Below are positions 1 through 64,000 of a stretch of 64,000 nucleotides of DNA, one piece after another. The notes below the pieces were generated by a model. The model worked only from the letters and a program-made list of their open reading frames with translations, was not told the DNA's origin and searched no databases. Location of the stretch: NCBI RefSeq assembly GCF_017347605.1, contig NZ_AP024484.1, positions 2,680,501-2,744,500 on the forward strand. Direction: 5' to 3'. The DNA is from Prevotella herbatica. Lineage in GTDB: Bacteria > Bacteroidota > Bacteroidia > Bacteroidales > Bacteroidaceae. Numbering within the stretch: the first letter of the stretch is position 1; each line of letters begins with the position of its first letter. The translations under genes were made by a program, and so were the position numbers.

Positions 1-2373
1 CAAATACCAGTGAAGACCGTCAACAGTATTCCTGTTCTTGTATCAGATGTAGCTGATGTTCGTTTTGGTACAGCTATGAGATATGGCGCAGTAACGAGAA
101 ATGGCGAGGGCGAAGTTGTAAGTGGTATCACACTCATGTTGAAAGGCGAGAACTTTCAGGAGGTGATGAAAAATGTGAAGACTCGTATGAATCAGATTCA
201 GAAGAGTCTACCTAAGGGACTTGTGATAGAGCCGTTTATAGACCGCACTCAGTTGGTTGATAGAGTAACGGCAACAATATCACGCAATTTGGTAGAAGGA
301 CTACTAATCGTAATGTTCATGCTCGTGCTGTTTCTTGGTAATGCTCGTGCTGGACTGGTGGTAGCATCTGTCATTCCGCTGTCAATGCTTTTTGCCTTTG
401 GCATGATGAAGACGTTTGGTGTTGGTGGAAACCTGATGAGTCTAGGTGCACTGGATTTTGGTATTATTGTTGACGGAGCCGTAATCATCGTGGAATGTGT
501 GAGCGGATATGTTGCCACGCATGGTGTGAAATTCGGTAGAAAGCGACTCTCGCAAGCTGACATGGATAAGGTTGTTACACATAGTGCAGGCAAGATGATG
601 AGTAGTGCTGCTTTCGGAGAAATTATCATCATGACGGTTTATATTCCGCTGTTTACATTGGTAGGCATAGAGGGAAAGATGTTTCGCCCAATGGCAATGA
701 CGGTATTCTTCGCTGTGCTTGGTGCATTCATCCTGTCGCTTACCTATGTTCCAGTAGCCAGTTCACTTTTCTTGTCAAAGAAAGTCAGCCACAAGGAGAA
801 TTTCTCTGATCGCATGATGCATACCATTCAGCGATTCTATTATCCCATTGTAGATAAGAGTCTGAAACACTGTAAGGCTATCATCGTTTCAGGTGTAGCA
901 TTGTTGGCTTTGGCATTGCTTTTATTTAGCAGAATGGGCGGTGAGTTTATTCCTAATCTTGAGGAAGGCGATCTATGTGCCGAATTGAGTATGAAACAAG
1001 GTACATCACTCACTAAAATGATAGAGTCTACTACTGCCGCAGAAAAGATATTAAAGAAGAAGTTTCCTGAAGTAAAACAGGTGGTGACACGTATAGGTAG
1101 TTCGGAAATACCTACAGACCCAATGCCTATGGAGCGTGCAGACATGATGATTTCACTAAAGTCAAAGGATGAGTGGACAACCGCAAAGACTCAGGCTGAT
1201 TTATCTGATAAAATGGAAGAAGCCATGAATAAGGTTGATGGACTGAACGTGGAGATGTCGCAACCGATACAGATGCGCACCAATGAACTGATAACGGGCG
1301 TGAAACAAGATGTGGCGATTAATATATATGGTAATAACATAGATTCACTGGCGAGTATAGCAAAGCATGTGGCAAATGAGATTGCAAATGTTGATGGTGT
1401 GGGCACACCAGTTGTAGAACGAGTTTCAGGATTACCGCAATTACAGGTGATTTATGATCGTGCACGTCTTTCAGCCTATGGTATTTCAATAGATGATGCT
1501 AACAACACACTGCAATCAGCTTTTGCGGGTGCAACAGCAGGATCTGTTTTTGAAGAAGACAAACGATTCGACATTGTTTTGCGACTGAATAAGGATATAC
1601 GTGATAATGTGGAGACATTACAGAATCTTCTGCTCACTGTTCCCGACGGAAGTACAGTTCCTTTATCGCAGGTAGCTGAAATAAAATATGTGAATGTTCC
1701 GTCGCAGATTACGCACGACGAGGGGCAACGACGTATTTACGTAGGTTTTAATGTCCGTGGGCGAGATGTAGAAAGTACAATCAGTGATATTGAACATAAA
1801 CTGGATACAGAACTGAAGTTGCCTACGGGGTATCATTATACCTATGGTGGTCAGTTTGAAAATCTGAAGGAAGCAAAGGCTAAACTATCTGTTGCAGTTC
1901 CTGTGGCGTTAGTCATCATTCTCTTTCTGCTATTCATCACTCTTCGAAGTATGCGTGAGGTGCTGATTGTATTTACCGAAATTCCGCTTGCAGCTATTGG
2001 TGGTATAATTGCCCTTTGGGCTAGAGGGATGCCTTTCAGTATATCGGCAGGTGTAGGATTTATTGCTCTCTTTGGTGTCGTGGTGCTAAATGGTATCGTA
2101 CTGATAAATCAGTTTAACGAGTTTGAACGTCAGGGAATAACCGACATCAACCGAAGAATACTAAACGGATGTATGCTTCGTCTTCGTCCTGTGTTGATGA
2201 CGGCTCTTGTGGCATCACTCGGTTTTCTGCCAATGGCAATATCTACGGGTGACGGTGCCGAAGTTCAGCGTCCGTTAGCAACAGTAGTGATAGGAGGATT
2301 AATCATAGCCACGATACTCACGCTAGTAGTTTTGCCGGCAATATATAAACTGTATTCAAGGAAGAAAAAATAG
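1..2373 (+). CDS. cusA: CusA/CzcA-family heavy-metal RND efflux pump, 5' end outside window
   Basis: Inner-membrane proton-driven pump of a tripartite metal efflux system. The reading frame is open from base 1, and about 790 residues are visible. Family members have about 1,030-1,050 residues, so the first transmembrane helix and part of the first porter domain lie outside the window. The transmembrane block with GALDFGIIVDGAVIIVE (about residues 149-165 of the visible part) is typical of heavy-metal RND pumps, as is MGGEFIPNLEEGDL after the central helices. A second helix cluster ends the protein. The GTG at base 10 is an internal Val, not a start. The channel and adaptor genes follow directly, so this is an A-C-B operon. 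The metal cannot be told from sequence alone. Confidence 0.93.
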   Translation, partial: QIPVKTVNSIPVLVSDVADVRFGTAMRYGAVTRNGEGEVVSGITLMLKGENFQEVMKNVKTRMNQIQKSLPKGLVIEPFIDRTQLVDRVTATISRNLVEGLLIVMFMLVLFLGNARAGLVVASVIPLSMLFAFGMMKTFGVGGNLMSLGALDFGIIVDGAVIIVECVSGYVATHGVKFGRKRLSQADMDKVVTHSAGKMMSSAAFGEIIIMTVYIPLFTLVGIEGKMFRPMAMTVFFAVLGAFILSLTYVPVASSLFLSKKVSHKENFSDRMMHTIQRFYYPIVDKSLKHCKAIIVSGVALLALALLLFSRMGGEFIPNLEEGDLCAELSMKQGTSLTKMIESTTAAEKILKKKFPEVKQVVTRIGSSEIPTDPMPMERADMMISLKSKDEWTTAKTQADLSDKMEEAMNKVDGLNVEMSQPIQMRTNELITGVKQDVAINIYGNNIDSLASIAKHVANEIANVDGVGTPVVERVSGLPQLQVIYDRARLSAYGISIDDANNTLQSAFAGATAGSVFEEDKRFDIVLRLNKDIRDNVETLQNLLLTVPDGSTVPLSQVAEIKYVNVPSQITHDEGQRRIYVGFNVRGRDVESTISDIEHKLDTELKLPTGYHYTYGGQFENLKEAKAKLSVAVPVALVIILFLLFITLRSMREVLIVFTEIPLAAIGGIIALWARGMPFSISAGVGFIALFGVVVLNGIVLINQFNEFERQGITDINRRILNGCMLRLRPVLMTALVASLGFLPMAISTGDGAEVQRPLATVVIGGLIIATILTLVVLPAIYKLYSRKKK

Positions 2374-2375
2374 AT

Positions 2376-3605
2376 ATGAAAAGAATTATAATCATTGCAC
2401 TCGCCATGATGGCGATAGTGCAAAGTATGATAGCGCAGGAGCGCAGAATGACTCTGAATGAAATACTGAAACTGGCTACGGAGCGCAATCTCTCATTGCA
2501 AAGTTCACGAATAGCTGTTGAGAGAACTCGCGCCCTGCAAGGTACTGCTTTTAATTTAGACCCTACAGCAGTGAGTTTGTCACAGGATCCGACGAGTGGA
2601 GGTAGTCCTGATAATGCTATCACAGTGAGTCAGAGTTTTGCTCTTCCAAGTGTTTACACTGCACGAAAGTCATTGCTCAAAGCGCAGACCGATGTAGAAA
2701 GAAGCAGACTGGCGGTGAACGAAAGTGAGTTGAAACGTGAGGTTAGCAAAGCCTTCTATGATTTGCTATATGCTCATGACGTACTTACTATCTATTCACG
2801 TCAGAACAGTATTTACAATGACTTTAACCGTGTGGCTGTGGCTAAGTTCAAAGCTGGTGAAACAGGAAGATTGGAGAAGATGAACGCTGAGCGACTGAAG
2901 CGTGAAAACGAGATAAAGAATATGAACGCAGAGAGAGACTTCCGCACAGCGCAACTCGTGATGATGAAATGGTTGAATACGGATACGTTAATCGTGCCTG
3001 TTGATTCTATTGATGACAAAGCAATTTTTCAGAGTAATCCATCTATAGACTCACCTCTTCTGATGCTTGCAAAAGCAGATGTTGACGTGGCAAACCGCCA
3101 GTTGAAACTTGAAAAGAGAGGTTATCTGCCCACGTTATCATTGGGTGCCAGCATTCAGGCTGTTATCAAGGGATTCAATCCTTATAATATAGAGCGACGT
3201 CCATACTCAAAAGGAGACTTCATGGGATTTTCTGTCGGGGTGAATATACCATTGGCATTTGGAGCACAGAAGGCCAAAATGAATGCTGCACGCAAGAATG
3301 TAGATATAGCAAGACTGAATGTCAGAAATCAGGAGTATATGCTGCGCAAAGCTTATGAAGTGGCATATAACGACTATCTAAGTGCGCTCAACTCACTGGA
3401 GTATTATCAAACGAAAGGAGTGCCACAAGCGCGTGAGATGGAACGTATATCAAAAATAAGTTATGAGAATGGTTCAATAGGTTATATAGAACTGATGCAG
3501 AATATGCAGAGCGCTGTAGATGTGTGGAAAGACTATGCTGATGCAGTGTGCAGATATAACAAAACGATTGTGGAATTAAATTATCTGAAAGGAGATAAAC
3601 AATGA
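2376..3605 (+). CDS. TolC-family outer-membrane efflux channel (CusC-like)
   Basis: Outer-membrane channel partner of the upstream RND pump, 409 residues. It begins with a signal peptide (MKRIIIIALAMMAIVQSMIA) and then two long helical repeats with the heptad-like, Ala/Asn/Leu-rich pattern of TolC proteins. The start lies 2 bases after the pump stop, and the end overlaps the adaptor start by 4 bases (ATGA), so translation is probably coupled. There is no Cys after the signal, so it is not a lipoprotein, unlike E. coli CusC. Confidence 0.9.
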   Translation: MKRIIIIALAMMAIVQSMIAQERRMTLNEILKLATERNLSLQSSRIAVERTRALQGTAFNLDPTAVSLSQDPTSGGSPDNAITVSQSFALPSVYTARKSLLKAQTDVERSRLAVNESELKREVSKAFYDLLYAHDVLTIYSRQNSIYNDFNRVAVAKFKAGETGRLEKMNAERLKRENEIKNMNAERDFRTAQLVMMKWLNTDTLIVPVDSIDDKAIFQSNPSIDSPLLMLAKADVDVANRQLKLEKRGYLPTLSLGASIQAVIKGFNPYNIERRPYSKGDFMGFSVGVNIPLAFGAQKAKMNAARKNVDIARLNVRNQEYMLRKAYEVAYNDYLSALNSLEYYQTKGVPQAREMERISKISYENGSIGYIELMQNMQSAVDVWKDYADAVCRYNKTIVELNYLKGDKQ

Positions 3606-4507
3606 AGAAAGTAAGTAAATATATCGTGATGCTTTTTGTAGTAGCTGCACTGGCATCATGTGGAAGTGGTAAGAAAGATAACATGAATGACAAGAGTAAG
3701 ACTGAGGCTTCAGATAAAGAAGAGGCTGATGATGAAGAATCTGCAGATGCTGACCCAGCACCAGATCTAAGTAAGACAAATAATATTGTGAGGATGACTG
3801 GTAAATTGGGATTGGATCCTCAGAATCGTGCTGATATTTCGCCTATTGCTGGTGGAGTAGTGCGTAGGATTCTTACGCGTGAAGGTTATCGTGTAGGTCG
3901 TGGACAGGTTGTGGCTTATATAGAGAACACAGAGATTGTGGCTCTTCAAAGGCAGTATATCGCCTCTGTGAGTGAGCGATCAGCTGCACGACTAGAGTTA
4001 AATCGTCAGCAGACTCTTACAAGTCAGGGAGCTGGTGTTCAGAAAACTCTTCAGCAGGCTGAGGCTTCTTATGCGATAGCCAATGCCAGTGTGCTAGGTA
4101 TAGGCAGACAACTCAAACAGTTGGGCGTGAACCCATCTTCGGTATCGTTAGGTCGTATTACAACATTGATCCCTGTTCGTTCGCCAATCAGCGGTATTGT
4201 GGGAAAGATTAATATCAGTATGGGTAGTTATGTGGATATGACAACATCGTTGATGACCGTCGTAAACAATGTAAATCTGCATTGCGATATGAAGGCTTTT
4301 GAGAAAGATTTACCAAAAGTACGTATAGGTCAAGTTGTGAACGTATCGCTAACCAATAACCCGATGGTAAAGTTTCGTGCACGCATTTACGACATCAACT
4401 CAACATTTGATGATGGTTCTAAATCAGTTACCGTTCATGCAAAGATTATTAAGCAACCTGCCTCAAAGCTATTGCCCGATATGTTTGTGACAGGTGTTGT
4501 TGAATGA
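3602..4507 (+). CDS. RND efflux periplasmic adaptor (CusB/CzcB-like lipoprotein)
   Basis: Membrane-fusion protein that joins the RND pump to the TolC-like channel. It is 301 residues, shorter than many CusB proteins. The N-terminus is a lipoprotein signal with lipobox LASC (Cys about residue 20), followed by an acidic Lys/Glu/Asp linker. A barrel-sandwich hybrid half-motif (GGVVRRILTREGYRVGRGQ), a helical hairpin and the returning lipoyl half (PVRSPISGIVGKINISMGSYV) are readable, then a beta-barrel. The extended C-terminal metal-binding region of some homologues is missing. It is last in the operon. Confidence 0.88.
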   Translation: MKKVSKYIVMLFVVAALASCGSGKKDNMNDKSKTEASDKEEADDEESADADPAPDLSKTNNIVRMTGKLGLDPQNRADISPIAGGVVRRILTREGYRVGRGQVVAYIENTEIVALQRQYIASVSERSAARLELNRQQTLTSQGAGVQKTLQQAEASYAIANASVLGIGRQLKQLGVNPSSVSLGRITTLIPVRSPISGIVGKINISMGSYVDMTTSLMTVVNNVNLHCDMKAFEKDLPKVRIGQVVNVSLTNNPMVKFRARIYDINSTFDDGSKSVTVHAKIIKQPASKLLPDMFVTGVVE

Positions 4508-4583
4508 TATATAGTTTACTTCCTTCATTGTTCTGTGCCATATATTGATTGTGGTGCAGAGCAATGAAGGAACAAAATATGAT

Positions 4584-4997
4584 TTATAATAGCATGATTA
4601 AGCTGCCAGCGGTGATAAACACTGCACCCAAAACAACTTTTAATGTAACGGGTTCTTTTAACAGAATGAATGACAGAATAATAGTTATTACAACACTGAG
4701 CTTGTCAATAGGAGCAACTTGAGATACATTTCCGCTTTGCAAAGCCTTGAAGTAAAAGAGCCATGAAAGTCCTGTAGCAGCTCCAGACAGAACAAGGAAT
4801 ATCCAAGTATGACTTGTTATCTGTTTAACCTCACCAAGATGATTACCAATAAGGACAATTCCCCACGTGATAATCAATATTATCGTGGTTCGGATAGCGG
4901 TTGCTAAATCAGAGTTGATGTCTTTGACTCCTACTTTAGCGAAAATTGCTGTCAGTGCAGCAAAGCATGCTGACAATAAAGCATAATATTTCCACAT
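4584..4997 (-). CDS. EamA-family half-size membrane transporter
   Basis: Drug/metabolite-transporter superfamily protein with one EamA repeat (137 residues, about five hydrophobic segments). Full DMT proteins hold two such repeats in about 300 residues, so this half-size form would act as a dimer, as do other single-EamA proteins. Helix boundaries such as GLSWLFYFKALQSGNVSQVAPIDKLSVV and the terminal LKEPVTLKVVLGAVFITAGSLI match the family. The gene is single and convergent with the efflux operon. The substrate is unknown. Confidence 0.85.
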   Translation of the reverse strand: MWKYYALLSACFAALTAIFAKVGVKDINSDLATAIRTTIILIITWGIVLIGNHLGEVKQITSHTWIFLVLSGAATGLSWLFYFKALQSGNVSQVAPIDKLSVVITIILSFILLKEPVTLKVVLGAVFITAGSLIMLL

Positions 4998-4999
4998 TG

Positions 5000-5290
5000 T
5001 TTTATTTCTTTTTATCCTTACATATCAGGGATCAAATATTTATAAGATATGATGTTGCAAAGATAGTACTTAATTATTTATGATAGTATGTTTTCGAAAA
5101 TTTTAATATTACCAATACAACTTTTTATGAAGGAGTAAGCTGCATTTGTGCCATAATATAGACAATAAATCATAATGAAAGCAAAACGATTATTAGAGTT
5201 TGTGGAAACAATAATTTCAATACTTAATGTTACAAAGTCGTGGCATTTAACTCATTTATTATGAAAATTAATAGTTTCTACAAAAAAAAA
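5000..5290. other. Intergenic gap, AT-rich, no gene seen
   Basis: AT-rich spacer of about 300 bases between the divergent EamA and PAP2 genes. I see no coding frame, tRNA or strong hairpin; only the PAP2 promoter at its right edge. Confidence 0.6.
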
Positions 5291-5293
5291 TAG

Positions 5294-5301
5294 TAATTTT
5301 G
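5294..5301 (+). promoter_or_regulatory. Bacteroidales -7 element for PAP2 gene
   Basis: TAATTTTG fits the TAnnTTTG consensus and lies 23 bases before the ATG at 5325. No good -33 element is seen. Confidence 0.55.
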
Positions 5302-5324
5302 CCGCCAAATCCTAATTAAAGTGT

Positions 5325-6095
5325 ATGAAAATAGTATTTATGGTATTGATGAGTTGCCTTGTGACATGCAAGGCAATAGCTCAAGATGATAGTTTGAAAT
5401 ATAGTAGTGTTAAAATTGACACATTGGATAATACTCATAATCTGAAACTAAAGCAATTTATAGCTCCTACGGTTTGTCTAGGTGTAGGAATTCTGAGCAT
5501 TGGAAGTGATTGGTTGAATCATCAAACTCATGAAATAAATGAAGAACTCCGTGAGGGCATTGATTCTAAATTTAGTATTGATGACTATTCACAATATGTG
5601 CCGGCATTGTCTGTTTATGGATTGAATCTTTTTGGAATAAAAGGTGTTCATGACTTTAAAGATAGAACAATGATATTAGCTATGTCAACTATTACAATGG
5701 GGCTTGTAGCAAATACAATGAAACATACAATCAAAGAGATGCGTCCTGATGGAACAACAAATAATTCTTTTCCTTCAGGTCATACGGCTATGGCTTTTAT
5801 GGGTGCAGAATTTCTGTATCAGGAATATAAGAATGTATCACCATGGATTGGCGTAGCTGGTTATGCAGTGGCTGCAGGAACTGGATTCTTTAGAATGTAT
5901 AACAACAGACATTGGTTGAATGATATTTTGGCTGGTGCAGGTATCGGTATATTGAGTACTAAATTCTCGTATTGGCTTTATCCTAAAATATTCAAGAATG
6001 CAGATTGCCAGAAAAAGAAACGTAGTATGCAATTTGTTGCTATGCCATATTATGATGGCAATGGAGCAGGATGTGCCGGCTTAGTTAGATTCTAA
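5325..6095 (+). CDS. PAP2-family phosphatase, secreted or membrane-associated
   Basis: Acid-phosphatase/lipid-phosphatase fold of the PAP2 superfamily, 256 residues, with a signal peptide cut near AIAQ (residue 20). All three catalytic motifs are present: K133-x6-R140-P141, PSGH at 150-153, and R190-x5-H196-x3-D200. Such enzymes dephosphorylate undecaprenyl pyrophosphate, phosphatidyl-phosphates or lipid A. No neighbour tells which. A second PAP2 protein lies 2 kb downstream next to an LtaS-like enzyme. Confidence 0.88.
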   Translation: MKIVFMVLMSCLVTCKAIAQDDSLKYSSVKIDTLDNTHNLKLKQFIAPTVCLGVGILSIGSDWLNHQTHEINEELREGIDSKFSIDDYSQYVPALSVYGLNLFGIKGVHDFKDRTMILAMSTITMGLVANTMKHTIKEMRPDGTTNNSFPSGHTAMAFMGAEFLYQEYKNVSPWIGVAGYAVAAGTGFFRMYNNRHWLNDILAGAGIGILSTKFSYWLYPKIFKNADCQKKKRSMQFVAMPYYDGNGAGCAGLVRF

Positions 6096-6222
6096 GGATG
6101 AATTCTAACTCTGTTTGTCACCTTCATGTTATAAAAAACGACAGTTTTGTTTATAGTTTCGTACAAATGTTAATCTGTGCAAAAGCACAGTGCTGTTTCT
6201 GTATTTGAAAGTTATATTTGTG

Positions 6223-6230
6223 TACCTTTG
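6223..6230 (+). promoter_or_regulatory. -7 element for the LtaS-like/PAP2/trmO operon
   Basis: TACCTTTG matches the Bacteroidales -7 consensus 47 bases before the start codon at 6278. The -33 element is poor. Confidence 0.5.
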
Positions 6231-6277
6231 CCACTAAATGCAGGATAGACATATAATACGGCATTTTGAACGCATAA

Positions 6278-8098
6278 ATGAAAATTAAAATACTGAAATT
6301 TATCAAGTTATATATGGTTCTGGTAGGATTGTTCCTTATCCAGAAACCACTTTTTATGTTGGCTTATTATAAGCGTTTCTCTGACGTTGGTGTTATTGAA
6401 TGGTTTAGAGTCATGTTTCATGGGTTACCACTCGATTTATCTATGTCGGGATATCTTAGCGCATTTCCGGGATTGTTGCTTATAGCAGCTATCTGGACAA
6501 GGAGTAATGCTCTGAAATGGATAGGACACGTATATATGGGAATCGTCGCATTTTTTATTTCCCTTACGTTTTGCCTGAACATAGCCTTGTATGAATACTG
6601 GGGATTCCCATTAGATTCTACACCGCTGTTTTATTTCTTCTCGTCACCTTCTGACGCAGTAGCTAGCGTAAGTATGGTTACTGTTATCTTAGGTGTGTTA
6701 TTGGCATTGGCAATAGCTGTTGGCATATTCTATGCTTTGCGCTGGACTTTCCTTGAAAGGGATAAAAAGCCACTCGGAAGTGGAGCATATAGGGTGAAGA
6801 GTACGGTGTTGATGACTGTCTTGGTAGGACTTTTGTTTCTGCCTATTCGTGGTGGTATCACGGTTTCGGCTATGAATACCGGAGAAGTGTATTTCAGTAC
6901 TGATATGAAACTGAATCATGCAGCTGTAAATCCATTCTTTAGTATCATGGAGAGTTTGAGTCATCAGGAAGATTTCGCTGAACAATATAGATTCATGGAC
7001 GGTAAGAAGGCTGATAAGCTCTTTGCCAAAATGATTTATACAAAGAGCGATTCCACAAAAGCCGTGATTAATAATGACCGACCAGATGTGTATATTGTAA
7101 TCATGGAGAGCTTCTCTGAAGCCGTGATGAAAACCAATGCACTGCCGAATATAAACAAACTAAAGAATGAAGGTATCTATTTCACTAACTTCTATGCCAA
7201 TAGTTTTAGAACTGATCGTGGCACGTTGGCTATTTTAAGCGGATATCCTGCACAGCCAACAATGAGTTTGATGAAATATCCAAAGAAGACAAATAATCTG
7301 CCTTCTATATCAAAAAAGTTGAGTAAGGCTGGATATGGTCTGAAATATTACTATGGTGGTGATGCCGACTTCACAAATATGCGCTCCTACCTTACTAGTA
7401 TGGGATTTGCCGACATCGTTGCTGACGTTGATTTCCCTATTAACGAACGACTTGGTAAATGGGGTGTGCCTGATCATCTTGTATTTAACAGACTGGAAAA
7501 AGACTTAAAGGCAGAGAAGCAGACTAAGCAACCAATGATGAGGGTGTTGCAGACAAGTAGTTCGCATGAGCCTTTTGACGTGCCTTATCATAAGTTGGGC
7601 AACAAAGTGCTGAATGCTTTTGCTTATGCCGATCATAGTGTTGGCAATTTTATTTCATTCCTAAAGAAAAGCGGACGTTGGAAGAAGTCATTGGTTATCC
7701 TTGTTCCTGATCATTTGGGATGTTATCCTGAGGGCATCAGTAATTTTGTGATTAAACGATACCAGATTCCTATGATTTGGCTTGGTGGAGCGATAGACTC
7801 ACCACAAAAGATAAATGTATATGGTTCGCAGCAGGATATTGCAGCTACGTTGCTAGGACAGTTGAAGCTAGATCATTCTGATATAAAGTTCAGTAAGGAT
7901 ATGCTTGATGCCAAAGCGCCACACTTTGCATTCTTCACTGTTCCTGACGCATGGGGAATGGCAACAGCTGACAACCGCATTATATATGATAACACATCAA
8001 ACAAGATAATGCTTAATGAAGGAAAGCGAAAAAGCCTTCTACTAAATAGTGGAAAAGCATATCTGCAAAAACTATATGACGATATTTCAAAAAGATGA
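6278..8098 (+). CDS. LTA-synthase-family (sulfatase-fold) membrane phosphotransferase
   Basis: Membrane enzyme with about five N-terminal transmembrane helices (residues 1-200) and a periplasmic alkaline-phosphatase/sulfatase-fold domain. E277 in VIMESFSE and T316 in RTDRGTLAILSGYP fit the metal-binding Glu and catalytic Thr of LtaS-type enzymes, and the C-terminal VPDHLG gives the metal-binding Asp-His. In Gram-negatives such proteins move phosphoglycerol or phosphoethanolamine onto glycans or lipids; the substrate here is not known. Its stop overlaps the next start (ATGA at 8095), linking it to a PAP2 phosphatase, which could recycle the lipid product (inference). Confidence 0.87.
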   Translation: MKIKILKFIKLYMVLVGLFLIQKPLFMLAYYKRFSDVGVIEWFRVMFHGLPLDLSMSGYLSAFPGLLLIAAIWTRSNALKWIGHVYMGIVAFFISLTFCLNIALYEYWGFPLDSTPLFYFFSSPSDAVASVSMVTVILGVLLALAIAVGIFYALRWTFLERDKKPLGSGAYRVKSTVLMTVLVGLLFLPIRGGITVSAMNTGEVYFSTDMKLNHAAVNPFFSIMESLSHQEDFAEQYRFMDGKKADKLFAKMIYTKSDSTKAVINNDRPDVYIVIMESFSEAVMKTNALPNINKLKNEGIYFTNFYANSFRTDRGTLAILSGYPAQPTMSLMKYPKKTNNLPSISKKLSKAGYGLKYYYGGDADFTNMRSYLTSMGFADIVADVDFPINERLGKWGVPDHLVFNRLEKDLKAEKQTKQPMMRVLQTSSSHEPFDVPYHKLGNKVLNAFAYADHSVGNFISFLKKSGRWKKSLVILVPDHLGCYPEGISNFVIKRYQIPMIWLGGAIDSPQKINVYGSQQDIAATLLGQLKLDHSDIKFSKDMLDAKAPHFAFFTVPDAWGMATADNRIIYDNTSNKIMLNEGKRKSLLLNSGKAYLQKLYDDISKR

Positions 8099-8772
8099 TA
8101 GCTTTATTATTAGATATTATGCAGGAAGTGAAGTCTGCTGACACTTCAGCCTTCCTTACTGTAAATGGTTGCCACAATTCATATTGGGACACGTTTATGT
8201 GGTTGGTCAGCGACAGATTTATTTGGGTACCGATGTATTTGTCTTTGTTGTATGTGTTGTTGCGCAACTATTCACCAAAAGTTGTTCTGGGGATATTAGT
8301 TTCTGTTGGAGTGATCGTCCTTTTCACAGATAGTTTCAGTTCACAGGTTATTCGCCCATGGATAGCAAGGCTACGACCAAGTAACTTGCAGAATCCTATT
8401 TCCGGTATGGTGCATATCGTAGACGGACACCGTGGAGGAAGCTATGGTTTCCCTTCGTCGCACGCCAGTAACACTTGGGGACTTGTGTTTTTCATGGCTT
8501 ATCTTCTAAGACGTCATTGGTTGACAGGATTTCTTTTCGTGTGGGCTGCGATAGTATGTTATAGCAGAATGTATCTGGGTGTACATTATTTTGGCGACAT
8601 CATAGTCGGTACACTGTTCGGACTGCTTGGTTCTTCTGTTGTATATTACGTATTTCAGCGACTCAGCGGAAAGAAATATAAACAAAACCTAAAATACACT
8701 TATGTGCCAGTATGGGTTGGACTTTCAATTTTTGCTATAATATTCATAACAGCTATATTCTATAGAGTATGA
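8095..8772 (+). CDS. PAP2-family membrane phosphatase
   Basis: Integral-membrane PAP2 phosphatase, 225 residues, with about six hydrophobic segments. Motif 1 (RPWIARLRPS), motif 2 (FPSSHAS) and motif 3 (SRMYLGVHYFGD) are complete. PSSH in place of PSGH is a tolerated variant. It overlaps the LtaS-like gene and the trmO gene by 4 bases each. By family it could dephosphorylate undecaprenyl pyrophosphate or a lipid by-product of the upstream enzyme. Confidence 0.87.
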   Translation: MIALLLDIMQEVKSADTSAFLTVNGCHNSYWDTFMWLVSDRFIWVPMYLSLLYVLLRNYSPKVVLGILVSVGVIVLFTDSFSSQVIRPWIARLRPSNLQNPISGMVHIVDGHRGGSYGFPSSHASNTWGLVFFMAYLLRRHWLTGFLFVWAAIVCYSRMYLGVHYFGDIIVGTLFGLLGSSVVYYVFQRLSGKKYKQNLKYTYVPVWVGLSIFAIIFITAIFYRV

Positions 8773-9449
8773 TCATTGAACCTATTGCATATATTCATTC
8801 ACCGTTTAATTCTAAGTTTGGTATTCCCAGACAAAGCGGTGTCGTCGGCAGCCTTAAAGCCAGCATAGTTTTTGAACCAAAATACAGAAGCGCTGATGCC
8901 ATAAGGGGAATGGAAGACTTTGATTACCTCTGGCTTATATGGGAGTTTTCTGCCAATAGCCATGCAGGGGCAAGTCTTATGGTGAGACCGCCACGATTGG
9001 GCGGTAACGAAAAGGTGGGCGTGTTTGCTAGTCGCAGTCCTTTCAGACCAAACAGACTGGGAATGTCTTCTGTAAAGATAGATTTTATTGATTACGATGC
9101 CAAAGACGGACCGATCATAAATGTTCTTGGTGCAGACCTGATGGACGGCACTCCGATTTATGATATAAAACCTTATGTAACTTATGTAGATTCTCACGAA
9201 GGTGCAAGATGTGGTTTTGTAGATCGTAATAAATGGACTAAACTGGATGTTGTTATCACTGATGAAGATAAAGCTAAACTTGTTCAGGCAGGAATGAATG
9301 AAGAGTTAATTGCCGAACTTACAGAGGTGATAAGTGAAGATCCTCGTCCACAATATCAGGATGATAACGATAAGGTTTACGGTATGATATTTGCCGGACT
9401 TGACATTCACTTTGTTGTTAAGTCAGGTAATGCTACATTGGTTTGGTAA
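8769..9449 (+). CDS. trmO: tRNA (N6-threonylcarbamoyladenosine-37)-methyltransferase TrmO
   Basis: SAM-dependent enzyme that N6-methylates t6A37 of tRNA-Thr, formerly the UPF0066/TsaA/YaeB family. Of 226 residues, the N-terminal part is the TsaA-like barrel: PIAYIHSPFNSKFGIPRQ, then RPPRLGGNEKVGVFASRSP and FRPNRLGMSSVK, which are the family signatures. The C-terminal part has the extra domain of the longer TrmO form. It is third in a coupled operon with the envelope enzymes; no functional link is obvious. Confidence 0.93.
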   Translation: MIIEPIAYIHSPFNSKFGIPRQSGVVGSLKASIVFEPKYRSADAIRGMEDFDYLWLIWEFSANSHAGASLMVRPPRLGGNEKVGVFASRSPFRPNRLGMSSVKIDFIDYDAKDGPIINVLGADLMDGTPIYDIKPYVTYVDSHEGARCGFVDRNKWTKLDVVITDEDKAKLVQAGMNEELIAELTEVISEDPRPQYQDDNDKVYGMIFAGLDIHFVVKSGNATLVW

Positions 9450-9514
9450 CTATTTTTTTACAATTTTGTCCTAATTTTACATGCGTTGTAAATGCCCGTT
9501 TAAAAAGATTTGTT

Positions 9515-9522
9515 TAACTTTG
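9515..9522 (+). promoter_or_regulatory. -7 element for dacB
   Basis: TAACTTTG matches the consensus. It ends 10 bases before the ATG at 9533 and 22 before the ATG at 9545, which makes the second start more likely. Confidence 0.5.
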
Positions 9523-9544
9523 CATGTCATAAATGATAAGGAAA

Positions 9545-10792
9545 ATGAAACCGATAAATAAGTTCAATAAGTATATAGTTTTGGCTCTTGCTGTGGCTCT
9601 TTTTGCAGGATGCAAGGGTGGTGATCATAAAAAGGTAAAGGAAAATACTGTTCAGGGAAAGGATATACCAGTAGACAAGGATTTGCGTAGTAAATTGAAT
9701 GAATTTGCTTCAAAACCAAGAACAAAGGGTAACTTTGCTTTCTCTGTTTATGACCTCACAGCAGATAAGCCTGTCTATGGATATGATGAAAACAAGACTT
9801 TGCCTGTTGCGTCATGCCTTAAATTGCTTAGTGGTGTGGCTGGACTTCATTTGTTGGGTACTCATTATATGTATGCCACATCTCTTTATACCAGAGGAAA
9901 AATAGATAATGGTACGCTTCATGGCGATATTGCTTTTAAGTGTGGACTTGATCCACAACTTAATGAACCTGATTTGGCGATGTTTACAAAGCAGTTGGCA
10001 AAGCAGGGTATTAAGAAAGTTGACGGCAAACTTGTTGTCGACCTTGTCTTAAAAGATCCTGTAACGAGCGAGCAGCATTGGTATCCTTGGGATTTGTCGT
10101 TCTCTAAATATGGCTTGTTCTATAAAGGTTCTCCAAGAGTGATGAAGGCATTGAAGGCAGCCTTGCTGAAGCAAGGCATCCATTTGGCAGACAGTCAGGT
10201 TGTCCTTGCTAGAGTTCCGAAAGGCTCAAAGTGCCTTTTCCGTTTCCGCCGTCCTGTTGAACCAGTAATCAGACGTATGTGGAAGAACAGCTCAAATACT
10301 CAGGCTACATCATTATTATATACTATCGGTCACCACATCAATCCAAAGGGTGTTCCTACTGTTGTAGGTGTAGACTATCTTAAAAAGTTTTTGAAACAAG
10401 AACTTAAACAGACCAATAAGACGATTGTTGTTCACGACGGATGCGGATTGTGTATTCACAATCACCTTTCTCCGGCTGTGCTCGTTGCTGTATTGCGCTA
10501 TGGATATATCCACAAACCTATTCATAAAGTGTTGATGCGTGAACTTTCTATATCAGGAGTCGACGGCACATTGCGCGGTGAGATGAATAGCCCCAAGTTG
10601 CGTGGACTTGTACATGGCAAGACAGGAACCCTTTCACATCCTTATGGCATCAGTTCGCTTGCAGGATATTGCACGGGTGGAAATGGACACTTGCTGGCTT
10701 TCTCTATTGTAGACAGCGAAATGTCTGTGCTTGATGCACGAGTGTTGCAAAAACGTCTTTGCGAAATACTCGTGAAGAAAAATAAGAATTAA
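9545..10792 (+). CDS. dacB: D-alanyl-D-alanine carboxypeptidase/endopeptidase, PBP4 (S13) family
   Basis: Periplasmic penicillin-binding protein that trims or opens peptidoglycan peptides. Active-site motifs are SCLK (SxxK) about residue 90, SSN in the NSSNTQ segment, and KTG in HGKTGTL near the C-terminus. The mature protein starts with a lipobox (LFAGC), so it is anchored as a lipoprotein. I prefer the ATG at 9545 (MKPINKFNKY) over 9533: it has an AAGGA-like site and gives a normal signal peptide, and the upstream ATG is too close to the -7 element. At about 415 residues it is short for the family, whose insert domains vary. It converges on, and overlaps by 4 bases, the GH28 gene. Confidence 0.88.
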   Translation: MKPINKFNKYIVLALAVALFAGCKGGDHKKVKENTVQGKDIPVDKDLRSKLNEFASKPRTKGNFAFSVYDLTADKPVYGYDENKTLPVASCLKLLSGVAGLHLLGTHYMYATSLYTRGKIDNGTLHGDIAFKCGLDPQLNEPDLAMFTKQLAKQGIKKVDGKLVVDLVLKDPVTSEQHWYPWDLSFSKYGLFYKGSPRVMKALKAALLKQGIHLADSQVVLARVPKGSKCLFRFRRPVEPVIRRMWKNSSNTQATSLLYTIGHHINPKGVPTVVGVDYLKKFLKQELKQTNKTIVVHDGCGLCIHNHLSPAVLVAVLRYGYIHKPIHKVLMRELSISGVDGTLRGEMNSPKLRGLVHGKTGTLSHPYGISSLAGYCTGGNGHLLAFSIVDSEMSVLDARVLQKRLCEILVKKNKN

Positions 10793-12192
10793 CGTGTAGG
10801 ATATGTGACAAGTTTAACGTTGTCAAGCTTGATATCACAATCAGCGTCAATATCTGTTGCCTTGTTCGTGTAGAAGATAGTAGAATTGGCGATAGTGATG
10901 TCGTGAATCATTCCCTTCTCACCATGAGCTGTTATTCCGTTTCTTGCGTCACGGCATATAACATTTGATATGTGAATGTCTTTAAAGTTTGGTACAAAAT
11001 CCATAGCTGCTGCCATACCCTTCTTTTTGCTTCCTACGTGATTATCAAAATAGGTTGTCTCAAAAACTATTGCGTCGTCTTTTATATCGCTCATATAGAT
11101 GTTGCTGATATAAATGCTTTCGGTGATTCCTCCACGTCCTATGGCACTCTTGAAGCGAAGTCCTGTATCAGTTCCGCTGAAAGTATTGTTGTTCACAAAG
11201 ATATTCATCATTCCACCAGAAAATTCACTACCTATTACAAATCCTCCATGGGCATGATACACCTTGTTATCCTGTATATTAATGTTCTCGCATGGACCGT
11301 TTTCCAGTCCAGCCTTTCCTGCACCACCTTTCATACATATACCGTCATCGCCAGCATCAATGGTGCTATTTATGATAAGCACGTTGCTGCAGTTGCCAAC
11401 GTCTATTCCGTCCCCATTCTGTGCATTCCAGGGACAGCGTACAGTTACTCCGTCTATAATCACGTTGTTGCATCTTTGAGGGACAATGTGGAACTTAGGT
11501 GAGTTCTGTATCGTCACGCCCTGAATAAGTACATTTTCGCATGCTGTAAGTCTTATAAGGTGAGTGCGCATGTTCTCTTGTGCTTCGGCAGAGTTAGCAA
11601 TGTTGTCGAAGTTTTTTAAGTTATATGGATACCATAGTTCTCCATTAGCAGAAACAGTTCCACCCATCAGCTTAAATTGATTCCATTCAGCATCACTAAC
11701 CTTTGAACGTTTCACGGCTCTCCACCATTTACCGTTACCGTCTATAGTGCCTTCACCTGTTATTGATATGTTCTTGCGATTGCTTGCGTTGATACCAGGA
11801 GTAGGTTTGTTGTCAGTCGTTCCGTCTTCAGTCTTGAAATGATCTTTCTTGTCTGGTGAAAGCAGTATCATCGCATTGCACTCTATGTGAAGATCTATAT
11901 TATCTTTAAGAGAAATCAATCCTGTGAGATATATTCCTGCTGGAACATTAAGATGTCCTCCTCCAAGTTTGCTTAACTTACTTATTGCTTTTTGAAATGC
12001 AATCGTATTCATTGTTATTCCGTCACCAATGCCTCCACATTCTGTAATTGAAACATTGTTATCGGGAATAGTAGGGGCAACAACCTCAGGCATAGGCTTT
12101 GGCAATCCTTGATAGTATTTAGCATAGTTGTTTCCTGCAAAAGCAGTCATACTGATGATTAGAGAAAGACTGAATAAGATGTATTTTTTCAT
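10789..12192 (-). CDS. Glycoside hydrolase family 28 (polygalacturonase-like)
   Basis: Secreted right-handed beta-helix pectinase, 467 residues with a signal peptide (MKKYILFSLSLIISMTAFA). GH28 catalytic motifs are clear: NGDGID (first Asp), AGDDGICMK (Asp pair), GGFVIGSEFSGG (in place of the usual GHG segment) and a GLRFKS segment (RxK). It hydrolyses alpha-1,4-galacturonosyl or rhamnogalacturonan linkages. No SusC/D pair or sensor lies beside it, so it is a lone enzyme rather than part of a visible PUL. Confidence 0.92.
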   Translation of the reverse strand: MKKYILFSLSLIISMTAFAGNNYAKYYQGLPKPMPEVVAPTIPDNNVSITECGGIGDGITMNTIAFQKAISKLSKLGGGHLNVPAGIYLTGLISLKDNIDLHIECNAMILLSPDKKDHFKTEDGTTDNKPTPGINASNRKNISITGEGTIDGNGKWWRAVKRSKVSDAEWNQFKLMGGTVSANGELWYPYNLKNFDNIANSAEAQENMRTHLIRLTACENVLIQGVTIQNSPKFHIVPQRCNNVIIDGVTVRCPWNAQNGDGIDVGNCSNVLIINSTIDAGDDGICMKGGAGKAGLENGPCENINIQDNKVYHAHGGFVIGSEFSGGMMNIFVNNNTFSGTDTGLRFKSAIGRGGITESIYISNIYMSDIKDDAIVFETTYFDNHVGSKKKGMAAAMDFVPNFKDIHISNVICRDARNGITAHGEKGMIHDITIANSTIFYTNKATDIDADCDIKLDNVKLVTYPTR

Positions 12193-12310
12193 TTGTTTTA
12201 TTATTAAGTTTGTTTATTGTAAAAATGATAATGCAAATATAGTATAAAACAAATGTTATTATACGGTAGGATATTATCTTTTAAGAGATAATAACAAACA
12301 GACCACAAAA

Positions 12311-12344
12311 AAGCTCGATACAAAAGATTGTATCGAGCTTTTTG
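12311..12344 (-). terminator. Strong hairpin terminator after tRNA-Phe
   Basis: Perfect 13-bp stem (12311-12323 with 12328-12340) with a 4-base loop. A T-run follows on the + strand (12339-12343) and an A-run before it serves the minus strand, so it may act in both directions. It lies directly downstream of the tRNA. Confidence 0.85.
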
Positions 12345-12417
12345 TGGTACCACCAGGAATCGAACCGGGGACACAAGGATTTTCAGTCCTTTGCTCTACC
12401 AACTGAGCTATGGCACC
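12345..12417 (-). tRNA. tRNA-Phe (anticodon GAA)
   Basis: 73 nt folding as a complete cloverleaf: acceptor GGTGCCA/TGGTACC, D-arm GCTC-AGTTGGTA-GAGC, anticodon loop CTGAAAA (GAA) on an AAGGA/TCCTT stem, T-arm CCCGG-TTCGATT-CCTGG. The CCA end is not encoded. A perfect terminator follows its 3' end. The accessory island begins on its 5' side. Confidence 0.96.
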
Positions 12418-12419
12418 TT

Positions 12420-12756
12420 GTTGCTTAATTGCGGGTGCAAAGGTATGAATTAAATTGTAAATAAAAGAATAGCGTATTAGAAAACTTCTTTAGATTAGTA
12501 TTTATTAACAATTTTGTGACTTAATTTATTTTATTCATAATGAATGAAAATTGCAAGGAAACAAAGTAACGTTGCGTTGACTCATTACTATAGTAAAGTT
12601 ACTACTGCTTTATCTATTATAAAAGTATCACTAGTGTTCACTTTAAACGATTAATCTTTAGTGCAGCGTATTATATAATAAAAGATTGAGCCAAGATTTC
12701 TCTGTGATGATTTGAATTTTGTATATTTAGGGTACCTCCCTGTGTATTTTCTTGTT
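12420..12756. other. Gene-free AT-rich stretch at the island edge
   Basis: No coding frame, hairpin or repeat that I can support between the tRNA and the first repeat arm of the decayed cassette. Confidence 0.5.
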
Positions 12757-12863
12757 ATTTAGCTACGAAGCTACGGTATCTTTGGCAAGGCCTATAAACA
12801 CAGGGATTGACGATACGTAGTTTGGAGGATTTAGCTACGTTAAGCTACGTTTTAGCTACGTCA
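12757..12863 (+). repeat. Left arm of about 105-bp inverted repeat rich in TAGCTACG
   Basis: The block carries repeated TTAGCTACG words and ends GCTACGTTTTAGCTACG. It is the imperfect inverted partner of 13587-13689: both share GCTACGGTATCT, an ACGATACGTAG core and a TTTAGCTACGT tail in the same order. It flanks a gene-free segment that resembles the VirE upstream region at 58.6 kb. Confidence 0.8.
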
Positions 12864-13140
12864 ACTTATGATGTTTTAAGGATGGAATGCATTCAATGAA
12901 TGAATTTGTCAAAGAATCGTTTGCTGTATCAGAGGAACTGAGATGTGTAAATTGATGCATTAAACGAGAACAGAATTTTCAAACTTGTTTAAGTATTCTG
13001 CTGAATTCCGCTGAATTCTTTGCAAAGATACTGCAAAATTTTTGTCCATGCAATCACATTTAGGTTAGACTGTTAGCCAAAGTTTTAATCACAGGAGTGT
13101 TACACATCATTATACACGTGCTCACGCATGCGCACACTCT

Positions 13141-13172
13141 GGGTTTTTCATAAAAACAAGTGTCGAAGTGTC
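13141..13172 (+). repeat. Inner inverted repeat (GGGTTTT...AAGTGTCGAAGTGTC), left copy
   Basis: Matches the reverse complement of 13509-13539, ending in the same AAGTGTCGAAGTGTC. Related sequences flank the VirE gene at 56431-56470 and 58803-58842. Confidence 0.75.
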
Positions 13173-13404
13173 TATTCATTGAGCATCAATCCGTTAGAAT
13201 ACTTTTCGGGTCGAATGAAGTGTCGGTTATTTGTCGGTAAAATCTAGGTGAAGATTTTCATCATACTGCATCACGCTTTACGAAGTTTTTCGTTGCGTTT
13301 TGCGATGTTTTGCAATCCGTTTTACGATGAAATGCACTGTGTTCTACGAAGCAATAGGAGGTAAAACATCGTAGAAACGTTTGCTTTTCTATATGGAACT
13401 AGTT

Positions 13405-13424
13405 GCGTTTCTATATAGAAACGC
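13405..13424. promoter_or_regulatory. Perfect 20-bp palindrome, possible operator
   Basis: GCGTTTCTATATAGAAACGC is a perfect palindrome. A sister palindrome GTTTCTACGTAGAAAC lies upstream of the VirE gene at 58711-58726. The shared half-site GTTTCTA suggests one regulator for this cassette type (inference). Confidence 0.5.
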
Positions 13425-13508
13425 ATGCAAAACTTGAAATTTAACCGCCAGATCACCGTCACCTTATTTAATCGAATTCGTCGATAAAATACTGATATTC
13501 ATTAAGTT

Positions 13509-13539
13509 GACACTTCGACACTTATATTTTTCAAAACCC
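13509..13539 (-). repeat. Inner inverted repeat, right copy
   Basis: Inverted partner of 13141-13172. Immediately outside lies a GCGCGC-containing stretch, as also seen beside the VirE repeat at 56425. Confidence 0.75.
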
Positions 13540-13586
13540 TAAGTGCGCGCGTTAGGGCGTGTACATTATATAGGCAGAATAGGATA

Positions 13587-13689
13587 ACGTAGCTAATACG
13601 TAGCTCACGTAGCTAAATTAATTTAGCTACGTATCGTCAAACCCTTTGTTTAAAGGCTTTGCGAGAGATACCGTAGCTCCGTAGCTAAA
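13587..13689 (-). repeat. Right arm of TAGCTACG inverted repeat
   Basis: Inverted, diverged partner of 12757-12863. The two arms enclose about 720 bp without any coding frame, probably a cassette whose gene has been lost. Confidence 0.8.
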
Positions 13690-13778
13690 AAACACTAAAA
13701 ACGCAGGGGGAGCCCCCAGAAATATGCAAAACTCAAATCGTCACCAATAAATCTAGTTTCTAAACTTTTAGTGGACAG

Positions 13779-13900
13779 TAATAAAATCATAACTAACTTA
13801 ATATGGTTAGTCGCGGCGCTACTTAGCAGCACGGTATGGATTGCAGGATAACAACAGAGGGGGATGTGCTAAAGCACATCCCTCTGTTGTTTTTAGGTTT
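13779..13900 (+). repeat. Relic of the HU/smalltalk cassette 3' end with terminator hairpin
   Basis: From AAAATCATAACTAACTTAAT to the hairpin, this is about 110 bp closely similar to the reverse complement of 52652-52765, the tail behind the smalltalk gene. The hairpin (ACAACAGA, 2-base bulge, GGGATGTGCT, AA, then the matching right arm, 13851-13890) ends in TTTTT. No HU or smalltalk coding frame remains here. Confidence 0.8.
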
Positions 13901-13990
13901 CCCGCAGATGTTTATTGTTTATGCTCCTGCAGATAGATTGAGTCCTCTTGCATGATTATTCTCCCGCAGATCCCGCAGATTCCCGCAAAG
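13900..13990. repeat. Dispersed CGCAGATT repeat, copy 1
   Basis: Contains several CCCGCAGAT words and the phrase ATAGATTGAGT..CTTGCATGATTATTCTC, which recurs almost unchanged at 63633-63665. Member of an eight-copy family confined to the accessory regions. Confidence 0.75.
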
Positions 13991-14079
13991 AAAAACACAA
14001 AAGTGGGAGAGTGGGGCAAAGTATTATTGATATAAACAATGCCGTGAAGATGGATTTATATTGAAGTCTATGTAAAATT

Positions 14080-14808
14080 CTACTTCTTTTCAAGCTCAGA
14101 CTTTATCTGCTTTATAAAATCTTTATCCTCACCGATTAACAGTCTTACAAGCTTATATACCATTGTGCAAGGGTTGTGGTCATGGAATTTCTGATTATTA
14201 AAGATTTTCGATTGACGTTCTGCACGTTTGATAGCAACATGTTCATCGCAATGACAAGCACTGAGTATAGCACGCATATTTATATCGTTTTTAAGATAAG
14301 TATATTCCTTATTACCTTTACGATAACCAGTGTAACGTACACGTTTTGTAATAATATCCTTATAATCATTACGATTCATTGGGGTGGAACGATCATCAAA
14401 ATGGTAGACGTACCAAAGTTCAAATGCTTCGTTGCTCCATGCACATCCAATTCTGTTTTTAGTAGCCTTTTTAATGGCATTATCAAAGTCTGTAGGTTTA
14501 AAATCATCACGATCGAATACTACCCAAACAGAGTCGTAGGGGTTGCCAACCTTGTTAGCTTGCGCTTTTAGCTGAATTGCTTTATCAACCACCTGAATGG
14601 TATTGATTCCACCACCAGTAGTATTTATTTCATAGACTAAGCCACTAGAATTAGCCATCATACTGAATGAACGAAAATAATTTGGTTCAGTTTTTTCTCC
14701 TTCACATACAATCAGAATTCGGCATCGGACATACCTTTTGTCATCATTCGCCACTGGTTCCATGATGATTTTTGGTTTAAGCGATGCTATGTTTAATTTC
14801 TTTGCCAT
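14080..14808 (-). CDS. rloB: RloB-family Toprim protein (AbiLii-like defence effector)
   Basis: 242 residues. It is downstream partner of the RloA-type ATPase, 2 bases apart, so the two are one operon. Toprim-type metal-binding residues are visible: E36 in ILIVCEGEKTEPNYF and the DxD pair D99/D101 in VWVVFDRDDF. Later conserved stretches include AWSNEAFELWYVYHF and the Lys-rich C-terminus. RloB proteins are predicted nucleases, and RloA/RloB pairs match the AbiL abortive-infection system. The biochemical target is not known from sequence. Confidence 0.85.
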   Translation of the reverse strand: MAKKLNIASLKPKIIMEPVANDDKRYVRCRILIVCEGEKTEPNYFRSFSMMANSSGLVYEINTTGGGINTIQVVDKAIQLKAQANKVGNPYDSVWVVFDRDDFKPTDFDNAIKKATKNRIGCAWSNEAFELWYVYHFDDRSTPMNRNDYKDIITKRVRYTGYRKGNKEYTYLKNDINMRAILSACHCDEHVAIKRAERQSKIFNNQKFHDHNPCTMVYKLVRLLIGEDKDFIKQIKSELEKK

Positions 14809-14810
14809 GA

Positions 14811-16100
14811 TTATTCAGTGTAAGGAATGATATAAGGTATACCTCCATAACGGCCATTGATATAGTTGCGCCCTATATTTCCATCGCCACGTGGTTTAGT
14901 ACCATCTGGCAACACAATCTGCATCATATTGTAAATATCTGTACGTTCCTGAGAATCTTTCTCAGTGAACCATATTTGATCACGACGTAGAAGGTGACTT
15001 GATAGAAGGTTGGTGTCATGTGTTGAGAAAATAAGCTGAGCGCAATTTTGATTGCGGGCTGGGTCATTGAACAGTGATACCAATTCCAATGAAATTAGTG
15101 GATGCATCTTGGCATCGAGTTCATCAATAACAAGTACTGTGCCTGAGTTCAACGTATCGAAAATAGGACCAGCCATATCGAATAGTTTACGAGTACCTGC
15201 AGATTCCATTTCATCGAACTCAAAATTTTGAGTACCAACCATTGTTCCATCTTCATCATATATTCCATGTGAAGAGAAAATCTTTATTTGCTTCTTTCCA
15301 GTTAAATCCTTAATAAGTTCTTCTCTAAGTTCATTTGGTATATCTTTTGGAAGATCATTAGCTTCAAAATCGTGATCCATTGAAACAACATCTTTGAAAC
15401 CAAGTTTTACTCTGCCAAAGAAATTTTTCATCTCGTTACATCCTGGCAAGTCTTTATTCAAATACAATTTAGTAAAAGATTTGTAGGAGTTAGTATCAAG
15501 TCCAGATAATACATTGATACCTTTTTGGAAAAAATCAATGATTGAGTTAGATATTTTTCCCCCTAACTGTCCAACTAGAGAAATAAATAATCGGTTATTA
15601 TTTGTTCTTTCCTCAAGGTCTTTACCTTCTGGGAATAGTTTATTATTCACTCCAATGCCTTCAAGCGTACGAATGAATATATTACTTTCTTTGCCAGACT
15701 TCTCTTTACGAATAAGCCATTCTTCACATATCTCTTGTGCCGTGTTTGAGAAGCCGTAACGGTAACGGATGCCACTCGTTACAAACTCAGCCTCATATAG
15801 TGTTGGTTTATTCGTATTCGCTTTGTTAAGCAGAAAAGGCTCATAAGAAAGCTCTTCCTTGTCATTCATCTTTATTGATGACTGTACAAGATGTGCCATT
15901 TTAGAAATACCTAGAATAACATTACTCTTGCCACTTGAATTTGCACCATAAATGGCTGTAGTGCGTAGGTAGTTGCCGTTATCATCATTTACGATGTTAG
16001 AAAATGGCTCATCCTTTATTGATGTAGGAGTGAAAACCATTGTCTTCCTCTCTGCGATAGAGCGAAAGTTTTCTATTGTAAAACGAAGCAATGTAGCCAT
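14811..16100 (-). CDS. rloA: RloA-type AAA/ABC-like ATPase (AbiLi-like defence sensor)
   Basis: 429-residue SMC/ABC-type ATPase of the AAA_15/AAA_21 group. Walker A GANSSGKS is at residues 52-59, a signature-like MESAGTRKL near 300, Walker B VLVIDELDAKMHP, and a switch His in FSTHD. The N-terminus FTIENFRSIAER is typical of OLD/RecF-like ATPases. It is followed by RloB. By analogy with AbiL and PARIS-type pairs, the ATPase would sense infection and control the Toprim effector (inference). A TATATTTG -7 element lies upstream at 16153-16160. Confidence 0.87.
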   Translation of the reverse strand: MATLLRFTIENFRSIAERKTMVFTPTSIKDEPFSNIVNDDNGNYLRTTAIYGANSSGKSNVILGISKMAHLVQSSIKMNDKEELSYEPFLLNKANTNKPTLYEAEFVTSGIRYRYGFSNTAQEICEEWLIRKEKSGKESNIFIRTLEGIGVNNKLFPEGKDLEERTNNNRLFISLVGQLGGKISNSIIDFFQKGINVLSGLDTNSYKSFTKLYLNKDLPGCNEMKNFFGRVKLGFKDVVSMDHDFEANDLPKDIPNELREELIKDLTGKKQIKIFSSHGIYDEDGTMVGTQNFEFDEMESAGTRKLFDMAGPIFDTLNSGTVLVIDELDAKMHPLISLELVSLFNDPARNQNCAQLIFSTHDTNLLSSHLLRRDQIWFTEKDSQERTDIYNMMQIVLPDGTKPRGDGNIGRNYINGRYGGIPYIIPYTE

Positions 16101-16152
16101 ATTATTTGATATGTTAGTTTAATTAATTGTGTTTTATTCTCAAATGTTACTG

Positions 16153-16160
16153 CAAATATA
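16153..16160 (-). promoter_or_regulatory. -7 element for rloA-rloB
   Basis: On the minus strand TATATTTG fits the consensus and lies about 50 bases before the rloA start codon at 16100. Confidence 0.5.
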
Positions 16161-16189
16161 CGTAATAAGCTGTGTGTTTGATACATAAA

Positions 16190-16330
16190 ATGAGAAAAAC
16201 TCTCAAATATTATGTTTATTTAGCTGTAAATGATATCAAAACACGAAAAATAATCAATATACAACTTGTCACTATAGTAGCATTTCTTTTGCTTATCCTA
16301 CTTTGCTACTTCTTAATAGAAATGCAGTAG
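16190..16330 (+). CDS. Possible 46-residue single-helix membrane protein
   Basis: Open frame of 46 residues starting MRKTLKYYVYLAVNDIKTRK, followed by one hydrophobic helix (about residues 25-44). It is divergent from rloA by 90 bases. I see no strong promoter or ribosome site. Small membrane proteins occur as toxins or accessory units in defence loci, but no family is recognised; it may be a chance frame. Confidence 0.3.
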   Translation: MRKTLKYYVYLAVNDIKTRKIINIQLVTIVAFLLLILLCYFLIEMQ

Positions 16331-16590
16331 CGTGCATTTGGGTGAACGGTCTATTCTCCCGCAGATTACGCAGATTCCCGCAGACAAACTGCAAACAGCA
16401 TGAGTTACATTATCTCCCGCAGACTTATTGTCTCAACTTGAACTACATATTCTCTCGCAGATAACGCAGAGGTCGCAGATGAACGCAGCAAGCTGCATTC
16501 GCAGAGAAAGACAGTTTGTTGTTCGTGTGGTTATTGAGGTTTGTCTGCGATTATCAGCGAGATCTGCGTGAGAATCGGCCGTTTGTAGAT
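16331..16590. repeat. Dispersed CGCAGATT repeat, copy 2 (long)
   Basis: About 260 bp starting TGCATTTGGGTGAACGG, then CTATTCTCCCGCAGATTACG, and running through several CGCAGA blocks to an inverted end (GATCTGCGTGAGAATCGGCC). It holds no coding frame. Confidence 0.75.
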
Positions 16591-16729
16591 GCTAGAGTTG
16601 CAATATAAAGAAAAGAACATTAAGGGAAATCTGCGTGATTAATAGGGGAGTATTTGTCTTTGTGTTGTTCTTAAAAGGTAATGCTTGCATTAGTTGTAAC
16701 AATGTGTTTAAAAATGATTAGCAATAAAA

Positions 16730-16761
16730 TTTGGTAGTAGCTTCAGAATTATGTAACTTTG
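16730..16761 (+). promoter_or_regulatory. Promoter TTTG-N20-TAACTTTG for lipoprotein cluster
   Basis: TTTG at 16730-16733 and TAACTTTG at 16754-16761 are spaced 20 bases apart, a full match to the Bacteroidales consensus. It points at the 16860 frame and the lipoprotein pairs. Confidence 0.7.
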
Positions 16762-16859
16762 CGTTCAGAAGTTATTCTCTGATGAGATAAATACCTGAAA
16801 TTAAAATGACCATTAAATAGTTTTACTTACACACCAAACAATTAAAAATTCTTATTGGA

Positions 16860-16994
16860 ATGATTAATGATGGAAAAATACAAATGTCATTTTTGGCAAT
16901 GTTGTTGTCTTTCTTCGTTTTACCAATTTATGGCGTCCTGCATAATATAATGATAGAGAGTACTAAAGACTCTATTATATGTGGACAATCCTAA
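16860..16994 (+). CDS. Possible 44-residue hydrophobic small protein
   Basis: Frame MINDGKIQMSFLAMLLSFFV... of 44 residues with one hydrophobic stretch that could be a signal or a membrane helix. It is the first frame behind a good promoter. Its last 10 codons lie inside the duplicated upstream segment that also precedes the second lipoprotein pair (ACAATCCTAAAT), so the gene may have been cut by the duplication. No homology recognised. Confidence 0.3.
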   Translation: MINDGKIQMSFLAMLLSFFVLPIYGVLHNIMIESTKDSIICGQS

Positions 16995-17021
16995 ATATAT
17001 AATATACTTAAAATAAAATTA

Positions 17022-17513
17022 ATGAAAATCACGAAAAGGTACTTAATGGGAAATAGCATAAAGCTTACTTATGTGTTTATTCTACTGCTTTTGCTAGGCT
17101 CTTGCAGGAAGAATAGAAATGTCTCTGAATTTGTTGTTGATCCTCCCTACGAAACTAAAGTAGAGTATATGGAAGACACAATCAAATTAACAGATATACA
17201 TCCTACAGGTCCCACAGGGGAAGATAATTCTTATATCTGGGTGAAAAAGAATGGAAAGTACTATTCTGACGGCTTTTTAATCATGTCAACTGAAAAAGAC
17301 ACGTCTTATATTTTTCCAGAAATAAATCGTGTATTACCAGTCAAAGAAGTGTGTGTAACACGTAAAATAAGTAAAAACTTATATTCAAATAAAACATATT
17401 TAGAGCTTGCACCTCATCATTGGGAAATGTGTTATGCTGTTTATTATGATAAATCTTATCGAATAATAAAGTTCCAGAAAACAATAGCAATCAGTTTTAT
17501 ACTTAAAAAGTAG
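17022..17513 (+). CDS. Small lipoprotein A1 of a duplicated pair, unknown function
   Basis: 163 residues with a lipoprotein signal ending LLLLLGSC, then an Arg/Lys/Asn linker. The body is beta-rich with DPPYETKVEYMEDTIKLTDI and a YYDKSYRIIKFQ C-terminal motif. It is closely similar to the protein at 18036, and shares the KVEY and YYDKSYR(I)I motifs with its neighbour at 17517, so all four genes look like one family. Family unknown. A surface or periplasmic role is inferred from the lipobox only. Confidence 0.8.
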   Translation: MKITKRYLMGNSIKLTYVFILLLLLGSCRKNRNVSEFVVDPPYETKVEYMEDTIKLTDIHPTGPTGEDNSYIWVKKNGKYYSDGFLIMSTEKDTSYIFPEINRVLPVKEVCVTRKISKNLYSNKTYLELAPHHWEMCYAVYYDKSYRIIKFQKTIAISFILKK

Positions 17514-17516
17514 ACT

Positions 17517-17972
17517 ATGAAGAATGTAAAGATTAAAATGGGGTTAATACTATGTATTGTTATTTTGTTAAGTTCCTGCAAAAGAAACAAGAATAATTAC
17601 ACGATAATTCCGCCTTATAAATATCAAGTTGAATATTGTGGTGATAAGATCATTATCAGCAAAATCACCAATATAGGGGATACAACTTCTACAATATGGA
17701 AGAAAAGAAATGGGGAATACTTTGATGAAAATAATCATTTAAAAATGTCTTTAAAAGACACTAGTTATATTTATTATCAGAAAGTGTATAATATTAAGCA
17801 TACTAAGCTATGTACAGAAATCAGTGCTGAGAAGGATAGTCTTTATTCCTGTACAACAACATTTCTATGGGGATATCATGTTGAAGAAATGGGGCTTGTC
17901 GTCTATTATGATAAATCTTATCAAATAAAAAAAATACGTTCTGGAGGATTATGTGAGTATAGTAATAAATAG
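17517..17972 (+). CDS. Small lipoprotein B1 of a duplicated pair, unknown function
   Basis: 151 residues, lipobox VILLSSC, then a beta-rich domain with PPYKYQVEYCGDKIIISKI, ISTIWKKRNGEYF-like segment, and YYDKSYQIKKI near the end. It starts 3 bases after the A1 stop. A and B share the same domain outline, so they are old paralogues. The extra Cys in VEYCGD is replaced by Ser in the second copy. Confidence 0.8.
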   Translation: MKNVKIKMGLILCIVILLSSCKRNKNNYTIIPPYKYQVEYCGDKIIISKITNIGDTTSTIWKKRNGEYFDENNHLKMSLKDTSYIYYQKVYNIKHTKLCTEISAEKDSLYSCTTTFLWGYHVEEMGLVVYYDKSYQIKKIRSGGLCEYSNK

Positions 17973-18035
17973 AAAATTATAGGCTCTATCACATGTGAAC
18001 AATCCTAAATGCATAATATACTTAAAATGGAATTA

Positions 18036-18524
18036 ATGAAAATCACGAAAAGGTACTTAATGAGAAATAGCATAACGTTTACTAATATGTTTATTCTACT
18101 GTTTTTGCTAAGCTCTTGCAGGAAAAATAAAGATGTCTCTGAATTTGTTGTAGATTATCCCTACGAAACCAAAGTGGAGTATATGAAAGACACAATCAAA
18201 TTAACAGATATAAGTCTTAATGATCCCAGTGAGAATAATTCTTATATATGGGTGAAAAAGAATGGACAGTACTATGACTACGACCATTTAATTATGTCAA
18301 TGGAAGAACATACAGAATATTTTTCCACACGAATGTATAGTGAATCACCAATTAAAGGAGTGTACATGATCCGCAAAGAAGGTAAAAATTTATATTCGTA
18401 TAAGACATATTTAGAAGTTGCACCACATCATTGGAAATTGAATAATGCTATTTATTATGATAAATCTTATCGAATAATTAAGTTTCAAGATATGTTTGCA
18501 TGTGATTTTATACTTAAAAAGTAG
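18036..18524 (+). CDS. Small lipoprotein A2, tandem copy of A1
   Basis: About 162 residues with lipobox LLFLLSSC. I chose the ATG at 18036 (MKITKRYLMRN) because the matching codon starts A1 in the same context (AATTAATGAAAATCACGAAA), although the frame is open further upstream. It shares the opening MKITKRYLM, the NSYIWVKKNG segment and YYDKSYRIIKFQ with A1, and the middle third has diverged. The duplicated unit includes about 55 bases of upstream DNA. Confidence 0.8.
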   Translation: MKITKRYLMRNSITFTNMFILLFLLSSCRKNKDVSEFVVDYPYETKVEYMKDTIKLTDISLNDPSENNSYIWVKKNGQYYDYDHLIMSMEEHTEYFSTRMYSESPIKGVYMIRKEGKNLYSYKTYLEVAPHHWKLNNAIYYDKSYRIIKFQDMFACDFILKK

Positions 18525-18527
18525 ATT

Positions 18528-18983
18528 ATGAAGAATATAAAGATTAAAATGTTTTTAATATTATGTGTTGTCGTTTTGCTGAGTTCCTGCAAAAAAAACA
18601 ATAGTATTTATAAGCTACATCCGCCATATAAATATCAGGTTGAATATAGTGGTGATAAAATCATTATCAGCAAAATCAACAATATAGGGGATACAACTTC
18701 TACAATATTGAAGAAAAGAAACGGAGAATACTTTGATGAAAATAATCATCTAAAAATGTCCTTAAAAGACACTACTTATGTTTATTATCAGAAAGAGAAT
18801 GATATTGATCGTGCAAAACTATTTACAACAATCAGTGTAAAGAATGACAGTCTTTATTCCTCAACAACAAAATATATATGGAAAAATTGCTATGATGAAT
18901 TAAAGCTTGTTGTTTACTATGATAAATCTTATCGAATAAAGAAAATACAGGCTAGAGGATTATATGAATTTAGTAATGAATAA
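18528..18983 (+). CDS. Small lipoprotein B2, tandem copy of B1
   Basis: 151 residues, the same length as B1, lipobox VVLLSSC. Opening, the INNIGDTTSTI segment and the YYDKSYRIKKI tail match B1 closely. It starts 3 bases behind A2 exactly as B1 follows A1, so the duplication was of the A-B unit of about 1.01 kb. No family name recognised. Confidence 0.8.
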   Translation: MKNIKIKMFLILCVVVLLSSCKKNNSIYKLHPPYKYQVEYSGDKIIISKINNIGDTTSTILKKRNGEYFDENNHLKMSLKDTTYVYYQKENDIDRAKLFTTISVKNDSLYSSTTKYIWKNCYDELKLVVYYDKSYRIKKIQARGLYEFSNE

Positions 18984-19018
18984 TTCTTTATAATGGATAT
19001 CAGTGTGAACTGCTTTAT

Positions 19019-19195
19019 CCCCCCGCAGATTTCTGTGATTCACGCAGATTAAATACAGCAGCGAGAGAATAGCATGTTTTGCAGATAATACAGATACATG
19101 AAAGGGAATGATATAAGACTCCCGCTGATTTCACAGAGTAATGCAGAGAAAATACATCTGCGTGAATCAGTGAAATCAGCGGGAGAAATATGTAA
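19019..19195. repeat. Dispersed CGCAGATT repeat, copy 3, palindromic
   Basis: Contains the CGCAGATT words and a long inverted repeat: CTCCCGCTGATTTCAC (start near 19121) pairs with GTGAAATCAGCGGGAG (end near 19186), a perfect 16-bp arm around a smaller internal loop. It could be a terminator for the divergent-side genes, but no T-run follows. Confidence 0.75.
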
Positions 19196-19219
19196 GTCTT
19201 TTATTTATATCTTATAATA

Positions 19220-20338
19220 CTATTTTTCGTCACGAATAGGATTCCATCCTTGTGCTTCTAGCTGGAATTCATTGTCGTCACGAGTAGACAGCATGCAGCC
19301 TAGACTTTCTTTTGTGATGTAGCCTATTTGGCGTATGCCTTTGATATTCTTAATCTTCTCGTGATCTCCGATAGGAACCGTGAATAGTAGTTCGTAATCT
19401 TCACCACCATTTAATGCACAGGTAGTGAGGTTCATGTTGAACTGTTCGGCAGCAACTGCAGTTTGGTAGTCAATAGGTATTTCTTTTTCATACACACGAC
19501 AACCGCAATGACTTTGGTTACAGATATGAAGAAGTTCGCTGCTAAGTCCGTCAGAAATGTCAATCATTGCAGTAGGTTTGATATTTGCTTTGCGCAATTC
19601 GTCTACAATGTCGCCACGTGCTTCTGGCTTAAGTTGTCTGTCGAGAAGATATTCCTTTCCGGCAAAGTCTGGTTGGAAGTCTTCTACGGTTTGTCTCTGT
19701 GCTCTTAGAGCAGCAAGTTTTGCTTCGTCATTAGCTGCTTGCGCATCGCGTACCTTTTTATTATACTCTTCTATCTGTGAATAGTACACAGCTTTTTCTC
19801 TTTCGAGAATCTGAAGTCCCATGTAGGATGCACCAAGATCACCTGAAACGCAAATGAGGTCAGTCTCTTTGGCTCCGTTTCTGTAAACGACATCCTCGCT
19901 AGCAGCCTCACCAATACAAGTGATGCTGATGGCAAGACCTGTTCTTGATGAAGTGGTGTCACCACCAACTACATCAATGTCCCATTTTGCGCATGCTTCA
20001 CGTAGTCCCGCATAGAATTCGTCTAGGTCTTCTACTTTGAATCGTTTTCCAAGAGCAATGCTTACCAAAATTTGATGAGGAGTTCCGTTCATGGCGAATA
20101 TGTCGCTGATGTTTACCATTGCAGACTTATAGCCAAGAGTGCGCATGTCGATATATGTTAAATCGAAATGTATTCCCTCCATTAGCATGTCGCTAGTGAC
20201 AAGAACTTCCTTTTGGGGATAATGAAGTACGGCGCAGTCATCACCTACGCCATACTTTGTACTTGTATTCTTTGGTTCTATATCTTTGGTGAGTCGGTGA
20301 ATAAGTCCGAACTCTCCAAGTTTAGAAATATCAGTCAT
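19220..20338 (-). CDS. thiL: Thiamine-monophosphate kinase
   Basis: Phosphorylates thiamine monophosphate to thiamine diphosphate with ATP, the last step of cofactor synthesis. 372 residues with AIRS-type signatures: GVGDDCAVL near residue 30, LVTSDMLMEGIHFDL, NISDIFAMNGTP, VVGGDTTSS, CVSGDLGASYMG and the C-terminal LNGGEDYELLFTV. It carries a Lys/Ala-rich insert around residues 180-205 (KVRDAQAANDEAKLAALRAQ), longer than in E. coli ThiL. Last gene of the minus-strand operon, 32 bases behind pnp. Confidence 0.95.
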   Translation of the reverse strand: MTDISKLGEFGLIHRLTKDIEPKNTSTKYGVGDDCAVLHYPQKEVLVTSDMLMEGIHFDLTYIDMRTLGYKSAMVNISDIFAMNGTPHQILVSIALGKRFKVEDLDEFYAGLREACAKWDIDVVGGDTTSSRTGLAISITCIGEAASEDVVYRNGAKETDLICVSGDLGASYMGLQILEREKAVYYSQIEEYNKKVRDAQAANDEAKLAALRAQRQTVEDFQPDFAGKEYLLDRQLKPEARGDIVDELRKANIKPTAMIDISDGLSSELLHICNQSHCGCRVYEKEIPIDYQTAVAAEQFNMNLTTCALNGGEDYELLFTVPIGDHEKIKNIKGIRQIGYITKESLGCMLSTRDDNEFQLEAQGWNPIRDEK

Positions 20339-20370
20339 TTAATATTCTTATTCAATAATATTATAATAGT

Positions 20371-21180
20371 TTATGAGCGACGAATCATCTCACGCATAAT
20401 CTCAGTCATCTTTGGCTGTGCTGCATTGGCTGCTTTCTGCACATCCTCGTGACTAACCTCTACAGGAACATCGAAGCCTCCAAGGTCGGTGATGATGCTG
20501 ATACCAAATACTTTTATGCCACAATGATGTGCGACGATAACCTCAGGAACGGTACTCATACCAACTGCATCGGCACCAAGCAAGTGGTACATTCTGTATT
20601 CAGCAGGAGTCTCGAAAGTAGGTCCCTGAACTCCCATGTAAATACCATGCATAAGGCGAATATCTTTCTCCTTTGCAATCTCGTTAGCCAGTTCAATAAG
20701 TGTATGGTCGTAAGCCTCGTGCATATCAGGGAAGCGTGGACCAGTAGGGAAGTTCTTTCCGTGAAGTGGATGCTCAGGGAAGAAATTGATATGATCGTTG
20801 ATAACCATGAGGTCACCAATCTTGAAATCAGGGTTCATACCTCCAGATGCGTTGCTTACGAAGAGGGTGTCGATGCCCAATTCATACATTACACGCTCAG
20901 GGAAGGTTACTTCTTTCATGTTGTAGCCCTCATAGAAATGGAAACGTCCCTCCATAGCCATGATGTCTTTGCCACCAAGTTTACCGAATATCAGTTTGCC
21001 TGCATGGCCTTCGACTGTAGAAACAGGGAAATTAGGAATTTCACTATATGGGAATTCGTAACTATCGGTTATTTCTGAAGCTAATTGTCCCAGGCCTGTT
21101 CCCAGAATTATCGCTGTCTTTGGACTTGTTGTCATCCTTTCCTTTAGCCAGGATGCTGTTTCTTGAATTTTTTCGTACAT
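20371..21180 (-). CDS. Purine-nucleoside phosphorylase (trimeric, PNP-I family)
   Basis: Cleaves inosine and guanosine with phosphate in purine salvage. 269 residues with IILGTGLGQLA (phosphate loop), the VSTVEGHAGK His segment, MEGRFHFYEGY, SNASGGMNPDFKIGDLM, TFETPAEYRM and MSTVPEV. The start at 21180 (MYEKIQETASWLKER) matches family N-termini. It places the first 119 bases inside the end of lpxK in another frame. Operon with sppA, lpxK and thiL. Confidence 0.95.
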   Translation of the reverse strand: MYEKIQETASWLKERMTTSPKTAIILGTGLGQLASEITDSYEFPYSEIPNFPVSTVEGHAGKLIFGKLGGKDIMAMEGRFHFYEGYNMKEVTFPERVMYELGIDTLFVSNASGGMNPDFKIGDLMVINDHINFFPEHPLHGKNFPTGPRFPDMHEAYDHTLIELANEIAKEKDIRLMHGIYMGVQGPTFETPAEYRMYHLLGADAVGMSTVPEVIVAHHCGIKVFGISIITDLGGFDVPVEVSHEDVQKAANAAQPKMTEIMREMIRRS

Positions 21181-22240
21181 AGTCTATGATTTTATCATTA
21201 AAAACATTTTCTTGGTTGAGCATGAACCTTACTTTGATAGGTAGAACATAAATATGACTTTTCACGTCATCGTCAATTCCCTCGATATCTTCAAGTCGGG
21301 TTGCATCTTTTTCCGTTGTTATAATAATCTTGTTTCCCTTGATGTTTGCGAAAGCTTGATTTATTCTTTCTGCATCTTTTGCCGAAAACTGATGGTGATC
21401 GGCAAAAGACAAAGGAGTTATGCTTGTGACATATTTTTGAATGTCGACAATTATCTGCTTTGGTGAAGCTATTCCCGAAACAAGCAGTACGTTTTTACCT
21501 TTCAACTGCTGCTTCGTGATTTTATTTTCTTCTTTATTGAATAATGGATACGGCGTATCATAATCAATCGTAGAGAAGAACAGACTTTGGTATGGATAAA
21601 GGTCCATTGACTTTGTCAGGACTCTGAATTCCATAGGCTTCAAGTCTTTTGGGCACTTCGTGATGATAACGATGTCGGCACGGTTCTTTCCTGATAATGG
21701 TTCACGCAGTCTTCCGGCAGGCAACAACTTGTCATAGATGATGAGTCGATGATAGTCTACTAGAAGAATGTTGATACCAGGTTTAACATATCTGTGCTGA
21801 AAAGCATCATCAAGCAATATCACATCGGTATCCTTACGATCATGGATGATATTCTCGATGCCTCTTGTTCTCTTGTGGTCAACTGCAACATTTATGCCAG
21901 AAAATTTCTTCTTCATCTGAAATGGTTCATCGCCAATATCTTTCATCGTACTGTTTTCGTCAGCCAAGATGTATCCATGTGTCTTTCTTTTGTAGCCTCG
22001 TGAAAGAACAGCAATTTTAGCTTCATCTTGAAGAAGTCTTATCAAATATTCCACATGAGGAGTCTTACCAGATCCCCCAACAGTGATGTTGCCAACTGAT
22101 ATAATAGGTGTTTCGTAGGAGTGCTGTTTTAGCACTCCAATTTCAAATAGTTTATTGCGAAAGCCGACTCCTATTCCATAGAGCCAACTAAGTGGCAACA
22201 ACCAATCGTAGATGTGAATAAAATCTCCTTCAGTTCTCAT
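21062..22240 (-). CDS. lpxK: Tetraacyldisaccharide 4'-kinase
   Basis: Inner-membrane kinase adding the 4'-phosphate to the lipid A precursor. 392 residues with the P-loop VGNITVGGSGKTPHVEYL about residues 50-67, SRGYKRKTHG, DDAFQHRYVKPGINILLVDY and LPAGRLREPLSG. The last roughly 40 residues (NSRNSILAKGKDDNKSKDSD...) are hydrophilic and overlap the pnp gene by 119 bases. They are not expected in the family core and may be tolerated read-on. Confidence 0.94.
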   Translation of the reverse strand: MRTEGDFIHIYDWLLPLSWLYGIGVGFRNKLFEIGVLKQHSYETPIISVGNITVGGSGKTPHVEYLIRLLQDEAKIAVLSRGYKRKTHGYILADENSTMKDIGDEPFQMKKKFSGINVAVDHKRTRGIENIIHDRKDTDVILLDDAFQHRYVKPGINILLVDYHRLIIYDKLLPAGRLREPLSGKNRADIVIITKCPKDLKPMEFRVLTKSMDLYPYQSLFFSTIDYDTPYPLFNKEENKITKQQLKGKNVLLVSGIASPKQIIVDIQKYVTSITPLSFADHHQFSAKDAERINQAFANIKGNKIIITTEKDATRLEDIEGIDDDVKSHIYVLPIKVRFMLNQENVFNDKIIDYVRKNSRNSILAKGKDDNKSKDSDNSGNRPGTISFRNNR

Positions 22241-22245
22241 AATTA

Positions 22246-24012
22246 TTATTTAATCTTGATGATATATGGCAGGCGTGCCTGAACTTTGTCCATGTGTTCA
22301 AAATCGCTAATGATTTTAAATGGCTCATAATATTCGCCAAGCAACATCTGCAAATGTTCGTCCAGATTATTATAATTGTTTTGTTCTGTATTTAATATTT
22401 GTTCGAAAATACTTTTTGGTGCAGGATAAGAACATGTCTTATAATCAGTATCCTTTGCTAGTTTGGCAGCTTTAGCAACAGCTTTGTCAAGTCCGCCCAA
22501 CTCATCAACAAGTTTAATCTTTACAGCATCTTCGCCAAGCCAAACTCTACCTTGTGCAATCTTTTCAACTTGGTCTAAAGTCATGTGTCTGCCTTCAGCA
22601 ACTCTTTTCTTAAAGATCATGTATCCATGATTTACATTATTCTGCAATAGTCCCAACTGTTCTGGTGTGAATGGATGACCACTTGCTCCAAAAACAGAAT
22701 TACGGTTGGTCTTTACTTCAGCATAGTTTATTCCGAGCTTCTTGGTGTATAGTTCGCTCATATCTTCAAACAAACCGAAGATACCAATGCTACCAGTAAT
22801 CGTTGAAGGGTCGGCAACAATCCAGTTTGCATCGCTGCTGATATAATATCCTCCAGATGCAGCAGCACCACTCATGGAAACTACTACAGGTTTAACTTTC
22901 TTAAGTTCTGCAATCTGATGCCATATCTGTTCTGAAGCGTAAGCAGAACCACCGCCAGAATTGATACGTATGACAACAGCCTCTACATCATCATTGTTAG
23001 CAAGGTCTTGTAGATCCTTACACATATCTTTTCCTACAATCTGATGTCCATTACTGAAAACGCTTTGAGGAGAAGCCTCGTCAACGATGTCACCATAAGC
23101 ATAATACACAGCAATATGTTTACCTGTTGTCGCATCATCGCTTCCAGCCATATCGTCTACGCTAACCTGATTGACAGTCTCGTCTTGGTCAATAGACAGC
23201 ATCTTCTTGATTTTTGATTTTACCTCATCGTTATACATCAGGCCATCAACCATCTTGTATTTTACAATGTTTTCTGCGTCTTCAAGCACAATAGCTCTGT
23301 CGGCATAAGCATTAAGAGAGTCTTTGTTTATATCTCTGTTTTTTGAAACTGTGTTCAGAATAGTGCTCCACCATCCATTAAGATATCTTTCGGTCTGTTC
23401 GCGGTCAGCAGCGCTCATGTTATCAGCGGTGAGGGTCTCGACAGCACTCTTGTATTTACCAACTTTAGTCGTAACAAACTTAATTCCGAATTTAGCCAAA
23501 AGGTTCTTGTAGTAAACCTTTTCGCCACCGATACCAATCCAGTTTACCATGCCCTCTTTGTTCATGTAAACTTTATCAGCAGCAGAAGATATATAATAAC
23601 TCAAAGTGCTGAATTGTTCTCCGTAGGCAACAATCCATTTTCCTGATTTCTTGAAATCAAGTAACGTGTTTTGTATTTCTTCAGCTTGTGCCAAATCAGC
23701 ACCTAGTTGTCCAGCCTCGATATATATACCTTTGATGTTTTTGTCGTCTTTAGCCTTACGTATAGCTTTCACGGTGTTTTCAAAACTCAGTCCTGATATA
23801 CCATTGATTTTGTTCATGATATTGTCTTCTGACTGTTCTGTCATCTGACCATCAAGTTTTATGACCAATACCGAGTTGTTTTTAATGTCATTCGTGGCAG
23901 TAGAAGCAACGCCGATACCAATAATACATAATATTCCAAAGAAAGACATTACAACTCCAAAGAGAAACATGCCTAGCATAGTGGCAAAGACGTTTTTAAA
24001 GAAATCTTTCAT
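22246..24012 (-). CDS. sppA: Signal peptide peptidase A, 67-kDa type
   Basis: Membrane-bound serine protease that degrades cleaved signal peptides. 588 residues with an N-terminal transmembrane helix and two ClpP-like domains. The general-base Lys is in VGKYKSAVETLT (first domain) and the nucleophile Ser is in SMSGAAASGGYYIS (second domain). NSGGGSAYASEQIW and PSTITGSIGIFG are also family signatures. First gene of the sppA-lpxK-pnp-thiL operon. Confidence 0.95.
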   Translation of the reverse strand: MKDFFKNVFATMLGMFLFGVVMSFFGILCIIGIGVASTATNDIKNNSVLVIKLDGQMTEQSEDNIMNKINGISGLSFENTVKAIRKAKDDKNIKGIYIEAGQLGADLAQAEEIQNTLLDFKKSGKWIVAYGEQFSTLSYYISSAADKVYMNKEGMVNWIGIGGEKVYYKNLLAKFGIKFVTTKVGKYKSAVETLTADNMSAADREQTERYLNGWWSTILNTVSKNRDINKDSLNAYADRAIVLEDAENIVKYKMVDGLMYNDEVKSKIKKMLSIDQDETVNQVSVDDMAGSDDATTGKHIAVYYAYGDIVDEASPQSVFSNGHQIVGKDMCKDLQDLANNDDVEAVVIRINSGGGSAYASEQIWHQIAELKKVKPVVVSMSGAAASGGYYISSDANWIVADPSTITGSIGIFGLFEDMSELYTKKLGINYAEVKTNRNSVFGASGHPFTPEQLGLLQNNVNHGYMIFKKRVAEGRHMTLDQVEKIAQGRVWLGEDAVKIKLVDELGGLDKAVAKAAKLAKDTDYKTCSYPAPKSIFEQILNTEQNNYNNLDEHLQMLLGEYYEPFKIISDFEHMDKVQARLPYIIKIK

Positions 24013-24057
24013 ACGTTTTATTTTTTCCAGTTTAAATTAGTTATTATATAATATGTG

Positions 24058-24089
24058 CAAAGATAAATAAATTAATTTATAAATTACAA
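24058..24089 (-). promoter_or_regulatory. Promoter TTG-N21-TATCTTTG for sppA operon
   Basis: Minus-strand TTG (24087-24089) and TATCTTTG (24058-24065) with 21 bases between, upstream of the sppA start at 24012. Confidence 0.65.
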
Positions 24090-24118
24090 TTAGTTATGTT
24101 TATTTTAATAAAAATCAT

Positions 24119-24126
24119 TATCTTTG
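24119..24126 (+). promoter_or_regulatory. -7 element abutting the esterase start codon
   Basis: TATCTTTG ends only 4 bases before the ATG at 24131, which suggests a leaderless or near-leaderless mRNA. The -33 is not clear. Confidence 0.5.
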
Positions 24127-24130
24127 CGCT

Positions 24131-25570
24131 ATGGAAACAAACAAAAAAATACTATTTACATTGTCATTATTGTTGTATTTTGTGTGTTGTAATGCTCAAA
24201 ATACGACTCGTAGTTTTGTGTTGAAAATATCTGAAGATGGCGAGTCTACACTTACCGCTTATCTTCCGACTAAACCATCTGGTAGGGCGGTAGTTTGTTT
24301 GCCTGGTGGTGGATACACTCACCTTGCAATAGATAACGAGGGACATAACTGGGCTGATTTTTTTAATCGTAAAGGAATCGCTCTTTTTGTGTTGAAATAT
24401 AGAATGCCTAAGGGTGATAGAAGCATCCCTATATCAGATGCTGTGAAATCAATGGAGACTGTAAGAGACAGTGCTGCATGTTGGAATATAAACCCTTATG
24501 ATGTGGGTATCATGGGTTCTTCAGCAGGTGGTCATTTAGCATCAGTTATCTCAACAAAGGCTGATTTCTATGCACGTCCAAATTTCAGTATTCTGTTTTA
24601 TCCTGTTATTACGATGGATAAGAGGAAATCGCATGTAGGTTCATGTGATAATTTTTTGGGTAGTGGTGTGAATAATAAAGAACTGGTAAATGAGTACTCA
24701 ACTGATATGCAGGTACGTGCTCATCTTACTCCAGAGGCTGTGATATTCTTGGCTAATGATGATGGCGGAGTTCCACCATTGACAAATGGACTTGCTTATT
24801 ATGCTGCTATGCGAAGAAACGGTAATAAATGTTCGCTTCATATTTACCCTATAGGAGGACACGGATTTGGATTCAAAAAGGAATTTGCATATCATGAACA
24901 ATTGCTAAATGATCTTTCAACATGGTTGGATAATCATAAATCTCCGTCAAAGGATGCCATAAGAGTGGCATGTATCGGAAACAGCATAACAGATGGTTAT
25001 GGAATAGACATGGCAGAAGAAAAAGGATATCCAGCTATGCTTCAGAATCAACTTGGTGATAACTATAATGTGAAGAACTATGGAGTAAGTGCACGCACAC
25101 TGATGAAGAAGGGTGACTTGCCTTATGTTAAAGAACTTGCTTGGCGTGATGCAAAAGCTTTCAATCCAAATATCGTGATTATTAAACTGGGAACTAATGA
25201 CAGTAAACCAGAAAACTGGCAGTTTAATTCTACTTATCAAAAGGATTTGGAAGCGATGGTAGATACATTGAAATCACTTCCTGCAAAGCCTCTGGTGTAT
25301 TTGGCAACTCCAATACCTGCTTTTAAAGGAACATGGAATATCAATGACTCTGTGATTGTGAATGGAATTATTCCTATTATAAAGAAAGTCGCTAAGAAAA
25401 AGAGATGCAAAATAATAGACCTCCACACTGAATTTTCTCAATATGGAGGTCTGGTTCAGGCAGACGGAATACATCCGAATGCCAAGGGTGCAGCCAAAAT
25501 GGCTGACATAATATTTAATACCCTCTCTTGCGAGTCACAGAGAAAGATTGTCTGCGGAAAACAAAAATAG
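24131..25570 (+). CDS. Two-domain secreted esterase: alpha/beta-hydrolase plus SGNH hydrolase
   Basis: 479 residues with a signal peptide (ends near CNAQ). Domain one, residues about 25-310, is an alpha/beta-hydrolase of the BD-FAE/acetyl-xylan-esterase type: oxyanion LPGGGY, nucleophile S131 in GSSAGGH, and GGHGFG His. Domain two, about 315-470, is an SGNH/GDSL hydrolase: CIGNSITDGYG, KLGTNDSKP and the catalytic DGIHPNAKGA. Such fusions deacetylate plant polysaccharides or remove feruloyl groups. It ends by overlapping the convergent exporter gene by 56 bases. Confidence 0.87.
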   Translation: METNKKILFTLSLLLYFVCCNAQNTTRSFVLKISEDGESTLTAYLPTKPSGRAVVCLPGGGYTHLAIDNEGHNWADFFNRKGIALFVLKYRMPKGDRSIPISDAVKSMETVRDSAACWNINPYDVGIMGSSAGGHLASVISTKADFYARPNFSILFYPVITMDKRKSHVGSCDNFLGSGVNNKELVNEYSTDMQVRAHLTPEAVIFLANDDGGVPPLTNGLAYYAAMRRNGNKCSLHIYPIGGHGFGFKKEFAYHEQLLNDLSTWLDNHKSPSKDAIRVACIGNSITDGYGIDMAEEKGYPAMLQNQLGDNYNVKNYGVSARTLMKKGDLPYVKELAWRDAKAFNPNIVIIKLGTNDSKPENWQFNSTYQKDLEAMVDTLKSLPAKPLVYLATPIPAFKGTWNINDSVIVNGIIPIIKKVAKKKRCKIIDLHTEFSQYGGLVQADGIHPNAKGAAKMADIIFNTLSCESQRKIVCGKQK

Positions 25571-26846
25571 GAATAACGCAGCCGGCAACCATTCCGAACA
25601 TTACCAATATAGTGAGCGTAGAGTTATGGAAGAAATCACCAACATTTTTGATTGTGAATTCTGAAGATTGTCTTACTATATTGATAGTGTTTATCACAGC
25701 TTTATAAGCAAATAAACCTGGAACCATAGGAAGAAGGGCAGGGAAAGCAAAACCTTCGGCAGGGTAGTGTAGATGCATTGCAAAAGGAATTGCTAGAAGT
25801 CCGATTGCGAAACCTGCTATAGTAGATGCTGAAACCTGATCAAGCATCAATGATGGTGAGTGCATCAGAAAATATCTTATGCCATGACCTACACATGCTA
25901 AGAATGCTGAATAGGCAAGAGCTTTGCGTGGTGGATTTGATATTACTGCAAATCCCAAACCGGCAATAGCAGCATACAATCCATCAGCGATAGCTGCCAT
26001 TACTACATTCGGTCTGACGACCTTAGTAAATATACTTGCATCAATATTTAAAAGCATGACTGTTATCGAGATTCCCAACGCTATGCAAATAATAAGGAGA
26101 GTGGCGTTGGTGATTCTGGCTATTCCATTCAGAGCGTTATGGTCAATTATATCCATAACACCATTGATGAGTGGAACTCCTGGGACAAGGTATAACATTG
26201 ATGTTCCGAGAGAAATATCTTCAGTACCTCCATGTATAAACAGAAAATCAGTTGCTCCAATCAAAGTACTGATAAATGAACAAATGGTGAATATTGCGAG
26301 AACATTCCATTTTCGTTTAGTGAGTTGTTGTCTGACGAAGAATCCTATAAATGTAGCAATCCAGACGATAGCCATAGACGTATAATTTCCGTCGAAAAGT
26401 CTACAGAAACATGCGTTAGCAAATGAAACAAGTATTAATACCGTCCATGGACTTTCACGTGGTTCACTAATCACTTTATTGAATTTTTTCCATAATTCAG
26501 AAAGTGATAGTTTTTTATCAACAGCTTCCCATGATAAATGTGATAGCTTCATGTTGATTTTGAAGTTCAGTCCCATAGACGGAGTCTTCTTCACGTAAGT
26601 GTATGAATGTTCGCGCCCTTCGTCATGCAAAGTTATGCTGATGGTTTTAGGGAACATCATTATGTTACACCAATATCCAAAAGACTTTGCGATACGTATC
26701 GTGTTGGCCTGGATACGTGATGTCTGAACTCCTACAGCTTCCAGAGTGGATGCGTACTCTGCAAGGAATATTGTTGTTTCTTTTAGACATTTGTGAGCTT
26801 CATTACTGATTTCAGTAGGCTCGCTTGATTGTGGAAAATTACTCAT
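25515..26846 (-). CDS. Threonine/serine exporter family protein (ThrE-like)
   Basis: Membrane exporter of the ThrE/YjjP-YjjB family, 443 residues. The N-terminal soluble part (residues 1-130) is the YjjP-type domain with a SRIQANTIRIAKSFGY segment, followed by about ten helices covering both the YjjP- and the YjjB-type parts (LVPGVPLINGVMDIIDHNALNGIAR and LLPMVPGLFAYKA). Single-chain fusions like this export small amino acids by proton exchange. The 3' end overlaps the esterase gene by 56 bases tail to tail. Confidence 0.87.
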   Translation of the reverse strand: MSNFPQSSEPTEISNEAHKCLKETTIFLAEYASTLEAVGVQTSRIQANTIRIAKSFGYWCNIMMFPKTISITLHDEGREHSYTYVKKTPSMGLNFKINMKLSHLSWEAVDKKLSLSELWKKFNKVISEPRESPWTVLILVSFANACFCRLFDGNYTSMAIVWIATFIGFFVRQQLTKRKWNVLAIFTICSFISTLIGATDFLFIHGGTEDISLGTSMLYLVPGVPLINGVMDIIDHNALNGIARITNATLLIICIALGISITVMLLNIDASIFTKVVRPNVVMAAIADGLYAAIAGLGFAVISNPPRKALAYSAFLACVGHGIRYFLMHSPSLMLDQVSASTIAGFAIGLLAIPFAMHLHYPAEGFAFPALLPMVPGLFAYKAVINTINIVRQSSEFTIKNVGDFFHNSTLTILVMFGMVAGCVIPIFVFRRQSFSVTRKRGY

Positions 26847-26892
26847 GAAAGTTTAATACCTATGTTATATATTATAATTCGCTGCAAAATTA

Positions 26893-26982
26893 GTAAAAAT
26901 CTGCCAATTATGACATATAAATTACTGCCAATTTTGGCATATATGCTAATTGGCACATTTTTAGCATATAGTATGGCATATA
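26893..26982 (+). promoter_or_regulatory. Repeat-rich groESL control region
   Basis: Before groES lie two copies of TGCCAATTnTGrCATATA (near 26904 and 26928), a TGCTAATTGGCA mirror of the same word, and TTGGCACATTTTTAGCA (26950-26966). The last fits the GG-N10-GC spacing of a sigma-54 -24/-12 element with one core mismatch. No CIRCE element is visible. Which protein binds is unknown. Confidence 0.4.
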
Positions 26983-27015
26983 AATATTAGTTTAAAATTT
27001 AAAAACATAAGAATT

Positions 27016-27288
27016 ATGAACATTAAACCATTATCAGACAGAGTGCTGGTACTTCCTGAACCAGCTGAAGAAAAAGTAGGTGGAATCATCATTCCTGACA
27101 CAGCTAAAGAAAAGCCACAACGTGGTAAAGTAGTAGCTGCAGGTTCTGGTACAAAGGACGAACCTATGATTCTAAAAGAGAATGATGTCGTGCTTTATGG
27201 AAAGTATGCTGGAACAGAATTGGAATATCAGGGTGAAAAGTATCTTATGATGCGTCAGAGTGATATACTTGCAGTTCTTGCAGAATAA
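27016..27288 (+). CDS. groES: Co-chaperonin GroES
   Basis: 90-residue lid of the GroEL chamber. Family signatures are [26 protein letters not shown] with the mobile loop, [39 protein letters not shown]. It is followed 30 bases later by groEL in the usual operon order. Confidence 0.97.
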
Positions 27289-27306
27289 TTTAATGTGTAA
27301 TTTTAA

Positions 27307-28947
<1,641 letters not shown>

Positions 28948-28977
28948 TTAAATTTGTAAACTCAATATAACATAAAA

Positions 28978-29012
28978 GGGGCTAATCTTTAAAGATTAAG
29001 TCCCTTTTTTTT
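28978..29012 (+). terminator. groESL terminator
   Basis: GGG..TAATCTTT pairs with AAAGATTA..CCC across a bulged stem, followed by a T-run from 29004. Confidence 0.85.
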
Positions 29013-29051
29013 ATTTATTTGCTAATAATTATAAAAAAAAGCCACAAACCT

Positions 29052-29082
29052 TTTGAATGTATTGAAAAAAAATATATCTTTG
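29052..29082 (+). promoter_or_regulatory. Promoter TTTG-N19-TATCTTTG
   Basis: TTTG at 29052-29055 and TATCTTTG at 29075-29082 with exactly 19 bases between: a complete Bacteroidales promoter with no coding frame behind it before a terminator at 29211. Confidence 0.75.
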
Positions 29083-29087
29083 CAATA

Positions 29088-29211
29088 GTTAAGATAAAAA
29101 AGTATCGGATTAAATCCGAAAAAGATATTTTTTTGATTTGTTTTAGTAGATTAGTTTTTAAGTAGTTTGTTTTTGAAAATCGGTTGTCGTGATGACATCC
29201 GATTTTTTTTT
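29088..29211 (+). ncRNA. Candidate small RNA between groEL and a membrane peptide
   Basis: About 124 nt from the promoter above to a factor-independent terminator (29176-29211: ATCGG/CCGAT with a TGTC/GACA continuation, then nine T). There is no usable ATG apart from one inside the terminator. A second hairpin TCGGAT/ATCCGA sits about 30 nt after the presumed start. It could also be a 5' leader or attenuator for the gene behind it. The RNA family is unknown. Confidence 0.45.
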
Positions 29212-29212
29212 G

Positions 29213-29220
29213 TATCTTTG
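29213..29220 (+). promoter_or_regulatory. -7 element behind the terminator
   Basis: TATCTTTG directly follows the T-run, 4 bases before the start codon at 29225. Confidence 0.45.
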
Positions 29221-29224
29221 CAGA

Positions 29225-29398
29225 ATGAAAATGAATATCAATTGGAAACGGTGGGCTATAATGGCAATAGTTGCCTTTTTGCTTATAATATTAACAAGGT
29301 CATTCTTTATGTCCTTAGGTATATTTATGGTATTGTTGCTAATAGACAATTTGTTAGAACAGTGGGAGGAAAAACGCAAGAACAAAGATAAAGAATGA
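29225..29398 (+). CDS. 57-residue membrane peptide, unknown
   Basis: Starts MKMNINWKRW; two hydrophobic stretches (about residues 11-24 and 29-41) and a charged tail (EQWEEKRKNKDKE). I chose this ATG because the -7 element lies just upstream; a longer frame starting at 29189 would begin before the promoter. A -7 element 4 bases from the start implies a leaderless message. No family recognised. It precedes the AmgK-RapZ gene by 39 bases. Confidence 0.55.
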   Translation: MKMNINWKRWAIMAIVAFLLIILTRSFFMSLGIFMVLLLIDNLLEQWEEKRKNKDKE

Positions 29399-29437
29399 TG
29401 TTCTTGTATCTGTTGATGAATAAACAAAATATCACTT

Positions 29438-30979
29438 ATGCAAAAGTTAACGAAGTTATATGCTGATTATAAAGGAGAGGAACCTGTAGAGATAGAAAAA
29501 CTTCCTGGAGCTGGAAGTAACAGACAATACTATCGTTTTGTGGATAAGGATGGCGGTACTATTATCGGCGTTGTTGGTACGAGTAGAGATGAGAACCATG
29601 CTTTTATATATTTGGATAATCATTTCTCAATGAGAAAACTTCCTGTACCAAACGTTTTGGCTGTTAGCAATGATGAGTTGCGCTATTTGCAGACCGACTT
29701 AGGAAATTCATCTTTGTTTGATGCAATAAAAGGTGGAAGGGAAGCAGACGGAAGATATAATCAAAAGGAACAACAACTGTTGGTGAAGACCATCAGGGAA
29801 TTGCCTAAGATTCAGATTGAAGGCGCAAGAGAACTGGATTGGACTAATTGCTATCCACAACCTGAATTTGATAAAGAAGGCGTACTCTTTGATTTAAACT
29901 ATTTCAAGTATTGTTTTCTCAAAGCTACAGGACTAGACTTTCATGAGCTTAAACTTGAAGCTAATTTTAGAATGTTTGCCAAAGATTTGACTTCTGAAGA
30001 TTGTGACAGTTTTCTTTATCGTGATTTTCAGGCGCGCAATATAATGCTAGATGAAAATGACAATCCATACTTTATTGACTTTCAAGGTGGACGAAAAGGA
30101 CCTTATTATTATGATGTAGCTTCTTTCTTATGGCAAGCTTCAGCAAAGTATTCGTTCAAACTTCGTCGCAAACTTGTCTATGAGTATTATAATTCGTTGA
30201 AGAATTATGTAGAGGTTCCTTCTGAACGCCATTTCGTTGAAAGATTGAGCTTGTTTGTTTTGTTTCGTACTCTTCAGGTTTTAGGAGCGTATGGTTTCAG
30301 AGGATATTTTGAGCGTAAAAAGCATTTCTTGGATTCAATACCTCCGGCAATGGATAATCTTCGTGAACTTCTGAAGCTTAATCCTGATATATTCCCTTAT
30401 CCTTATATGATGGATATGTTGAAGAAACTTACTGAAATGCCCATGTTCTCACATATTGAAGAACCTGCACACAGCAGAGCTGACGGATATAAGATAACAG
30501 ACAGTAACGTTTATGTAGCACATTCACAAGACGGCCCTGCTACATTCTCAAGTTATGACGCTAAAGGACCTTTGGTTGTAAATGTGAACAGTTTCTCATT
30601 TAGAAAAGGAATCCCTGATGATCCTTCTGGAAACGGTGGCGGTTATGTGTTTGATTGCCGTAGCACTCACAACCCGGGTCGTTATGAACCATATAAGAAA
30701 CTTACCGGACTTGACGAACCCGTTATTCGATTCCTTGAAGATGATGGTGAGATATTGACGTTTCTTGATGAAGTGTATAAACTCGCTGATCATCATGTCA
30801 TGAGATATATCCAACGTGGATTCACTAATTTGATGTTTTCTTTTGGTTGTACAGGTGGTCAGCATAGATCAGTGTATAGTGCACAGCATCTGGCAGAGCA
30901 TATTCATGAGAAATTTGGAATTGAAGTACATGTGAATCATCGTGAACAGAATATACAGCAGATATTACTGAAAAAGTAA
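29438..30979 (+). CDS. AmgK-like sugar kinase fused to RapZ C-terminal domain
   Basis: 513 residues. The N-terminal two thirds is an aminoglycoside-phosphotransferase fold like AmgK (anomeric MurNAc/GlcNAc kinase): catalytic FLYRDFQARNIML and metal-binding YFIDFQGG. The C-terminal third (about 355-510) is the RapZ C-terminal domain, with FSFRKGIPDD, FDCRSTHNPG and FGCTGGQHRSVY. RapZ binds glucosamine-6-phosphate in E. coli. Downstream sits a MurU-like nucleotidyltransferase, so the pair fits anabolic recycling of cell-wall sugars to UDP-MurNAc. The RapZ part may sense or regulate the sugar (inference). Confidence 0.85.
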   Translation: MQKLTKLYADYKGEEPVEIEKLPGAGSNRQYYRFVDKDGGTIIGVVGTSRDENHAFIYLDNHFSMRKLPVPNVLAVSNDELRYLQTDLGNSSLFDAIKGGREADGRYNQKEQQLLVKTIRELPKIQIEGARELDWTNCYPQPEFDKEGVLFDLNYFKYCFLKATGLDFHELKLEANFRMFAKDLTSEDCDSFLYRDFQARNIMLDENDNPYFIDFQGGRKGPYYYDVASFLWQASAKYSFKLRRKLVYEYYNSLKNYVEVPSERHFVERLSLFVLFRTLQVLGAYGFRGYFERKKHFLDSIPPAMDNLRELLKLNPDIFPYPYMMDMLKKLTEMPMFSHIEEPAHSRADGYKITDSNVYVAHSQDGPATFSSYDAKGPLVVNVNSFSFRKGIPDDPSGNGGGYVFDCRSTHNPGRYEPYKKLTGLDEPVIRFLEDDGEILTFLDEVYKLADHHVMRYIQRGFTNLMFSFGCTGGQHRSVYSAQHLAEHIHEKFGIEVHVNHREQNIQQILLKK

Positions 30980-31092
30980 AGTGAGGTCTGCCCAACATAT
31001 TTGTTATTATAGATTCAGCATTTTCATCTTTGAAACAACGCAAATAGAATTATTTTCCAAAAGGAAAAAATCTTGTATACGTAAATGATATT

Positions 31093-31132
31093 AATCAGTA
31101 TATCCGTACATAATATGGCGGATATACTGATT
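31093..31132. repeat. Perfect inverted repeat, 14-bp arms
   Basis: AATCAGTATATCCG (31093-31106) pairs with CGGATATACTGATT (31119-31132) around 12 bases. It lies in the 303-base gap after the AmgK-RapZ gene. With no T-run it may be a terminator, an mRNA 3' protector or an operator. Confidence 0.6.
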
Positions 31133-31233
31133 ATCGTATATATACATCATGTAGTTCTTAAAAGAATAATGTCATCGCGCATATTGACCAATGATGTAGT
31201 GATAGGGATAAAATCAATTACTTTTCAATAAAT

Positions 31234-31264
31234 TTTGTCATCTCGTGAAAAATGGTTATATTTG
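31234..31264 (+). promoter_or_regulatory. Promoter TTTG-N19-TATATTTG for MurU-like gene
   Basis: TTTG 31234-31237 and TATATTTG 31257-31264, 19 bases apart, 19 bases upstream of the ATG at 31283. Confidence 0.7.
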
Positions 31265-31282
31265 CACGCATTAAAAAAGAAA

Positions 31283-32077
31283 ATGATGCAAGCAATGATT
31301 TTCGCAGCAGGATTGGGTACTCGCCTAAAACCTCTTACCGATAGTATGCCAAAGGCGTTGGTAAGAGTTGGAGGAGAGCCGCTGCTCAAACGCGTGATCT
31401 TTCGATTGAAAGATGCCGGATTCAATTCAATAATAATTAATGTACATCATTTTGCAAGTCAGATAATAGATTATTTAAAGGAGAATGATAATTTCGGACT
31501 TGATATAAAAATCAGTGATGAAACTTCAGGATTGCTTGAAACTGGTGGTGGTATAAAGAAAGCCATACCTTTATTTAATCCTAATGATCAGATACTCATC
31601 CATAATGTAGACATCTTGAGTAATGTAGATTTAAAGAAATTCTATCATGTAGATCGTCGTGTCATGTGTAAGTCTTGCGGAGTTCCGCATCGTCAAGCTG
31701 GGGCAGTATTGCTTGTAAGCTGGCGAAAGACAAAGAGATATCTGATGTTTAATGATGACATGCTTCTTGTCGGTTGGGTTAATATAGAAACCGGTGAGAT
31801 AAAAAGTCCTTATGCGGAAGTTAAATCTTCTACAATAGATAAGCTTCGTGAAAATTATAAGATGTATGCTTTTTCGGGTATACATTCTTTCTCTCCTCAA
31901 CTGTTTCCATTCATGTCTGATTATCCAGATAAGTTCCCTATCATGGACTTCTATCTGCAAAACTGCGATAAGATAGCTATTAAGGGATATGTGAAAGAAG
32001 ACTTGAAACTGATGGATGTCGGAAAACTCGATACGATTGATAATGCGGAAACTTTTCTTGAGGAGTTGAATCAATAA
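31283..32077 (+). CDS. Nucleotidyltransferase, MurU-like (MurNAc-1-phosphate uridylyltransferase)
   Basis: 264 residues if started at 31283 (MMQAMIFAAGLGTRLKP). The frame is open to 31235 but that begins before the -7 element. NTP-transferase fold: AAGLGTRLKPLTDSMPKALVRVGGEPLL, metal motif HNVDIL and INVHH. GlmU/MurU/RmlA families look alike; the neighbouring AmgK-like kinase supports MurU, which makes UDP-MurNAc from MurNAc-1-phosphate. No left-handed beta helix, so it is not GlmU. Confidence 0.85.
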   Translation: MMQAMIFAAGLGTRLKPLTDSMPKALVRVGGEPLLKRVIFRLKDAGFNSIIINVHHFASQIIDYLKENDNFGLDIKISDETSGLLETGGGIKKAIPLFNPNDQILIHNVDILSNVDLKKFYHVDRRVMCKSCGVPHRQAGAVLLVSWRKTKRYLMFNDDMLLVGWVNIETGEIKSPYAEVKSSTIDKLRENYKMYAFSGIHSFSPQLFPFMSDYPDKFPIMDFYLQNCDKIAIKGYVKEDLKLMDVGKLDTIDNAETFLEELNQ

Positions 32078-32107
32078 AGAAACTATATATTTAATCAAAC
32101 AATTAAT

Positions 32108-33652
32108 ATGCAACAGAAGATTATTATTCTTGACTTCGGTTCACAGACAACACAACTTATTGGTCGTCGTGTACGTGAATTGGACACCTTCTGCGAAATC
32201 TTACCTTACAACAAATTTCCAAAGAATGATCCAAATATCATTGGTGTGATTCTTAGTGGAAGTCCTTATTCAGTTCATGATAAGGAGGCGTTTACGGTTG
32301 ATTTGAGCCAATTTATAGGTAAGTATCCTGTTTTGGGTATATGCTATGGCGCTCAGTTCATCTCATTTGCCAATGGTGGAAAGGTTGAGCAGACCGGTAC
32401 CCGTGAGTACGGCCGTGCAAATCTTGAGACAATAGACTTGGAAACTCCTATTTTCAAGGATTTCAAGAAAGGTTCACAGGTTTGGATGAGTCATGGTGAC
32501 ACGATCACCGCTATTCCAGAAGGTTTTCATATCACTGGTTCTACAGCCGACGTGAAATATGCAGCTTTTGCCAATGAAGAGAAACGTGTATGGTGTGTAC
32601 AGTTTCATCCAGAAGTGTTCCATTCTACTCAGGGCACACAGTTGCTGAAAAATTTCGTTGTTGACATCTGTAAGAGTAAGCAGGAATGGAGCCCAGCTTC
32701 ATTTGTTGAAAGCACTGTTGAGGAGCTGAAAGCACAATTAGGTAATGATCGTGTTATTCTTGGTCTTTCAGGAGGTGTAGACTCTTCTGTTTGTGCTACA
32801 TTGCTCAATAAGGCTATAGGCAAGAATCTTACTTGTATATTCGTTGATCATGGTATGCTTCGCAAGAACGAGTTTGCTAAGGTTATGGAAGCATATAGCG
32901 GACTTGGTTTGAATGTAATTGGTGTTGATGCTAGCGAGAAGTTCTTTAAAGATCTCGAAGGCGTTTCTGATCCAGAAACAAAGCGCAAGATTATAGGACG
33001 TGACTTCGTTGAGGTGTTCAACGCTGAAGCTAAAAAGATTGTTGACGCTAAATGGTTGGCACAGGGTACAATATATCCAGACCGTATAGAGAGTCTAAGT
33101 ATTACTGGTATGGTTATCAAGAGCCATCATAATGTTGGCGGACTTCCTAAAGAAATGAAACTTCAACTTTGTGAGCCATTGCAATGGCTGTTTAAGGATG
33201 AGGTTCGTAGAGTTGGTCGCCAGTTGCAGATGCCAGAACGCTTGATCAATCGTCATCCTTTCCCAGGGCCAGGACTTGCTGTTCGTATTCTTGGTGATAT
33301 TACACGCGAAAAAGTGCGTATTCTTCAGGATGCTGACGATATATATATTGAAGAAATGCACAACTATGTATGCGAAGACGGAGATGCTTTGTATAATAAG
33401 GTTTGGCAGGCAGGAACAGTTCTTCTCTCTACTATCCGTAGCGTAGGAGTTATGGGCGATGAGCGAACATACGAACATCCTGTAGCATTGCGTGCTGTTA
33501 CTAGTATGGATGCAATGACAGCAGATTGGGCTCACCTTCCTTATGATTTCATGGCCAAAGTGTCAAATGAGATTATTAATAAGGTTAAGGGTGTGAACAG
33601 AGTATGCTATGACATCTCTTCAAAACCACCATCTACAATAGAATGGGAATAA
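32108..33652 (+). CDS. guaA: GMP synthase (glutamine-hydrolysing)
   Basis: Converts XMP to GMP. 514 residues, normal single-chain form. The amidotransferase part has nucleophile Cys in [10 protein letters not shown] and its His/Glu in [10 protein letters not shown]; the ATP-pyrophosphatase part has LSGGVDSSV; the dimer domain ends [19 protein letters not shown] terminator follows at 33671. Confidence 0.97.
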
Positions 33653-33670
33653 AATTCTTCTATAAATAAA

Positions 33671-33705
33671 AAATAGCCTCAATCTTTTGGTTGAGGCTAT
33701 TTTGT
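33671..33705. terminator. Bidirectional terminator after guaA
   Basis: AAATAGCCTCAA pairs with TTGAGGCTATTT around a short loop. It lies between convergent guaA and the porin-like gene. Confidence 0.85.
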
Positions 33706-33721
33706 TTATTAATATGTTTTA

Positions 33722-34375
33722 TTAGAACTGATATCCTACAATAATTCCGGCAGTGATATTAATCGTATTTATTTTAAAAAGTTCATCAAGAACCTTTCCT
33801 AAATCGTTGTCAGACTGATACAATTTCTTGAAACCGCTTTCCATAAAAGCTCCAAGTTTGATCTTGTTTTTGTAAGTGTATTGTATTTCTGAATCAAATC
33901 CGTAATCCCAACGGCTTGTTACCATACCGTTAATTTCAAACGGACTATACTTTGTCTGACTCCTAATGCCATTCTCTATTTTTGTCATAGTTCCACTTCC
34001 GTTAGTTCCGTAAGCGATATAAGGACCTACAAGAATCTGCCATTTGCTGTTGACGGCATTAAGTCTGCCAATCCTAATGCCTAGTCTTAATGGCAAAGTG
34101 ATGTAATTTGCATGGAAAGAAGACTCTTTGGAATATGTATGTCGTGTTTCTCCCTCTTCATAACTATAATTTTCTTTTGTTACTCTGTGTCTGTTTGATA
34201 AATACAATCCTGGCACAACAGATAACCTGCTTGATATAGGAATGTCTGCATTACCACCTATGCGCCATGAAAAATCTGGTGAATACTGTGGTCCTGCTTC
34301 AACGCTAAATTTAGTTTGTGAGTTCATGTCTGTAGTTGCCATTATCATCAATAATGCAATAATTACTTTTTTCAT
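33722..34375 (-). CDS. PorT-family outer-membrane beta-barrel protein
   Basis: 217 residues with a signal peptide (cut after DMNSQ region) and alternating beta-strand pattern ending in an aromatic residue (VGYQF), typical of 8-10 strand outer-membrane barrels. FSVEAGPQYSPDFSWRIGGNADIPIS and YITLPLRLGIRIGRL match PorT/outer-membrane beta-barrel families of Bacteroidetes. No specific function can be given. Confidence 0.75.
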   Translation of the reverse strand: MKKVIIALLMIMATTDMNSQTKFSVEAGPQYSPDFSWRIGGNADIPISSRLSVVPGLYLSNRHRVTKENYSYEEGETRHTYSKESSFHANYITLPLRLGIRIGRLNAVNSKWQILVGPYIAYGTNGSGTMTKIENGIRSQTKYSPFEINGMVTSRWDYGFDSEIQYTYKNKIKLGAFMESGFKKLYQSDNDLGKVLDELFKINTINITAGIIVGYQF

Positions 34376-34419
34376 TTGGTTATTTATTTGTTATAATCTC
34401 ACAAAGTTAGTAATTATTT

Positions 34420-34851
34420 TCAATTATCTTTGTCTGTATTCTGTTTTTCTTTCAATAGGTCGCGTATTTCAGATAGCAACTGTTCTTCTTTTGAAGGAGC
34501 TGCTGGCTTCTTGACTTTATTGTTATTAGTGATTTTATTTATTGTCTTAACGATTAAGAACACACAGAATGCGACTATGACAAAGTTAAGCATAGCTTGT
34601 AGAAAATGCCCATAGTTGATAGTTACAGAAGGAATCTTTTCCATTCCGGGAATGTATACAGAAGGCAATTTGAATTTTAAGTCAGAGAAGTTTACTCCTT
34701 TGATAAGCCAACCAATAGGTGGCATGATGATGTCATCAACAATGCTACTTACTATTTTGCCGAAAGCTGCACCGATGATGATACCGATAGCCATGTCTAC
34801 AGCATTGCCTTTGACGGCAAACTCTTTGAATTCACTGATGAATTTACCCAT
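34420..34851 (-). CDS. mscL: Large-conductance mechanosensitive channel
   Basis: 143 residues, two helices. [40 protein letters not shown] is the MscL signature; the periplasmic loop and second helix follow. The C-terminal helical bundle [15 protein letters not shown] is intact. It releases solutes on osmotic down-shock. Confidence 0.96.
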
Positions 34852-36173
<1,322 letters not shown>

Positions 36174-36207
36174 TTCTCGGTTAATCCTATCCAAAAATAA
36201 AATTACT

Positions 36208-36239
36208 GCCGTTCAGCATTGCTGAACGGCTTTTTTTTT
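36208..36239 (+). terminator. gapA terminator
   Basis: Perfect 10-bp stem GCCGTTCAGC/GCTGAACGGC with an ATT loop, followed by nine T. Confidence 0.92.
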
Positions 36240-36248
36240 ATAATTTTG
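36219..36248 (+). promoter_or_regulatory. miaA promoter overlapping gapA terminator
   Basis: TTG (36219-36221), 19 bases, then TAATTTTG (36241-36248). The -33 lies inside the gapA terminator hairpin and the ATG follows 4 bases behind the -7, suggesting a leaderless message. Confidence 0.55.
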
Positions 36249-36252
36249 TACC

Positions 36253-37179
36253 ATGAATAAAATGATTACCATTCTAGGACCTACTGCCAGTGGAAAGACA
36301 AGTCTTGCCGCAGCTCTTGCTTTTGACCTTGATGCCGAGATTATAAGTGCTGATAGCAGACAGGTATATAAAGGTATGGATATAGGCACAGGAAAGGATT
36401 TAGATGACTATGTTGTGAATGGTCGCCACATTCCTTACCATCTTATAGATATATGTGAACCTGGTAGCAAATATAATTTATTCAGATATCAGGAAGATTT
36501 TATGAGTGCCTATAATGACATAACGGGTAGGGGAGTGACTCCTATCCTATGTGGAGGCACAGGACTTTATATAGAATCGGTATTAAAAGGGTACAGCTTG
36601 TCACCTGTCCCGCAGAATGAAGAACTACGTAAGAGTCTTGTTGGTAAGTCTCTTGATGAACTAACCTTGATGTTGAGTGAATTGAAGAATCATAATCATA
36701 GCGTAATGCACAACAAGACGGATGTTGATTCTTGTCAAAGAGCTATAAGGGCAATTGAGATTGAAACTTATAATCTTGAAAATCCAACGCCTAGGAGGGT
36801 TTGCCTGCCAATAGATTCAGTGATTATTGGTGTTAATATAGACCGTGAAGTGCGTCGCGCCAAAATATCAGATAGACTTGTAAAGCGTCTGGATGAAGGT
36901 ATGGTTGATGAAATAAAAAGTATTCTTGCAAGTGGAGTCCCTGCTGAAAACCTTATTTATTATGGTCTGGAATATAAGTATGTTACAGAGTATGTGATAG
37001 GTAAGACTAGTTACGACGAAATGTTGCATGGTTTGGAAATCGCAATTCATCAATTTGCTAAACGGCAGATGACATGGTTTCGCGGTATGGAGCGAAGGGG
37101 ATTTGTCATTAATTGGATTGATGCCCTTTTGCCTATGGACGAGAAAGTTAATACGATAAAGAAAATAATGAGTTTATGA
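36253..37179 (+). CDS. miaA: tRNA dimethylallyltransferase
   Basis: Adds the isopentenyl group to A37 of tRNAs that read UNN codons. 308 residues. P-loop GPTASGKTSLA near residue 9, DSRQVYKGMDIGTGK, PYHLIDICEPG, and GGTGLYIESVL are family motifs. It overlaps the lipid-kinase gene by 4 bases. Confidence 0.95.
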   Translation: MNKMITILGPTASGKTSLAAALAFDLDAEIISADSRQVYKGMDIGTGKDLDDYVVNGRHIPYHLIDICEPGSKYNLFRYQEDFMSAYNDITGRGVTPILCGGTGLYIESVLKGYSLSPVPQNEELRKSLVGKSLDELTLMLSELKNHNHSVMHNKTDVDSCQRAIRAIEIETYNLENPTPRRVCLPIDSVIIGVNIDREVRRAKISDRLVKRLDEGMVDEIKSILASGVPAENLIYYGLEYKYVTEYVIGKTSYDEMLHGLEIAIHQFAKRQMTWFRGMERRGFVINWIDALLPMDEKVNTIKKIMSL

Positions 37180-38111
37180 TGACAGAAAACCGTTGGGGAG
37201 TGCTTTATTGCCCAAAGCATGAAGGGCTTTCAAATCCATCAAATCGATGGGAAAAGATCGAGAAGGCATTGCACGATAACAATGTTGATTATGATTTCGT
37301 GCAGAGTGAGAACTCAAAGAGTGTCGAGCGTCTTGTGAAGATGATGATCAATAATGGTTACAAAACTATTGTTATTGTTGGTGGTGACTCTGCTCTGAAT
37401 GATTCCGTGAATTGTTTGATGGATGTAGAGAAAGATGTGCGCGACCAGATTTCACTGGGCGTTATTCCAAATGGTTTGATGAATGATTTTGCTCATTTCT
37501 GGGGATTCTCCGAAAGTGAGTATGACCAGTCAATAAAATGGATTAAGCAACATCGTGTGCGTAAGATTGATCTTGGGTGCATTCGATATTATAATAAGAG
37601 TGGTGAACCATGTCATCGTTATTTCCTTAATTGCGTTAACATAGGGCTTATTGCTGCTATCATGAACTTGCGTCGTAAGACTCGTCATTTCTTTGGATCA
37701 CGCACTTTGTCTTTCATGTTTTCTTTTGCCATGATGATATTCCAGCGTTTGGAATATAAAATGCACATGAAGATCAATACTGATGAATTGCAGCGTAAGA
37801 TGATGACTGTCTGTGTGGGCAATTCTACAGGTTATGGTCAGACTCCTAATGCTGTGCCTTATAATGGTATGCTTGATATTTCTGTAGTCTATCATTCAGA
37901 GTTGACCCAGATGTTGGAAGGATTGTATTTATTCTTGCGTGGTAAGTTCCTTAATCACAAGAGCGTGCATCCGTATAGAACACGAGAGATAGAAGTCTTT
38001 GATGTTCAAAGAGCTATGGTTGGTATTGACGGGCGATTAATGAATACACCTGTTGGTCCATTCAAAATTAATGTAGAACAAGAAGTGATAAACTTCCTTA
38101 TTCCGGAATAA
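37176..38111 (+). CDS. Diacylglycerol-kinase-family lipid kinase, unusual nucleotide loop
   Basis: 311 residues of the DAGK catalytic/YegS-BmrU fold: the N-terminal alpha/beta domain has the glycine loop VGGDSALNDSV where most members have GGDGT, and GVIPNGLMNDFAHF where most have IPLGTGNDFA. The second domain ends FKINVEQEVINFLIP. It phosphorylates lipids with ATP in the family. Whether this member is active is open because of the loop changes. The start overlaps miaA by 4 bases. Confidence 0.78.
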   Translation: MMTENRWGVLYCPKHEGLSNPSNRWEKIEKALHDNNVDYDFVQSENSKSVERLVKMMINNGYKTIVIVGGDSALNDSVNCLMDVEKDVRDQISLGVIPNGLMNDFAHFWGFSESEYDQSIKWIKQHRVRKIDLGCIRYYNKSGEPCHRYFLNCVNIGLIAAIMNLRRKTRHFFGSRTLSFMFSFAMMIFQRLEYKMHMKINTDELQRKMMTVCVGNSTGYGQTPNAVPYNGMLDISVVYHSELTQMLEGLYLFLRGKFLNHKSVHPYRTREIEVFDVQRAMVGIDGRLMNTPVGPFKINVEQEVINFLIPE

Positions 38112-38120
38112 TAGTATACA

Positions 38121-38825
38121 TTATCCCAATTGACTTATTCTTAATATCTCGTCGCTGTTAATGAGTTTGATTTTTCTACCATCAATAGCGATCAGTTTTT
38201 CATTGGCGAAAGCTGAAAGTGTACGGATAGCATTACTGGTAGTCATGTTTGACAGATTTGCCAAATCTTCACGACTTAAGTATATACTTAATGTATATCC
38301 GTCTTCCTCAATGCCATAACTGTCTCTGAGGAATATAAGTGATTCTGCAAGGCGGCCACGTATGTGCTTTTGGGTTAGATTCACTGTGCGGTCGTCGCTA
38401 TATCCCAATTGCTTTGATAAGTATTTAATGAAGAACAGACTGATGTTAAAGTTGCTCTTCATTAGTTTCATCATTACAGGCATTGAAAAGAATGCAACAA
38501 TTGAAGGCTCAAATGCCATAGCTGCAGTTTTGTAGTCTTCGTCTGCGAAATAGGCTCTGAATCCAAAAAACTCTATTGGCTTTATGATTCTTAAAATCTG
38601 ATTGCGTCCGCCTATGCCAACCTTGAATATCTTTACCTTGCCCTGCACAAGACACATCATTCTTGTTGGACCATCAAAGTCTTTGTAAATTAGTTGGTTT
38701 CTCTTGAATTTTTGGACATAAATATCATCGGAGAGAATTTTTATCTCTTCGTCGGTAAGCGGTTGCCATAGCTCAGAAATGGCTCGAACTATAGCAGAAT
38801 TATTGTTGTCCTTTTTAAAAGCCAT
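38121..38825 (-). CDS. Crp/Fnr-family transcriptional regulator
   Basis: 234 residues: cyclic-nucleotide-binding-like barrel (residues about 35-130) and a C-terminal winged helix with YLSREDLANLSNMTTSNAIRTLSAF. No FNR-type Cys cluster is seen. It lies divergent from the glycogen operon, 250 bases away, and so may regulate it (inference). Confidence 0.87.
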   Translation of the reverse strand: MAFKKDNNNSAIVRAISELWQPLTDEEIKILSDDIYVQKFKRNQLIYKDFDGPTRMMCLVQGKVKIFKVGIGGRNQILRIIKPIEFFGFRAYFADEDYKTAAMAFEPSIVAFFSMPVMMKLMKSNFNISLFFIKYLSKQLGYSDDRTVNLTQKHIRGRLAESLIFLRDSYGIEEDGYTLSIYLSREDLANLSNMTTSNAIRTLSAFANEKLIAIDGRKIKLINSDEILRISQLG

Positions 38826-38963
38826 ATATATCTAGAGAGATGTAATATAAATATTACTTGGGCAAAAGTAATAAAAAAACTTAGAAATGAACATTTATTT
38901 TGACTAAAAATATATCGTATAACATAAAATTTAGCGTTTTTACAAAAAAAGTTTGACACTAAA

Positions 38964-38994
38964 TTTGTAGACTGAACATTTTTTGTTAACTTTG
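38964..38994 (+). promoter_or_regulatory. Promoter TTTG-N19-TAACTTTG for glycogen operon
   Basis: TTTG 38964-38967, 19 bases, TAACTTTG 38987-38994, and an 80-base leader to the ATG at 39076. Confidence 0.75.
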
Positions 38995-39075
38995 AACTCA
39001 TGTAGAGTTTATCTAATGTAAAGGTAAATACTCGCAAAACACAATATAAAACATTTTAAACCTTAATAGAGAACT

Positions 39076-41022
39076 ATGAGTTATTTAAAATTTGAAAAAG
39101 CTCTGATGACGAATCTCCAAGAGTCATTACCAAGAGAGTTGCTTCGCACCAACCGCTCTGGAGCTTACTCTTGTTCCACTATTGTTGACTGTAATACCCG
39201 AAAGTATCATGGTCTGCTTGTCGTTCCGGTTCCAGAACTGGATGATGACAATCATGTATTACTTTCATCATTGGATGTTACAGTGGTTCAGCATGGCGCT
39301 GAATTTAATATGGGACTTCATAAGTATCAGGGTAATAACTACAGTCCAAAGGGACATAAGTATATTAAAGAGTTTGATTGCAATAAGGTTCCTACTACAA
39401 TTTATCGTGTAGGTGGAGTTATATTGAAAAAGGAAGTCGTGTTTCAGCATTATGAAGACAGAATTCTGATTCGTTATACGCTTGTTGATGCCCATTCTAT
39501 CACTACATTAAGAATACGTCCATTCCTAGCCTTTCGCAGTGTCAGGCAGTTTACTCATGAGAATTCTGTTGCTAGCAGAGATTATCAGCCTGTAGACAAT
39601 GGAATAAAGACTTGTATGTATCCGGGTTATCCTGAATTGTTTATGCAGTTTAGCACGGAAAACAAGTTCATGTTTAAGCCTGATTGGTATCGCGGTGTGG
39701 AATATCCAAAAGAACAGGAACGTGGATATGCCTCTGATGAGGATCTTTATGTTCCAGGATATTTCGAACTAGACATAAAGAAAGGCGAAAGCATTGTCTT
39801 TGCTGCTTCTATTTCTGAAAGTTCTACGGATAGCTTGAATGAACTGTTTGATACTGAGGTCGGCAAACGTACGCCAAGAGATAACTTTTTTCATTGTTTA
39901 GTCAATGCCGCTCATCAATTTCATATTCATGAGAACAATGATGATCGGTATATTCTTGCTGGTTATCCATGGTTCAAATGTCGTGCCCGTGACATGTTTA
40001 TCGCATTGCCAGGTCTCACTCTTTCTATAGAAGAACAGTATTATTTTGAACTTGTGATGAAGACGGCTCAAAAGGGACTTGATGAGTTTATGGAAGGCAA
40101 ACCGCTTTCGGTAAAGATTTATGAAATGGAACAGCCTGATGTACCGTTGTGGGTTATATGGTGTCTGCAACAGTATGCAAAGGAAGCCGGAATGCAGAAA
40201 TGCTTAGAGATGTACGGACCTTTCATGAAACGTATAATGACGTTTATAGAAAAAGGTAATCATCCTAATCTTAAAGTTATGGATAACGCTCTTGTCTATA
40301 CCAATGGTACTGATAAGGCCGTAACTTGGATGAACTCTACCGTAAATGGCAAACCTGTTGTGCCTCGTACGGGGTATATTGTTGAGTTCAATGCTTTATG
40401 GTATAATGCACTCAAGTTTTGCGCGTCAATAGCCCAGCTTGATAAAAAGAATAAGGAAGCTGAACACTTGGAAAAGACGGCTGAAAAATGCCGCAAGTCT
40501 TTCCTTGATATGTTCATGAATGAATATGGTTATCTGTTTGATTATGTAGGTGGAAATGACAAGGATTGGAGCGTAAGACCAAATATGATTTTCGCTGTTG
40601 CCTTGGATTATTCTCCTTTAGATCAAGACCAGAAAAAGAGCGTTTTGGATGTCTGTACACGTGAACTTCTTACTCCTAAGGGATTGCGTTCGCTGTCTCC
40701 AAAGAGTGGTGGATATAATCCTATGTATATAGGTCCGCAGACACAGCGCGATTATGCTTATCATCAAGGCACAGCGTGGCCTTGGCTTGGAGGTTTCTAT
40801 ATGGAAGCCTGCCTTAAACTCTATAAACGTACCAGACTGAGCTTCATAGAGCGTCAGATGGTTGGATATGAAGATGAAATGCTTAATCACTGCATAGGTA
40901 CTATTCCTGAACTCTTTGATGGCAATCCACCTTTCAATGGTCGAGGGGCAATATCATTCGCAATGAATGTGGCAGAGATACTTCGTACGCTCGAGCTTCT
41001 TGAAAAGTATAACTTTAAATAA
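39076..41022 (+). CDS. Glycogen debranching enzyme (amylo-alpha-1,6-glucosidase type)
   Basis: 648 residues. The N-terminal part matches bacterial-type debranching-enzyme N-domains (RTNRSGAYSCSTIVDCNTRKYHGLLV); the C-terminal (alpha/alpha)6 domain carries GYPWFKCRARDMFIALPGL, TWMNSTVNGKPVVPRTGYIVEFNALWYNAL and AYHQGTAWPWLGGFY, the GH133-like signature. It removes glycogen branch points. It is the first of three glycogen genes (debranching enzyme, GT4, GH57). Confidence 0.92.
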   Translation: MSYLKFEKALMTNLQESLPRELLRTNRSGAYSCSTIVDCNTRKYHGLLVVPVPELDDDNHVLLSSLDVTVVQHGAEFNMGLHKYQGNNYSPKGHKYIKEFDCNKVPTTIYRVGGVILKKEVVFQHYEDRILIRYTLVDAHSITTLRIRPFLAFRSVRQFTHENSVASRDYQPVDNGIKTCMYPGYPELFMQFSTENKFMFKPDWYRGVEYPKEQERGYASDEDLYVPGYFELDIKKGESIVFAASISESSTDSLNELFDTEVGKRTPRDNFFHCLVNAAHQFHIHENNDDRYILAGYPWFKCRARDMFIALPGLTLSIEEQYYFELVMKTAQKGLDEFMEGKPLSVKIYEMEQPDVPLWVIWCLQQYAKEAGMQKCLEMYGPFMKRIMTFIEKGNHPNLKVMDNALVYTNGTDKAVTWMNSTVNGKPVVPRTGYIVEFNALWYNALKFCASIAQLDKKNKEAEHLEKTAEKCRKSFLDMFMNEYGYLFDYVGGNDKDWSVRPNMIFAVALDYSPLDQDQKKSVLDVCTRELLTPKGLRSLSPKSGGYNPMYIGPQTQRDYAYHQGTAWPWLGGFYMEACLKLYKRTRLSFIERQMVGYEDEMLNHCIGTIPELFDGNPPFNGRGAISFAMNVAEILRTLELLEKYNFK

Positions 41023-41039
41023 ATGGGAGGAGATACAAT

Positions 41040-42308
41040 ATGAAAGTATTAATGTTCGGATGGGAATATCCTCCTCACGTATATGGTGGACTGGCAACAG
41101 CTAATTATGGAATTACTGAGGGACTGCATGCTCAAGGTGATGTTGATATAACTTTATGTCTTCCTAAGCCTTGGGGAGACGAGGATAAGACACCTGCAAA
41201 CATTGTGGCAATGAACTGCGTGCCGATTGCTTGGCGTGATGTTGATTATGATTACGTTAAGAACAAAATCGGCAACATAATGTCACCGGAGCTTTATTAT
41301 AAACTTCGTGATCATATCTATGGCGACTTCAATTATATGGGTGTCAATAATTTGGGTGCTATGGATTTCGCTGGTGGATATCCAGCTAACCTTCATGACG
41401 AGATAAACAATTATTCTGTAATTGCCGGAGTCGTGGCTAGAACAATGGATTTTGACATTATTCATGCTCACGACTGGCTTACTTATCCTGCTGGCATACA
41501 TGCAAAATATGCTAGTGGCAAACCATTGTGCATACATGTTCACGCCACAGACTTTGATCGTAGCCGTGGACATGTCAATCCTACAGTGTATGGAATCGAG
41601 AAGAATGGTATGGACAATGCCGACTGCATCATGTGTGTGAGCGAACTCACACGCCAGACGGTTATAAATCAATACCATCAGGACCCACGCAAAGTGTTTA
41701 CGGTTCATAATGCGGTGTATCCATTAGAGAAAGAATTGCAGGATATTCCACGCCCAGATCATAAGGGTAAGGAGAAAGTAGTAACTTTCCTGGGACGACT
41801 TACAATGCAGAAAGGACCAGAGTATTTTGTCGAGGCAGCCAATATGGTTCTTCACCGCACTCGCAATGTACGTTTCTGTATGGCTGGTTCGGGTGATATG
41901 ATGGATCAGATGATCTATCTTGCTGCAGAAAGAGGTATTGCAGATCGTTTCCACTTCCCAGGCTTTATGCGTGGAAAACAAGTCTATGAATGTCTTAAGG
42001 ATTCTGATGTTTATGTAATGCCTTCTGTGAGTGAGCCTTTTGGTATCTCTCCGCTTGAAGCTATGCAATGCGGAACACCTACAATCATATCAAAGCAGAG
42101 TGGCTGTGCCGAGATTCTTACCAACTGTATAAAGGTAGACTACTGGGACATCAATTCGCTTGCCGATGCCATTTATAGCATCTGTCACAACGAGAGTCTG
42201 TTTGATTATCTTTCTGTTCAAGGAAAGAATGAAGTAGATCAGATTACTTGGGAAAAGGTAGGCTTGTGGATACGTGAACTCTATGAACGCACTTTGGGGT
42301 GGCGCTAG
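41040..42308 (+). CDS. Glycosyltransferase family 4, glycogen-synthase-like
   Basis: 422 residues, GT-B fold. N-terminal MFGWEYPPHVYGGLATANYG, central VTFLGRLTMQKGPEYFVEAA and the EPFGISPLEAMQCGTP nucleotide-sugar site. Placed between debranching and GH57 genes, it probably makes or extends alpha-glucan. GT5-type starch synthases differ in the N-terminal KTGGLADV motif, which is absent here. Confidence 0.88.
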   Translation: MKVLMFGWEYPPHVYGGLATANYGITEGLHAQGDVDITLCLPKPWGDEDKTPANIVAMNCVPIAWRDVDYDYVKNKIGNIMSPELYYKLRDHIYGDFNYMGVNNLGAMDFAGGYPANLHDEINNYSVIAGVVARTMDFDIIHAHDWLTYPAGIHAKYASGKPLCIHVHATDFDRSRGHVNPTVYGIEKNGMDNADCIMCVSELTRQTVINQYHQDPRKVFTVHNAVYPLEKELQDIPRPDHKGKEKVVTFLGRLTMQKGPEYFVEAANMVLHRTRNVRFCMAGSGDMMDQMIYLAAERGIADRFHFPGFMRGKQVYECLKDSDVYVMPSVSEPFGISPLEAMQCGTPTIISKQSGCAEILTNCIKVDYWDINSLADAIYSICHNESLFDYLSVQGKNEVDQITWEKVGLWIRELYERTLGWR

Positions 42309-42345
42309 ATAAACTGAATAAAGTAAAATAGTAAAAGTATATAGC

Positions 42346-43809
42346 ATGAAGACAATTTGTTTATATTTCGAAATACATCAGATTCTACATCTGAAGAGAT
42401 ATCGTTTCTTTGATATCGGTACTGATCATTATTATTATGATGATTACGAGAATGAAAGAAGTACGATTGATATTACCGAGCGTTCTTATATGCCTGCGCT
42501 CAATGCGTTGCTTGATATGATCAAGGCTAATGGTGATTATTTCAAGGTAGCTTTCTCTCTTAGCGGTGTCGGTGTAGAACAGTTAGAGATGCATGCTCCG
42601 CAAGTGTTGGAAAAGTTACAGGAACTCAATAATACAGGCTGTGTGGAATTTCTTGCCGAACCTTATTCGCATGGTCTATCTTCACTTGTTAACGAGGACG
42701 GATTTGATGAGGAGGTGAAGCGCCAGTGCTCAAAGATGAATGAGTACTTTGGACAGTATCCAAAGGTATTGCGCAACTCGTCTCTCATATATAGTGATGA
42801 TATCGGACTGAAGGTTTCTCAGATGGGATTCAAGGGTATGCTCACTGAGGGTGCAAAACATGTATTAGGTTGGAAGTCTCCACATTATTTATATACTAGT
42901 GAGTTGGCTCCAAACTTGAAACTCCTGTTGCGTGATATAAATCTCAGCGATGACATTTCACTTCGTTTCAGCAATAAGGACTGGAGCGGATATCCATTGT
43001 TTGCTGATACTTACATCAATCGTATTGCAGGATTGCCTCAAGAGGAACAGGTAGTAAACATATTTATGGAACTTTCTGCTCTTGGCATCGCTCAGCCTTT
43101 GTCAAGCAATATTCTTGAATTCTTTAAGGCTTTGCCTGCTTGTGCCAAAGCTAAAAATATAACATTCTCTACGCCGACAGAGATTTGTGAGAATGTAAAG
43201 GCTGTCGATTCGCTAAATGTGCCAGACACGCTTAGTTGGATAGACGAAGAGCGTGATGTAAGTTCATGGCTAGGTAATCCTATGCAGCGTGAGGCTTTCA
43301 ATAAGTTGTATAGTGTTGCCGATCGTGTACGTATAGCTAACGATCCTCGTATAAATCAGGATTGGGATTATTTGCAGGCTAGCAACAACTTCCGTTTTAT
43401 GACAACGAAGCCAGCTGTTGTTGGTGTTGATCGTGGCATCTATAGCAGTCCTTTTGATGCTTTCACAAACTATATGAATATCCTTGGTGATTTCATCAAT
43501 CGTGTCAACAATCTTTATTCTACCGACATTGATAATGACGAACTTGAAGGCTTGCTCACAACGATCAAGAATCAAGGTGATGAAATTGAGATGAAGGATA
43601 AGGAGATTTCTCGTCTTCAGGCTAAGATTGAAAAGATTGAGACTGAAAGCGATAAGTTCCGTGAACAGGTAGAAGTAAAGTGTACTACAAAGAAAGAAAC
43701 TCCAAAAAAGTCTGTTGCAAAGAAAGAGACTATCAAGAAATCTGTTGCAAAGAAATCTGCAACGAAGAAAGTAGGGGAGGAGCCTGTTACGAATTCTTCT
43801 AAAGAGTAA
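42346..43809 (+). CDS. GH57-family alpha-glucan-acting enzyme with Lys-rich tail
   Basis: 487 residues, GH57 catalytic barrel: LYFEIHQILHLKRYRFF, LAEPYSHGLSSL and LRNSSLIYSDDIGLKV are family-like. The family acts as amylase or branching enzyme; no exact activity can be assigned. After a coiled coil (about residues 405-440) comes a Lys-rich repeat tail (KKSVAKKETIKKSVAKKSATKK). A terminator follows at 43907. Confidence 0.88.
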   Translation: MKTICLYFEIHQILHLKRYRFFDIGTDHYYYDDYENERSTIDITERSYMPALNALLDMIKANGDYFKVAFSLSGVGVEQLEMHAPQVLEKLQELNNTGCVEFLAEPYSHGLSSLVNEDGFDEEVKRQCSKMNEYFGQYPKVLRNSSLIYSDDIGLKVSQMGFKGMLTEGAKHVLGWKSPHYLYTSELAPNLKLLLRDINLSDDISLRFSNKDWSGYPLFADTYINRIAGLPQEEQVVNIFMELSALGIAQPLSSNILEFFKALPACAKAKNITFSTPTEICENVKAVDSLNVPDTLSWIDEERDVSSWLGNPMQREAFNKLYSVADRVRIANDPRINQDWDYLQASNNFRFMTTKPAVVGVDRGIYSSPFDAFTNYMNILGDFINRVNNLYSTDIDNDELEGLLTTIKNQGDEIEMKDKEISRLQAKIEKIETESDKFREQVEVKCTTKKETPKKSVAKKETIKKSVAKKSATKKVGEEPVTNSSKE

Positions 43810-43906
43810 TATATATAATTACCCTGATGTGATGATTTAGTCGTAGCTCATTTGGGCTTATTCCCAATATGAGTTTATTATTTTATAGTGATAATTATTT
43901 TGAGTA

Positions 43907-43938
43907 GGGAAGTCAGTAAAGACTGACTTCCCTTTTTT
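43907..43938 (+). terminator. Glycogen-operon terminator
   Basis: Perfect 11-bp stem GGGAAGTCAGT/ACTGACTTCCC with a 4-base loop, then TTTTTT. Confidence 0.92.
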
Positions 43939-43952
43939 GTTCGCCCTGCATG
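43932..43952 (+). repeat. 21-bp direct repeat, left copy
   Basis: Identical to 44533-44553: CTTTTTTGTTCGCCCTGCAT plus one G. It begins in the T-run of the terminator and enters the HigB fragment. Confidence 0.85.
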
Positions 43953-44083
43953 GTGACAAGAAAGCTAAATCTTCTATCAGAGCCAATGACAAATATCGTA
44001 TTGAGTTCACTATAGATGAGAATTTAGAAACGCCTGTTCTCACGGTATGCAACATTATAGAATTGTCGAACCATTATAAATAA
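43934..44083 (+). pseudogene. HigB-type toxin, C-terminal fragment
   Basis: The frame reads ...ALHGDKKAKSSIRANDKYRIEFTI...LTVCNIIELSNHYK and stops at 44081. Its R-x-N-D-x-Y-R-I core is the usual end of HigB/RelE-like toxins. About half of the protein, including the start, is absent; the preceding bases are a terminator. Intact HigA follows 8 bases later. Confidence 0.7.
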
Positions 44084-44090
44084 TGAAGAT

Positions 44091-44435
44091 ATGATCACAT
44101 TAAGAGGCATTGACCCAAAAATGATCGCCAACAACCTGGAATCATCAATGTTGATTCATCCAGGAGAAATGATAAAGGATGAAATTGAGAGTCGTGGCAT
44201 GACCCAAAAGAAACTCGCTAACATGACTGGCATTGCTCCATCGGTGCTCAACGAGGTGCTTAATGGCAAGCGCTCTGTTACCACAGAATATGCCCTGCTG
44301 ATAGAAGCTGCCCTTGACATTGATGCAGACATGTGGATTGGTCTTCAGGCAGACTACGATAAGCAGAAAGCTCGTAACGACAAATCCTTCATCAAAAGGC
44401 TGGAAGAGATTAGAAAATATGCGGTGATGCTTTAA
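44091..44435 (+). CDS. HigA-family antitoxin, orphan
   Basis: 114 residues with an Xre-type helix-turn-helix, HPGEMIKDEIESRGMTQKKLANMTGIAPSVLNEVLNGKRSV, diagnostic for HigA addiction-module antitoxins. The partner toxin is truncated, so this gene survives as an orphan and could still repress its own promoter or neutralise related toxins. The initiator may be a later Met, since the first ten residues are not typical. Confidence 0.88.
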   Translation: MITLRGIDPKMIANNLESSMLIHPGEMIKDEIESRGMTQKKLANMTGIAPSVLNEVLNGKRSVTTEYALLIEAALDIDADMWIGLQADYDKQKARNDKSFIKRLEEIRKYAVML

Positions 44436-44532
44436 GCACACTCTATAAGATGCACTATACCCTAAGTAAGCATAATGATAATGTAAGACAAGGGGAAAAA
44501 TAAGAGTATAATAAATATATTATTCCTGAGGA

Positions 44533-44553
44533 CTTTTTTGTTCGCCCTGCATG
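44533..44553 (+). repeat. 21-bp direct repeat, right copy
   Basis: Exact copy of 43932-43952, 601 bases downstream. With the left copy it brackets the HigB fragment and HigA. Confidence 0.85.
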
Positions 44554-44590
44554 AGTATATTCTAATATGGCTTGACGTATAGAAACTTGA

Positions 44591-44749
44591 TATAAAGCTG
44601 GAATACTGAATATTATCATTGATAAATTCAAAGATATATCTTCAGCAGAAATATCAGCAATGAGTCACAAAGAAGATCCATGGAAAAAATATCATGACTG
44701 CGACAATCTCATTTCATATAATGAAGCATTCAAATTGAGTACTGTCTGA
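44591..44749 (+). pseudogene. Panacea-domain (DUF4065/SocA-like) C-terminal fragment
   Basis: 52 residues ending FKDISSAEISAMSHKEDPW....ISYNEAFKLSTV, which fits the C-terminus of Panacea antitoxin-type proteins (SHKEDPW block). It has no start codon and an upstream stop at 44588. Probably a remnant of another toxin-antitoxin unit. Confidence 0.55.
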
Positions 44750-44757
44750 CTATTGAA

Positions 44758-44856
44758 TGAATATACCGTTCCCGCTAATTCCCGCAGATATTCTTTTCTT
44801 TGTAGGTAACTATAGCATCTGCTAAAGCAGATGTATTCTCCCATAGATATCTTTCC
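44758..44856. repeat. Dispersed CGCAGATT repeat, copy 4
   Basis: Contains TTCCCGCAGATATTC, the hairpin GCATCTGCTAAAGCAGATG and TCTCCCATAGAT, all of which recur in copies 5 and 8. Confidence 0.65.
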
Positions 44857-44900
44857 TTACTTTCATTTCCGAAACAACATAGATTACTTTTCACCTGTGG

Positions 44901-44927
44901 CAGTTGTCAAGTAATCCTTGACAACTG
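44901..44927. repeat. Perfect inverted repeat, 11-bp arms
   Basis: CAGTTGTCAAG, five bases, then CTTGACAACTG. The GTTGTCAA/TTGACAAC word resembles the ends of the CRISPR repeat, possibly by chance. Confidence 0.5.
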
Positions 44928-45010
44928 AGTTTCATTCTAACTCTTTATCCTTTAGTACATTAACAATATACATACTAGCATAAAGAATAGAGGTGATAAA
45001 AAATTTAAGC

Positions 45011-45084
45011 AAAAAAATGGGTGACTCTCGCCACCCTAAATGTTTTCACAACGGAATAATCCTTATTGTGATTAGCTAAATTTT
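45011..45084 (-). ncRNA. tracrRNA
   Basis: On the minus strand the anti-repeat (45084-45065) is complementary to the first 20 bases of the repeat in its minus-strand orientation, 19 Watson-Crick pairs and one G-U pair without a bulge. It is followed by a nexus-like hairpin GGA-TTA-TTCC and the stretch CCGTTGTGAAAAC, and ends in a GC-rich hairpin (GGGTG/CACCC) with seven T (45011-45017). The region pairs crRNA to Cas9. It lies divergent from cas9. Confidence 0.82.
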
Positions 45085-45087
45085 ATG

Positions 45088-45119
45088 CAAATATCATGAT
45101 TATTTTTGTAAATTGCAAA
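45088..45119 (-). promoter_or_regulatory. tracrRNA promoter
   Basis: Minus-strand TTTG (45116-45119), 20 bases, GATATTTG (45088-45095), which differs by one base from TAnnTTTG. Transcription would begin at the edge of the anti-repeat. Confidence 0.6.
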
Positions 45120-45138
45120 TTTTAAGACATTTTTTTTA

Positions 45139-45146
45139 TAACTTTG
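45139..45146 (+). promoter_or_regulatory. cas9 promoter -7 element
   Basis: TAACTTTG ends 29 bases before the cas9 ATG at 45176. A possible TTG at 45113-45115 is 23 bases upstream, slightly long. Confidence 0.55.
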
Positions 45147-45175
45147 CTAATACTTTAACCAAAACAACACTAATT

Positions 45176-48100
45176 ATGGCAAAAATTCTAGGTTTGGACT
45201 TAGGAACCAATAGTATAGGATGGGCATTAGTTGATAATACCAGTAAACAAATTATCAAAGCAGGAAGTAGAATTATTCCCATGGATGCAAAAGCTATGTC
45301 TGACTTTGAATCAGGTAATCTCCAATCTTCAGCAGCAGCAAGGACTGAATTCAGAGGCATTCGTAGATTAAATGAACGTGCAGAACTCAGAAGACAAAGA
45401 TTACTCCGAGTGCTGAATGTACTTAATTTCTTACCTGCTCACTTTCAAAAACAAATTGATTTCGATAAGCATCCCGGACAATTTATTAACCATGGTGAAC
45501 CCCTTTTGCCATATCGAAAGGATAGCAATAATAAAAATGAATTTATATTTATGGATTCATTTAAGGAGATGCTTGAAGAATTTAGAGAGATTCATCCTGA
45601 TATGTTGGCTGAAGGTCGCAAGATACCTTACGACTGGACTATATATTATTTGAGAAAGAAGGCTCTTATTCAGCCAATTAAACGAGAAGAATTGGCGTGG
45701 ATATTGCTCAACTTTAATACAAAACGTGGTTACTATCAACTGCGTGGTGAAGAGGATGATATATCAACTTCTAAGAATGAAGAATACAAGGTGCTTAATG
45801 TTGTTAATGTAGAAAAACTGGATGCAGTAAAAAATAAAAAAGGATTGTATTGGTACGATATTACTTACGATAATGGTGCCAAACAACGCAAAACTGGTAT
45901 CATTGATCCTAGAAATATAGGTGACCAAGTTGAAGTTATTGTCACTACAACTTTAGATAAAGAGGGAAATATAGCTTTAGATAAAGAGGGAAATCCTAAG
46001 ATTAAACTGCGCGATCCTCAAGAAGGCGATTGGACTCTGATGAAAAAACGAACTGAGGCGGATCTGAATAATAGAAATATTACTGTAGGTGAATATATAT
46101 ATGATTCAATTCTTGCAGACCCTACAATTAAAGTTAGAGGTAAACTTGTTAAAACCATTGAACGCAAGTATTATAAAGAAGAATTGATTAAAATTCTCAA
46201 TAAGCAATGTGAATTTATACCAGAGTTAAGCGACTCAAATATTTATGAAAAGTGTGTAAGAGAATTATATCATAATAATGAGGCACATATTCAATCTCTG
46301 TATCAATCTAGTTTTACGAGTTTCTTTGTAGATGATATTATTTTTTACCAGCGCCCACTTAAAAGTAAGAAAAGCGAAATAGCTAACTGCCCTTATGAAC
46401 ATTATCAGTTTGTAAATAAAGACACTGGGGAAATCGTAAAGCAACCTATAAAGGTTATACCTAAGTCACATCCCATTTATCAGGATTTCAGACTATGGCA
46501 GTTTATTTCAAATCTGCGAGTGATTCAGAAAGAAAAAAATGAAAATGGGAAATTGAAAACAGACGTAGATGTTACAGATGAATTTATAAATACAGCAGAG
46601 AAACGTTGTAAACTCTACGAACAACTTAACGTACGCAAAGATATTAACAATAATCAGTTTGTTAAGTTGATTTGCAAAGAGAACGCTTCTCTGTATAGAT
46701 GGAATTATGTTGAGGATGATAAAACTTATCCTTGTAACGAAACTCGATATCTCATAAACCGAGATAACATATTGCAAAGTGATGAGCGATATAATAAGAA
46801 AGAAATTGAATTATGGCATATATTATATTCTGTAAATGATCCTATTTTGCTAAGAAAAGCACTCAATACTTTTGCAACTAAAAATGGTCTTGATGTGGAG
46901 ACTTTTGTAGAGGATCATATCCATATTAAGCCATTCAATGCTGATTATGGTGCATATTCAGAAAAAGCTTTAAAACGATTACTACCACTTATGCGTATAG
47001 GTAAATACTGGCATGAGGAGGATATTGATGCAAAGACTAGAAGTAAGATTGATATTATAATAGCTGGAGATGCTGATGATGCAATCTATGATGTAGCTGC
47101 AAAAAATCATATTAACTTGTCTTCAATTGACTCATTTCAAGGATTACCACTATTTCTAGCTGAGATGATTGTTTACGGCAAACGTAAAGAAGTGGGTATT
47201 TGGAAATCTCCAGATGACATAACGTATTATCTCAAATATGATTTTAAACAGCATGCGCTACGTAATCCGGTTGTAGAAACTGTGTTAGGAGAAACATTGC
47301 GTGTTGTCAGGGATATATGGGCTAAATATGGCAAAATAGACGAAATACATGTTGAGATGGGACGCAATTTAAAGCAGTCTAAAGATAAGAGGATAAAGGA
47401 CATGCAGCGTAATTCAAATAATGAACATACAAACTTGAGAATACGAAGACTACTTCAAGAGTTTGTAAACCCTGACTGTGAAATAGATAATGTGCGCCCA
47501 TATTCTCCATCTCAGATGGAACTCTTTAAAATTTACGAAACAGATGTGCTTAATTCAAATGAACCTGATGATGATATTTTGTCTATAATCAAAGACCTTG
47601 GAGACACATCTAAACATGTATCTCATCAAGAAATTATTAAATATAGATTGTGGCTTGAACAGAGATACACATCTCCATATACTGGTGATATGATACCATT
47701 GTCAAAGCTCTTCACCCCAGCCTATGAAATAGAACATGTAATACCTCAATCTAGATATTTCGATGACTCACTTAGTAATAAAGTAATCTGCGAAAGCGAA
47801 GTCAATAAGCTGAAAGATAATAGATTGGGATACGAGTTTATTGTTGCTGAGCATGGTCACATCATTGGTAAGCATCGTGTATTTGATAAAATACAATACG
47901 AGGAATATGTGAGGGAGCACTATGCCAATGACAGACTTAAGATGAAAAAATTATTAATGGAGGACATTCCTGATTCGTTCATCCAGAAGCAACTTAATGA
48001 TAGTAGATATATTGCTCGTAAGACCATCGAGATCTTGTCTAGTGTCGTTAGAGTAACTGATGAGAGCGGAGAAATAGCTGATAATGATAAGGCAGCAACA

Positions 48101-49644
48101 GCTATAAATGTAATAGCTACAAATGGCTCAATTACAGATCATCTTAAAAAAGATTGGGGCGTTAAGCAAGTATGGAATCATATTATAGCACCTAGATTTG
48201 AGCGATTAAATAAAATTACATCAACGGAGCAGTTTGGTAAATGGATTGAGAAAAATGGAAAAAGGTATTTCCAAACTGAAGTTCCGATTGATCTGTCCCC
48301 TGGTTTCAATAAGAAACGTATAGATCATCGTCACCACGCAATGGATGCAATCGTTATAGCTTGTGCTACTCGCAACCATGTTAACTATTTGAATAACAGT
48401 GCTGCTATTGACAAGAAGGCTGATTTACGTATGGACTTGCGTAGCAAACTCTGTTTTAAGGATAAGACTGATGGTAATGGCAACTATGTATGGCGACTTA
48501 ACAAGCCATGGGATACTTTCACACAAGATGTTGAGTCACAACTAGATTCTATTATTGTCAGTTTTAAGCAGAATTTACGTGTAATTAATAAAATGACCAA
48601 TCACTACTCACATTATGTGAATGGAAAGAAAGAAATCGTTTCCCAGAATAGTACAGAGAGTTGGGCGGTTCGAAAATCTTTGCATAAAGCTACTGTATCT
48701 GGTGCTGTACGTCTGCAAACACAAAAGAAGGTTAGCTTAAAAGATGCATTGAACACCGATTGGCATCTCATAGCTGATAAAGAAGTACGCAAAGCCATTA
48801 AAGATATAATTGCACAGTATCACAAATTCGATACTAAAATCATACTAAAGTATTTCAAAGATCGAAAAAATGAGTTGAATGGAAAAGATATATCAAAGGT
48901 AGTTGTATATTATACCCCTGAAGTTCCTGAACTATCAGCTTCAAGAATAGCTATTGATGATACATTTGATGAGAAAAAAATCAATGCAGTTACAGATAGT
49001 GGAATACGTAACATTCTACTTAATCATTACAAAGCAAACGACAGTGATCCTAAATTGGCTTTCTCTCTAGAAGGTATTACCCGAATGAATCAGAATTTTA
49101 AAGAACTGAATGGAGGTAAAGACCACAAACCAATTATGAAGGTGAGAAAATTCGAAACGCTAGGAATGAAATTTTCAATAGGTGAAAGAGGTAATAAAAA
49201 TAAGAAATATGTTGAAGCTGATAAAGGAACAAATTTATTTTTTGCTATTTATGCAGATAAAGATGGAAATCGTTCATTTGAAAGCATACCTTTTAATGAA
49301 TCTCTGGAATGCATGGAAAATAATTTGCCAGTGGCAAAAGACATCAATGATAAAGGCGAAAAACTTCAGTTTATATTATCTCCTGGAGACTTAGTTGTTG
49401 TAACAGATGAAAATGGTACTATTCCAAATGTGGATAATGCTAGGATTTATAAAATGATGTCATCATCTGATAAAGATTGTTTTTTTATCCCCCAATCAAT
49501 TGCGATGCCTATTGTTAAGACAGCCGAATTAGGCTCAAATAATAAATCTGAGAAATCATGGGATGGCGTGGCTATTAAAAAGAACTGTTTCAAACTAATT
49601 GTAGATCGATTAGGGAATGTTGAAAAAATAATCAAAGGGAATGT

Positions 49645-49648
<4 letters not shown>
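45176..49648 (+). CDS. cas9: Cas9, type II-C
   Basis: RNA-guided DNA endonuclease, 1,490 residues, large for the II-C subtype. The start at 45176 (MAKILGLDLGTNSIGW) is placed behind the -7 element; the frame is open to 45113 but would begin upstream of it. RuvC-I D8; Arg-rich bridge helix about residues 60-80 (RRLNERAELRRQRLLR); RuvC-II E727 (HVEMGRNLKQ); HNH E853-H854 (YEIEHVIPQSRYFDDS); RuvC-III H1054 and D1057 (RIDHRHHAMDAI). All catalytic residues are present. A short in-frame duplication (DKEGNIALDKEGN) lies about residues 259-274. Confidence 0.97.
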
Positions 49649-50914
<1,266 letters not shown>

Positions 50915-50918
50915 AAAA

Positions 50919-50952
50919 CGGGATTTCTATATTAAATAGAATTCCCGCTTTT
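50919..50952 (+). terminator. cas operon terminator
   Basis: CGGGATTTCTAT pairs with ATAGAATTCCCG (one mismatch) around a five-base loop, then CTTTT. Confidence 0.75.
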
Positions 50953-51022
50953 AATCTTGATTCTTTTTTTATTTCTAATACACAACGTAAAGCATTGATT
51001 TACAATTATATATAAAGATCAA

Positions 51023-52576
51023 GTTGTCAATGCACTTGCAAAGATATGAAAAATTTAGCTAATCACAACATCAAAACGCATGACGAACTGTACTGCCAGT
51101 TGTCAATGCACTTGCAAAGATATGAAAAATTTAGCTAATCACAACCTATATTAGTCAAACCCTCTGGTGTAGGCAGTTGTCAATGCACTTGCAAAGATAT
51201 GAAAAATTTAGCTAATCACAACGGTTGGTAGGTAATTACCTTTCTTGTCAGCGTTGTCAATGCACTTGCAAAGATATGAAAAATTTAGCTAATCACAACA
51301 GTGACTTTCTTGGTAAGATAGAAAGCACGTTGTCAATGCACTTGCAAAGATATGAAAAATTTAGCTAATCACAACTAATATCATCGTGTTTTATACCGAA
51401 CCCTAGTTGTCAATGCACTTGCAAAGATATGAAAAATTTAGCTAATCACAACTGTTGATGGTAGCGAACAAGCTGCCGATTTGTTGTCAATGCACTTGCA
51501 AAGATATGAAAAATTTAGCTAATCACAACTAGTGACGGCACGGTTAAAACTATCAGAGAGTTGTCAATGCACTTGCAAAGATATGAAAAATTTAGCTAAT
51601 CACAACCCTCGTACGATTACACCTATACGGAGAGCGGTTGTCAATGCACTTGCAAAGATATGAAAAATTTAGCTAATCACAACAATTATTCTCTTGAATA
51701 ATATCATTAACTGTTGTCAATGCACTTGCAAAGATATGAAAAATTTAGCTAATCACAACTTGATAATACCTATTCTTATTGTTCTAAGGTTGTCAATGCA
51801 CTTGCAAAGATATGAAAAATTTAGCTAATCACAACTTAATACATCTGATATTCGTTTGGCACGTGTTGTCAATGCACTTGCAAAGATATGAAAAATTTAG
51901 CTAATCACAACCATAATCAAACAGTCTTTTACATATACCTGTTGTCAATGCACTTGCAAAGATATGAAAAATTTAGCTAATCACAACCCAAGTCCTTCAG
52001 TCCTTCTTCTCCGTGCAGTTGTCAATGCACTTGCAAAGATATGAAAAATTTAGCTAATCACAACTACGGTCGTGGCGTTCGTGTTGACGCTAAAGTTGTC
52101 AATGCACTTGCAAAGATATGAAAAATTTAGCTAATCACAACCTAGCACAGGGTTACAATTTCAGCAAGGTCGTTGTCAATGCACTTGCAAAGATATGAAA
52201 AATTTAGCTAATCACAACTTTGTCAAGGAAGCGTAACGGCACGTAGAAGTTGTCAATGCACTTGCAAAGATATGAAAAATTTAGCTAATCACAACCAGAT
52301 ACCGACAAACTGTAATAGACATTGCGTTGTCAATGCACTTGCAAAGATATGAAAAATTTAGCTAATCACAACAGATGGACTTTCATCAGGATTTTAATTG
52401 TGTTGTCAATGCACTTGCAAAGATATGAAAAATTTAGCTAATCACAACACCTTATCATTTGCTTTGGCGTCCGTTCCGGTTGTCAATGCACTTGCAAAGA
52501 TATGAAAAATTTAGCTAATCACAACCCATGTTCATCTTAGAACGTCCGATTCCGTGTTGTCAATGCACTTGCAAAG
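51023..52576 (-). CRISPR. CRISPR array: 20 full 47-bp repeats plus one truncated repeat, 20 spacers
   Basis: First repeat 51023-51069, last full repeat 52479-52525; repeats begin GTTGTCAATGCACTTGCAAA and end TTTAGCTAATCACAAC on the + strand. All 20 look identical. Spacers are 29-30 bases. A 21-base truncated repeat (52556-52576) closes the right end. I assign transcription to the minus strand because each repeat then contains a promoter (TTG at repeat bases 2-4, TATCTTTG at 24-31), the first 20 bases match the tracrRNA anti-repeat, and every spacer is followed by a full repeat. Spacer targets could not be found in this window. Confidence 0.95.
52556..52576 (-). promoter_or_regulatory. Truncated end repeat with leader-type promoter
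   Basis: Only 21 repeat bases remain, the part downstream of the -7 element on the minus strand. The preceding non-repeat base pairs with it to give TACCTTTG (a perfect -7, 52573-52580). It would drive the first spacer. Confidence 0.55.
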
Positions 52577-52653
52577 GTACACAAAAAATAATACACAAGA
52601 ATGGTATTATATAAATTTTTCAAAGAACAATTCAAATCTATAAAAACGCAAAA

Positions 52654-52675
52654 GGGATGCGCTTTAGCACATCCC
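52654..52675 (-). terminator. Terminator of the HU/smalltalk unit
   Basis: GGGATGTGCT/AGCGCATCCC hairpin (one mismatch) followed by TTTTGCGTTTTT on the minus strand. The same hairpin occurs in the relic at 13.8 kb. Confidence 0.7.
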
Positions 52676-52794
52676 TCTGTTGTTATCCTGCCATCCATAC
52701 CGTGCAGCTAAGTAGCGCTGTGAGCGCTGCAATTAACCATATTAAGTTGGTTATGATTTTAATTAAGTCGTTGAAATCGTGATAGCTCACTCGG

Positions 52795-52902
52795 CTATTC
52801 CTGTGTTTCGTTCTGTTGCGTTCCAAGCAACCCCAGAAGACTTGAAGCGATAGCGATTACTATCTTGATTATCCATGAAATGTTTACTTTGTTCTTATCC
52901 AT
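52795..52902 (-). CDS. Smalltalk-like membrane peptide
   Basis: 35 residues: MDKNKVNISWIIKIVIAIASSLLGLLGTQQNETQE. One hydrophobic helix with a SLLGLLG end, as in the 'smalltalk' peptides that often follow HU-like genes in Bacteroidales. No function is known. It starts 73 bases behind the HU stop. Confidence 0.7.
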   Translation of the reverse strand: MDKNKVNISWIIKIVIAIASSLLGLLGTQQNETQE

Positions 52903-52975
52903 TGTTTGTGTTTGTTTTTAATTTGTTGTTTGTTTAAAAGCAATGTCCCCCTGTGCGCATCAGGGGGAACGATGT

Positions 52976-53446
52976 TTAAGGCTTTACGACTCCGCCGTTT
53001 GGATCACCTGTTTTTGGTGCACCCTTGATCTTGTTGTACTCTGCGTACTCCTTGACCTGCGTACCGGTTACCAATGCCTTGGTGCGTGTCTTTGAACCTG
53101 CGTCTACATGTGCTTCCGGACTGAAGCGGATGTTGACTTTCTTGATGTTCTTGGCTGGTGTGAACTCCTTGATACTGTCTGCGCCTACACATTTCAGTGT
53201 GAGCTTGAATGAACCTAGTCCTGCGATCTTTACGATTTTTGAGTCCTGAAGTTCGGCTGTCATCACCTCTGCAAGTTCTGTGAGTACTGCTAGTACATCA
53301 CTCTTTTTAACTGAGCAGTTTGCCTGAATCTTTTCTGCCATGTCATCAAGTTGAGCTATTCCGTGATAGACGGCACGAGCGTAAAACTTGTTATAGGTTT
53401 TCAGATTCTTTTTGTTTTTGTTCATGTAAATTTTGTAATTCAGCAT
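52976..53446 (-). CDS. HU-family DNA-binding protein, Bacteroidetes variant
   Basis: About 156 residues; I chose the ATG at 53446 (MLNYKIYMNKNKKN), behind AAAGGAAAAAG, over a longer frame. It has an HU-type fold (VKKSDVLAVLTELAEVMTAEL, VKIAGLGSFKLTL) and a long C-terminal tail. These proteins accompany VirE/smalltalk cassettes. It probably shapes DNA of the element. Confidence 0.85.
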   Translation of the reverse strand: MLNYKIYMNKNKKNLKTYNKFYARAVYHGIAQLDDMAEKIQANCSVKKSDVLAVLTELAEVMTAELQDSKIVKIAGLGSFKLTLKCVGADSIKEFTPAKNIKKVNIRFSPEAHVDAGSKTRTKALVTGTQVKEYAEYNKIKGAPKTGDPNGGVVKP

Positions 53447-53639
53447 GTTTCTTTTTCCTTTCGTTTTAAATTGTTTTTTTACTGTTTGAGACTTGCTGAA
53501 AGCATCATATATGTGCACCTATAATGTTCCTCCTTTCATTAAGCCCAGTCACCTGATTTTCAAATGACGTTACAAAGGTACTCGTATTTTTTAAGGCTTG
53601 CAATGAAATACTCGTTGGGGTGTTAGCCAAAGTAGTATA

Positions 53640-53815
53640 AGGTCTGTTCTCCCATAGATTCACGCTGATATTCTTTTGTTTTATTACTCGTTCTTTGCAT
53701 GTGTAAACGGCCTATTCTCTCGCAGATTACGCTGATTCACGCAGAGAAAGACAGATTGGGGCAATAGATCTGCTAAAGCAGATGTCGCAGAGAACGCAGA
53801 CAAAAGACAGTTTGG
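53640..53815. repeat. Dispersed CGCAGATT repeat, copy 5
   Basis: Starts with TTTTGTTTTATTACTCGTTC then TTTGCATGTGTAAACGGCC and CTATTCTCTCGCAGATTACG, a long leading segment that also ends copy 8 in inverted form. Includes the hairpin ATCTGCTAAAGCAGAT. Confidence 0.75.
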
Positions 53816-53935
53816 GATTGCGTAACACTGTGAGAATATATCACAGCAATTCCTTTCTAAGCTATCTGATATTTACTAAAATCGTGCATATCTATAGTTT
53901 AGAATAATACAAAACTAAGATTAATTCATTCTTTG

Positions 53936-54083
53936 TATCTAAAAAATGCCCAAATACTGAATTGAGTACCTCGTTTGCTCTTTACTTGATACCCTACAGA
54001 TATAATCACATCAAAGGATTATTAGGTTCAGCATAAAGATTATAAATTATAACTCGCTTTACGTAGGATTCTAATTCAGACAT
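53936..54083 (-). pseudogene. RhuM-family protein fragment
   Basis: On the minus strand FDVIISVGYQVKSKRGTQFS (then IWA) is the conserved core of RhuM-type proteins. A frameshift separates it from an upstream MSELESYVKRVIIYNLYAEP piece. No complete gene remains. Confidence 0.55.
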
Positions 54084-54110
54084 CATCACCAAGCGCATAA
54101 TAATATTGTG

Positions 54111-54156
54111 AAGAGCAATCGTAAGACACCTCATTTAATGTTTTACGATTGCTCTT
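54111..54156 (-). terminator. Hairpin behind the toxin-antitoxin pair
   Basis: Perfect 14-bp arms AAGAGCAATCGTAA and TTACGATTGCTCTT, 18-base loop, 17 bases behind the antitoxin stop. Confidence 0.6.
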
Positions 54157-54172
54157 AAATTAAACATTCAAG

Positions 54173-54463
54173 TTAGAATTGGACATCAATTCGAAGTTTG
54201 CCCCCTAATCCTCGTTCAACAATATCAAAAAGCGTTTTCAATGTGATATTTTCACTATCATTCTCAACTTTAGAGATAAAGGAACGTTTCTTGTCAATTT
54301 TAGTTGCAAGTTCCAACTGAGTCATTTTTAAACTTTCACGAGCAGCACGAAGTTTTACGCCTATACGAAGTGCTGCCATTTCGCTCTCCAATTTATCTCG
54401 CTTTGGAGTGCCAACAGTACCATAATACTTGTCTTTAATCTGATCTAATGTTTTTGTTTCCAT
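54173..54463 (-). CDS. Xre-family antitoxin
   Basis: 96 residues, starts METKTLDQIKDKYYG. The helix-turn-helix is KLRAARESLKMTQLELATKIDKKRSFISKVEND. The ATG at 54463 follows AAAGGAGTG and the toxin stop, so it is preferred over a longer frame starting at 54487. It completes a HigBA/RelBE-like pair with the upstream toxin. Confidence 0.88.
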   Translation of the reverse strand: METKTLDQIKDKYYGTVGTPKRDKLESEMAALRIGVKLRAARESLKMTQLELATKIDKKRSFISKVENDSENITLKTLFDIVERGLGGKLRIDVQF

Positions 54464-54464
54464 A

Positions 54465-54803
54465 TTACACTCCTTTCTTTTTGTCATTATAATATTCTGC
54501 CTTTATCCGTTCGGCGCGTTCAATTTCTCTTTTAGGTGTCTTTTTCTGAAATCCACTTAGTAGCACTATTAGTTTATTGCCGTCAAAGAAACAAAATATG
54601 CGAAAGATATTTCCATTGAGTATCACTCTAACCTCAAATAGTCCTTCTGTACCTTCAATATACTTAAGATAGGTAACGGGAATCCGTTCAACCTGCTCTA
54701 TAAGGTCGAGAATCTTAATAATCTTATCTTGGACCTTAGAGGATTGTTCCTTAAAAAAGTCTTCAAAATAGGATTTATAAGTGGTTACTTCTCGATATTT
54801 CAT
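54465..54803 (-). CDS. RelE/HigB-like toxin (Gp49-type)
   Basis: 112 residues from MKYREVTTYKSYFEDFF. ParE/RelE-type fold with the EVRVILNGNIFRIFCFFDG and VLLSGFQKKTPKREIERAERI blocks of Gp49/HigB toxins, which cleave mRNA on the ribosome. Toxin first, antitoxin second. A perfect TACCTTTG lies 5 bases before the ATG, hinting at a leaderless transcript. Confidence 0.88.
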   Translation of the reverse strand: MKYREVTTYKSYFEDFFKEQSSKVQDKIIKILDLIEQVERIPVTYLKYIEGTEGLFEVRVILNGNIFRIFCFFDGNKLIVLLSGFQKKTPKREIERAERIKAEYYNDKKKGV

Positions 54804-54808
54804 GTGTA

Positions 54809-54816
54809 CAAAGGTA
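54809..54816 (-). promoter_or_regulatory. -7 element of the toxin-antitoxin operon
   Basis: Minus-strand TACCTTTG, 5 bases upstream of the toxin ATG. Confidence 0.5.
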
Positions 54817-54940
54817 ATATATAAATTACATTCAAACAAGAATATCTTTAAAAAAATGATGATATATTTTTATCTAATGCTAATTTCCGAATAAAAATCG
54901 TTTTAAAAGAATACTCAATCTATTGCCAAAGAAGAAATCC

Positions 54941-54985
54941 ATTTGTCCGATGGTTACAAAAAAGTTTTGTTACCTTCGGACAAAT
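54941..54985. repeat. Imperfect 21-bp inverted repeat, loop of 3
   Basis: ATTTGTCCGATGGTTACAAA(A) pairs with the right arm with 2 mismatches. It would form a stable hairpin in a gap with no gene; no T-run follows. Confidence 0.65.
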
Positions 54986-55071
54986 GTTTTGAGAGATTTA
55001 CCCCAATTAATTATATCAATAAGTAAATTTACCATTTCCAAAAAACACGGTCATATCCTTACCTTTTATTT

Positions 55072-55268
55072 CGCATGTATGAACGGCCTATTCTCACGCA
55101 GATTATGCAGACAAACCACACTAACGACCAGCTGCCTTTCTCTGCGAAATAATGCAGCTTGCTGCATTCATCTGCGTGATCTGCGCTATCTGCGAGAGAA
55201 TAACACGCAAGAGGACTCAATCTATTTTTGCGCAATGAACCCCCAATGTCTCTCGCTGATTGACGCAG
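55072..55268. repeat. Dispersed CGCAGATT repeat, copy 6
   Basis: Begins GCATGTATGAACGGCCTATT then CTCACGCAGATTATGC, and holds GATCTGCGCTATCTGCGAGA inverted blocks and CTCTCGCTGATTGACGCAG. Confidence 0.75.
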
Positions 55269-55367
55269 ACTACACCCTAAATGAATTTCGTAAAACAAAA
55301 CTGAACCCTAAAAGTTTTTGTCTAACTTCTGGAGTTCAGTTCAAATTCATATTATCTTATTTTATCC

Positions 55368-55871
55368 CTAATCTTTTTGAGGATTAGATTCGTCGTCATT
55401 TGATTCTTTTGGATTCTTCTTTAACACAAAAACTATCGCTATTGATATTAAAGAAACAATAATAGTCCCAGCCAACCAGTCATGTCCTTTATATCCTAAG
55501 AAAAATGCTACAGCTATAAAGATCAAGGCTAAAATGAATCCCATCCACTGCCCAGTCTTGCTTTCTTTTATCCGTGAAGCTATTATTTTCTTTTCGCATT
55601 CAACTCTATGAGTTAATTGCTTTTCTGCCATAATCAAAATTCTTTCGGGTGCATCACGAACAACATTTCCATACTTCTTGAAATCATCAGGAGATGGTAA
55701 AGGACCACTAAATGAAGTCTCCTGCATAGCAACAAACGCACGAGCTATAACGTCTCGTTTTTCAGGTTCAATTGTTTCTAGAACTTCATTTAAGTCAATT
55801 GTTTTTTCGTTTTCTTCAGACTCAGTTAATGTTGGTGTTTCTTCTTTATTTTGTGTTTTTTCCTTATTCAT
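55368..55871 (-). CDS. DUF2335 membrane protein
   Basis: 167 residues. An acidic N-terminus, a conserved SGPLPSPDDFKKYGNVVRDAPERILIMAEKQLTHR segment typical of DUF2335 and two C-terminal transmembrane helices. Phage- and island-linked; function unknown. It starts 10 bases after the upstream small gene. Confidence 0.8.
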   Translation of the reverse strand: MNKEKTQNKEETPTLTESEENEKTIDLNEVLETIEPEKRDVIARAFVAMQETSFSGPLPSPDDFKKYGNVVRDAPERILIMAEKQLTHRVECEKKIIASRIKESKTGQWMGFILALIFIAVAFFLGYKGHDWLAGTIIVSLISIAIVFVLKKNPKESNDDESNPQKD

Positions 55872-55881
55872 ATTAAAGTGG

Positions 55882-56151
55882 TTATCTTTTACTGAAATTA
55901 ATCATTGATAATCTAATATCATTTCCAATCGCTTTCCAATCATTTTTTACATCATCGATGTTATTACCTTTCATATAATCAGATAATAAATCCTTTCTAT
56001 TTATATCAAAAATAGAAGAAAAACCGCTTTGAAAAGATGGTAAATTTCTCATCAATGCAGAATTACGTCGCAACTGACAATTGATTTTATCAACCAATTT
56101 ATCATTCCTACGAGTTGAATTTATTTGTCTTTCAGTAATCATTCTTTTCAT
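55882..56151 (-). CDS. 89-residue protein upstream of DUF2335, unknown
   Basis: MKRMITERQINSTRRNDKL... about 89 residues from the ATG at 56151, which lies 11 bases behind the TATATTTG -7 element at 56163-56170. A charged N-terminal half may be helical and DNA-binding. Co-transcribed with the DUF2335 gene. No family recognised. Confidence 0.6.
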   Translation of the reverse strand: MKRMITERQINSTRRNDKLVDKINCQLRRNSALMRNLPSFQSGFSSIFDINRKDLLSDYMKGNNIDDVKNDWKAIGNDIRLSMINFSKR

Positions 56152-56162
56152 ATTATATGATG

Positions 56163-56170
56163 CAAATATA
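56163..56170 (-). promoter_or_regulatory. -7 element for DUF2335 operon
   Basis: Minus-strand TATATTTG close to the start at 56151. Confidence 0.45.
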
Positions 56171-56330
56171 TAAAGAAAATCATTGATAACAATGATTGAC
56201 ATCAAAAATATAGATTTTTGATGTCAGGAATTAACTCTATTTAATCGTTGTTTCGTTCTAAAACAAAAAAACTTAAAATATATTGATGCTAAAACTTAGA
56301 CAGCCGATCCATTATATTGTTTCTTTCCTT

Positions 56331-56411
56331 TGCATGTGTGAACGTTCTATTCTCCCGCAGATAATCGCAGACAAACCCCAAAACCACAACATCATTTCTC
56401 AGCGAGGAGAA
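56331..56411. repeat. Dispersed CGCAGATT repeat, copy 7
   Basis: TTGCATGTGTGAACGTTCTA then TTCTCCCGCAGATAATCGC, a shortened member of the family. Confidence 0.7.
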
Positions 56412-56430
56412 TAGGCTCCCCCCTCGCGCA

Positions 56431-56470
56431 CGTACATAGGGTTTTCAAGAAATACTAGCGTCTAAGTGTC
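56431..56470 (+). repeat. VirE-cassette inverted repeat, left
   Basis: CGTACATAGG-GTTTTCAAG...AGCGTCTAAGTGTC; reverse complement relates to 58803-58842 and to the inner repeats at 13.1 and 13.5 kb. Confidence 0.65.
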
Positions 56471-56509
56471 TTGTCATTGATTATCAGCATACTACGTTTC
56501 AAATCTGCA

Positions 56510-58591
56510 TTAATCAAGTGGCACCATCGTGTCATTTGTAGCGATGTCATAACGGCGAGACTTTCCTCTTGTCAGCTTGAACTTATTCCTCATCAGAATA
56601 TGTCCTACACGCATGATGTTGCTGTTGTTGATGCTGATGTTACGATACTTCGTTTTCATTTTCTGCACAATCTCCGTTGCCGTGAGACGCATCGCCTTCT
56701 CTTCTTTCGCAGGACGATGGAACATCTCGAAGAAGATGTCGTCCATACAGTCAATCTGTAGGAAGTCGGCATTGTCAAGCTGAATCTTATGCTCCGTCTC
56801 ATTGTCGAAATAGGTCCTTGCTCCCGATTTTATTTCCTCAATTGCCTGAGCATACATCTGTTCGTAGTTCACTGCCGTGGTTGTATCTATGCGTTCCTTT
56901 ACCCTGATACACATGTATCGGCGTGAACCGGTATAATCTATCAACGGCTGAGGATTGTTGGTCGTGCCGATGAAAGCTGCATATCGCTTGTGCTGCTGCG
57001 TGAGGCTCTCATATAGATTTCTAAACTTCACATCAACTGCCTGCAACATGTATTTAAGAAATGCCGTCTGGCGCTTTGAAATACTGTCATATTCATCTAT
57101 GTTTATCAGTATAAATCGGCTCAATGCCTTCACGGCATCCTCCTTCTTCGTGAAGTCCACACGGTCTGTATAGTAAATCTGCTGTTCTTCAGGGATGATC
57201 ATTCGGCAAAATGTTGACTTTCCGTCTCCCTGTTCGCCTACCAGCAGCGGAACAAGTGAATTGCCGTGCATGGAATTTCTGCGCATCCACTGGCTCACCA
57301 TACTGATAAACCACAGATGAAAGTTCTTCACCCAGTCCTGATTATCCGTTTTCACCCTCTGTGCAAACTTGTCTATGCGGTCTTCTTTGTCCCATTTTGG
57401 CAGATAAGTTATCCAGTCTGCAATCGGGTCGTAATCTTCTGTGAATGATGATTCTATGAATCGCTTCACGTCCTTGTCCCATGCGTCAATGCCCTCAGAC
57501 TTTGCGTTGATTGTTATCGTGTTGAGAACCTCTTTTGTAACGGAGTTCCACGAAAATATAAAACTGTCACGTTCCCTGTATTCGCAGTCGTTTGTAATCT
57601 CATTCTTGCGGAAAGCATATCTCACGGCAAGAAACGTGCGCAGCCTTTCCATGTCGATAGTCATCTTTGATACCGCACAGTCCGATTTTGGCGCACTCGT
57701 GTCATAGACATTGCGGAAGCAGTTGCGCACGATATAATCAAAATTACAATATGGGGCATGTCGCATCAGTCTTTTTATACAGAATTCTTCCGCAAGACCG
57801 TTGCGCTGACAGTTTTTCGCAAGTTCCGTCACAATCTCGTCCATATCCATGTCCACGGCACTATTGATTAGATTCAGAAATATTGTCTGAAACTTCGCCA
57901 TTGCCATGTGCTGCTTTTCATAAAAAGGAATCACACCACTTTCCCTGCCTGCATGATAGCTTGTCTTCTTCATCTGATAGCGAATCTCACTTTTCACCCT
58001 CTTCTCAACGCCTTCATGTGGCTGCTGAAGAATCATCGGTATAGCACTGGCATTAAGAAAAACGTGCTCGTCCGTGCTTATTCTGCATACAGTCTGAGGC
58101 TTTGGCACTGTTCGCTCGCATTTAATGCCCAGTTCCGCCTCATAGAATTTTGCACATGTGAAATAGGCATGCTGATGAAAGAAGCAGATATCCTGTTCTG
58201 TCTGTGGCAGTGTACCGTCTGGTAGTGTAAATGCCACTACAATTTTCAGTGACTTTGCCGATGCTCCAGTAAAGCACATCAATGTCTGCGGAAGTCCCTC
58301 TGCAAGAAACTTCAGATTGTTCAGCCAACCGTCTTCTGCCTTGAACGACAGCAAAATATAGCCCGTGTACTGTTTTCTGCACAAAGAAAACTGTATCTGT
58401 GGCAGTTCTGCCGTCTCAGTCAGCTTCATACCCGCAATATTCGGGTATGAGTTGAGGGCATATCGCAGTTTATTACACTGCTTTTGGTATTTTTCACCCC
58501 GAATCATGACAAACAAATCATCAAGACTCGTCAATTTTTGTTTGATTTCCTGTTTTGTCTTATACAAGACGTTGATTTTAGCTATATTCAT
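56510..58591 (-). CDS. VirE/BT4734-like protein with SF3-type ATPase
   Basis: 693 residues. N-terminal BT4734-like domain (about 55-180), middle linker, then an SF3-like/VirE ATPase: Walker A GEQGDGKST at 452-460, Walker B ILINIDEYD at 493-502, and TTNNP about 541. The C-terminal winged-helix-like part ends at 693. The family is named after the VirE homology but resembles phage/plasmid replication helicases. It lies in a minus-strand series with primase-helicase and initiator, and is enclosed by inverted repeats. Confidence 0.85.
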   Translation of the reverse strand: MNIAKINVLYKTKQEIKQKLTSLDDLFVMIRGEKYQKQCNKLRYALNSYPNIAGMKLTETAELPQIQFSLCRKQYTGYILLSFKAEDGWLNNLKFLAEGLPQTLMCFTGASAKSLKIVVAFTLPDGTLPQTEQDICFFHQHAYFTCAKFYEAELGIKCERTVPKPQTVCRISTDEHVFLNASAIPMILQQPHEGVEKRVKSEIRYQMKKTSYHAGRESGVIPFYEKQHMAMAKFQTIFLNLINSAVDMDMDEIVTELAKNCQRNGLAEEFCIKRLMRHAPYCNFDYIVRNCFRNVYDTSAPKSDCAVSKMTIDMERLRTFLAVRYAFRKNEITNDCEYRERDSFIFSWNSVTKEVLNTITINAKSEGIDAWDKDVKRFIESSFTEDYDPIADWITYLPKWDKEDRIDKFAQRVKTDNQDWVKNFHLWFISMVSQWMRRNSMHGNSLVPLLVGEQGDGKSTFCRMIIPEEQQIYYTDRVDFTKKEDAVKALSRFILINIDEYDSISKRQTAFLKYMLQAVDVKFRNLYESLTQQHKRYAAFIGTTNNPQPLIDYTGSRRYMCIRVKERIDTTTAVNYEQMYAQAIEEIKSGARTYFDNETEHKIQLDNADFLQIDCMDDIFFEMFHRPAKEEKAMRLTATEIVQKMKTKYRNISINNSNIMRVGHILMRNKFKLTRGKSRRYDIATNDTMVPLD

Positions 58592-58710
58592 TCTGTTTTT
58601 TCGTTTTTATGAGTTAAAATTCCGTTCTACGAAGCATTGTTTGCCGTTTTACGAAGCAACGTTTCTGTTGCTACGACATAAAGTTTGCGTTTCATCGATC
58701 AAACGTTTCC

Positions 58711-58726
58711 GTTTCTACGTAGAAAC
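58711..58726. promoter_or_regulatory. Perfect 16-bp palindrome upstream of the VirE gene
   Basis: GTTTCTACGTAGAAAC; matches the core of the 20-bp palindrome at 13405. Neighbouring CTACGAAGC repeats may be operator half-sites. Confidence 0.5.
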
Positions 58727-58802
58727 GTTTTTGTTATTTGCCATTTTACCGACAGTATGTTTTTGAAAAACAGCATCTAATACGTTGATTATCAGCAAAT
58801 AG

Positions 58803-58842
58803 ACGTTTCGACGCTTATTAATTTGCAAAACCTATGTATCGT
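58803..58842 (-). repeat. VirE-cassette inverted repeat, right
   Basis: Partner of 56431-56470. It overlaps the last codons of the zinc-ribbon frame. Confidence 0.65.
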
Positions 58843-59056
58843 TTTCCAGTTCCCTGAGTATGCGCCTTACCCTAGATGGTTTGATGTAGTACTCATATTT
58901 GCACTGGTTGCATACCTGTCGATACGTTCCAGACTTCATGCGTTCTAACTTCTGTTTAGGAAGTTCACGCCCGCATTTCTGGCATTTGATTGTTTCGGGG
59001 AGGGTTCCCCGATTGATAAATTTGACATAATCGTTGTTTGTTTTAAAAGTTAATAT
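58833..59056 (-). pseudogene. Zinc-ribbon frame directly behind the primase-helicase stop
   Basis: The frame continues in phase right after the helicase TAA: NNDYVKFINRGTLPETIKCQ, then a C-x2-C pair (CQKC), KQKLERMKSG and a second C-x2-C pair (CNQC), ending at 58833. No ATG, GTG or TTG lies before the first Cys pair; an ATG at 59028 is one base out of phase. It is either a frameshifted gene, an unusual start or stop readthrough. Four Cys suggest a zinc ribbon. Confidence 0.5.
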
Positions 59057-60922
59057 TTAGAACGGACATTCAGGCAGAGTAACTGGGTTGAAGTCAATCT
59101 CCTGCGACATGGCTTCATGCTTCGTCCAGTCAGCCGTATCCTCACTGATGGGACTATACGTCTTATCGAAGTTCTGATTGCAGCCAGCATACCGCATGGT
59201 GTCCGTGGAGTACTTCAGCGCAACGGTACCCGTCTTTCCTATCTCATTCCAACGGCATTTGATACAGTTCCAGTACGTTACTTCCTTCAGCGGGTCCTCG
59301 TCCTTCTTGCGGTCAAGCCAGAACACATAATCACTCTTGTTTCCGAAGTCACTACTACCGAAGATGTCGTTGATGGTGAGCTTCGTCTTGTCGTCAAACT
59401 TGCGGGGATGGTGCATCATGAACACGGGCACTTTATATTGATGAGCGAACTGTACAATCTTCATCAGCAGCATCGTGTACTTCATCGTGTCCGTGATGCC
59501 AGTCTGCTCAGGTAGCTGAATCCAGTTAAAAGGGTCTATTATCAGCATGTCGCACAGTCCCTGGTAATACTCCTGCTGCGCTATATGCAGGATGCCGTCG
59601 ATGTCGTTAGTCACGTTGGCATCAATCTCACGTATATACTCCCTACAGATGTCCTTTGCCCGCTGATAGGCAGGCTCAATCAACTTGCCCTTGCTGAACT
59701 CCCTGCCCGTCATCACGTTGATCATCTCAGAATAGTGACGAGCCGTAGGATATTTCTCAGGACTGTAAACGAGGATGTGCGTGCCGTAAAGATGCACCAT
59801 ACTCATCATGATGAAGTTCATCATCGTTGACTTTCCGCTGCCCGGAGCGGCAAAACCAAGATAAATCAGTCCGTCCTCAATCCTGAAGATGTTGTTCAGC
59901 TTCGCCACGTGCAGGTCCTTCGCCTTTGGAAGTCCGTTCTCGTAAAGGTCATCAAGCTGCGATTCCACCGTGTCGAGTTCCACGAGTCCCGCAATGTTCA
60001 TCTTCTTTGCGTGCTCAATGCACCATACCACGGCATCCCTGCCTTTCTCCATGAGCATCTGGTTGGCATCCTTGGCACAGTGCATGTTGTCCTCGCCCTC
60101 GTCATCCTTCCATCTGTAAGTCCAGTCAACACTCTTCATCCGTGACTCCCCGAAGTAAGAAGCCACCTTGTTGCGTGCCTCAATACCAGGTTCATCCGTA
60201 TCTCCTGCATAGATGATCGTTGCACCGCTGAAATAGTCCTTGTACTTGTCGAAACATCGCAGGTCGCTCTGTGCACCGTTGGGCAGACTCACCACCGCCT
60301 CATAGCCACATTCGGTGCAGGCTGCCGTGTCCATCATGCCCTCTGTGATGAGTATCTGCGAGGCACCTATGGCACTGTTTACGTTGTAGGGAATCTTCTC
60401 GCAGCCCTGTTCAAAGAAAAACTTCTTTTCGGTCTTTGAAGCCAGTTTAAACTGCACGTCAACGGTGTTGCTGCCGTCGATGAAGGGGAATCCGATATAT
60501 TCCTCCTTTGTCGCTCCGTGCTCAATCACCCTTGTTTTGATGCCGAGTTTATGTGCCGTCTCCGTGCTGATGCATCTGTATTTGAGATACTCCATCGTCT
60601 TTGTACCGAAGTTGGGCATGAAATAATCAGCCGTTGGCAGGTTGTATTTCTTTTTGGCATACCGCTTTTCCTGTCCCTCCTTCCATGTCTTGAAATGGCT
60701 TTCAAGCAGAAACACCGTTCCGCATCTGAAGCAGTGTCCCCAACCAGTGTCAAGGTCAATACTCACGCAGTCGGAATTGGGCTTGTTGCCCTCGTGGCTG
60801 CTGCATTCTGGGCACTTGCATCTGATCTTTCCACTCGTCTTTGCGCTTGTTGAGCGTGATATCTGTAAATCCTCCTTTGCTACAACTTTGTGACCGTAGC
60901 CGTCATCATAAGTCTGTGCCAT
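59057..60922 (-). CDS. Phage-type primase-helicase (Toprim plus DnaB-like)
   Basis: 621 residues like T7 gp4/Twinkle. Zinc module with Cys at 35, 37, 40, 64 and 67; Toprim with E194 (ILITEGMMD) and D241-x-D243 (YAGDTDEPG); DnaB-type ATPase with Walker A APGSGKST at 359-366 and Walker B DMLIIDPFNW, then a His in MMHHPRK. It would prime and unwind the element's DNA. Adjacent, 1 base from the upstream DnaD-like gene. Confidence 0.87.
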   Translation of the reverse strand: MAQTYDDGYGHKVVAKEDLQISRSTSAKTSGKIRCKCPECSSHEGNKPNSDCVSIDLDTGWGHCFRCGTVFLLESHFKTWKEGQEKRYAKKKYNLPTADYFMPNFGTKTMEYLKYRCISTETAHKLGIKTRVIEHGATKEEYIGFPFIDGSNTVDVQFKLASKTEKKFFFEQGCEKIPYNVNSAIGASQILITEGMMDTAACTECGYEAVVSLPNGAQSDLRCFDKYKDYFSGATIIYAGDTDEPGIEARNKVASYFGESRMKSVDWTYRWKDDEGEDNMHCAKDANQMLMEKGRDAVVWCIEHAKKMNIAGLVELDTVESQLDDLYENGLPKAKDLHVAKLNNIFRIEDGLIYLGFAAPGSGKSTMMNFIMMSMVHLYGTHILVYSPEKYPTARHYSEMINVMTGREFSKGKLIEPAYQRAKDICREYIREIDANVTNDIDGILHIAQQEYYQGLCDMLIIDPFNWIQLPEQTGITDTMKYTMLLMKIVQFAHQYKVPVFMMHHPRKFDDKTKLTINDIFGSSDFGNKSDYVFWLDRKKDEDPLKEVTYWNCIKCRWNEIGKTGTVALKYSTDTMRYAGCNQNFDKTYSPISEDTADWTKHEAMSQEIDFNPVTLPECPF

Positions 60923-60923
60923 G

Positions 60924-62075
60924 TCATTTCATGTTATGAATTCGGCGGTACTCGTCGTAATACTTAGACCGTGCATCCATTTCGGGGTCCATTTTGAAAT
61001 CACCAACTGGAATGAATTCAAGTTTTATCCAGCTCCATATCGTGTTTGGATCAATCTGCCGTGGAGCATCAGGCGGTATAATCTGGTGGTGTGAATCATA
61101 TCGTCTGCCATTTTCCTTGTAGTCGTAATAATCGTCCTCGCAGCATTCCATGGCGGTCTTCCTCACCATTTCGTCGTATTTGTATTGCTTGTAGTATTCA
61201 TCAAACGACTCCCTTGTCTTGCGTCCCTGTTGCAGCAGATTACAGAAATACCATCTTGCGTTTTCGTCCGTGTCAAAGGTCTTTCCCTTTGCCTTACACT
61301 GCATGCCGAACCATTCCATACAGGCATCAGCAACAGTCTTGTCGGTAAGGTCAAGAGCCGTGACTCCCGAAATAGACTTCACCCAGTCGGCGTCAGCAAA
61401 TGATTTTTTGATAGAATCAGAAGAAGAACCAACGTTTGCGTTTACGTCATCGCTTTTAATATTCGTAGTCGTAGACGAAGAATATCTTTTATCTTTATCT
61501 ATATCTATATCTATATCTATATCTTCGCGCGGTTGCGCATGCGTGTACGTATTATGCTTATTGCCGTTTCGTTGATTTCGAATTGATTCATGATTCAATC
61601 TAGATTCATTTTGAATTGATTTATGATTCAATTTAGATTCATTTTCAATTGAATTTGAATTCAATTCATTCGCATCTTTTTTTGAAGTTTTGCGCTTTGA
61701 ATTTGAACGATATTTGGGTTCAGGTTCATCTTCTGAAGAAGAAGAATTCACGGTGAAATCAATATTCAGTGTTTGACAGAGTTCCTGACTATAAAATACT
61801 TTATCCTCAACAACAAACAAGCCGTAGTTGTTGATGATATTGCGGATGTAACTTGAAGACTTGTGAGCTTCAGCAGACAAAGAGCGCAAGGTGCTTTTAT
61901 TGTAAAGTCCCACACAGTTGTTGCACTTAGTGAGATAAATCAATATCATCATGTAAGTGCCGAAGCCAGTACTGCCTTCTTCATTGAGTAAATCTGCCAT
62001 TTCGGGCATTGAGGTGATGTTACGGCGCACTTTAAGGAAAGGCGAATTCTTAGTTTGTTTTGATGTATAACTCAT
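60924..62075 (-). CDS. DnaD-like/DUF4373-type replication initiator candidate
   Basis: 383 residues. The N-terminal winged-helix part resembles the Lin1244/Lin1753-type (DUF4373) domain: MILIYLTKCNNCVGLYNKSTL, SSYIRNIINNYGLF. A low-complexity linker (about residues 115-205) has near-repeats of NESKLNHKSIQNESRLNHES and an (Ile-Asp)5 run encoded by a 6-base repeat. The C-terminal domain may bind DNA or helicase. Phage-like gene order supports an initiator role. Confidence 0.7.
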   Translation of the reverse strand: MSYTSKQTKNSPFLKVRRNITSMPEMADLLNEEGSTGFGTYMMILIYLTKCNNCVGLYNKSTLRSLSAEAHKSSSYIRNIINNYGLFVVEDKVFYSQELCQTLNIDFTVNSSSSEDEPEPKYRSNSKRKTSKKDANELNSNSIENESKLNHKSIQNESRLNHESIRNQRNGNKHNTYTHAQPREDIDIDIDIDKDKRYSSSTTTNIKSDDVNANVGSSSDSIKKSFADADWVKSISGVTALDLTDKTVADACMEWFGMQCKAKGKTFDTDENARWYFCNLLQQGRKTRESFDEYYKQYKYDEMVRKTAMECCEDDYYDYKENGRRYDSHHQIIPPDAPRQIDPNTIWSWIKLEFIPVGDFKMDPEMDARSKYYDEYRRIHNMK

Positions 62076-62083
62076 GATTCTTA

Positions 62084-62536
62084 TTAATGTTTAGCTGGAT
62101 AATTTTCTATTCTCATTTTACGATTCTTTCCGTTACGTTTAAGTGAAACGTGAATCCAGAAAGAACCACCTCTTCGGTATTCGAAAAGCAGTTGATCATA
62201 CTGGCAATGATTCGTAATAAAGTCAAAATATTTTCTGGCTATATATACGTTGTAGCAATGTATATCAGCAGCTTCACCAAAAAGGTGTTGAGAGTTTCCA
62301 ACTCCATTAACTCGCAGGTTAAGTACAGGGCAGCGGAAACCGCTGTTAATTTTGATTACGCCAAAATTACGGCGTAAAGGTTCTAGGATTTTTTCACACA
62401 GATATTTTAAGTTTTCAATCTGTGTTGCGTCGGGGGTATTGTCGATGTTGTGGTTTTCAGCAGTCTCGGAACGCATCATTTCATAAAGAGTAAAATGCTC
62501 AGTAAGTCTTTTCTCTTTTGCTTGTTCAAGTGTCAT
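62084..62536 (-). CDS. M15-family peptidase (D-Ala-D-Ala carboxypeptidase type, phage endolysin-like)
   Basis: 150 residues. Peptidase_M15_3 motifs: INSGFRCPVLN, HLFGEAADIH (zinc His/Asp) and SFWIHVSLKR (zinc His). No signal peptide, so release would need another protein. Often found as lysis enzyme or beside VirE/HU cassettes. It starts the minus-strand module. Confidence 0.88.
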   Translation of the reverse strand: MTLEQAKEKRLTEHFTLYEMMRSETAENHNIDNTPDATQIENLKYLCEKILEPLRRNFGVIKINSGFRCPVLNLRVNGVGNSQHLFGEAADIHCYNVYIARKYFDFITNHCQYDQLLFEYRRGGSFWIHVSLKRNGKNRKMRIENYPAKH

Positions 62537-62668
62537 AATCTTGTTAAAAAAAAGGACAAAGCTACCGCTAAGAGTGATTGTTCGTCATCCTTTAAATAGT
62601 GGTTAAAACTTAGTCGTTAGTTATACTAATATTTACATACCATATAATAATAAAATAGGAATTTCTTT

Positions 62669-62700
62669 ATTTGCCCCTACCTTTTGCAGTAGGGGCAAAT
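62669..62700. repeat. Hairpin with perfect 12-bp arms
   Basis: ATTTGCCCCTAC and GTAGGGGCAAAT around 8 bases, between the RteC-like frame and the peptidase gene; a terminator or mRNA end for either side. Confidence 0.65.
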
Positions 62701-62839
62701 GTAATTTAATGTGAGTTGTCGTTTCAGTCATACTAAACATATTTGATTGATTATTTCATATACAAATTTACGAAATATACAAGCGATATAATGCGAAATG
62801 TTGAAAACTTGAAAAATACTATAGCGTTTTTAGCTCGAT

Positions 62840-63100
62840 TTAACAATCAAATGTTTTTTTGTATGATTTATACAACCAACTGCTTGCTTCTTTCTTCTTT
62901 CTTCTCCTCATCTGCGAGATGCGTAAACAAGGATTAGTCGGACTTTCTAGCCCAAACATATCAAAGACCAATTTGCATATCTTTATAAAACTTTGAGACT
63001 TCCCATCAAAGTCTTCAATACATTTACTAGAATAAAGAGCATAGCACATTTCAATCAGTTCTGACTTTGTACCGCTCCAATATATTTTTTGGTTATTCAT
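62840..63100 (-). CDS. RteC-like C-terminal domain, short
   Basis: 86 residues, MNNQKIYWSGTKSELIEMCY..., matching the C-terminal end of RteC (conjugative-transposon regulator) with IYWSGTKSELIE and RRRKKKEASSWLYKSYKK. The usual 200-residue N-terminal part is missing, so it is either a fragment or a short regulator. It lies in the accessory region near no transfer genes. Confidence 0.6.
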   Translation of the reverse strand: MNNQKIYWSGTKSELIEMCYALYSSKCIEDFDGKSQSFIKICKLVFDMFGLESPTNPCLRISQMRRRKKKEASSWLYKSYKKTFDC

Positions 63101-63592
63101 CTTATGAATATTTTTTTGTTGTTAATAATATTGTTTGTTTACCAAAGCAAAACTGGCATCAGGCTTGTGTTCATGTTAAGGGACATGAATATAGTAATTC
63201 ATGGACTCACCCCGTCTAATCACATAGTGTTCTGACACGGCATTTATTTTTGGTATGAGATCGTACACATTGCCACATCAAACTTATTGAGTCGTTCATA
63301 CATGAGGCAGGCATACTGGTTCCCATACAGAATATTCTTCTGTATCACAAAGGTATAAAAATATATTTTAACAACAAAATATTAAACAATGTATATACAA
63401 TAAAAATCGATATTTTCGTGCATTATAATCAGGTACAAATACATTATAAATGGGAAATATAGGAATAATGTCACACTTTAATCAACTTTATTATTTTCGT
63501 TTGTTCATTAGCGAAAATATAATACATACCATATAGTTACTATATGGTATATTTTTCTCGTTTGCTTGCTTTTTCATTATTCTAAACTGTAA
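63101..63592. other. Gene-poor gap with a promoter and palindrome
   Basis: On the minus strand TACCTTTG (63348-63355) precedes a 34-residue frame (63244-63348, GTG start overlapping the -7, so doubtful). A perfect hairpin TACCATATAG/CTATATGGTA with a T-rich tail lies at 63527-63549. Nothing else is supported. Confidence 0.4.
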
Positions 63593-63935
63593 TATAATCT
63601 GCGAGAGACATTGGGGTTTCTGCTTTGGCTATAGATTGAGTACGCTTGCATGATTATTCTCTCGCAGATTACGCAGATTCTCGCAGATAAACAGCAAACA
63701 GCATGAGCAACATTGTCTCCACAATGTGGTAATTGTCTTTGTCAGCGTTCTCTGCGGCATCTGCTTTAGCAGATCCATTTCCCCTAACTGTCTTTTGTCT
63801 GCGTAATCTGCGCTATCTGCGAGAGAATAAGCCGTTCACATATACAAAGAACGAGCAATAAAACAAAAAGAAAAAATAAAGAATCTGCGGAAAATCACTA
63901 CGAAAAAGAAACTCTGCGGGAATCAAAAAGAGCCC
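63593..63935. repeat. Dispersed CGCAGATT repeat, copy 8 (longest)
   Basis: About 340 bp. It contains TTGCATGATTATTCTCTCGC like copy 1, GGCATCTGCTTTAGCAGATC like copies 4-5, and ends with inverted GAATAAGCCGTTCAC and the AAGAACGAGCAATAAAAC segment that starts copy 5. Confidence 0.8.
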
Positions 63936-63960
63936 CCACACTCGCGTGTGAAGGCTCTCC
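63931..63960. terminator. Hairpin near the window edge
   Basis: AGAGCC...CACACTCGCGTGTG...GGCTCT with a short inner stem; possible terminator of a gene outside the window. Confidence 0.45.
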
Positions 63961-64000
63961 AATACATCCCCACTGGGATATACTCTTCTTAGACTAAATA

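Follow-up and report, generated by a model that had tools for sequence, protein, structure and literature searches.

Positions 45119 to 45011 of the 64,000-nt window of Prevotella herbatica DNA analyzed here, read on the minus strand, very probably comprise the promoter and gene of a type II-C tracrRNA, with a sigma-ABfr-type promoter that runs up to the edge of the anti-repeat. This is an ordinary tracrRNA gene of a CRISPR-Cas9 locus, more orderly than surprising. Sigma factor use, exact transcript starts, processing, and the function of the tracrRNA system are all deduced here from sequence. A conserved promoter in a fixed register makes exact 5' ends predictable and hints at minimal forms of the tracrRNA for Cas9 enzymes of this group.

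Organization of the locus

The host genome (3.52 Mb, single contig) carries within the window a type II-C system made up of the tracrRNA gene, cas9, cas1, cas2, and 20 exact 47-nt repeats. The three cas genes, all on the plus strand, were named by profile matches: cas9 at 45176 to 49648 (TIGR01865, E = 8.7e-118; PADLOC Cas9), cas1 at 49645 to 50595 (TIGR03639, type II, NMENI, E = 1e-88), and cas2 at 50609 to 50914 (TIGR01573, E = 2.3e-20; start codon picked by eye). Neither csn2 nor cas4 is among these identified genes, in keeping with type II-C. The array occupies 51023 to 52525, with its crRNA strand on the minus strand, and is accompanied by a terminal half-repeat (52556 to 52582, minus strand) that retains the promoter part, TACCTTTG, and has lost the pairing part. 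The next listed open reading frame past the array, at 52976, lies on the other strand.

On the minus strand, the order of elements is TTTG, 20 nt, GATATTTG, CAT, anti-repeat, conserved core, and terminator. Specifically, the putative -33 element TTTG (45116 to 45119) and -7 element GATATTTG (45088 to 45095) precede the anti-repeat AAAATTTAGCTAATCACAAT (45065 to 45084), which pairs with repeat positions 1 to 20 at about -24 kcal/mol. The conserved core CACAATAAGGATTATTCCGTTGTGAAAAC and an intrinsic terminator stem-loop (45019 to 45036; fold of -13.1 kcal/mol), followed by ATTTTTTT, complete a predicted tracrRNA of ~74 nt (45011 to 45084) that ends at the terminator T run; three terminator-like sites fall within 44700 to 45300, against a shuffle mean of 0.1. 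The initial annotation, which set the -7 element 3 bases from a 20-base anti-repeat and TTTG 20 bases upstream, was exact in its coordinates. The tracrRNA core has one match in the host genome at up to three mismatches, and no better anti-repeat was found genome-wide: outside the array and the tracrRNA, the sole site within three mismatches has three, and a reversed-pattern control likewise returned one match. An Rfam search gave six matches up to E = 10, each under its gathering score.

The two elements agree with the sigma-ABfr consensus (TTTG near -33, TAnnTTTG near -7), taken from the two-part promoter known from Bacteroides as described in the available portion of PMC7366714; the -7 box of the window matches at five of six positions. 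When a 91-nt stretch was shuffled 20,000 times with dinucleotides preserved, 16.7% of the shuffles had a 5/6 or better box within 8 nt of the anti-repeat if TTG was ignored, and 1.2% did if TTG at N19 or N20 was also required. At these chance rates, the promoter of the window, taken alone, is only suggestive.

Conservation of the predicted tracrRNA promoter in relatives

We assembled two sets of relatives. The first comprised 61 loci chosen by Cas9 similarity, the window included (L003, being the window's own locus, was left out), 56 of which had the tracrRNA core; L066, L068, L094, L102, and L117, whose stretches lack a full core, were left out, as was L112 from counts that require a repeat of at least 45 nt. 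For the second, we screened 395 genomes of the phylum for the tracrRNA core; 26 of them matched, yielding 24 new loci (L139 to L141 were left out, their genomes being already within the first set). Comparisons with repeats used only loci with a detected array, that is, 43 of the 56 with a tracrRNA.

An exact TAnnTTTG lies 24 to 37 nt before the end of CACAAT in 47 of the 56 loci (mean of 2.7 and maximum of 7 in 200 shuffles) and is missing in nine, while a box of 5/6 or better is found in 54 (shuffle mean, 25.9; maximum, 36); the window's own 5/6 box is 23 nt before the end of CACAAT. In the second set, 8/24 loci carry the exact box (shuffle mean, 0.68; maximum, 4) and 18/24 carry one of at least 5/6. 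Further, across the 72 promoters of at least 5/6 from both sets, TTG occurs at N20 in 32 and at N19 in 10, whereas every other spacing between 14 and 25 accounts for 0 to 5 of the 72; N19 and N20 are those of host gene promoters. The locus counts are not independent, because the loci are related. It is conservation in relatives that makes a strong and convincing case for the predicted tracrRNA promoter of the window.

The register of this promoter bears on where the transcript would begin. We set +1 four bases past the G of the -7 box, a placement that follows from the -33/-7 numbering. In 38 of 43 loci, the duplex with the locus's own repeat begins -2 to +3 nt from this predicted +1. The median offset is 1, and that of the window, where the predicted +1 is 45084, is 0. 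Longer duplexes go with boxes farther from the core (rho = 0.46, P = 0.002, n = 43); L109 and L110 have 11 to 12 unpaired nt ahead of the duplex under strict scoring. With the box conserved, TTG spaced, and 38/43 loci in register, the earlier proposal that the tracrRNA starts at the anti-repeat is well supported as a prediction. The duplex had also been described as 20 bp without a bulge; its length and lack of a bulge stand, but one pair, the terminal one, is G-U, leaving 19 Watson-Crick pairs. Being bulge-free is not special: an ungapped comparison with the locus's own repeat gives at least 16 matches over positions 2 to 18 in 22/43 loci, and the remaining loci match theirs mostly via a 1-nt shift. 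As a separate observation, the repeats of L085 and L088 deviate from GTTGTG, with the anti-repeat end CACAAT unchanged.

On the plus strand, cas9 is probably transcribed from a divergent candidate -7 box, TAACTTTG (45139 to 45146), located 29 nt 5' of the ATG, for which TTG is absent at N19 and N20. A plus-strand box lies between the anti-repeat and the ATG in 17/53 loci (4.4 expected), with 11 of the 17 at 26 to 35 nt. Four compact loci (L067, L069, L076, and L110) have the anti-repeat 72 to 90 nt from the cas9 ATG and no plus-strand box between the two; there, a plus-strand box lies inside the tracrRNA gene, 72 to 76 nt upstream, and so a cas9 mRNA from that box would have an antisense, repeat-like 5' end.

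Predicted promoters within the CRISPR repeats

Each repeat of the window carries, on the crRNA strand, TTG at positions 2 to 4, N19, and TATCTTTG at positions 24 to 31. Exact TAnnTTTG boxes occur in the repeats of 40/47 loci (mononucleotide shuffles: mean, 1.05; maximum, 6), 25 of which, the window's pattern among them, share the placement of box at 24 to 31, TTG at 2 to 4, and 16 nt to the spacer. The position of the box predicts crRNA starts near position 35, ~13 nt before the spacer. The terminal half-repeat of the window is 0.85 identical to the repeat over the promoter part and 0.50 over the pairing part. Of the 36 arrays that end within their stretch (11/47 ran off it), 12 finish in a distal half-repeat from which the pairing part is gone and in which the promoter and start part persists, with the box intact in 8 of these 12, and none has the reverse. 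This pattern is consistent with the available part of PMC12080349, where the extra repeat of II-C arrays is described as mutated mostly in its first 15 nt.

These features lead us to propose a route to the guide RNAs. RNA polymerase with the primary sigma factor would start the tracrRNA at its first pairing base: because the sigma-ABfr-type promoter ends at the anti-repeat edge, the transcript is expected to run from about 45084 to about 45011, a length of ~74 nt, and its very first base would form the first pair with the crRNA. Since every 47-nt repeat bears its own predicted promoter, crRNAs would be made unit by unit, each begun within the upstream repeat near position 35. The two RNAs would then pair over repeat positions 1 to 20 and be loaded into Cas9, and completing the guide would take no more than one RNase III cut. 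Inside the tracrRNA, GTTGTGA equals the first 7 nt of the repeat and closes a predicted hairpin (45046 to 45071, minus strand) with the anti-repeat end; given that TCACAAT is predicted to fold on GTTGTGA in the free tracrRNA, crRNA binding would presumably have to displace this hairpin.

More tentatively, the II-C repeat of Bacteroidota may be a fused handle and promoter, and the tracrRNA gene the complement of that handle with a promoter of the same class, a generalization to which we give somewhat less than even credence. Repeat positions ~1 to 23 would pair with the tracrRNA and also hold the -33 box, positions 24 to 31 would be the -7 box, and the rest would be the start zone. If so, both guide RNAs would be born with nearly final pairing ends, a lengthening of the anti-repeat would invade the promoter, and, in contrast to Campylobacter, crRNA starts would lie ~13 nt ahead of the spacer.

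Origin of the tracrRNA gene and alternative explanations

The origin of tracrRNA from a CRISPR repeat is an idea already discussed in the literature. The initial annotation applied it here, reading the plus strand as a decayed repeat plus promoter and deriving the tracrRNA gene from a relocated repeat; on this view, the promoter would come from the repeat's own. We consider this unlikely. The anti-repeat does match its own locus's repeat best in 29/43 loci and ranks it among the top three in 42/43, and own-repeat similarity inside the predicted transcript is 37.2, against 25.2 for other loci's repeats (n = 41); however, the anti-repeat match needs no explanation other than pairing. Past the start, the window does not rise above shuffles. 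Compared ungapped, the plus strand matches the repeat at 19/20 positions and then at 7/27 (26/47 in total), and when the stretch past the start is aligned with gaps to repeat positions 24 to 47, the score is 17, which is reached by 27% of stretch shuffles and 18% of repeat-tail shuffles; against the repeats of other loci, the same score compares with a mean of 13.5, and 5/46 are equal or better. Aligning the segment with the repeat thus revealed no homology above shuffles past the paired, transcribed part, and the decayed repeat is not borne out.

A weak own-locus excess does favor relocation. Beyond the start, own repeats score 12.98 and others 12.35 (n = 41; permutation P = 0.04, not composition-corrected), the window giving 17 against 13.7; over the 20 nt upstream of the box, the values are 0.398 and 0.360 (P = 0.003, not composition-corrected), with the window at 0.40 versus 0.29. 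The 8 nt downstream of the box show no own-locus excess across the 41 loci. Solitary repeat heads near the tracrRNA of L083, L086, and L088 also count on this side. Separately, a loose gapped alignment extended past the anti-repeat in many loci; we judge this extension mostly spurious, because strict scoring, the cross-locus control, and window shuffles remove nearly all of it.

The promoter had been thought to resemble the repeat's own. This is trivially so, both being of the sigma-ABfr type, but it does not extend to any specific likeness: the flanks of the tracrRNA and repeat promoters agree at 8/19 positions, which 35% of background promoters equal or exceed, and downstream of the box they agree at 2/6, with 76% of the background as good. 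This background was drawn from the window plus 400 kb of the host genome, where 151 gene-upstream regions contained TAnnTTTG 112 times in sense and 52 times in antisense orientation. The 112 sense boxes were followed by C in 68 cases and by CA in 45, and TTG enrichment was confined to N19 and N20 (15% each; 0 to 3% elsewhere from 15 to 23). Since host gene promoters show the same C and TTG spacings, the shared features reflect the general consensus. Orientation argues further against the repeat as the source, as an inverted repeat placed here would fire toward cas9. With flank scores at background, own-repeat scores close to it, and the orientation wrong, we do not accept the promoter as a sign of relocation, and descent of the gene from a relocated repeat is not supported; the conserved sigma-ABfr-type promoter removes an apparent argument for descent of the tracrRNA from a repeat. 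A very ancient repeat origin of the gene is possible.

A slightly less probable alternative is that a promoter farther upstream gives rise to a longer transcript, trimmed back by RNase III, as the main tracrRNA, with the box at the anti-repeat being secondary. Long tracrRNA forms are known in the II-A system of Streptococcus pyogenes (available portion of PMC11417352), and in L083 a crRNA-like repeat head precedes the tracrRNA. Against this, we found no clear second promoter within 44991 to 45300, a range with no exact minus-strand TAnnTTTG, and the two-part promoter keeps its register with the anti-repeat across loci. The other promoter class covered was sigma-70, for which a scan gave two sites, both on the plus strand (2.9 expected). 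That the box arose by chance in AT-rich DNA while an unrelated element drives the tracrRNA is highly improbable: loose 5/6 boxes are indeed frequent in shuffled loci, as they are in the window shuffles when TTG is ignored, but exact boxes and TTG at N19/N20 stand far above shuffles and other spacings.

Comparison with described II-C systems

The comparisons that follow draw on the available portions of the cited papers. The II-C system of Campylobacter jejuni (PMC3656092) offers a precedent for the model proposed here: its repeats each contain a promoter, as predicted for the window, its tracrRNA is likewise encoded separately and includes a perfectly complementary stretch, and this tracrRNA has short forms of about 62 and 74 nt. 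It differs in its promoter class, in the placement of the -10 box at the 3' end of the repeat rather than at positions 24 to 31, and in crRNA starts, which lie at spacer position five in C. jejuni and are predicted ~13 nt before the spacer in the window.

Prevotella intermedia (PMC5608340) likewise has a II-C system with a 47-nt repeat, an anti-repeat upstream of cas9, and a tracrRNA opposite to the cas genes. Its authors reported two anti-repeats, with a promoter not strongly predictable for either. L113, a locus from the genus of the window, has a repeat identical letter for letter to that printed for P. intermedia ATCC 25611, and its anti-repeat bears TTG-N20-TATCTTTG. Riemerella anatipestifer (PMC5006608) shares the 47-nt repeat of a II-C system and has a 16-nt anti-repeat upstream of cas9. 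According to its authors, the repeats hold no promoter; by our reading of the available text, the leader tool used there was not designed for Bacteroidota promoters. For the II-C systems of Flavobacterium columnare and Flavobacterium psychrophilum, a repeat-encoded promoter was proposed from a TTG motif, and a sigma-ABfr-type box was named for one Flavobacterium cas9 (PMC8092290, PMC10309648); tracrRNA transcription was "not revealed" in one study (PMC10309648) and the tracrRNA was not validated in the other (PMC8092290). The literature searched, which consisted of papers free of subscription and included PMC13431127, offered no mapped tracrRNA promoter for a Bacteroidota II-C locus in the portions available. 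Thus, as far as these sources extend, we propose a tracrRNA promoter where the Bacteroidota papers predicted or determined none.

Upstream repeat heads and flanking sequences

The tracrRNA of L083 (53% Cas9 identity) is preceded by a second repeat head, crRNA-like in character and situated ~210 nt before the cas9 ATG. The 13 nt on the 5' side of this head are identical to a site ~35 nt before that ATG (13 reached in 2/20,000 flank shuffles). The layout of this II-C locus is that of the long tracrRNA of S. pyogenes that represses cas9; L083 shows no clear promoter for a long form. Among five genomes of its genus searched, only G318 also matched, and it lacks the flank and target part. Solitary degenerate repeat heads also lie upstream of the tracrRNA in L088 (~330 to 450 nt) and L086 (~380 nt before cas9), and their 5' flanks have no exact match of at least 8 nt in the cas9 upstream region searched.

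Two repeated sequences were also noted around the locus of the window. An exact 21-nt sequence, CTTTTTTGTTCGCCCTGCATG, occurs twice, at 43932 to 43952 and 44533 to 44553, 601 nt apart. Finally, the palindrome ATCTGCTAAAGCAGATG is found on either side of the locus, at 44817 to 44834 and 53768 to 53785, with 14 exact copies genome-wide.

What the first reader, a model, noticed from the sequence alone, without database searches (positions are those of the whole stretch)
51023..52576. Every CRISPR repeat carries a complete Bacteroidales promoter on the minus strand
Seen: the minus-strand repeat has TTG at bases 2-4 and TATCTTTG at 24-31, 19 bases apart, which is the Bacteroidales -33/-7 consensus and spacing. 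Transcription would start about 10 bases before each spacer. Known: Neisseria and Campylobacter type II-C arrays have promoters in each repeat, read against the leader. Inference: each spacer here makes its own short crRNA without a leader, which would make expression independent of array position.
Basis: partly seen in the sequence, partly recalled or inferred. Interest (0 to 1): 0.72.

Follow-up and report, generated by a model that had tools for sequence, protein, structure and literature searches.

The report
CRISPR repeats that contain promoters
In this gut-type bacterium every copy of the CRISPR repeat contains what looks like a working gene-start signal of its phylum, on the strand that makes the guide RNAs, and the same signal is kept in the long CRISPR-Cas9 repeats of most relatives examined, so each stored spacer can probably be switched on without the usual leader.

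Summary
All 20 identical 47-nt repeats (51023-52525) carry TTG (2-4) and TATCTTTG (24-31), 19 nt apart, on the minus strand; the terminal fragment keeps TACCTTTG (52579-52572). The minus strand is the crRNA strand: a tracrRNA gene upstream of cas9 (antirepeat 45084-45066) pairs with repeat bases 1-20.

The motif is not chance. Of 147 distinct long Bacteroidota II-C repeats, 110 have exact TAnnTTTG 17-23 nt after the 5' TTG; controls give 0-4 of 147, and 0 of 27 type I repeats carry it. In gene 5' flanks of the same genomes TTG peaks 18-20 nt before TAnnTTTG, the spacing used in most repeats. Of 47 tracrRNA genes, 34 have the same box 2-8 nt before the antirepeat. Terminator-like hairpins flank the array; no external -33/-7 pair was found.

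Repeat promoters are known in Neisseria and Campylobacter II-C, and a TTG alone was proposed in Flavobacterium. I found no earlier report of the complete sigma-ABfr promoter in long Bacteroidota repeats; one Riemerella paper denies it. Transcription itself is unproven, and "independent of array position" does not follow: read-through could favour leader-proximal spacers.

The parts
51023..52525 (-). 20 identical 47-nt repeats with 19 spacers between them (29-30 nt); in each repeat starting at plus coordinate s, the -7 box TATCTTTG lies at s+16..s+23 and the -33 TTG at s+43..s+45 (minus strand)
   Evidence: only such array in the genome
52556..52579 (-). leader-distal terminal repeat fragment; keeps the -7 box as TACCTTTG (52579-52572) and the 3' half of the repeat, lacks the tracrRNA-pairing half; nearest TTG is 16 nt upstream, not 18-20
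52651..52678 (-). intrinsic terminator between the upstream minus-strand gene (52976-53518) and the array
   Evidence: scan; fold -19.3 kcal/mol, z -4.8
50914..50956 (.). inverted repeat between cas2 and the array (15 pairs on the minus strand), terminator-like on both strands (fold z -5.4 on minus, -4.0 on plus)
   Evidence: not flagged by the consensus scan
50915..51022 (.). [quoted passage not shown] no TAnnTTTG on either strand
   Evidence: PMC6008519
45019..45084 (-). tracrRNA gene: antirepeat 45084-45066 pairing with repeat bases 1-20, terminator 45036-45019
45088..45119 (-). tracrRNA promoter-like elements: TTTG 45119-45116, GATATTTG 45095-45088 (one mismatch to TAnnTTTG), 20 nt apart, ending 3 nt before the antirepeat
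   Evidence: relatives
45176..49648 (+). cas9 (type II, TIGR01865)
49645..50595 (+). cas1 (TIGR03639, type II)
50609..50914 (+). cas2 (TIGR01573)

Best explanation
Each repeat of this type II-C array is also a promoter of the Bacteroidota primary sigma factor (sigma-ABfr), with its -33 TTG at repeat bases 2-4 and its -7 TATCTTTG at 24-31 on the crRNA (minus) strand. RNA polymerase starts near base 35-37 of a repeat, transcribes the last ~11 nt of that repeat, the spacer and the 5' half of the next repeat, and goes on towards the leader. tracrRNA, made from a promoter of the same kind beside cas9, pairs with the 5' half; trimming gives the crRNA. Shown by sequence: the elements, their conservation and spacing, the crRNA strand, the tracrRNA gene and the terminator-like hairpins. 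Inferred: actual initiation, the start base, read-through and processing.
For: All 20 repeats carry both elements. The crRNA strand is fixed independently by the antirepeat: score 39 against 23 for the other strand, duplex -26.6 kcal/mol over bases 1-20 and a short further stretch. First set: exact TAnnTTTG on the strand antisense to cas1 in 68 of 97 distinct long repeats, on the other strand in 1 of 97; within-repeat shuffles give mean 2.2, maximum 7. Second set of new distinct repeats: 46 of 55 against 1 of 55. Pooled with controls: 110 of 147 at spacing 17-23; wrong spacings 1, 2 and 4; wrong strand 1; reversed motif 0. Type I-B/I-C repeats of Bacteroidales: 0 of 27. In gene 5' flanks of the same genomes TTG before TAnnTTTG is clearly enriched only at gaps 18-20 (5.9, 9.8, 8.0% against about 2.2% in coding sequence); 53 of 66 repeats of the first set and 40 of 46 of the second use gaps 18-20. 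The box lies mostly outside the tracrRNA pairing (17.0 of 18 bases paired in the 5' part, 3.1 of 8 in the box). 34 of 47 tracrRNA genes have the same box 2-8 nt before the antirepeat. Only 3 of 67 long-repeat arrays have a -33/-7 pair in the 130 nt upstream on the crRNA strand.
Against: No RNA evidence. The -33 TTG is also the usual repeat end and part of the antirepeat pairing, so it is not independent evidence. Degenerate terminal repeats do not keep a TTG in place, and only 18 of 28 keep the -7 box exactly. Under even conditioning the nn positions of the box vary hardly more than the specified ones (about 8% against 5%), so the octamer is conserved as a block, which other constraints could also cause. 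36-nt II-C repeats mostly lack the box (3 of 32 carry it on the strand antisense to cas1, none on the other), so it is not needed for every II-C system.
Confidence: 0.85

Rival explanations
1. The TATCTTTG block is conserved for spacer integration: Cas1-Cas2 or a host factor reads CAAAGATA inside the repeat as a ruler or binding site, and its likeness to a promoter is incidental.
For: The octamer is conserved as a block, including the two free positions, and TC at those positions is commoner in repeats (85 of 113) than in gene promoters (54 of the 5'-flank sites, about one in six). Terminal repeats, which no longer take spacers, lose it in 10 of 28 cases.
Against: It matches the phylum's promoter word at the promoter's own preferred distance from TTG. 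36-nt II-C repeats served by the same Cas1 family mostly lack it. tracrRNA genes, which take no spacers, carry the same box at the start of the antirepeat.
Confidence: 0.1
2. The array is transcribed from a single promoter outside it (for instance the lone TAGATTTG at 52640-52633, or read-through from the minus-strand gene at 52976-53518), and the repeats are processed from one long precursor.
For: A lone TAGATTTG lies about 60 nt before the terminal fragment; a minus-strand gene points at the array.
Against: That -7 word has no TTG at 18-20 nt. Two terminator-like hairpins stand between the gene and the array, the nearer at 52678-52651. Only 3 of 67 long-repeat arrays have an upstream -33/-7 pair. 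It leaves the conservation of the box unexplained.
Confidence: 0.05
3. Only the -7 box matters and the repeats are weak promoters; the -33 is a by-product of the repeat end (a milder form of the best explanation).
For: TTG is fixed for other reasons; the base before it is G while gene promoters prefer T. Terminal repeats keep -7 more often than -33.
Against: Spacing clusters at 18-20, the distance enriched in gene promoters.
Confidence: 0.3

Closest known systems
Repeat-embedded promoters of Neisseria meningitidis and Campylobacter jejuni type II-C arrays (Zhang 2013, Dugar 2013, as cited in PMC12080349 and PMC10309648)
   Same: cas9-cas1-cas2 system; promoter inside each repeat on the crRNA strand; transcription towards the end where new spacers enter; degenerate first (oldest) repeat; terminator upstream of some arrays.
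   Different: Those repeats are 36 nt with a sigma-70-like -10 at the 3' end and a start inside the spacer (my knowledge). Here the repeat is 47 nt, the elements are sigma-ABfr-type, and the predicted start lies ~11 nt before the spacer, so the whole spacer and a repeat remnant would be transcribed.
Flavobacterium columnare and F. psychrophilum II-C arrays (PMC8092290, PMC10309648)
   Same: Same phylum; repeat-encoded promoter proposed; transcription towards the leader.
   Different: Only a TTG was named, in 36-nt repeats in F. columnare, backed by eight reads; no -7 box in the repeat was given. 36-nt repeats fetched here mostly lack TAnnTTTG.
Riemerella anatipestifer CRISPR1 (PMC5006608, PMC6008519)
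   Same: 47-nt repeats, cas9-cas1-cas2, 107-bp leader after cas2 with a long palindrome, antirepeat upstream of cas9; new spacers enter on the cas2 side.
   Different: The authors found no promoter in the repeats and predicted leader promoters, using a predictor (BDGP) not built for Bacteroidota. Their repeat sequence was not in the text I could read.
sigma-ABfr promoters of Bacteroides (PMC7366714)
   Same: TAnnTTTG at -7 and TTTG/TTG at about -33 with variable spacing.
   Different: Known for gene promoters; B. thetaiotaomicron has no CRISPR array, so this was not seen there.

Membership tests
Type II-C CRISPR-Cas | cas9, cas1 and cas2 only, no csn2 or cas4 | tested here: met
   cas9, type II cas1 and cas2 adjacent, then the array
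Type II-C CRISPR-Cas | tracrRNA with antirepeat complementary to the repeat | tested here: met
   antirepeat 45084-45066 with terminator
sigma-ABfr promoter | -7 TAnnTTTG | tested here: met
   TATCTTTG in all 20 repeats
sigma-ABfr promoter | -33 TTG (TTTG best) at the usual spacing | tested here: met
   gap 19, the peak of the gene-flank calibration; base before TTG is G, so not the full TTTG
sigma-ABfr promoter | initiates transcription at the predicted base | not testable with these tools
   needs primary-transcript data or a reporter
Repeat-embedded promoters as in Neisseria/Campylobacter II-C | promoter in every repeat on the crRNA strand | tested here: met
   by sequence only
Repeat-embedded promoters as in Neisseria/Campylobacter II-C | transcription start inside the spacer, so the crRNA 5' end needs no trimming | tested here: inconclusive
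   predicted start at repeat base 35-37, ~11 nt before the spacer, which would not meet it; prediction only, no RNA ends mapped
Repeat-embedded promoters as in Neisseria/Campylobacter II-C | RNase III not needed for function | not testable with these tools
   needs an experiment

The most novel reading that the evidence does not exclude
Across Bacteroidota, long II-C repeats carry a complete sigma-ABfr promoter that starts RNA inside the repeat, and tracrRNA genes place the same promoter so that RNA starts at the antirepeat. Both guide RNAs would then come from one constitutive promoter class without a leader, and read-through along the tandem promoters would give the newest, leader-proximal spacers the most RNA.
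Probability: 0.4. Interest if true: 0.65.

Novelty: new variant of a known kind. Interest (0 to 1): 0.5.

Why it matters
It would explain how a large group of gut, oral and rumen bacteria express Cas9 guides, and would overturn a published statement that such repeats hold no promoter. It gives a sequence rule (TTG-N18-20-TAnnTTTG) for orienting II-C arrays in Bacteroidota; current tools orient II-C arrays inconsistently (PMC12638026). It also sets up a clear test of whether tandem repeat promoters favour new or old spacers.

Tried and rejected
Rfam found no tracrRNA or CRISPR family in 40000-56000. The sigma-70 scan is no guide in this phylum and stayed near its shuffle background (43 against 38.8). 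A first comparison of specified and free box positions gave 5.6% against 16.2%; this was largely due to how pairs were chosen, and with even conditioning it shrank to about 5% against 8%, so I do not use it as proof of promoter-specific selection. Terminal repeats as a test: many are cut sharply near the box, so retention (18 of 28) is only suggestive. The idea that the box explains the unusual repeat length was dropped: some 36-nt repeats have a near-match in the same place (L177 TATCTTAG, L128 TACCTTAG). Leader promoter: no TAnnTTTG on either strand of 50900-51022. The single genome-contig scan returned almost only Bacteroidota relatives, so no II-C repeats of other phyla were compared.

Full report
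WHAT IS THERE. The window lies in one contig of 3.52 Mb; the closest named relatives of its Cas1 are Prevotella (77% identity). cas9 (45176-49648), cas1 (49645-50595) and cas2 (50609-50914) lie on the plus strand, followed by a 108-nt AT-rich gap and the array. The array has 20 identical 47-nt repeats, 29-30-nt spacers, and a terminal fragment at 52556-52579. No other exact copy of the repeat was found in the genome.

THE CLAIMED MOTIF. On the minus strand each repeat reads GTTGTGATTAGCTAAATTTTTCATATCTTTGCAAGTGCATTGACAAC: TTG at 2-4, TATCTTTG at 24-31, 19 nt between. In random 47-mers of the same composition a TTG-N18-20-TAnnTTTG occurs in 0.07%; when the inside of this repeat is shuffled with TTG held in place it occurs in 0.5%.

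WHICH STRAND MAKES crRNA. A scan for complementarity to the first 24 nt of either repeat strand found a strong antirepeat for the minus strand only (score 39 against 23), 90 nt upstream of the cas9 match on the minus strand. It is AAAATTTAGCTAATCACAA (45084-45066), pairs with repeat bases 1-20 (best duplex -26.6 kcal/mol), and is followed by hairpins and the terminator GGGTGGCGAGAGTCACCC-ATTTTTTT. Among 78 long-repeat arrays in loci of at least 8 kb, the strand antisense to cas1 gave the better antirepeat in 62, the other strand in 9. So the crRNA strand was set without using the promoter motif.

COMPARATIVE TEST. Loci with type II Cas1 were taken from Bacteroidales and from the whole phylum and arrays were extracted by script. 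Of 97 distinct repeats of 43 nt or more, 68 carry exact TAnnTTTG on the strand antisense to cas1 and 1 on the other. Shuffling the 3' part of each repeat gives 2.2 on average and at most 7; after clustering similar repeats, 32 of 54 clusters against 1.4 expected. A second collection gave 46 of 55 new long repeats against 1. Pooled, 110 of 147 repeats with a recognisable 5' end have the box 17-23 nt after TTG. The same count at three wrong spacings gives 1, 2 and 4, on the wrong strand 1, with the motif reversed 0. Type I-B and I-C repeats from Bacteroidales, including the I-B array of this same genome, have none (0 of 27); they are shorter, 29-33 nt.

SPACING. In the 5' flanks of long ORFs of the same loci, TTG before TAnnTTTG is clearly enriched only at gaps 18, 19 and 20 (5.9, 9.8 and 8.0% of 287 sites; about 2.2% in coding sequence). 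In the repeats, gaps 18-20 make up 53 of 66 in the first set and 40 of 46 in the second. The window repeat has gap 19, the peak of the gene calibration.

ANATOMY OF THE REPEAT. Aligned across relatives there are three conserved blocks: the tracrRNA-pairing part (bases 1-18), the -7 octamer, and the 3' end. The stretch right after the octamer is the least conserved, mostly 0.05-0.5 bits. Pairing with tracrRNA covers on average 17.0 of the first 18 bases but 3.1 of 8 in the octamer, so pairing does not explain the octamer.

tracrRNA. Of 47 antirepeats upstream of cas9, 34 have TAnnTTTG ending 2-8 nt before the first paired base, most often 4 (15 of 47). The window has a one-mismatch version, GATATTTG, 20 nt after TTTG and 3 nt before the antirepeat. 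The same distance applied to the repeat puts the crRNA start near base 35-37, about 11 nt before the spacer; this is an inference by analogy.

INSULATION. A minus-strand gene at 52976-53518 points at the array, but terminator-like hairpins stand at 52968-52946 and 52678-52651. On the other side a hairpin at about 50914-50956 folds well on both strands (z -5.4 and -4.0). Between the nearer upstream terminator and the array there is only a lone TAGATTTG at 52640 without a TTG at the right distance. Among 67 long-repeat arrays only 3 have a -33/-7 pair in the 130 nt upstream. Terminators upstream of II-C arrays and mutated first repeats were described before as possible ways to avoid useless crRNAs (PMC12080349).

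TERMINAL REPEATS. The leader-distal repeat often loses its tracrRNA-pairing half. Of 28 such degenerate repeats whose consensus has the box, 18 keep it in place; in the window it is kept with a change at a free position (TATC to TACC). The TTG is not kept in place. This fits a need for a promoter but not for an intact -33, and sharp truncations near the box blur the test.

WHAT DOES NOT FOLLOW. No terminator-like feature recurs in the repeats, so transcripts may pass through several units. Read-through along tandem promoters would raise, not equalise, the RNA of leader-proximal spacers. Position-independent expression is therefore possible but not implied, and short primary crRNAs need processing at the 3' end and probably at the 5' end.

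PRIOR WORK. Promoters in II-C repeats are established for Neisseria and Campylobacter (cited in PMC12080349 and PMC12638026). For Bacteroidota a TTG alone was proposed in F. columnare (eight reads, PMC8092290) and taken over for F. psychrophilum (PMC10309648). For the 47-nt Riemerella repeats the authors found no promoter (PMC5006608). I found no paper in the held library that names the -7 box in long Bacteroidota repeats; most subscription journals and preprints are not covered.

VERDICT. Observation confirmed; promoter reading well supported by independent comparative evidence but not by RNA; the consequence drawn for expression is only one of the possibilities. A new variant of a known kind.

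Noticed in passing
L133, L143, L145, L148-L150, L152, L155, L157, L159, L163 (36-nt repeats): 36-nt Bacteroidota II-C repeats lack TAnnTTTG but many end in TAnnTT or GATATT at bases 31-36, in most of them 20 nt after a TTTG at 7-10. A promoter completed by the spacer, with a start inside the spacer as in Neisseria, is possible.
   Followed up: partly
L031, L033, L041, L071, L080, L087, L094, L102, L107, L195, L196: A group of 36-nt II-C arrays is inverted: the GTTGTGGTTTGA end that should mark the crRNA strand lies on the cas strand, so crRNA would run from the leader. No promoter in the repeat; 2 of 10 have a -33/-7 pair upstream of the array on that strand.
   Followed up: partly
L127, L129, L134, L142, L317: A group of long repeats has GTTCTTTG or TTTCTTTG where the box should be, in loci of other families of the phylum; it may track a different promoter consensus there.
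   Followed up: no
window 54173-54839, minus strand: Two overlapping small ORFs that look, by eye, like a RelE/HigB-type toxin and a helix-turn-helix antitoxin, not far from the array.
   Followed up: no
window 44091-44435, plus strand: HigA-type antitoxin gene (TIGR02607) about 600 nt from the tracrRNA gene; no toxin partner was looked for.
   Followed up: no
G000:C1:1091301-1092296 (L226): The same genome has a second system, type I-B by its Cas1, with an array of 30-nt repeats that lack TAnnTTTG on both strands.
   Followed up: yes
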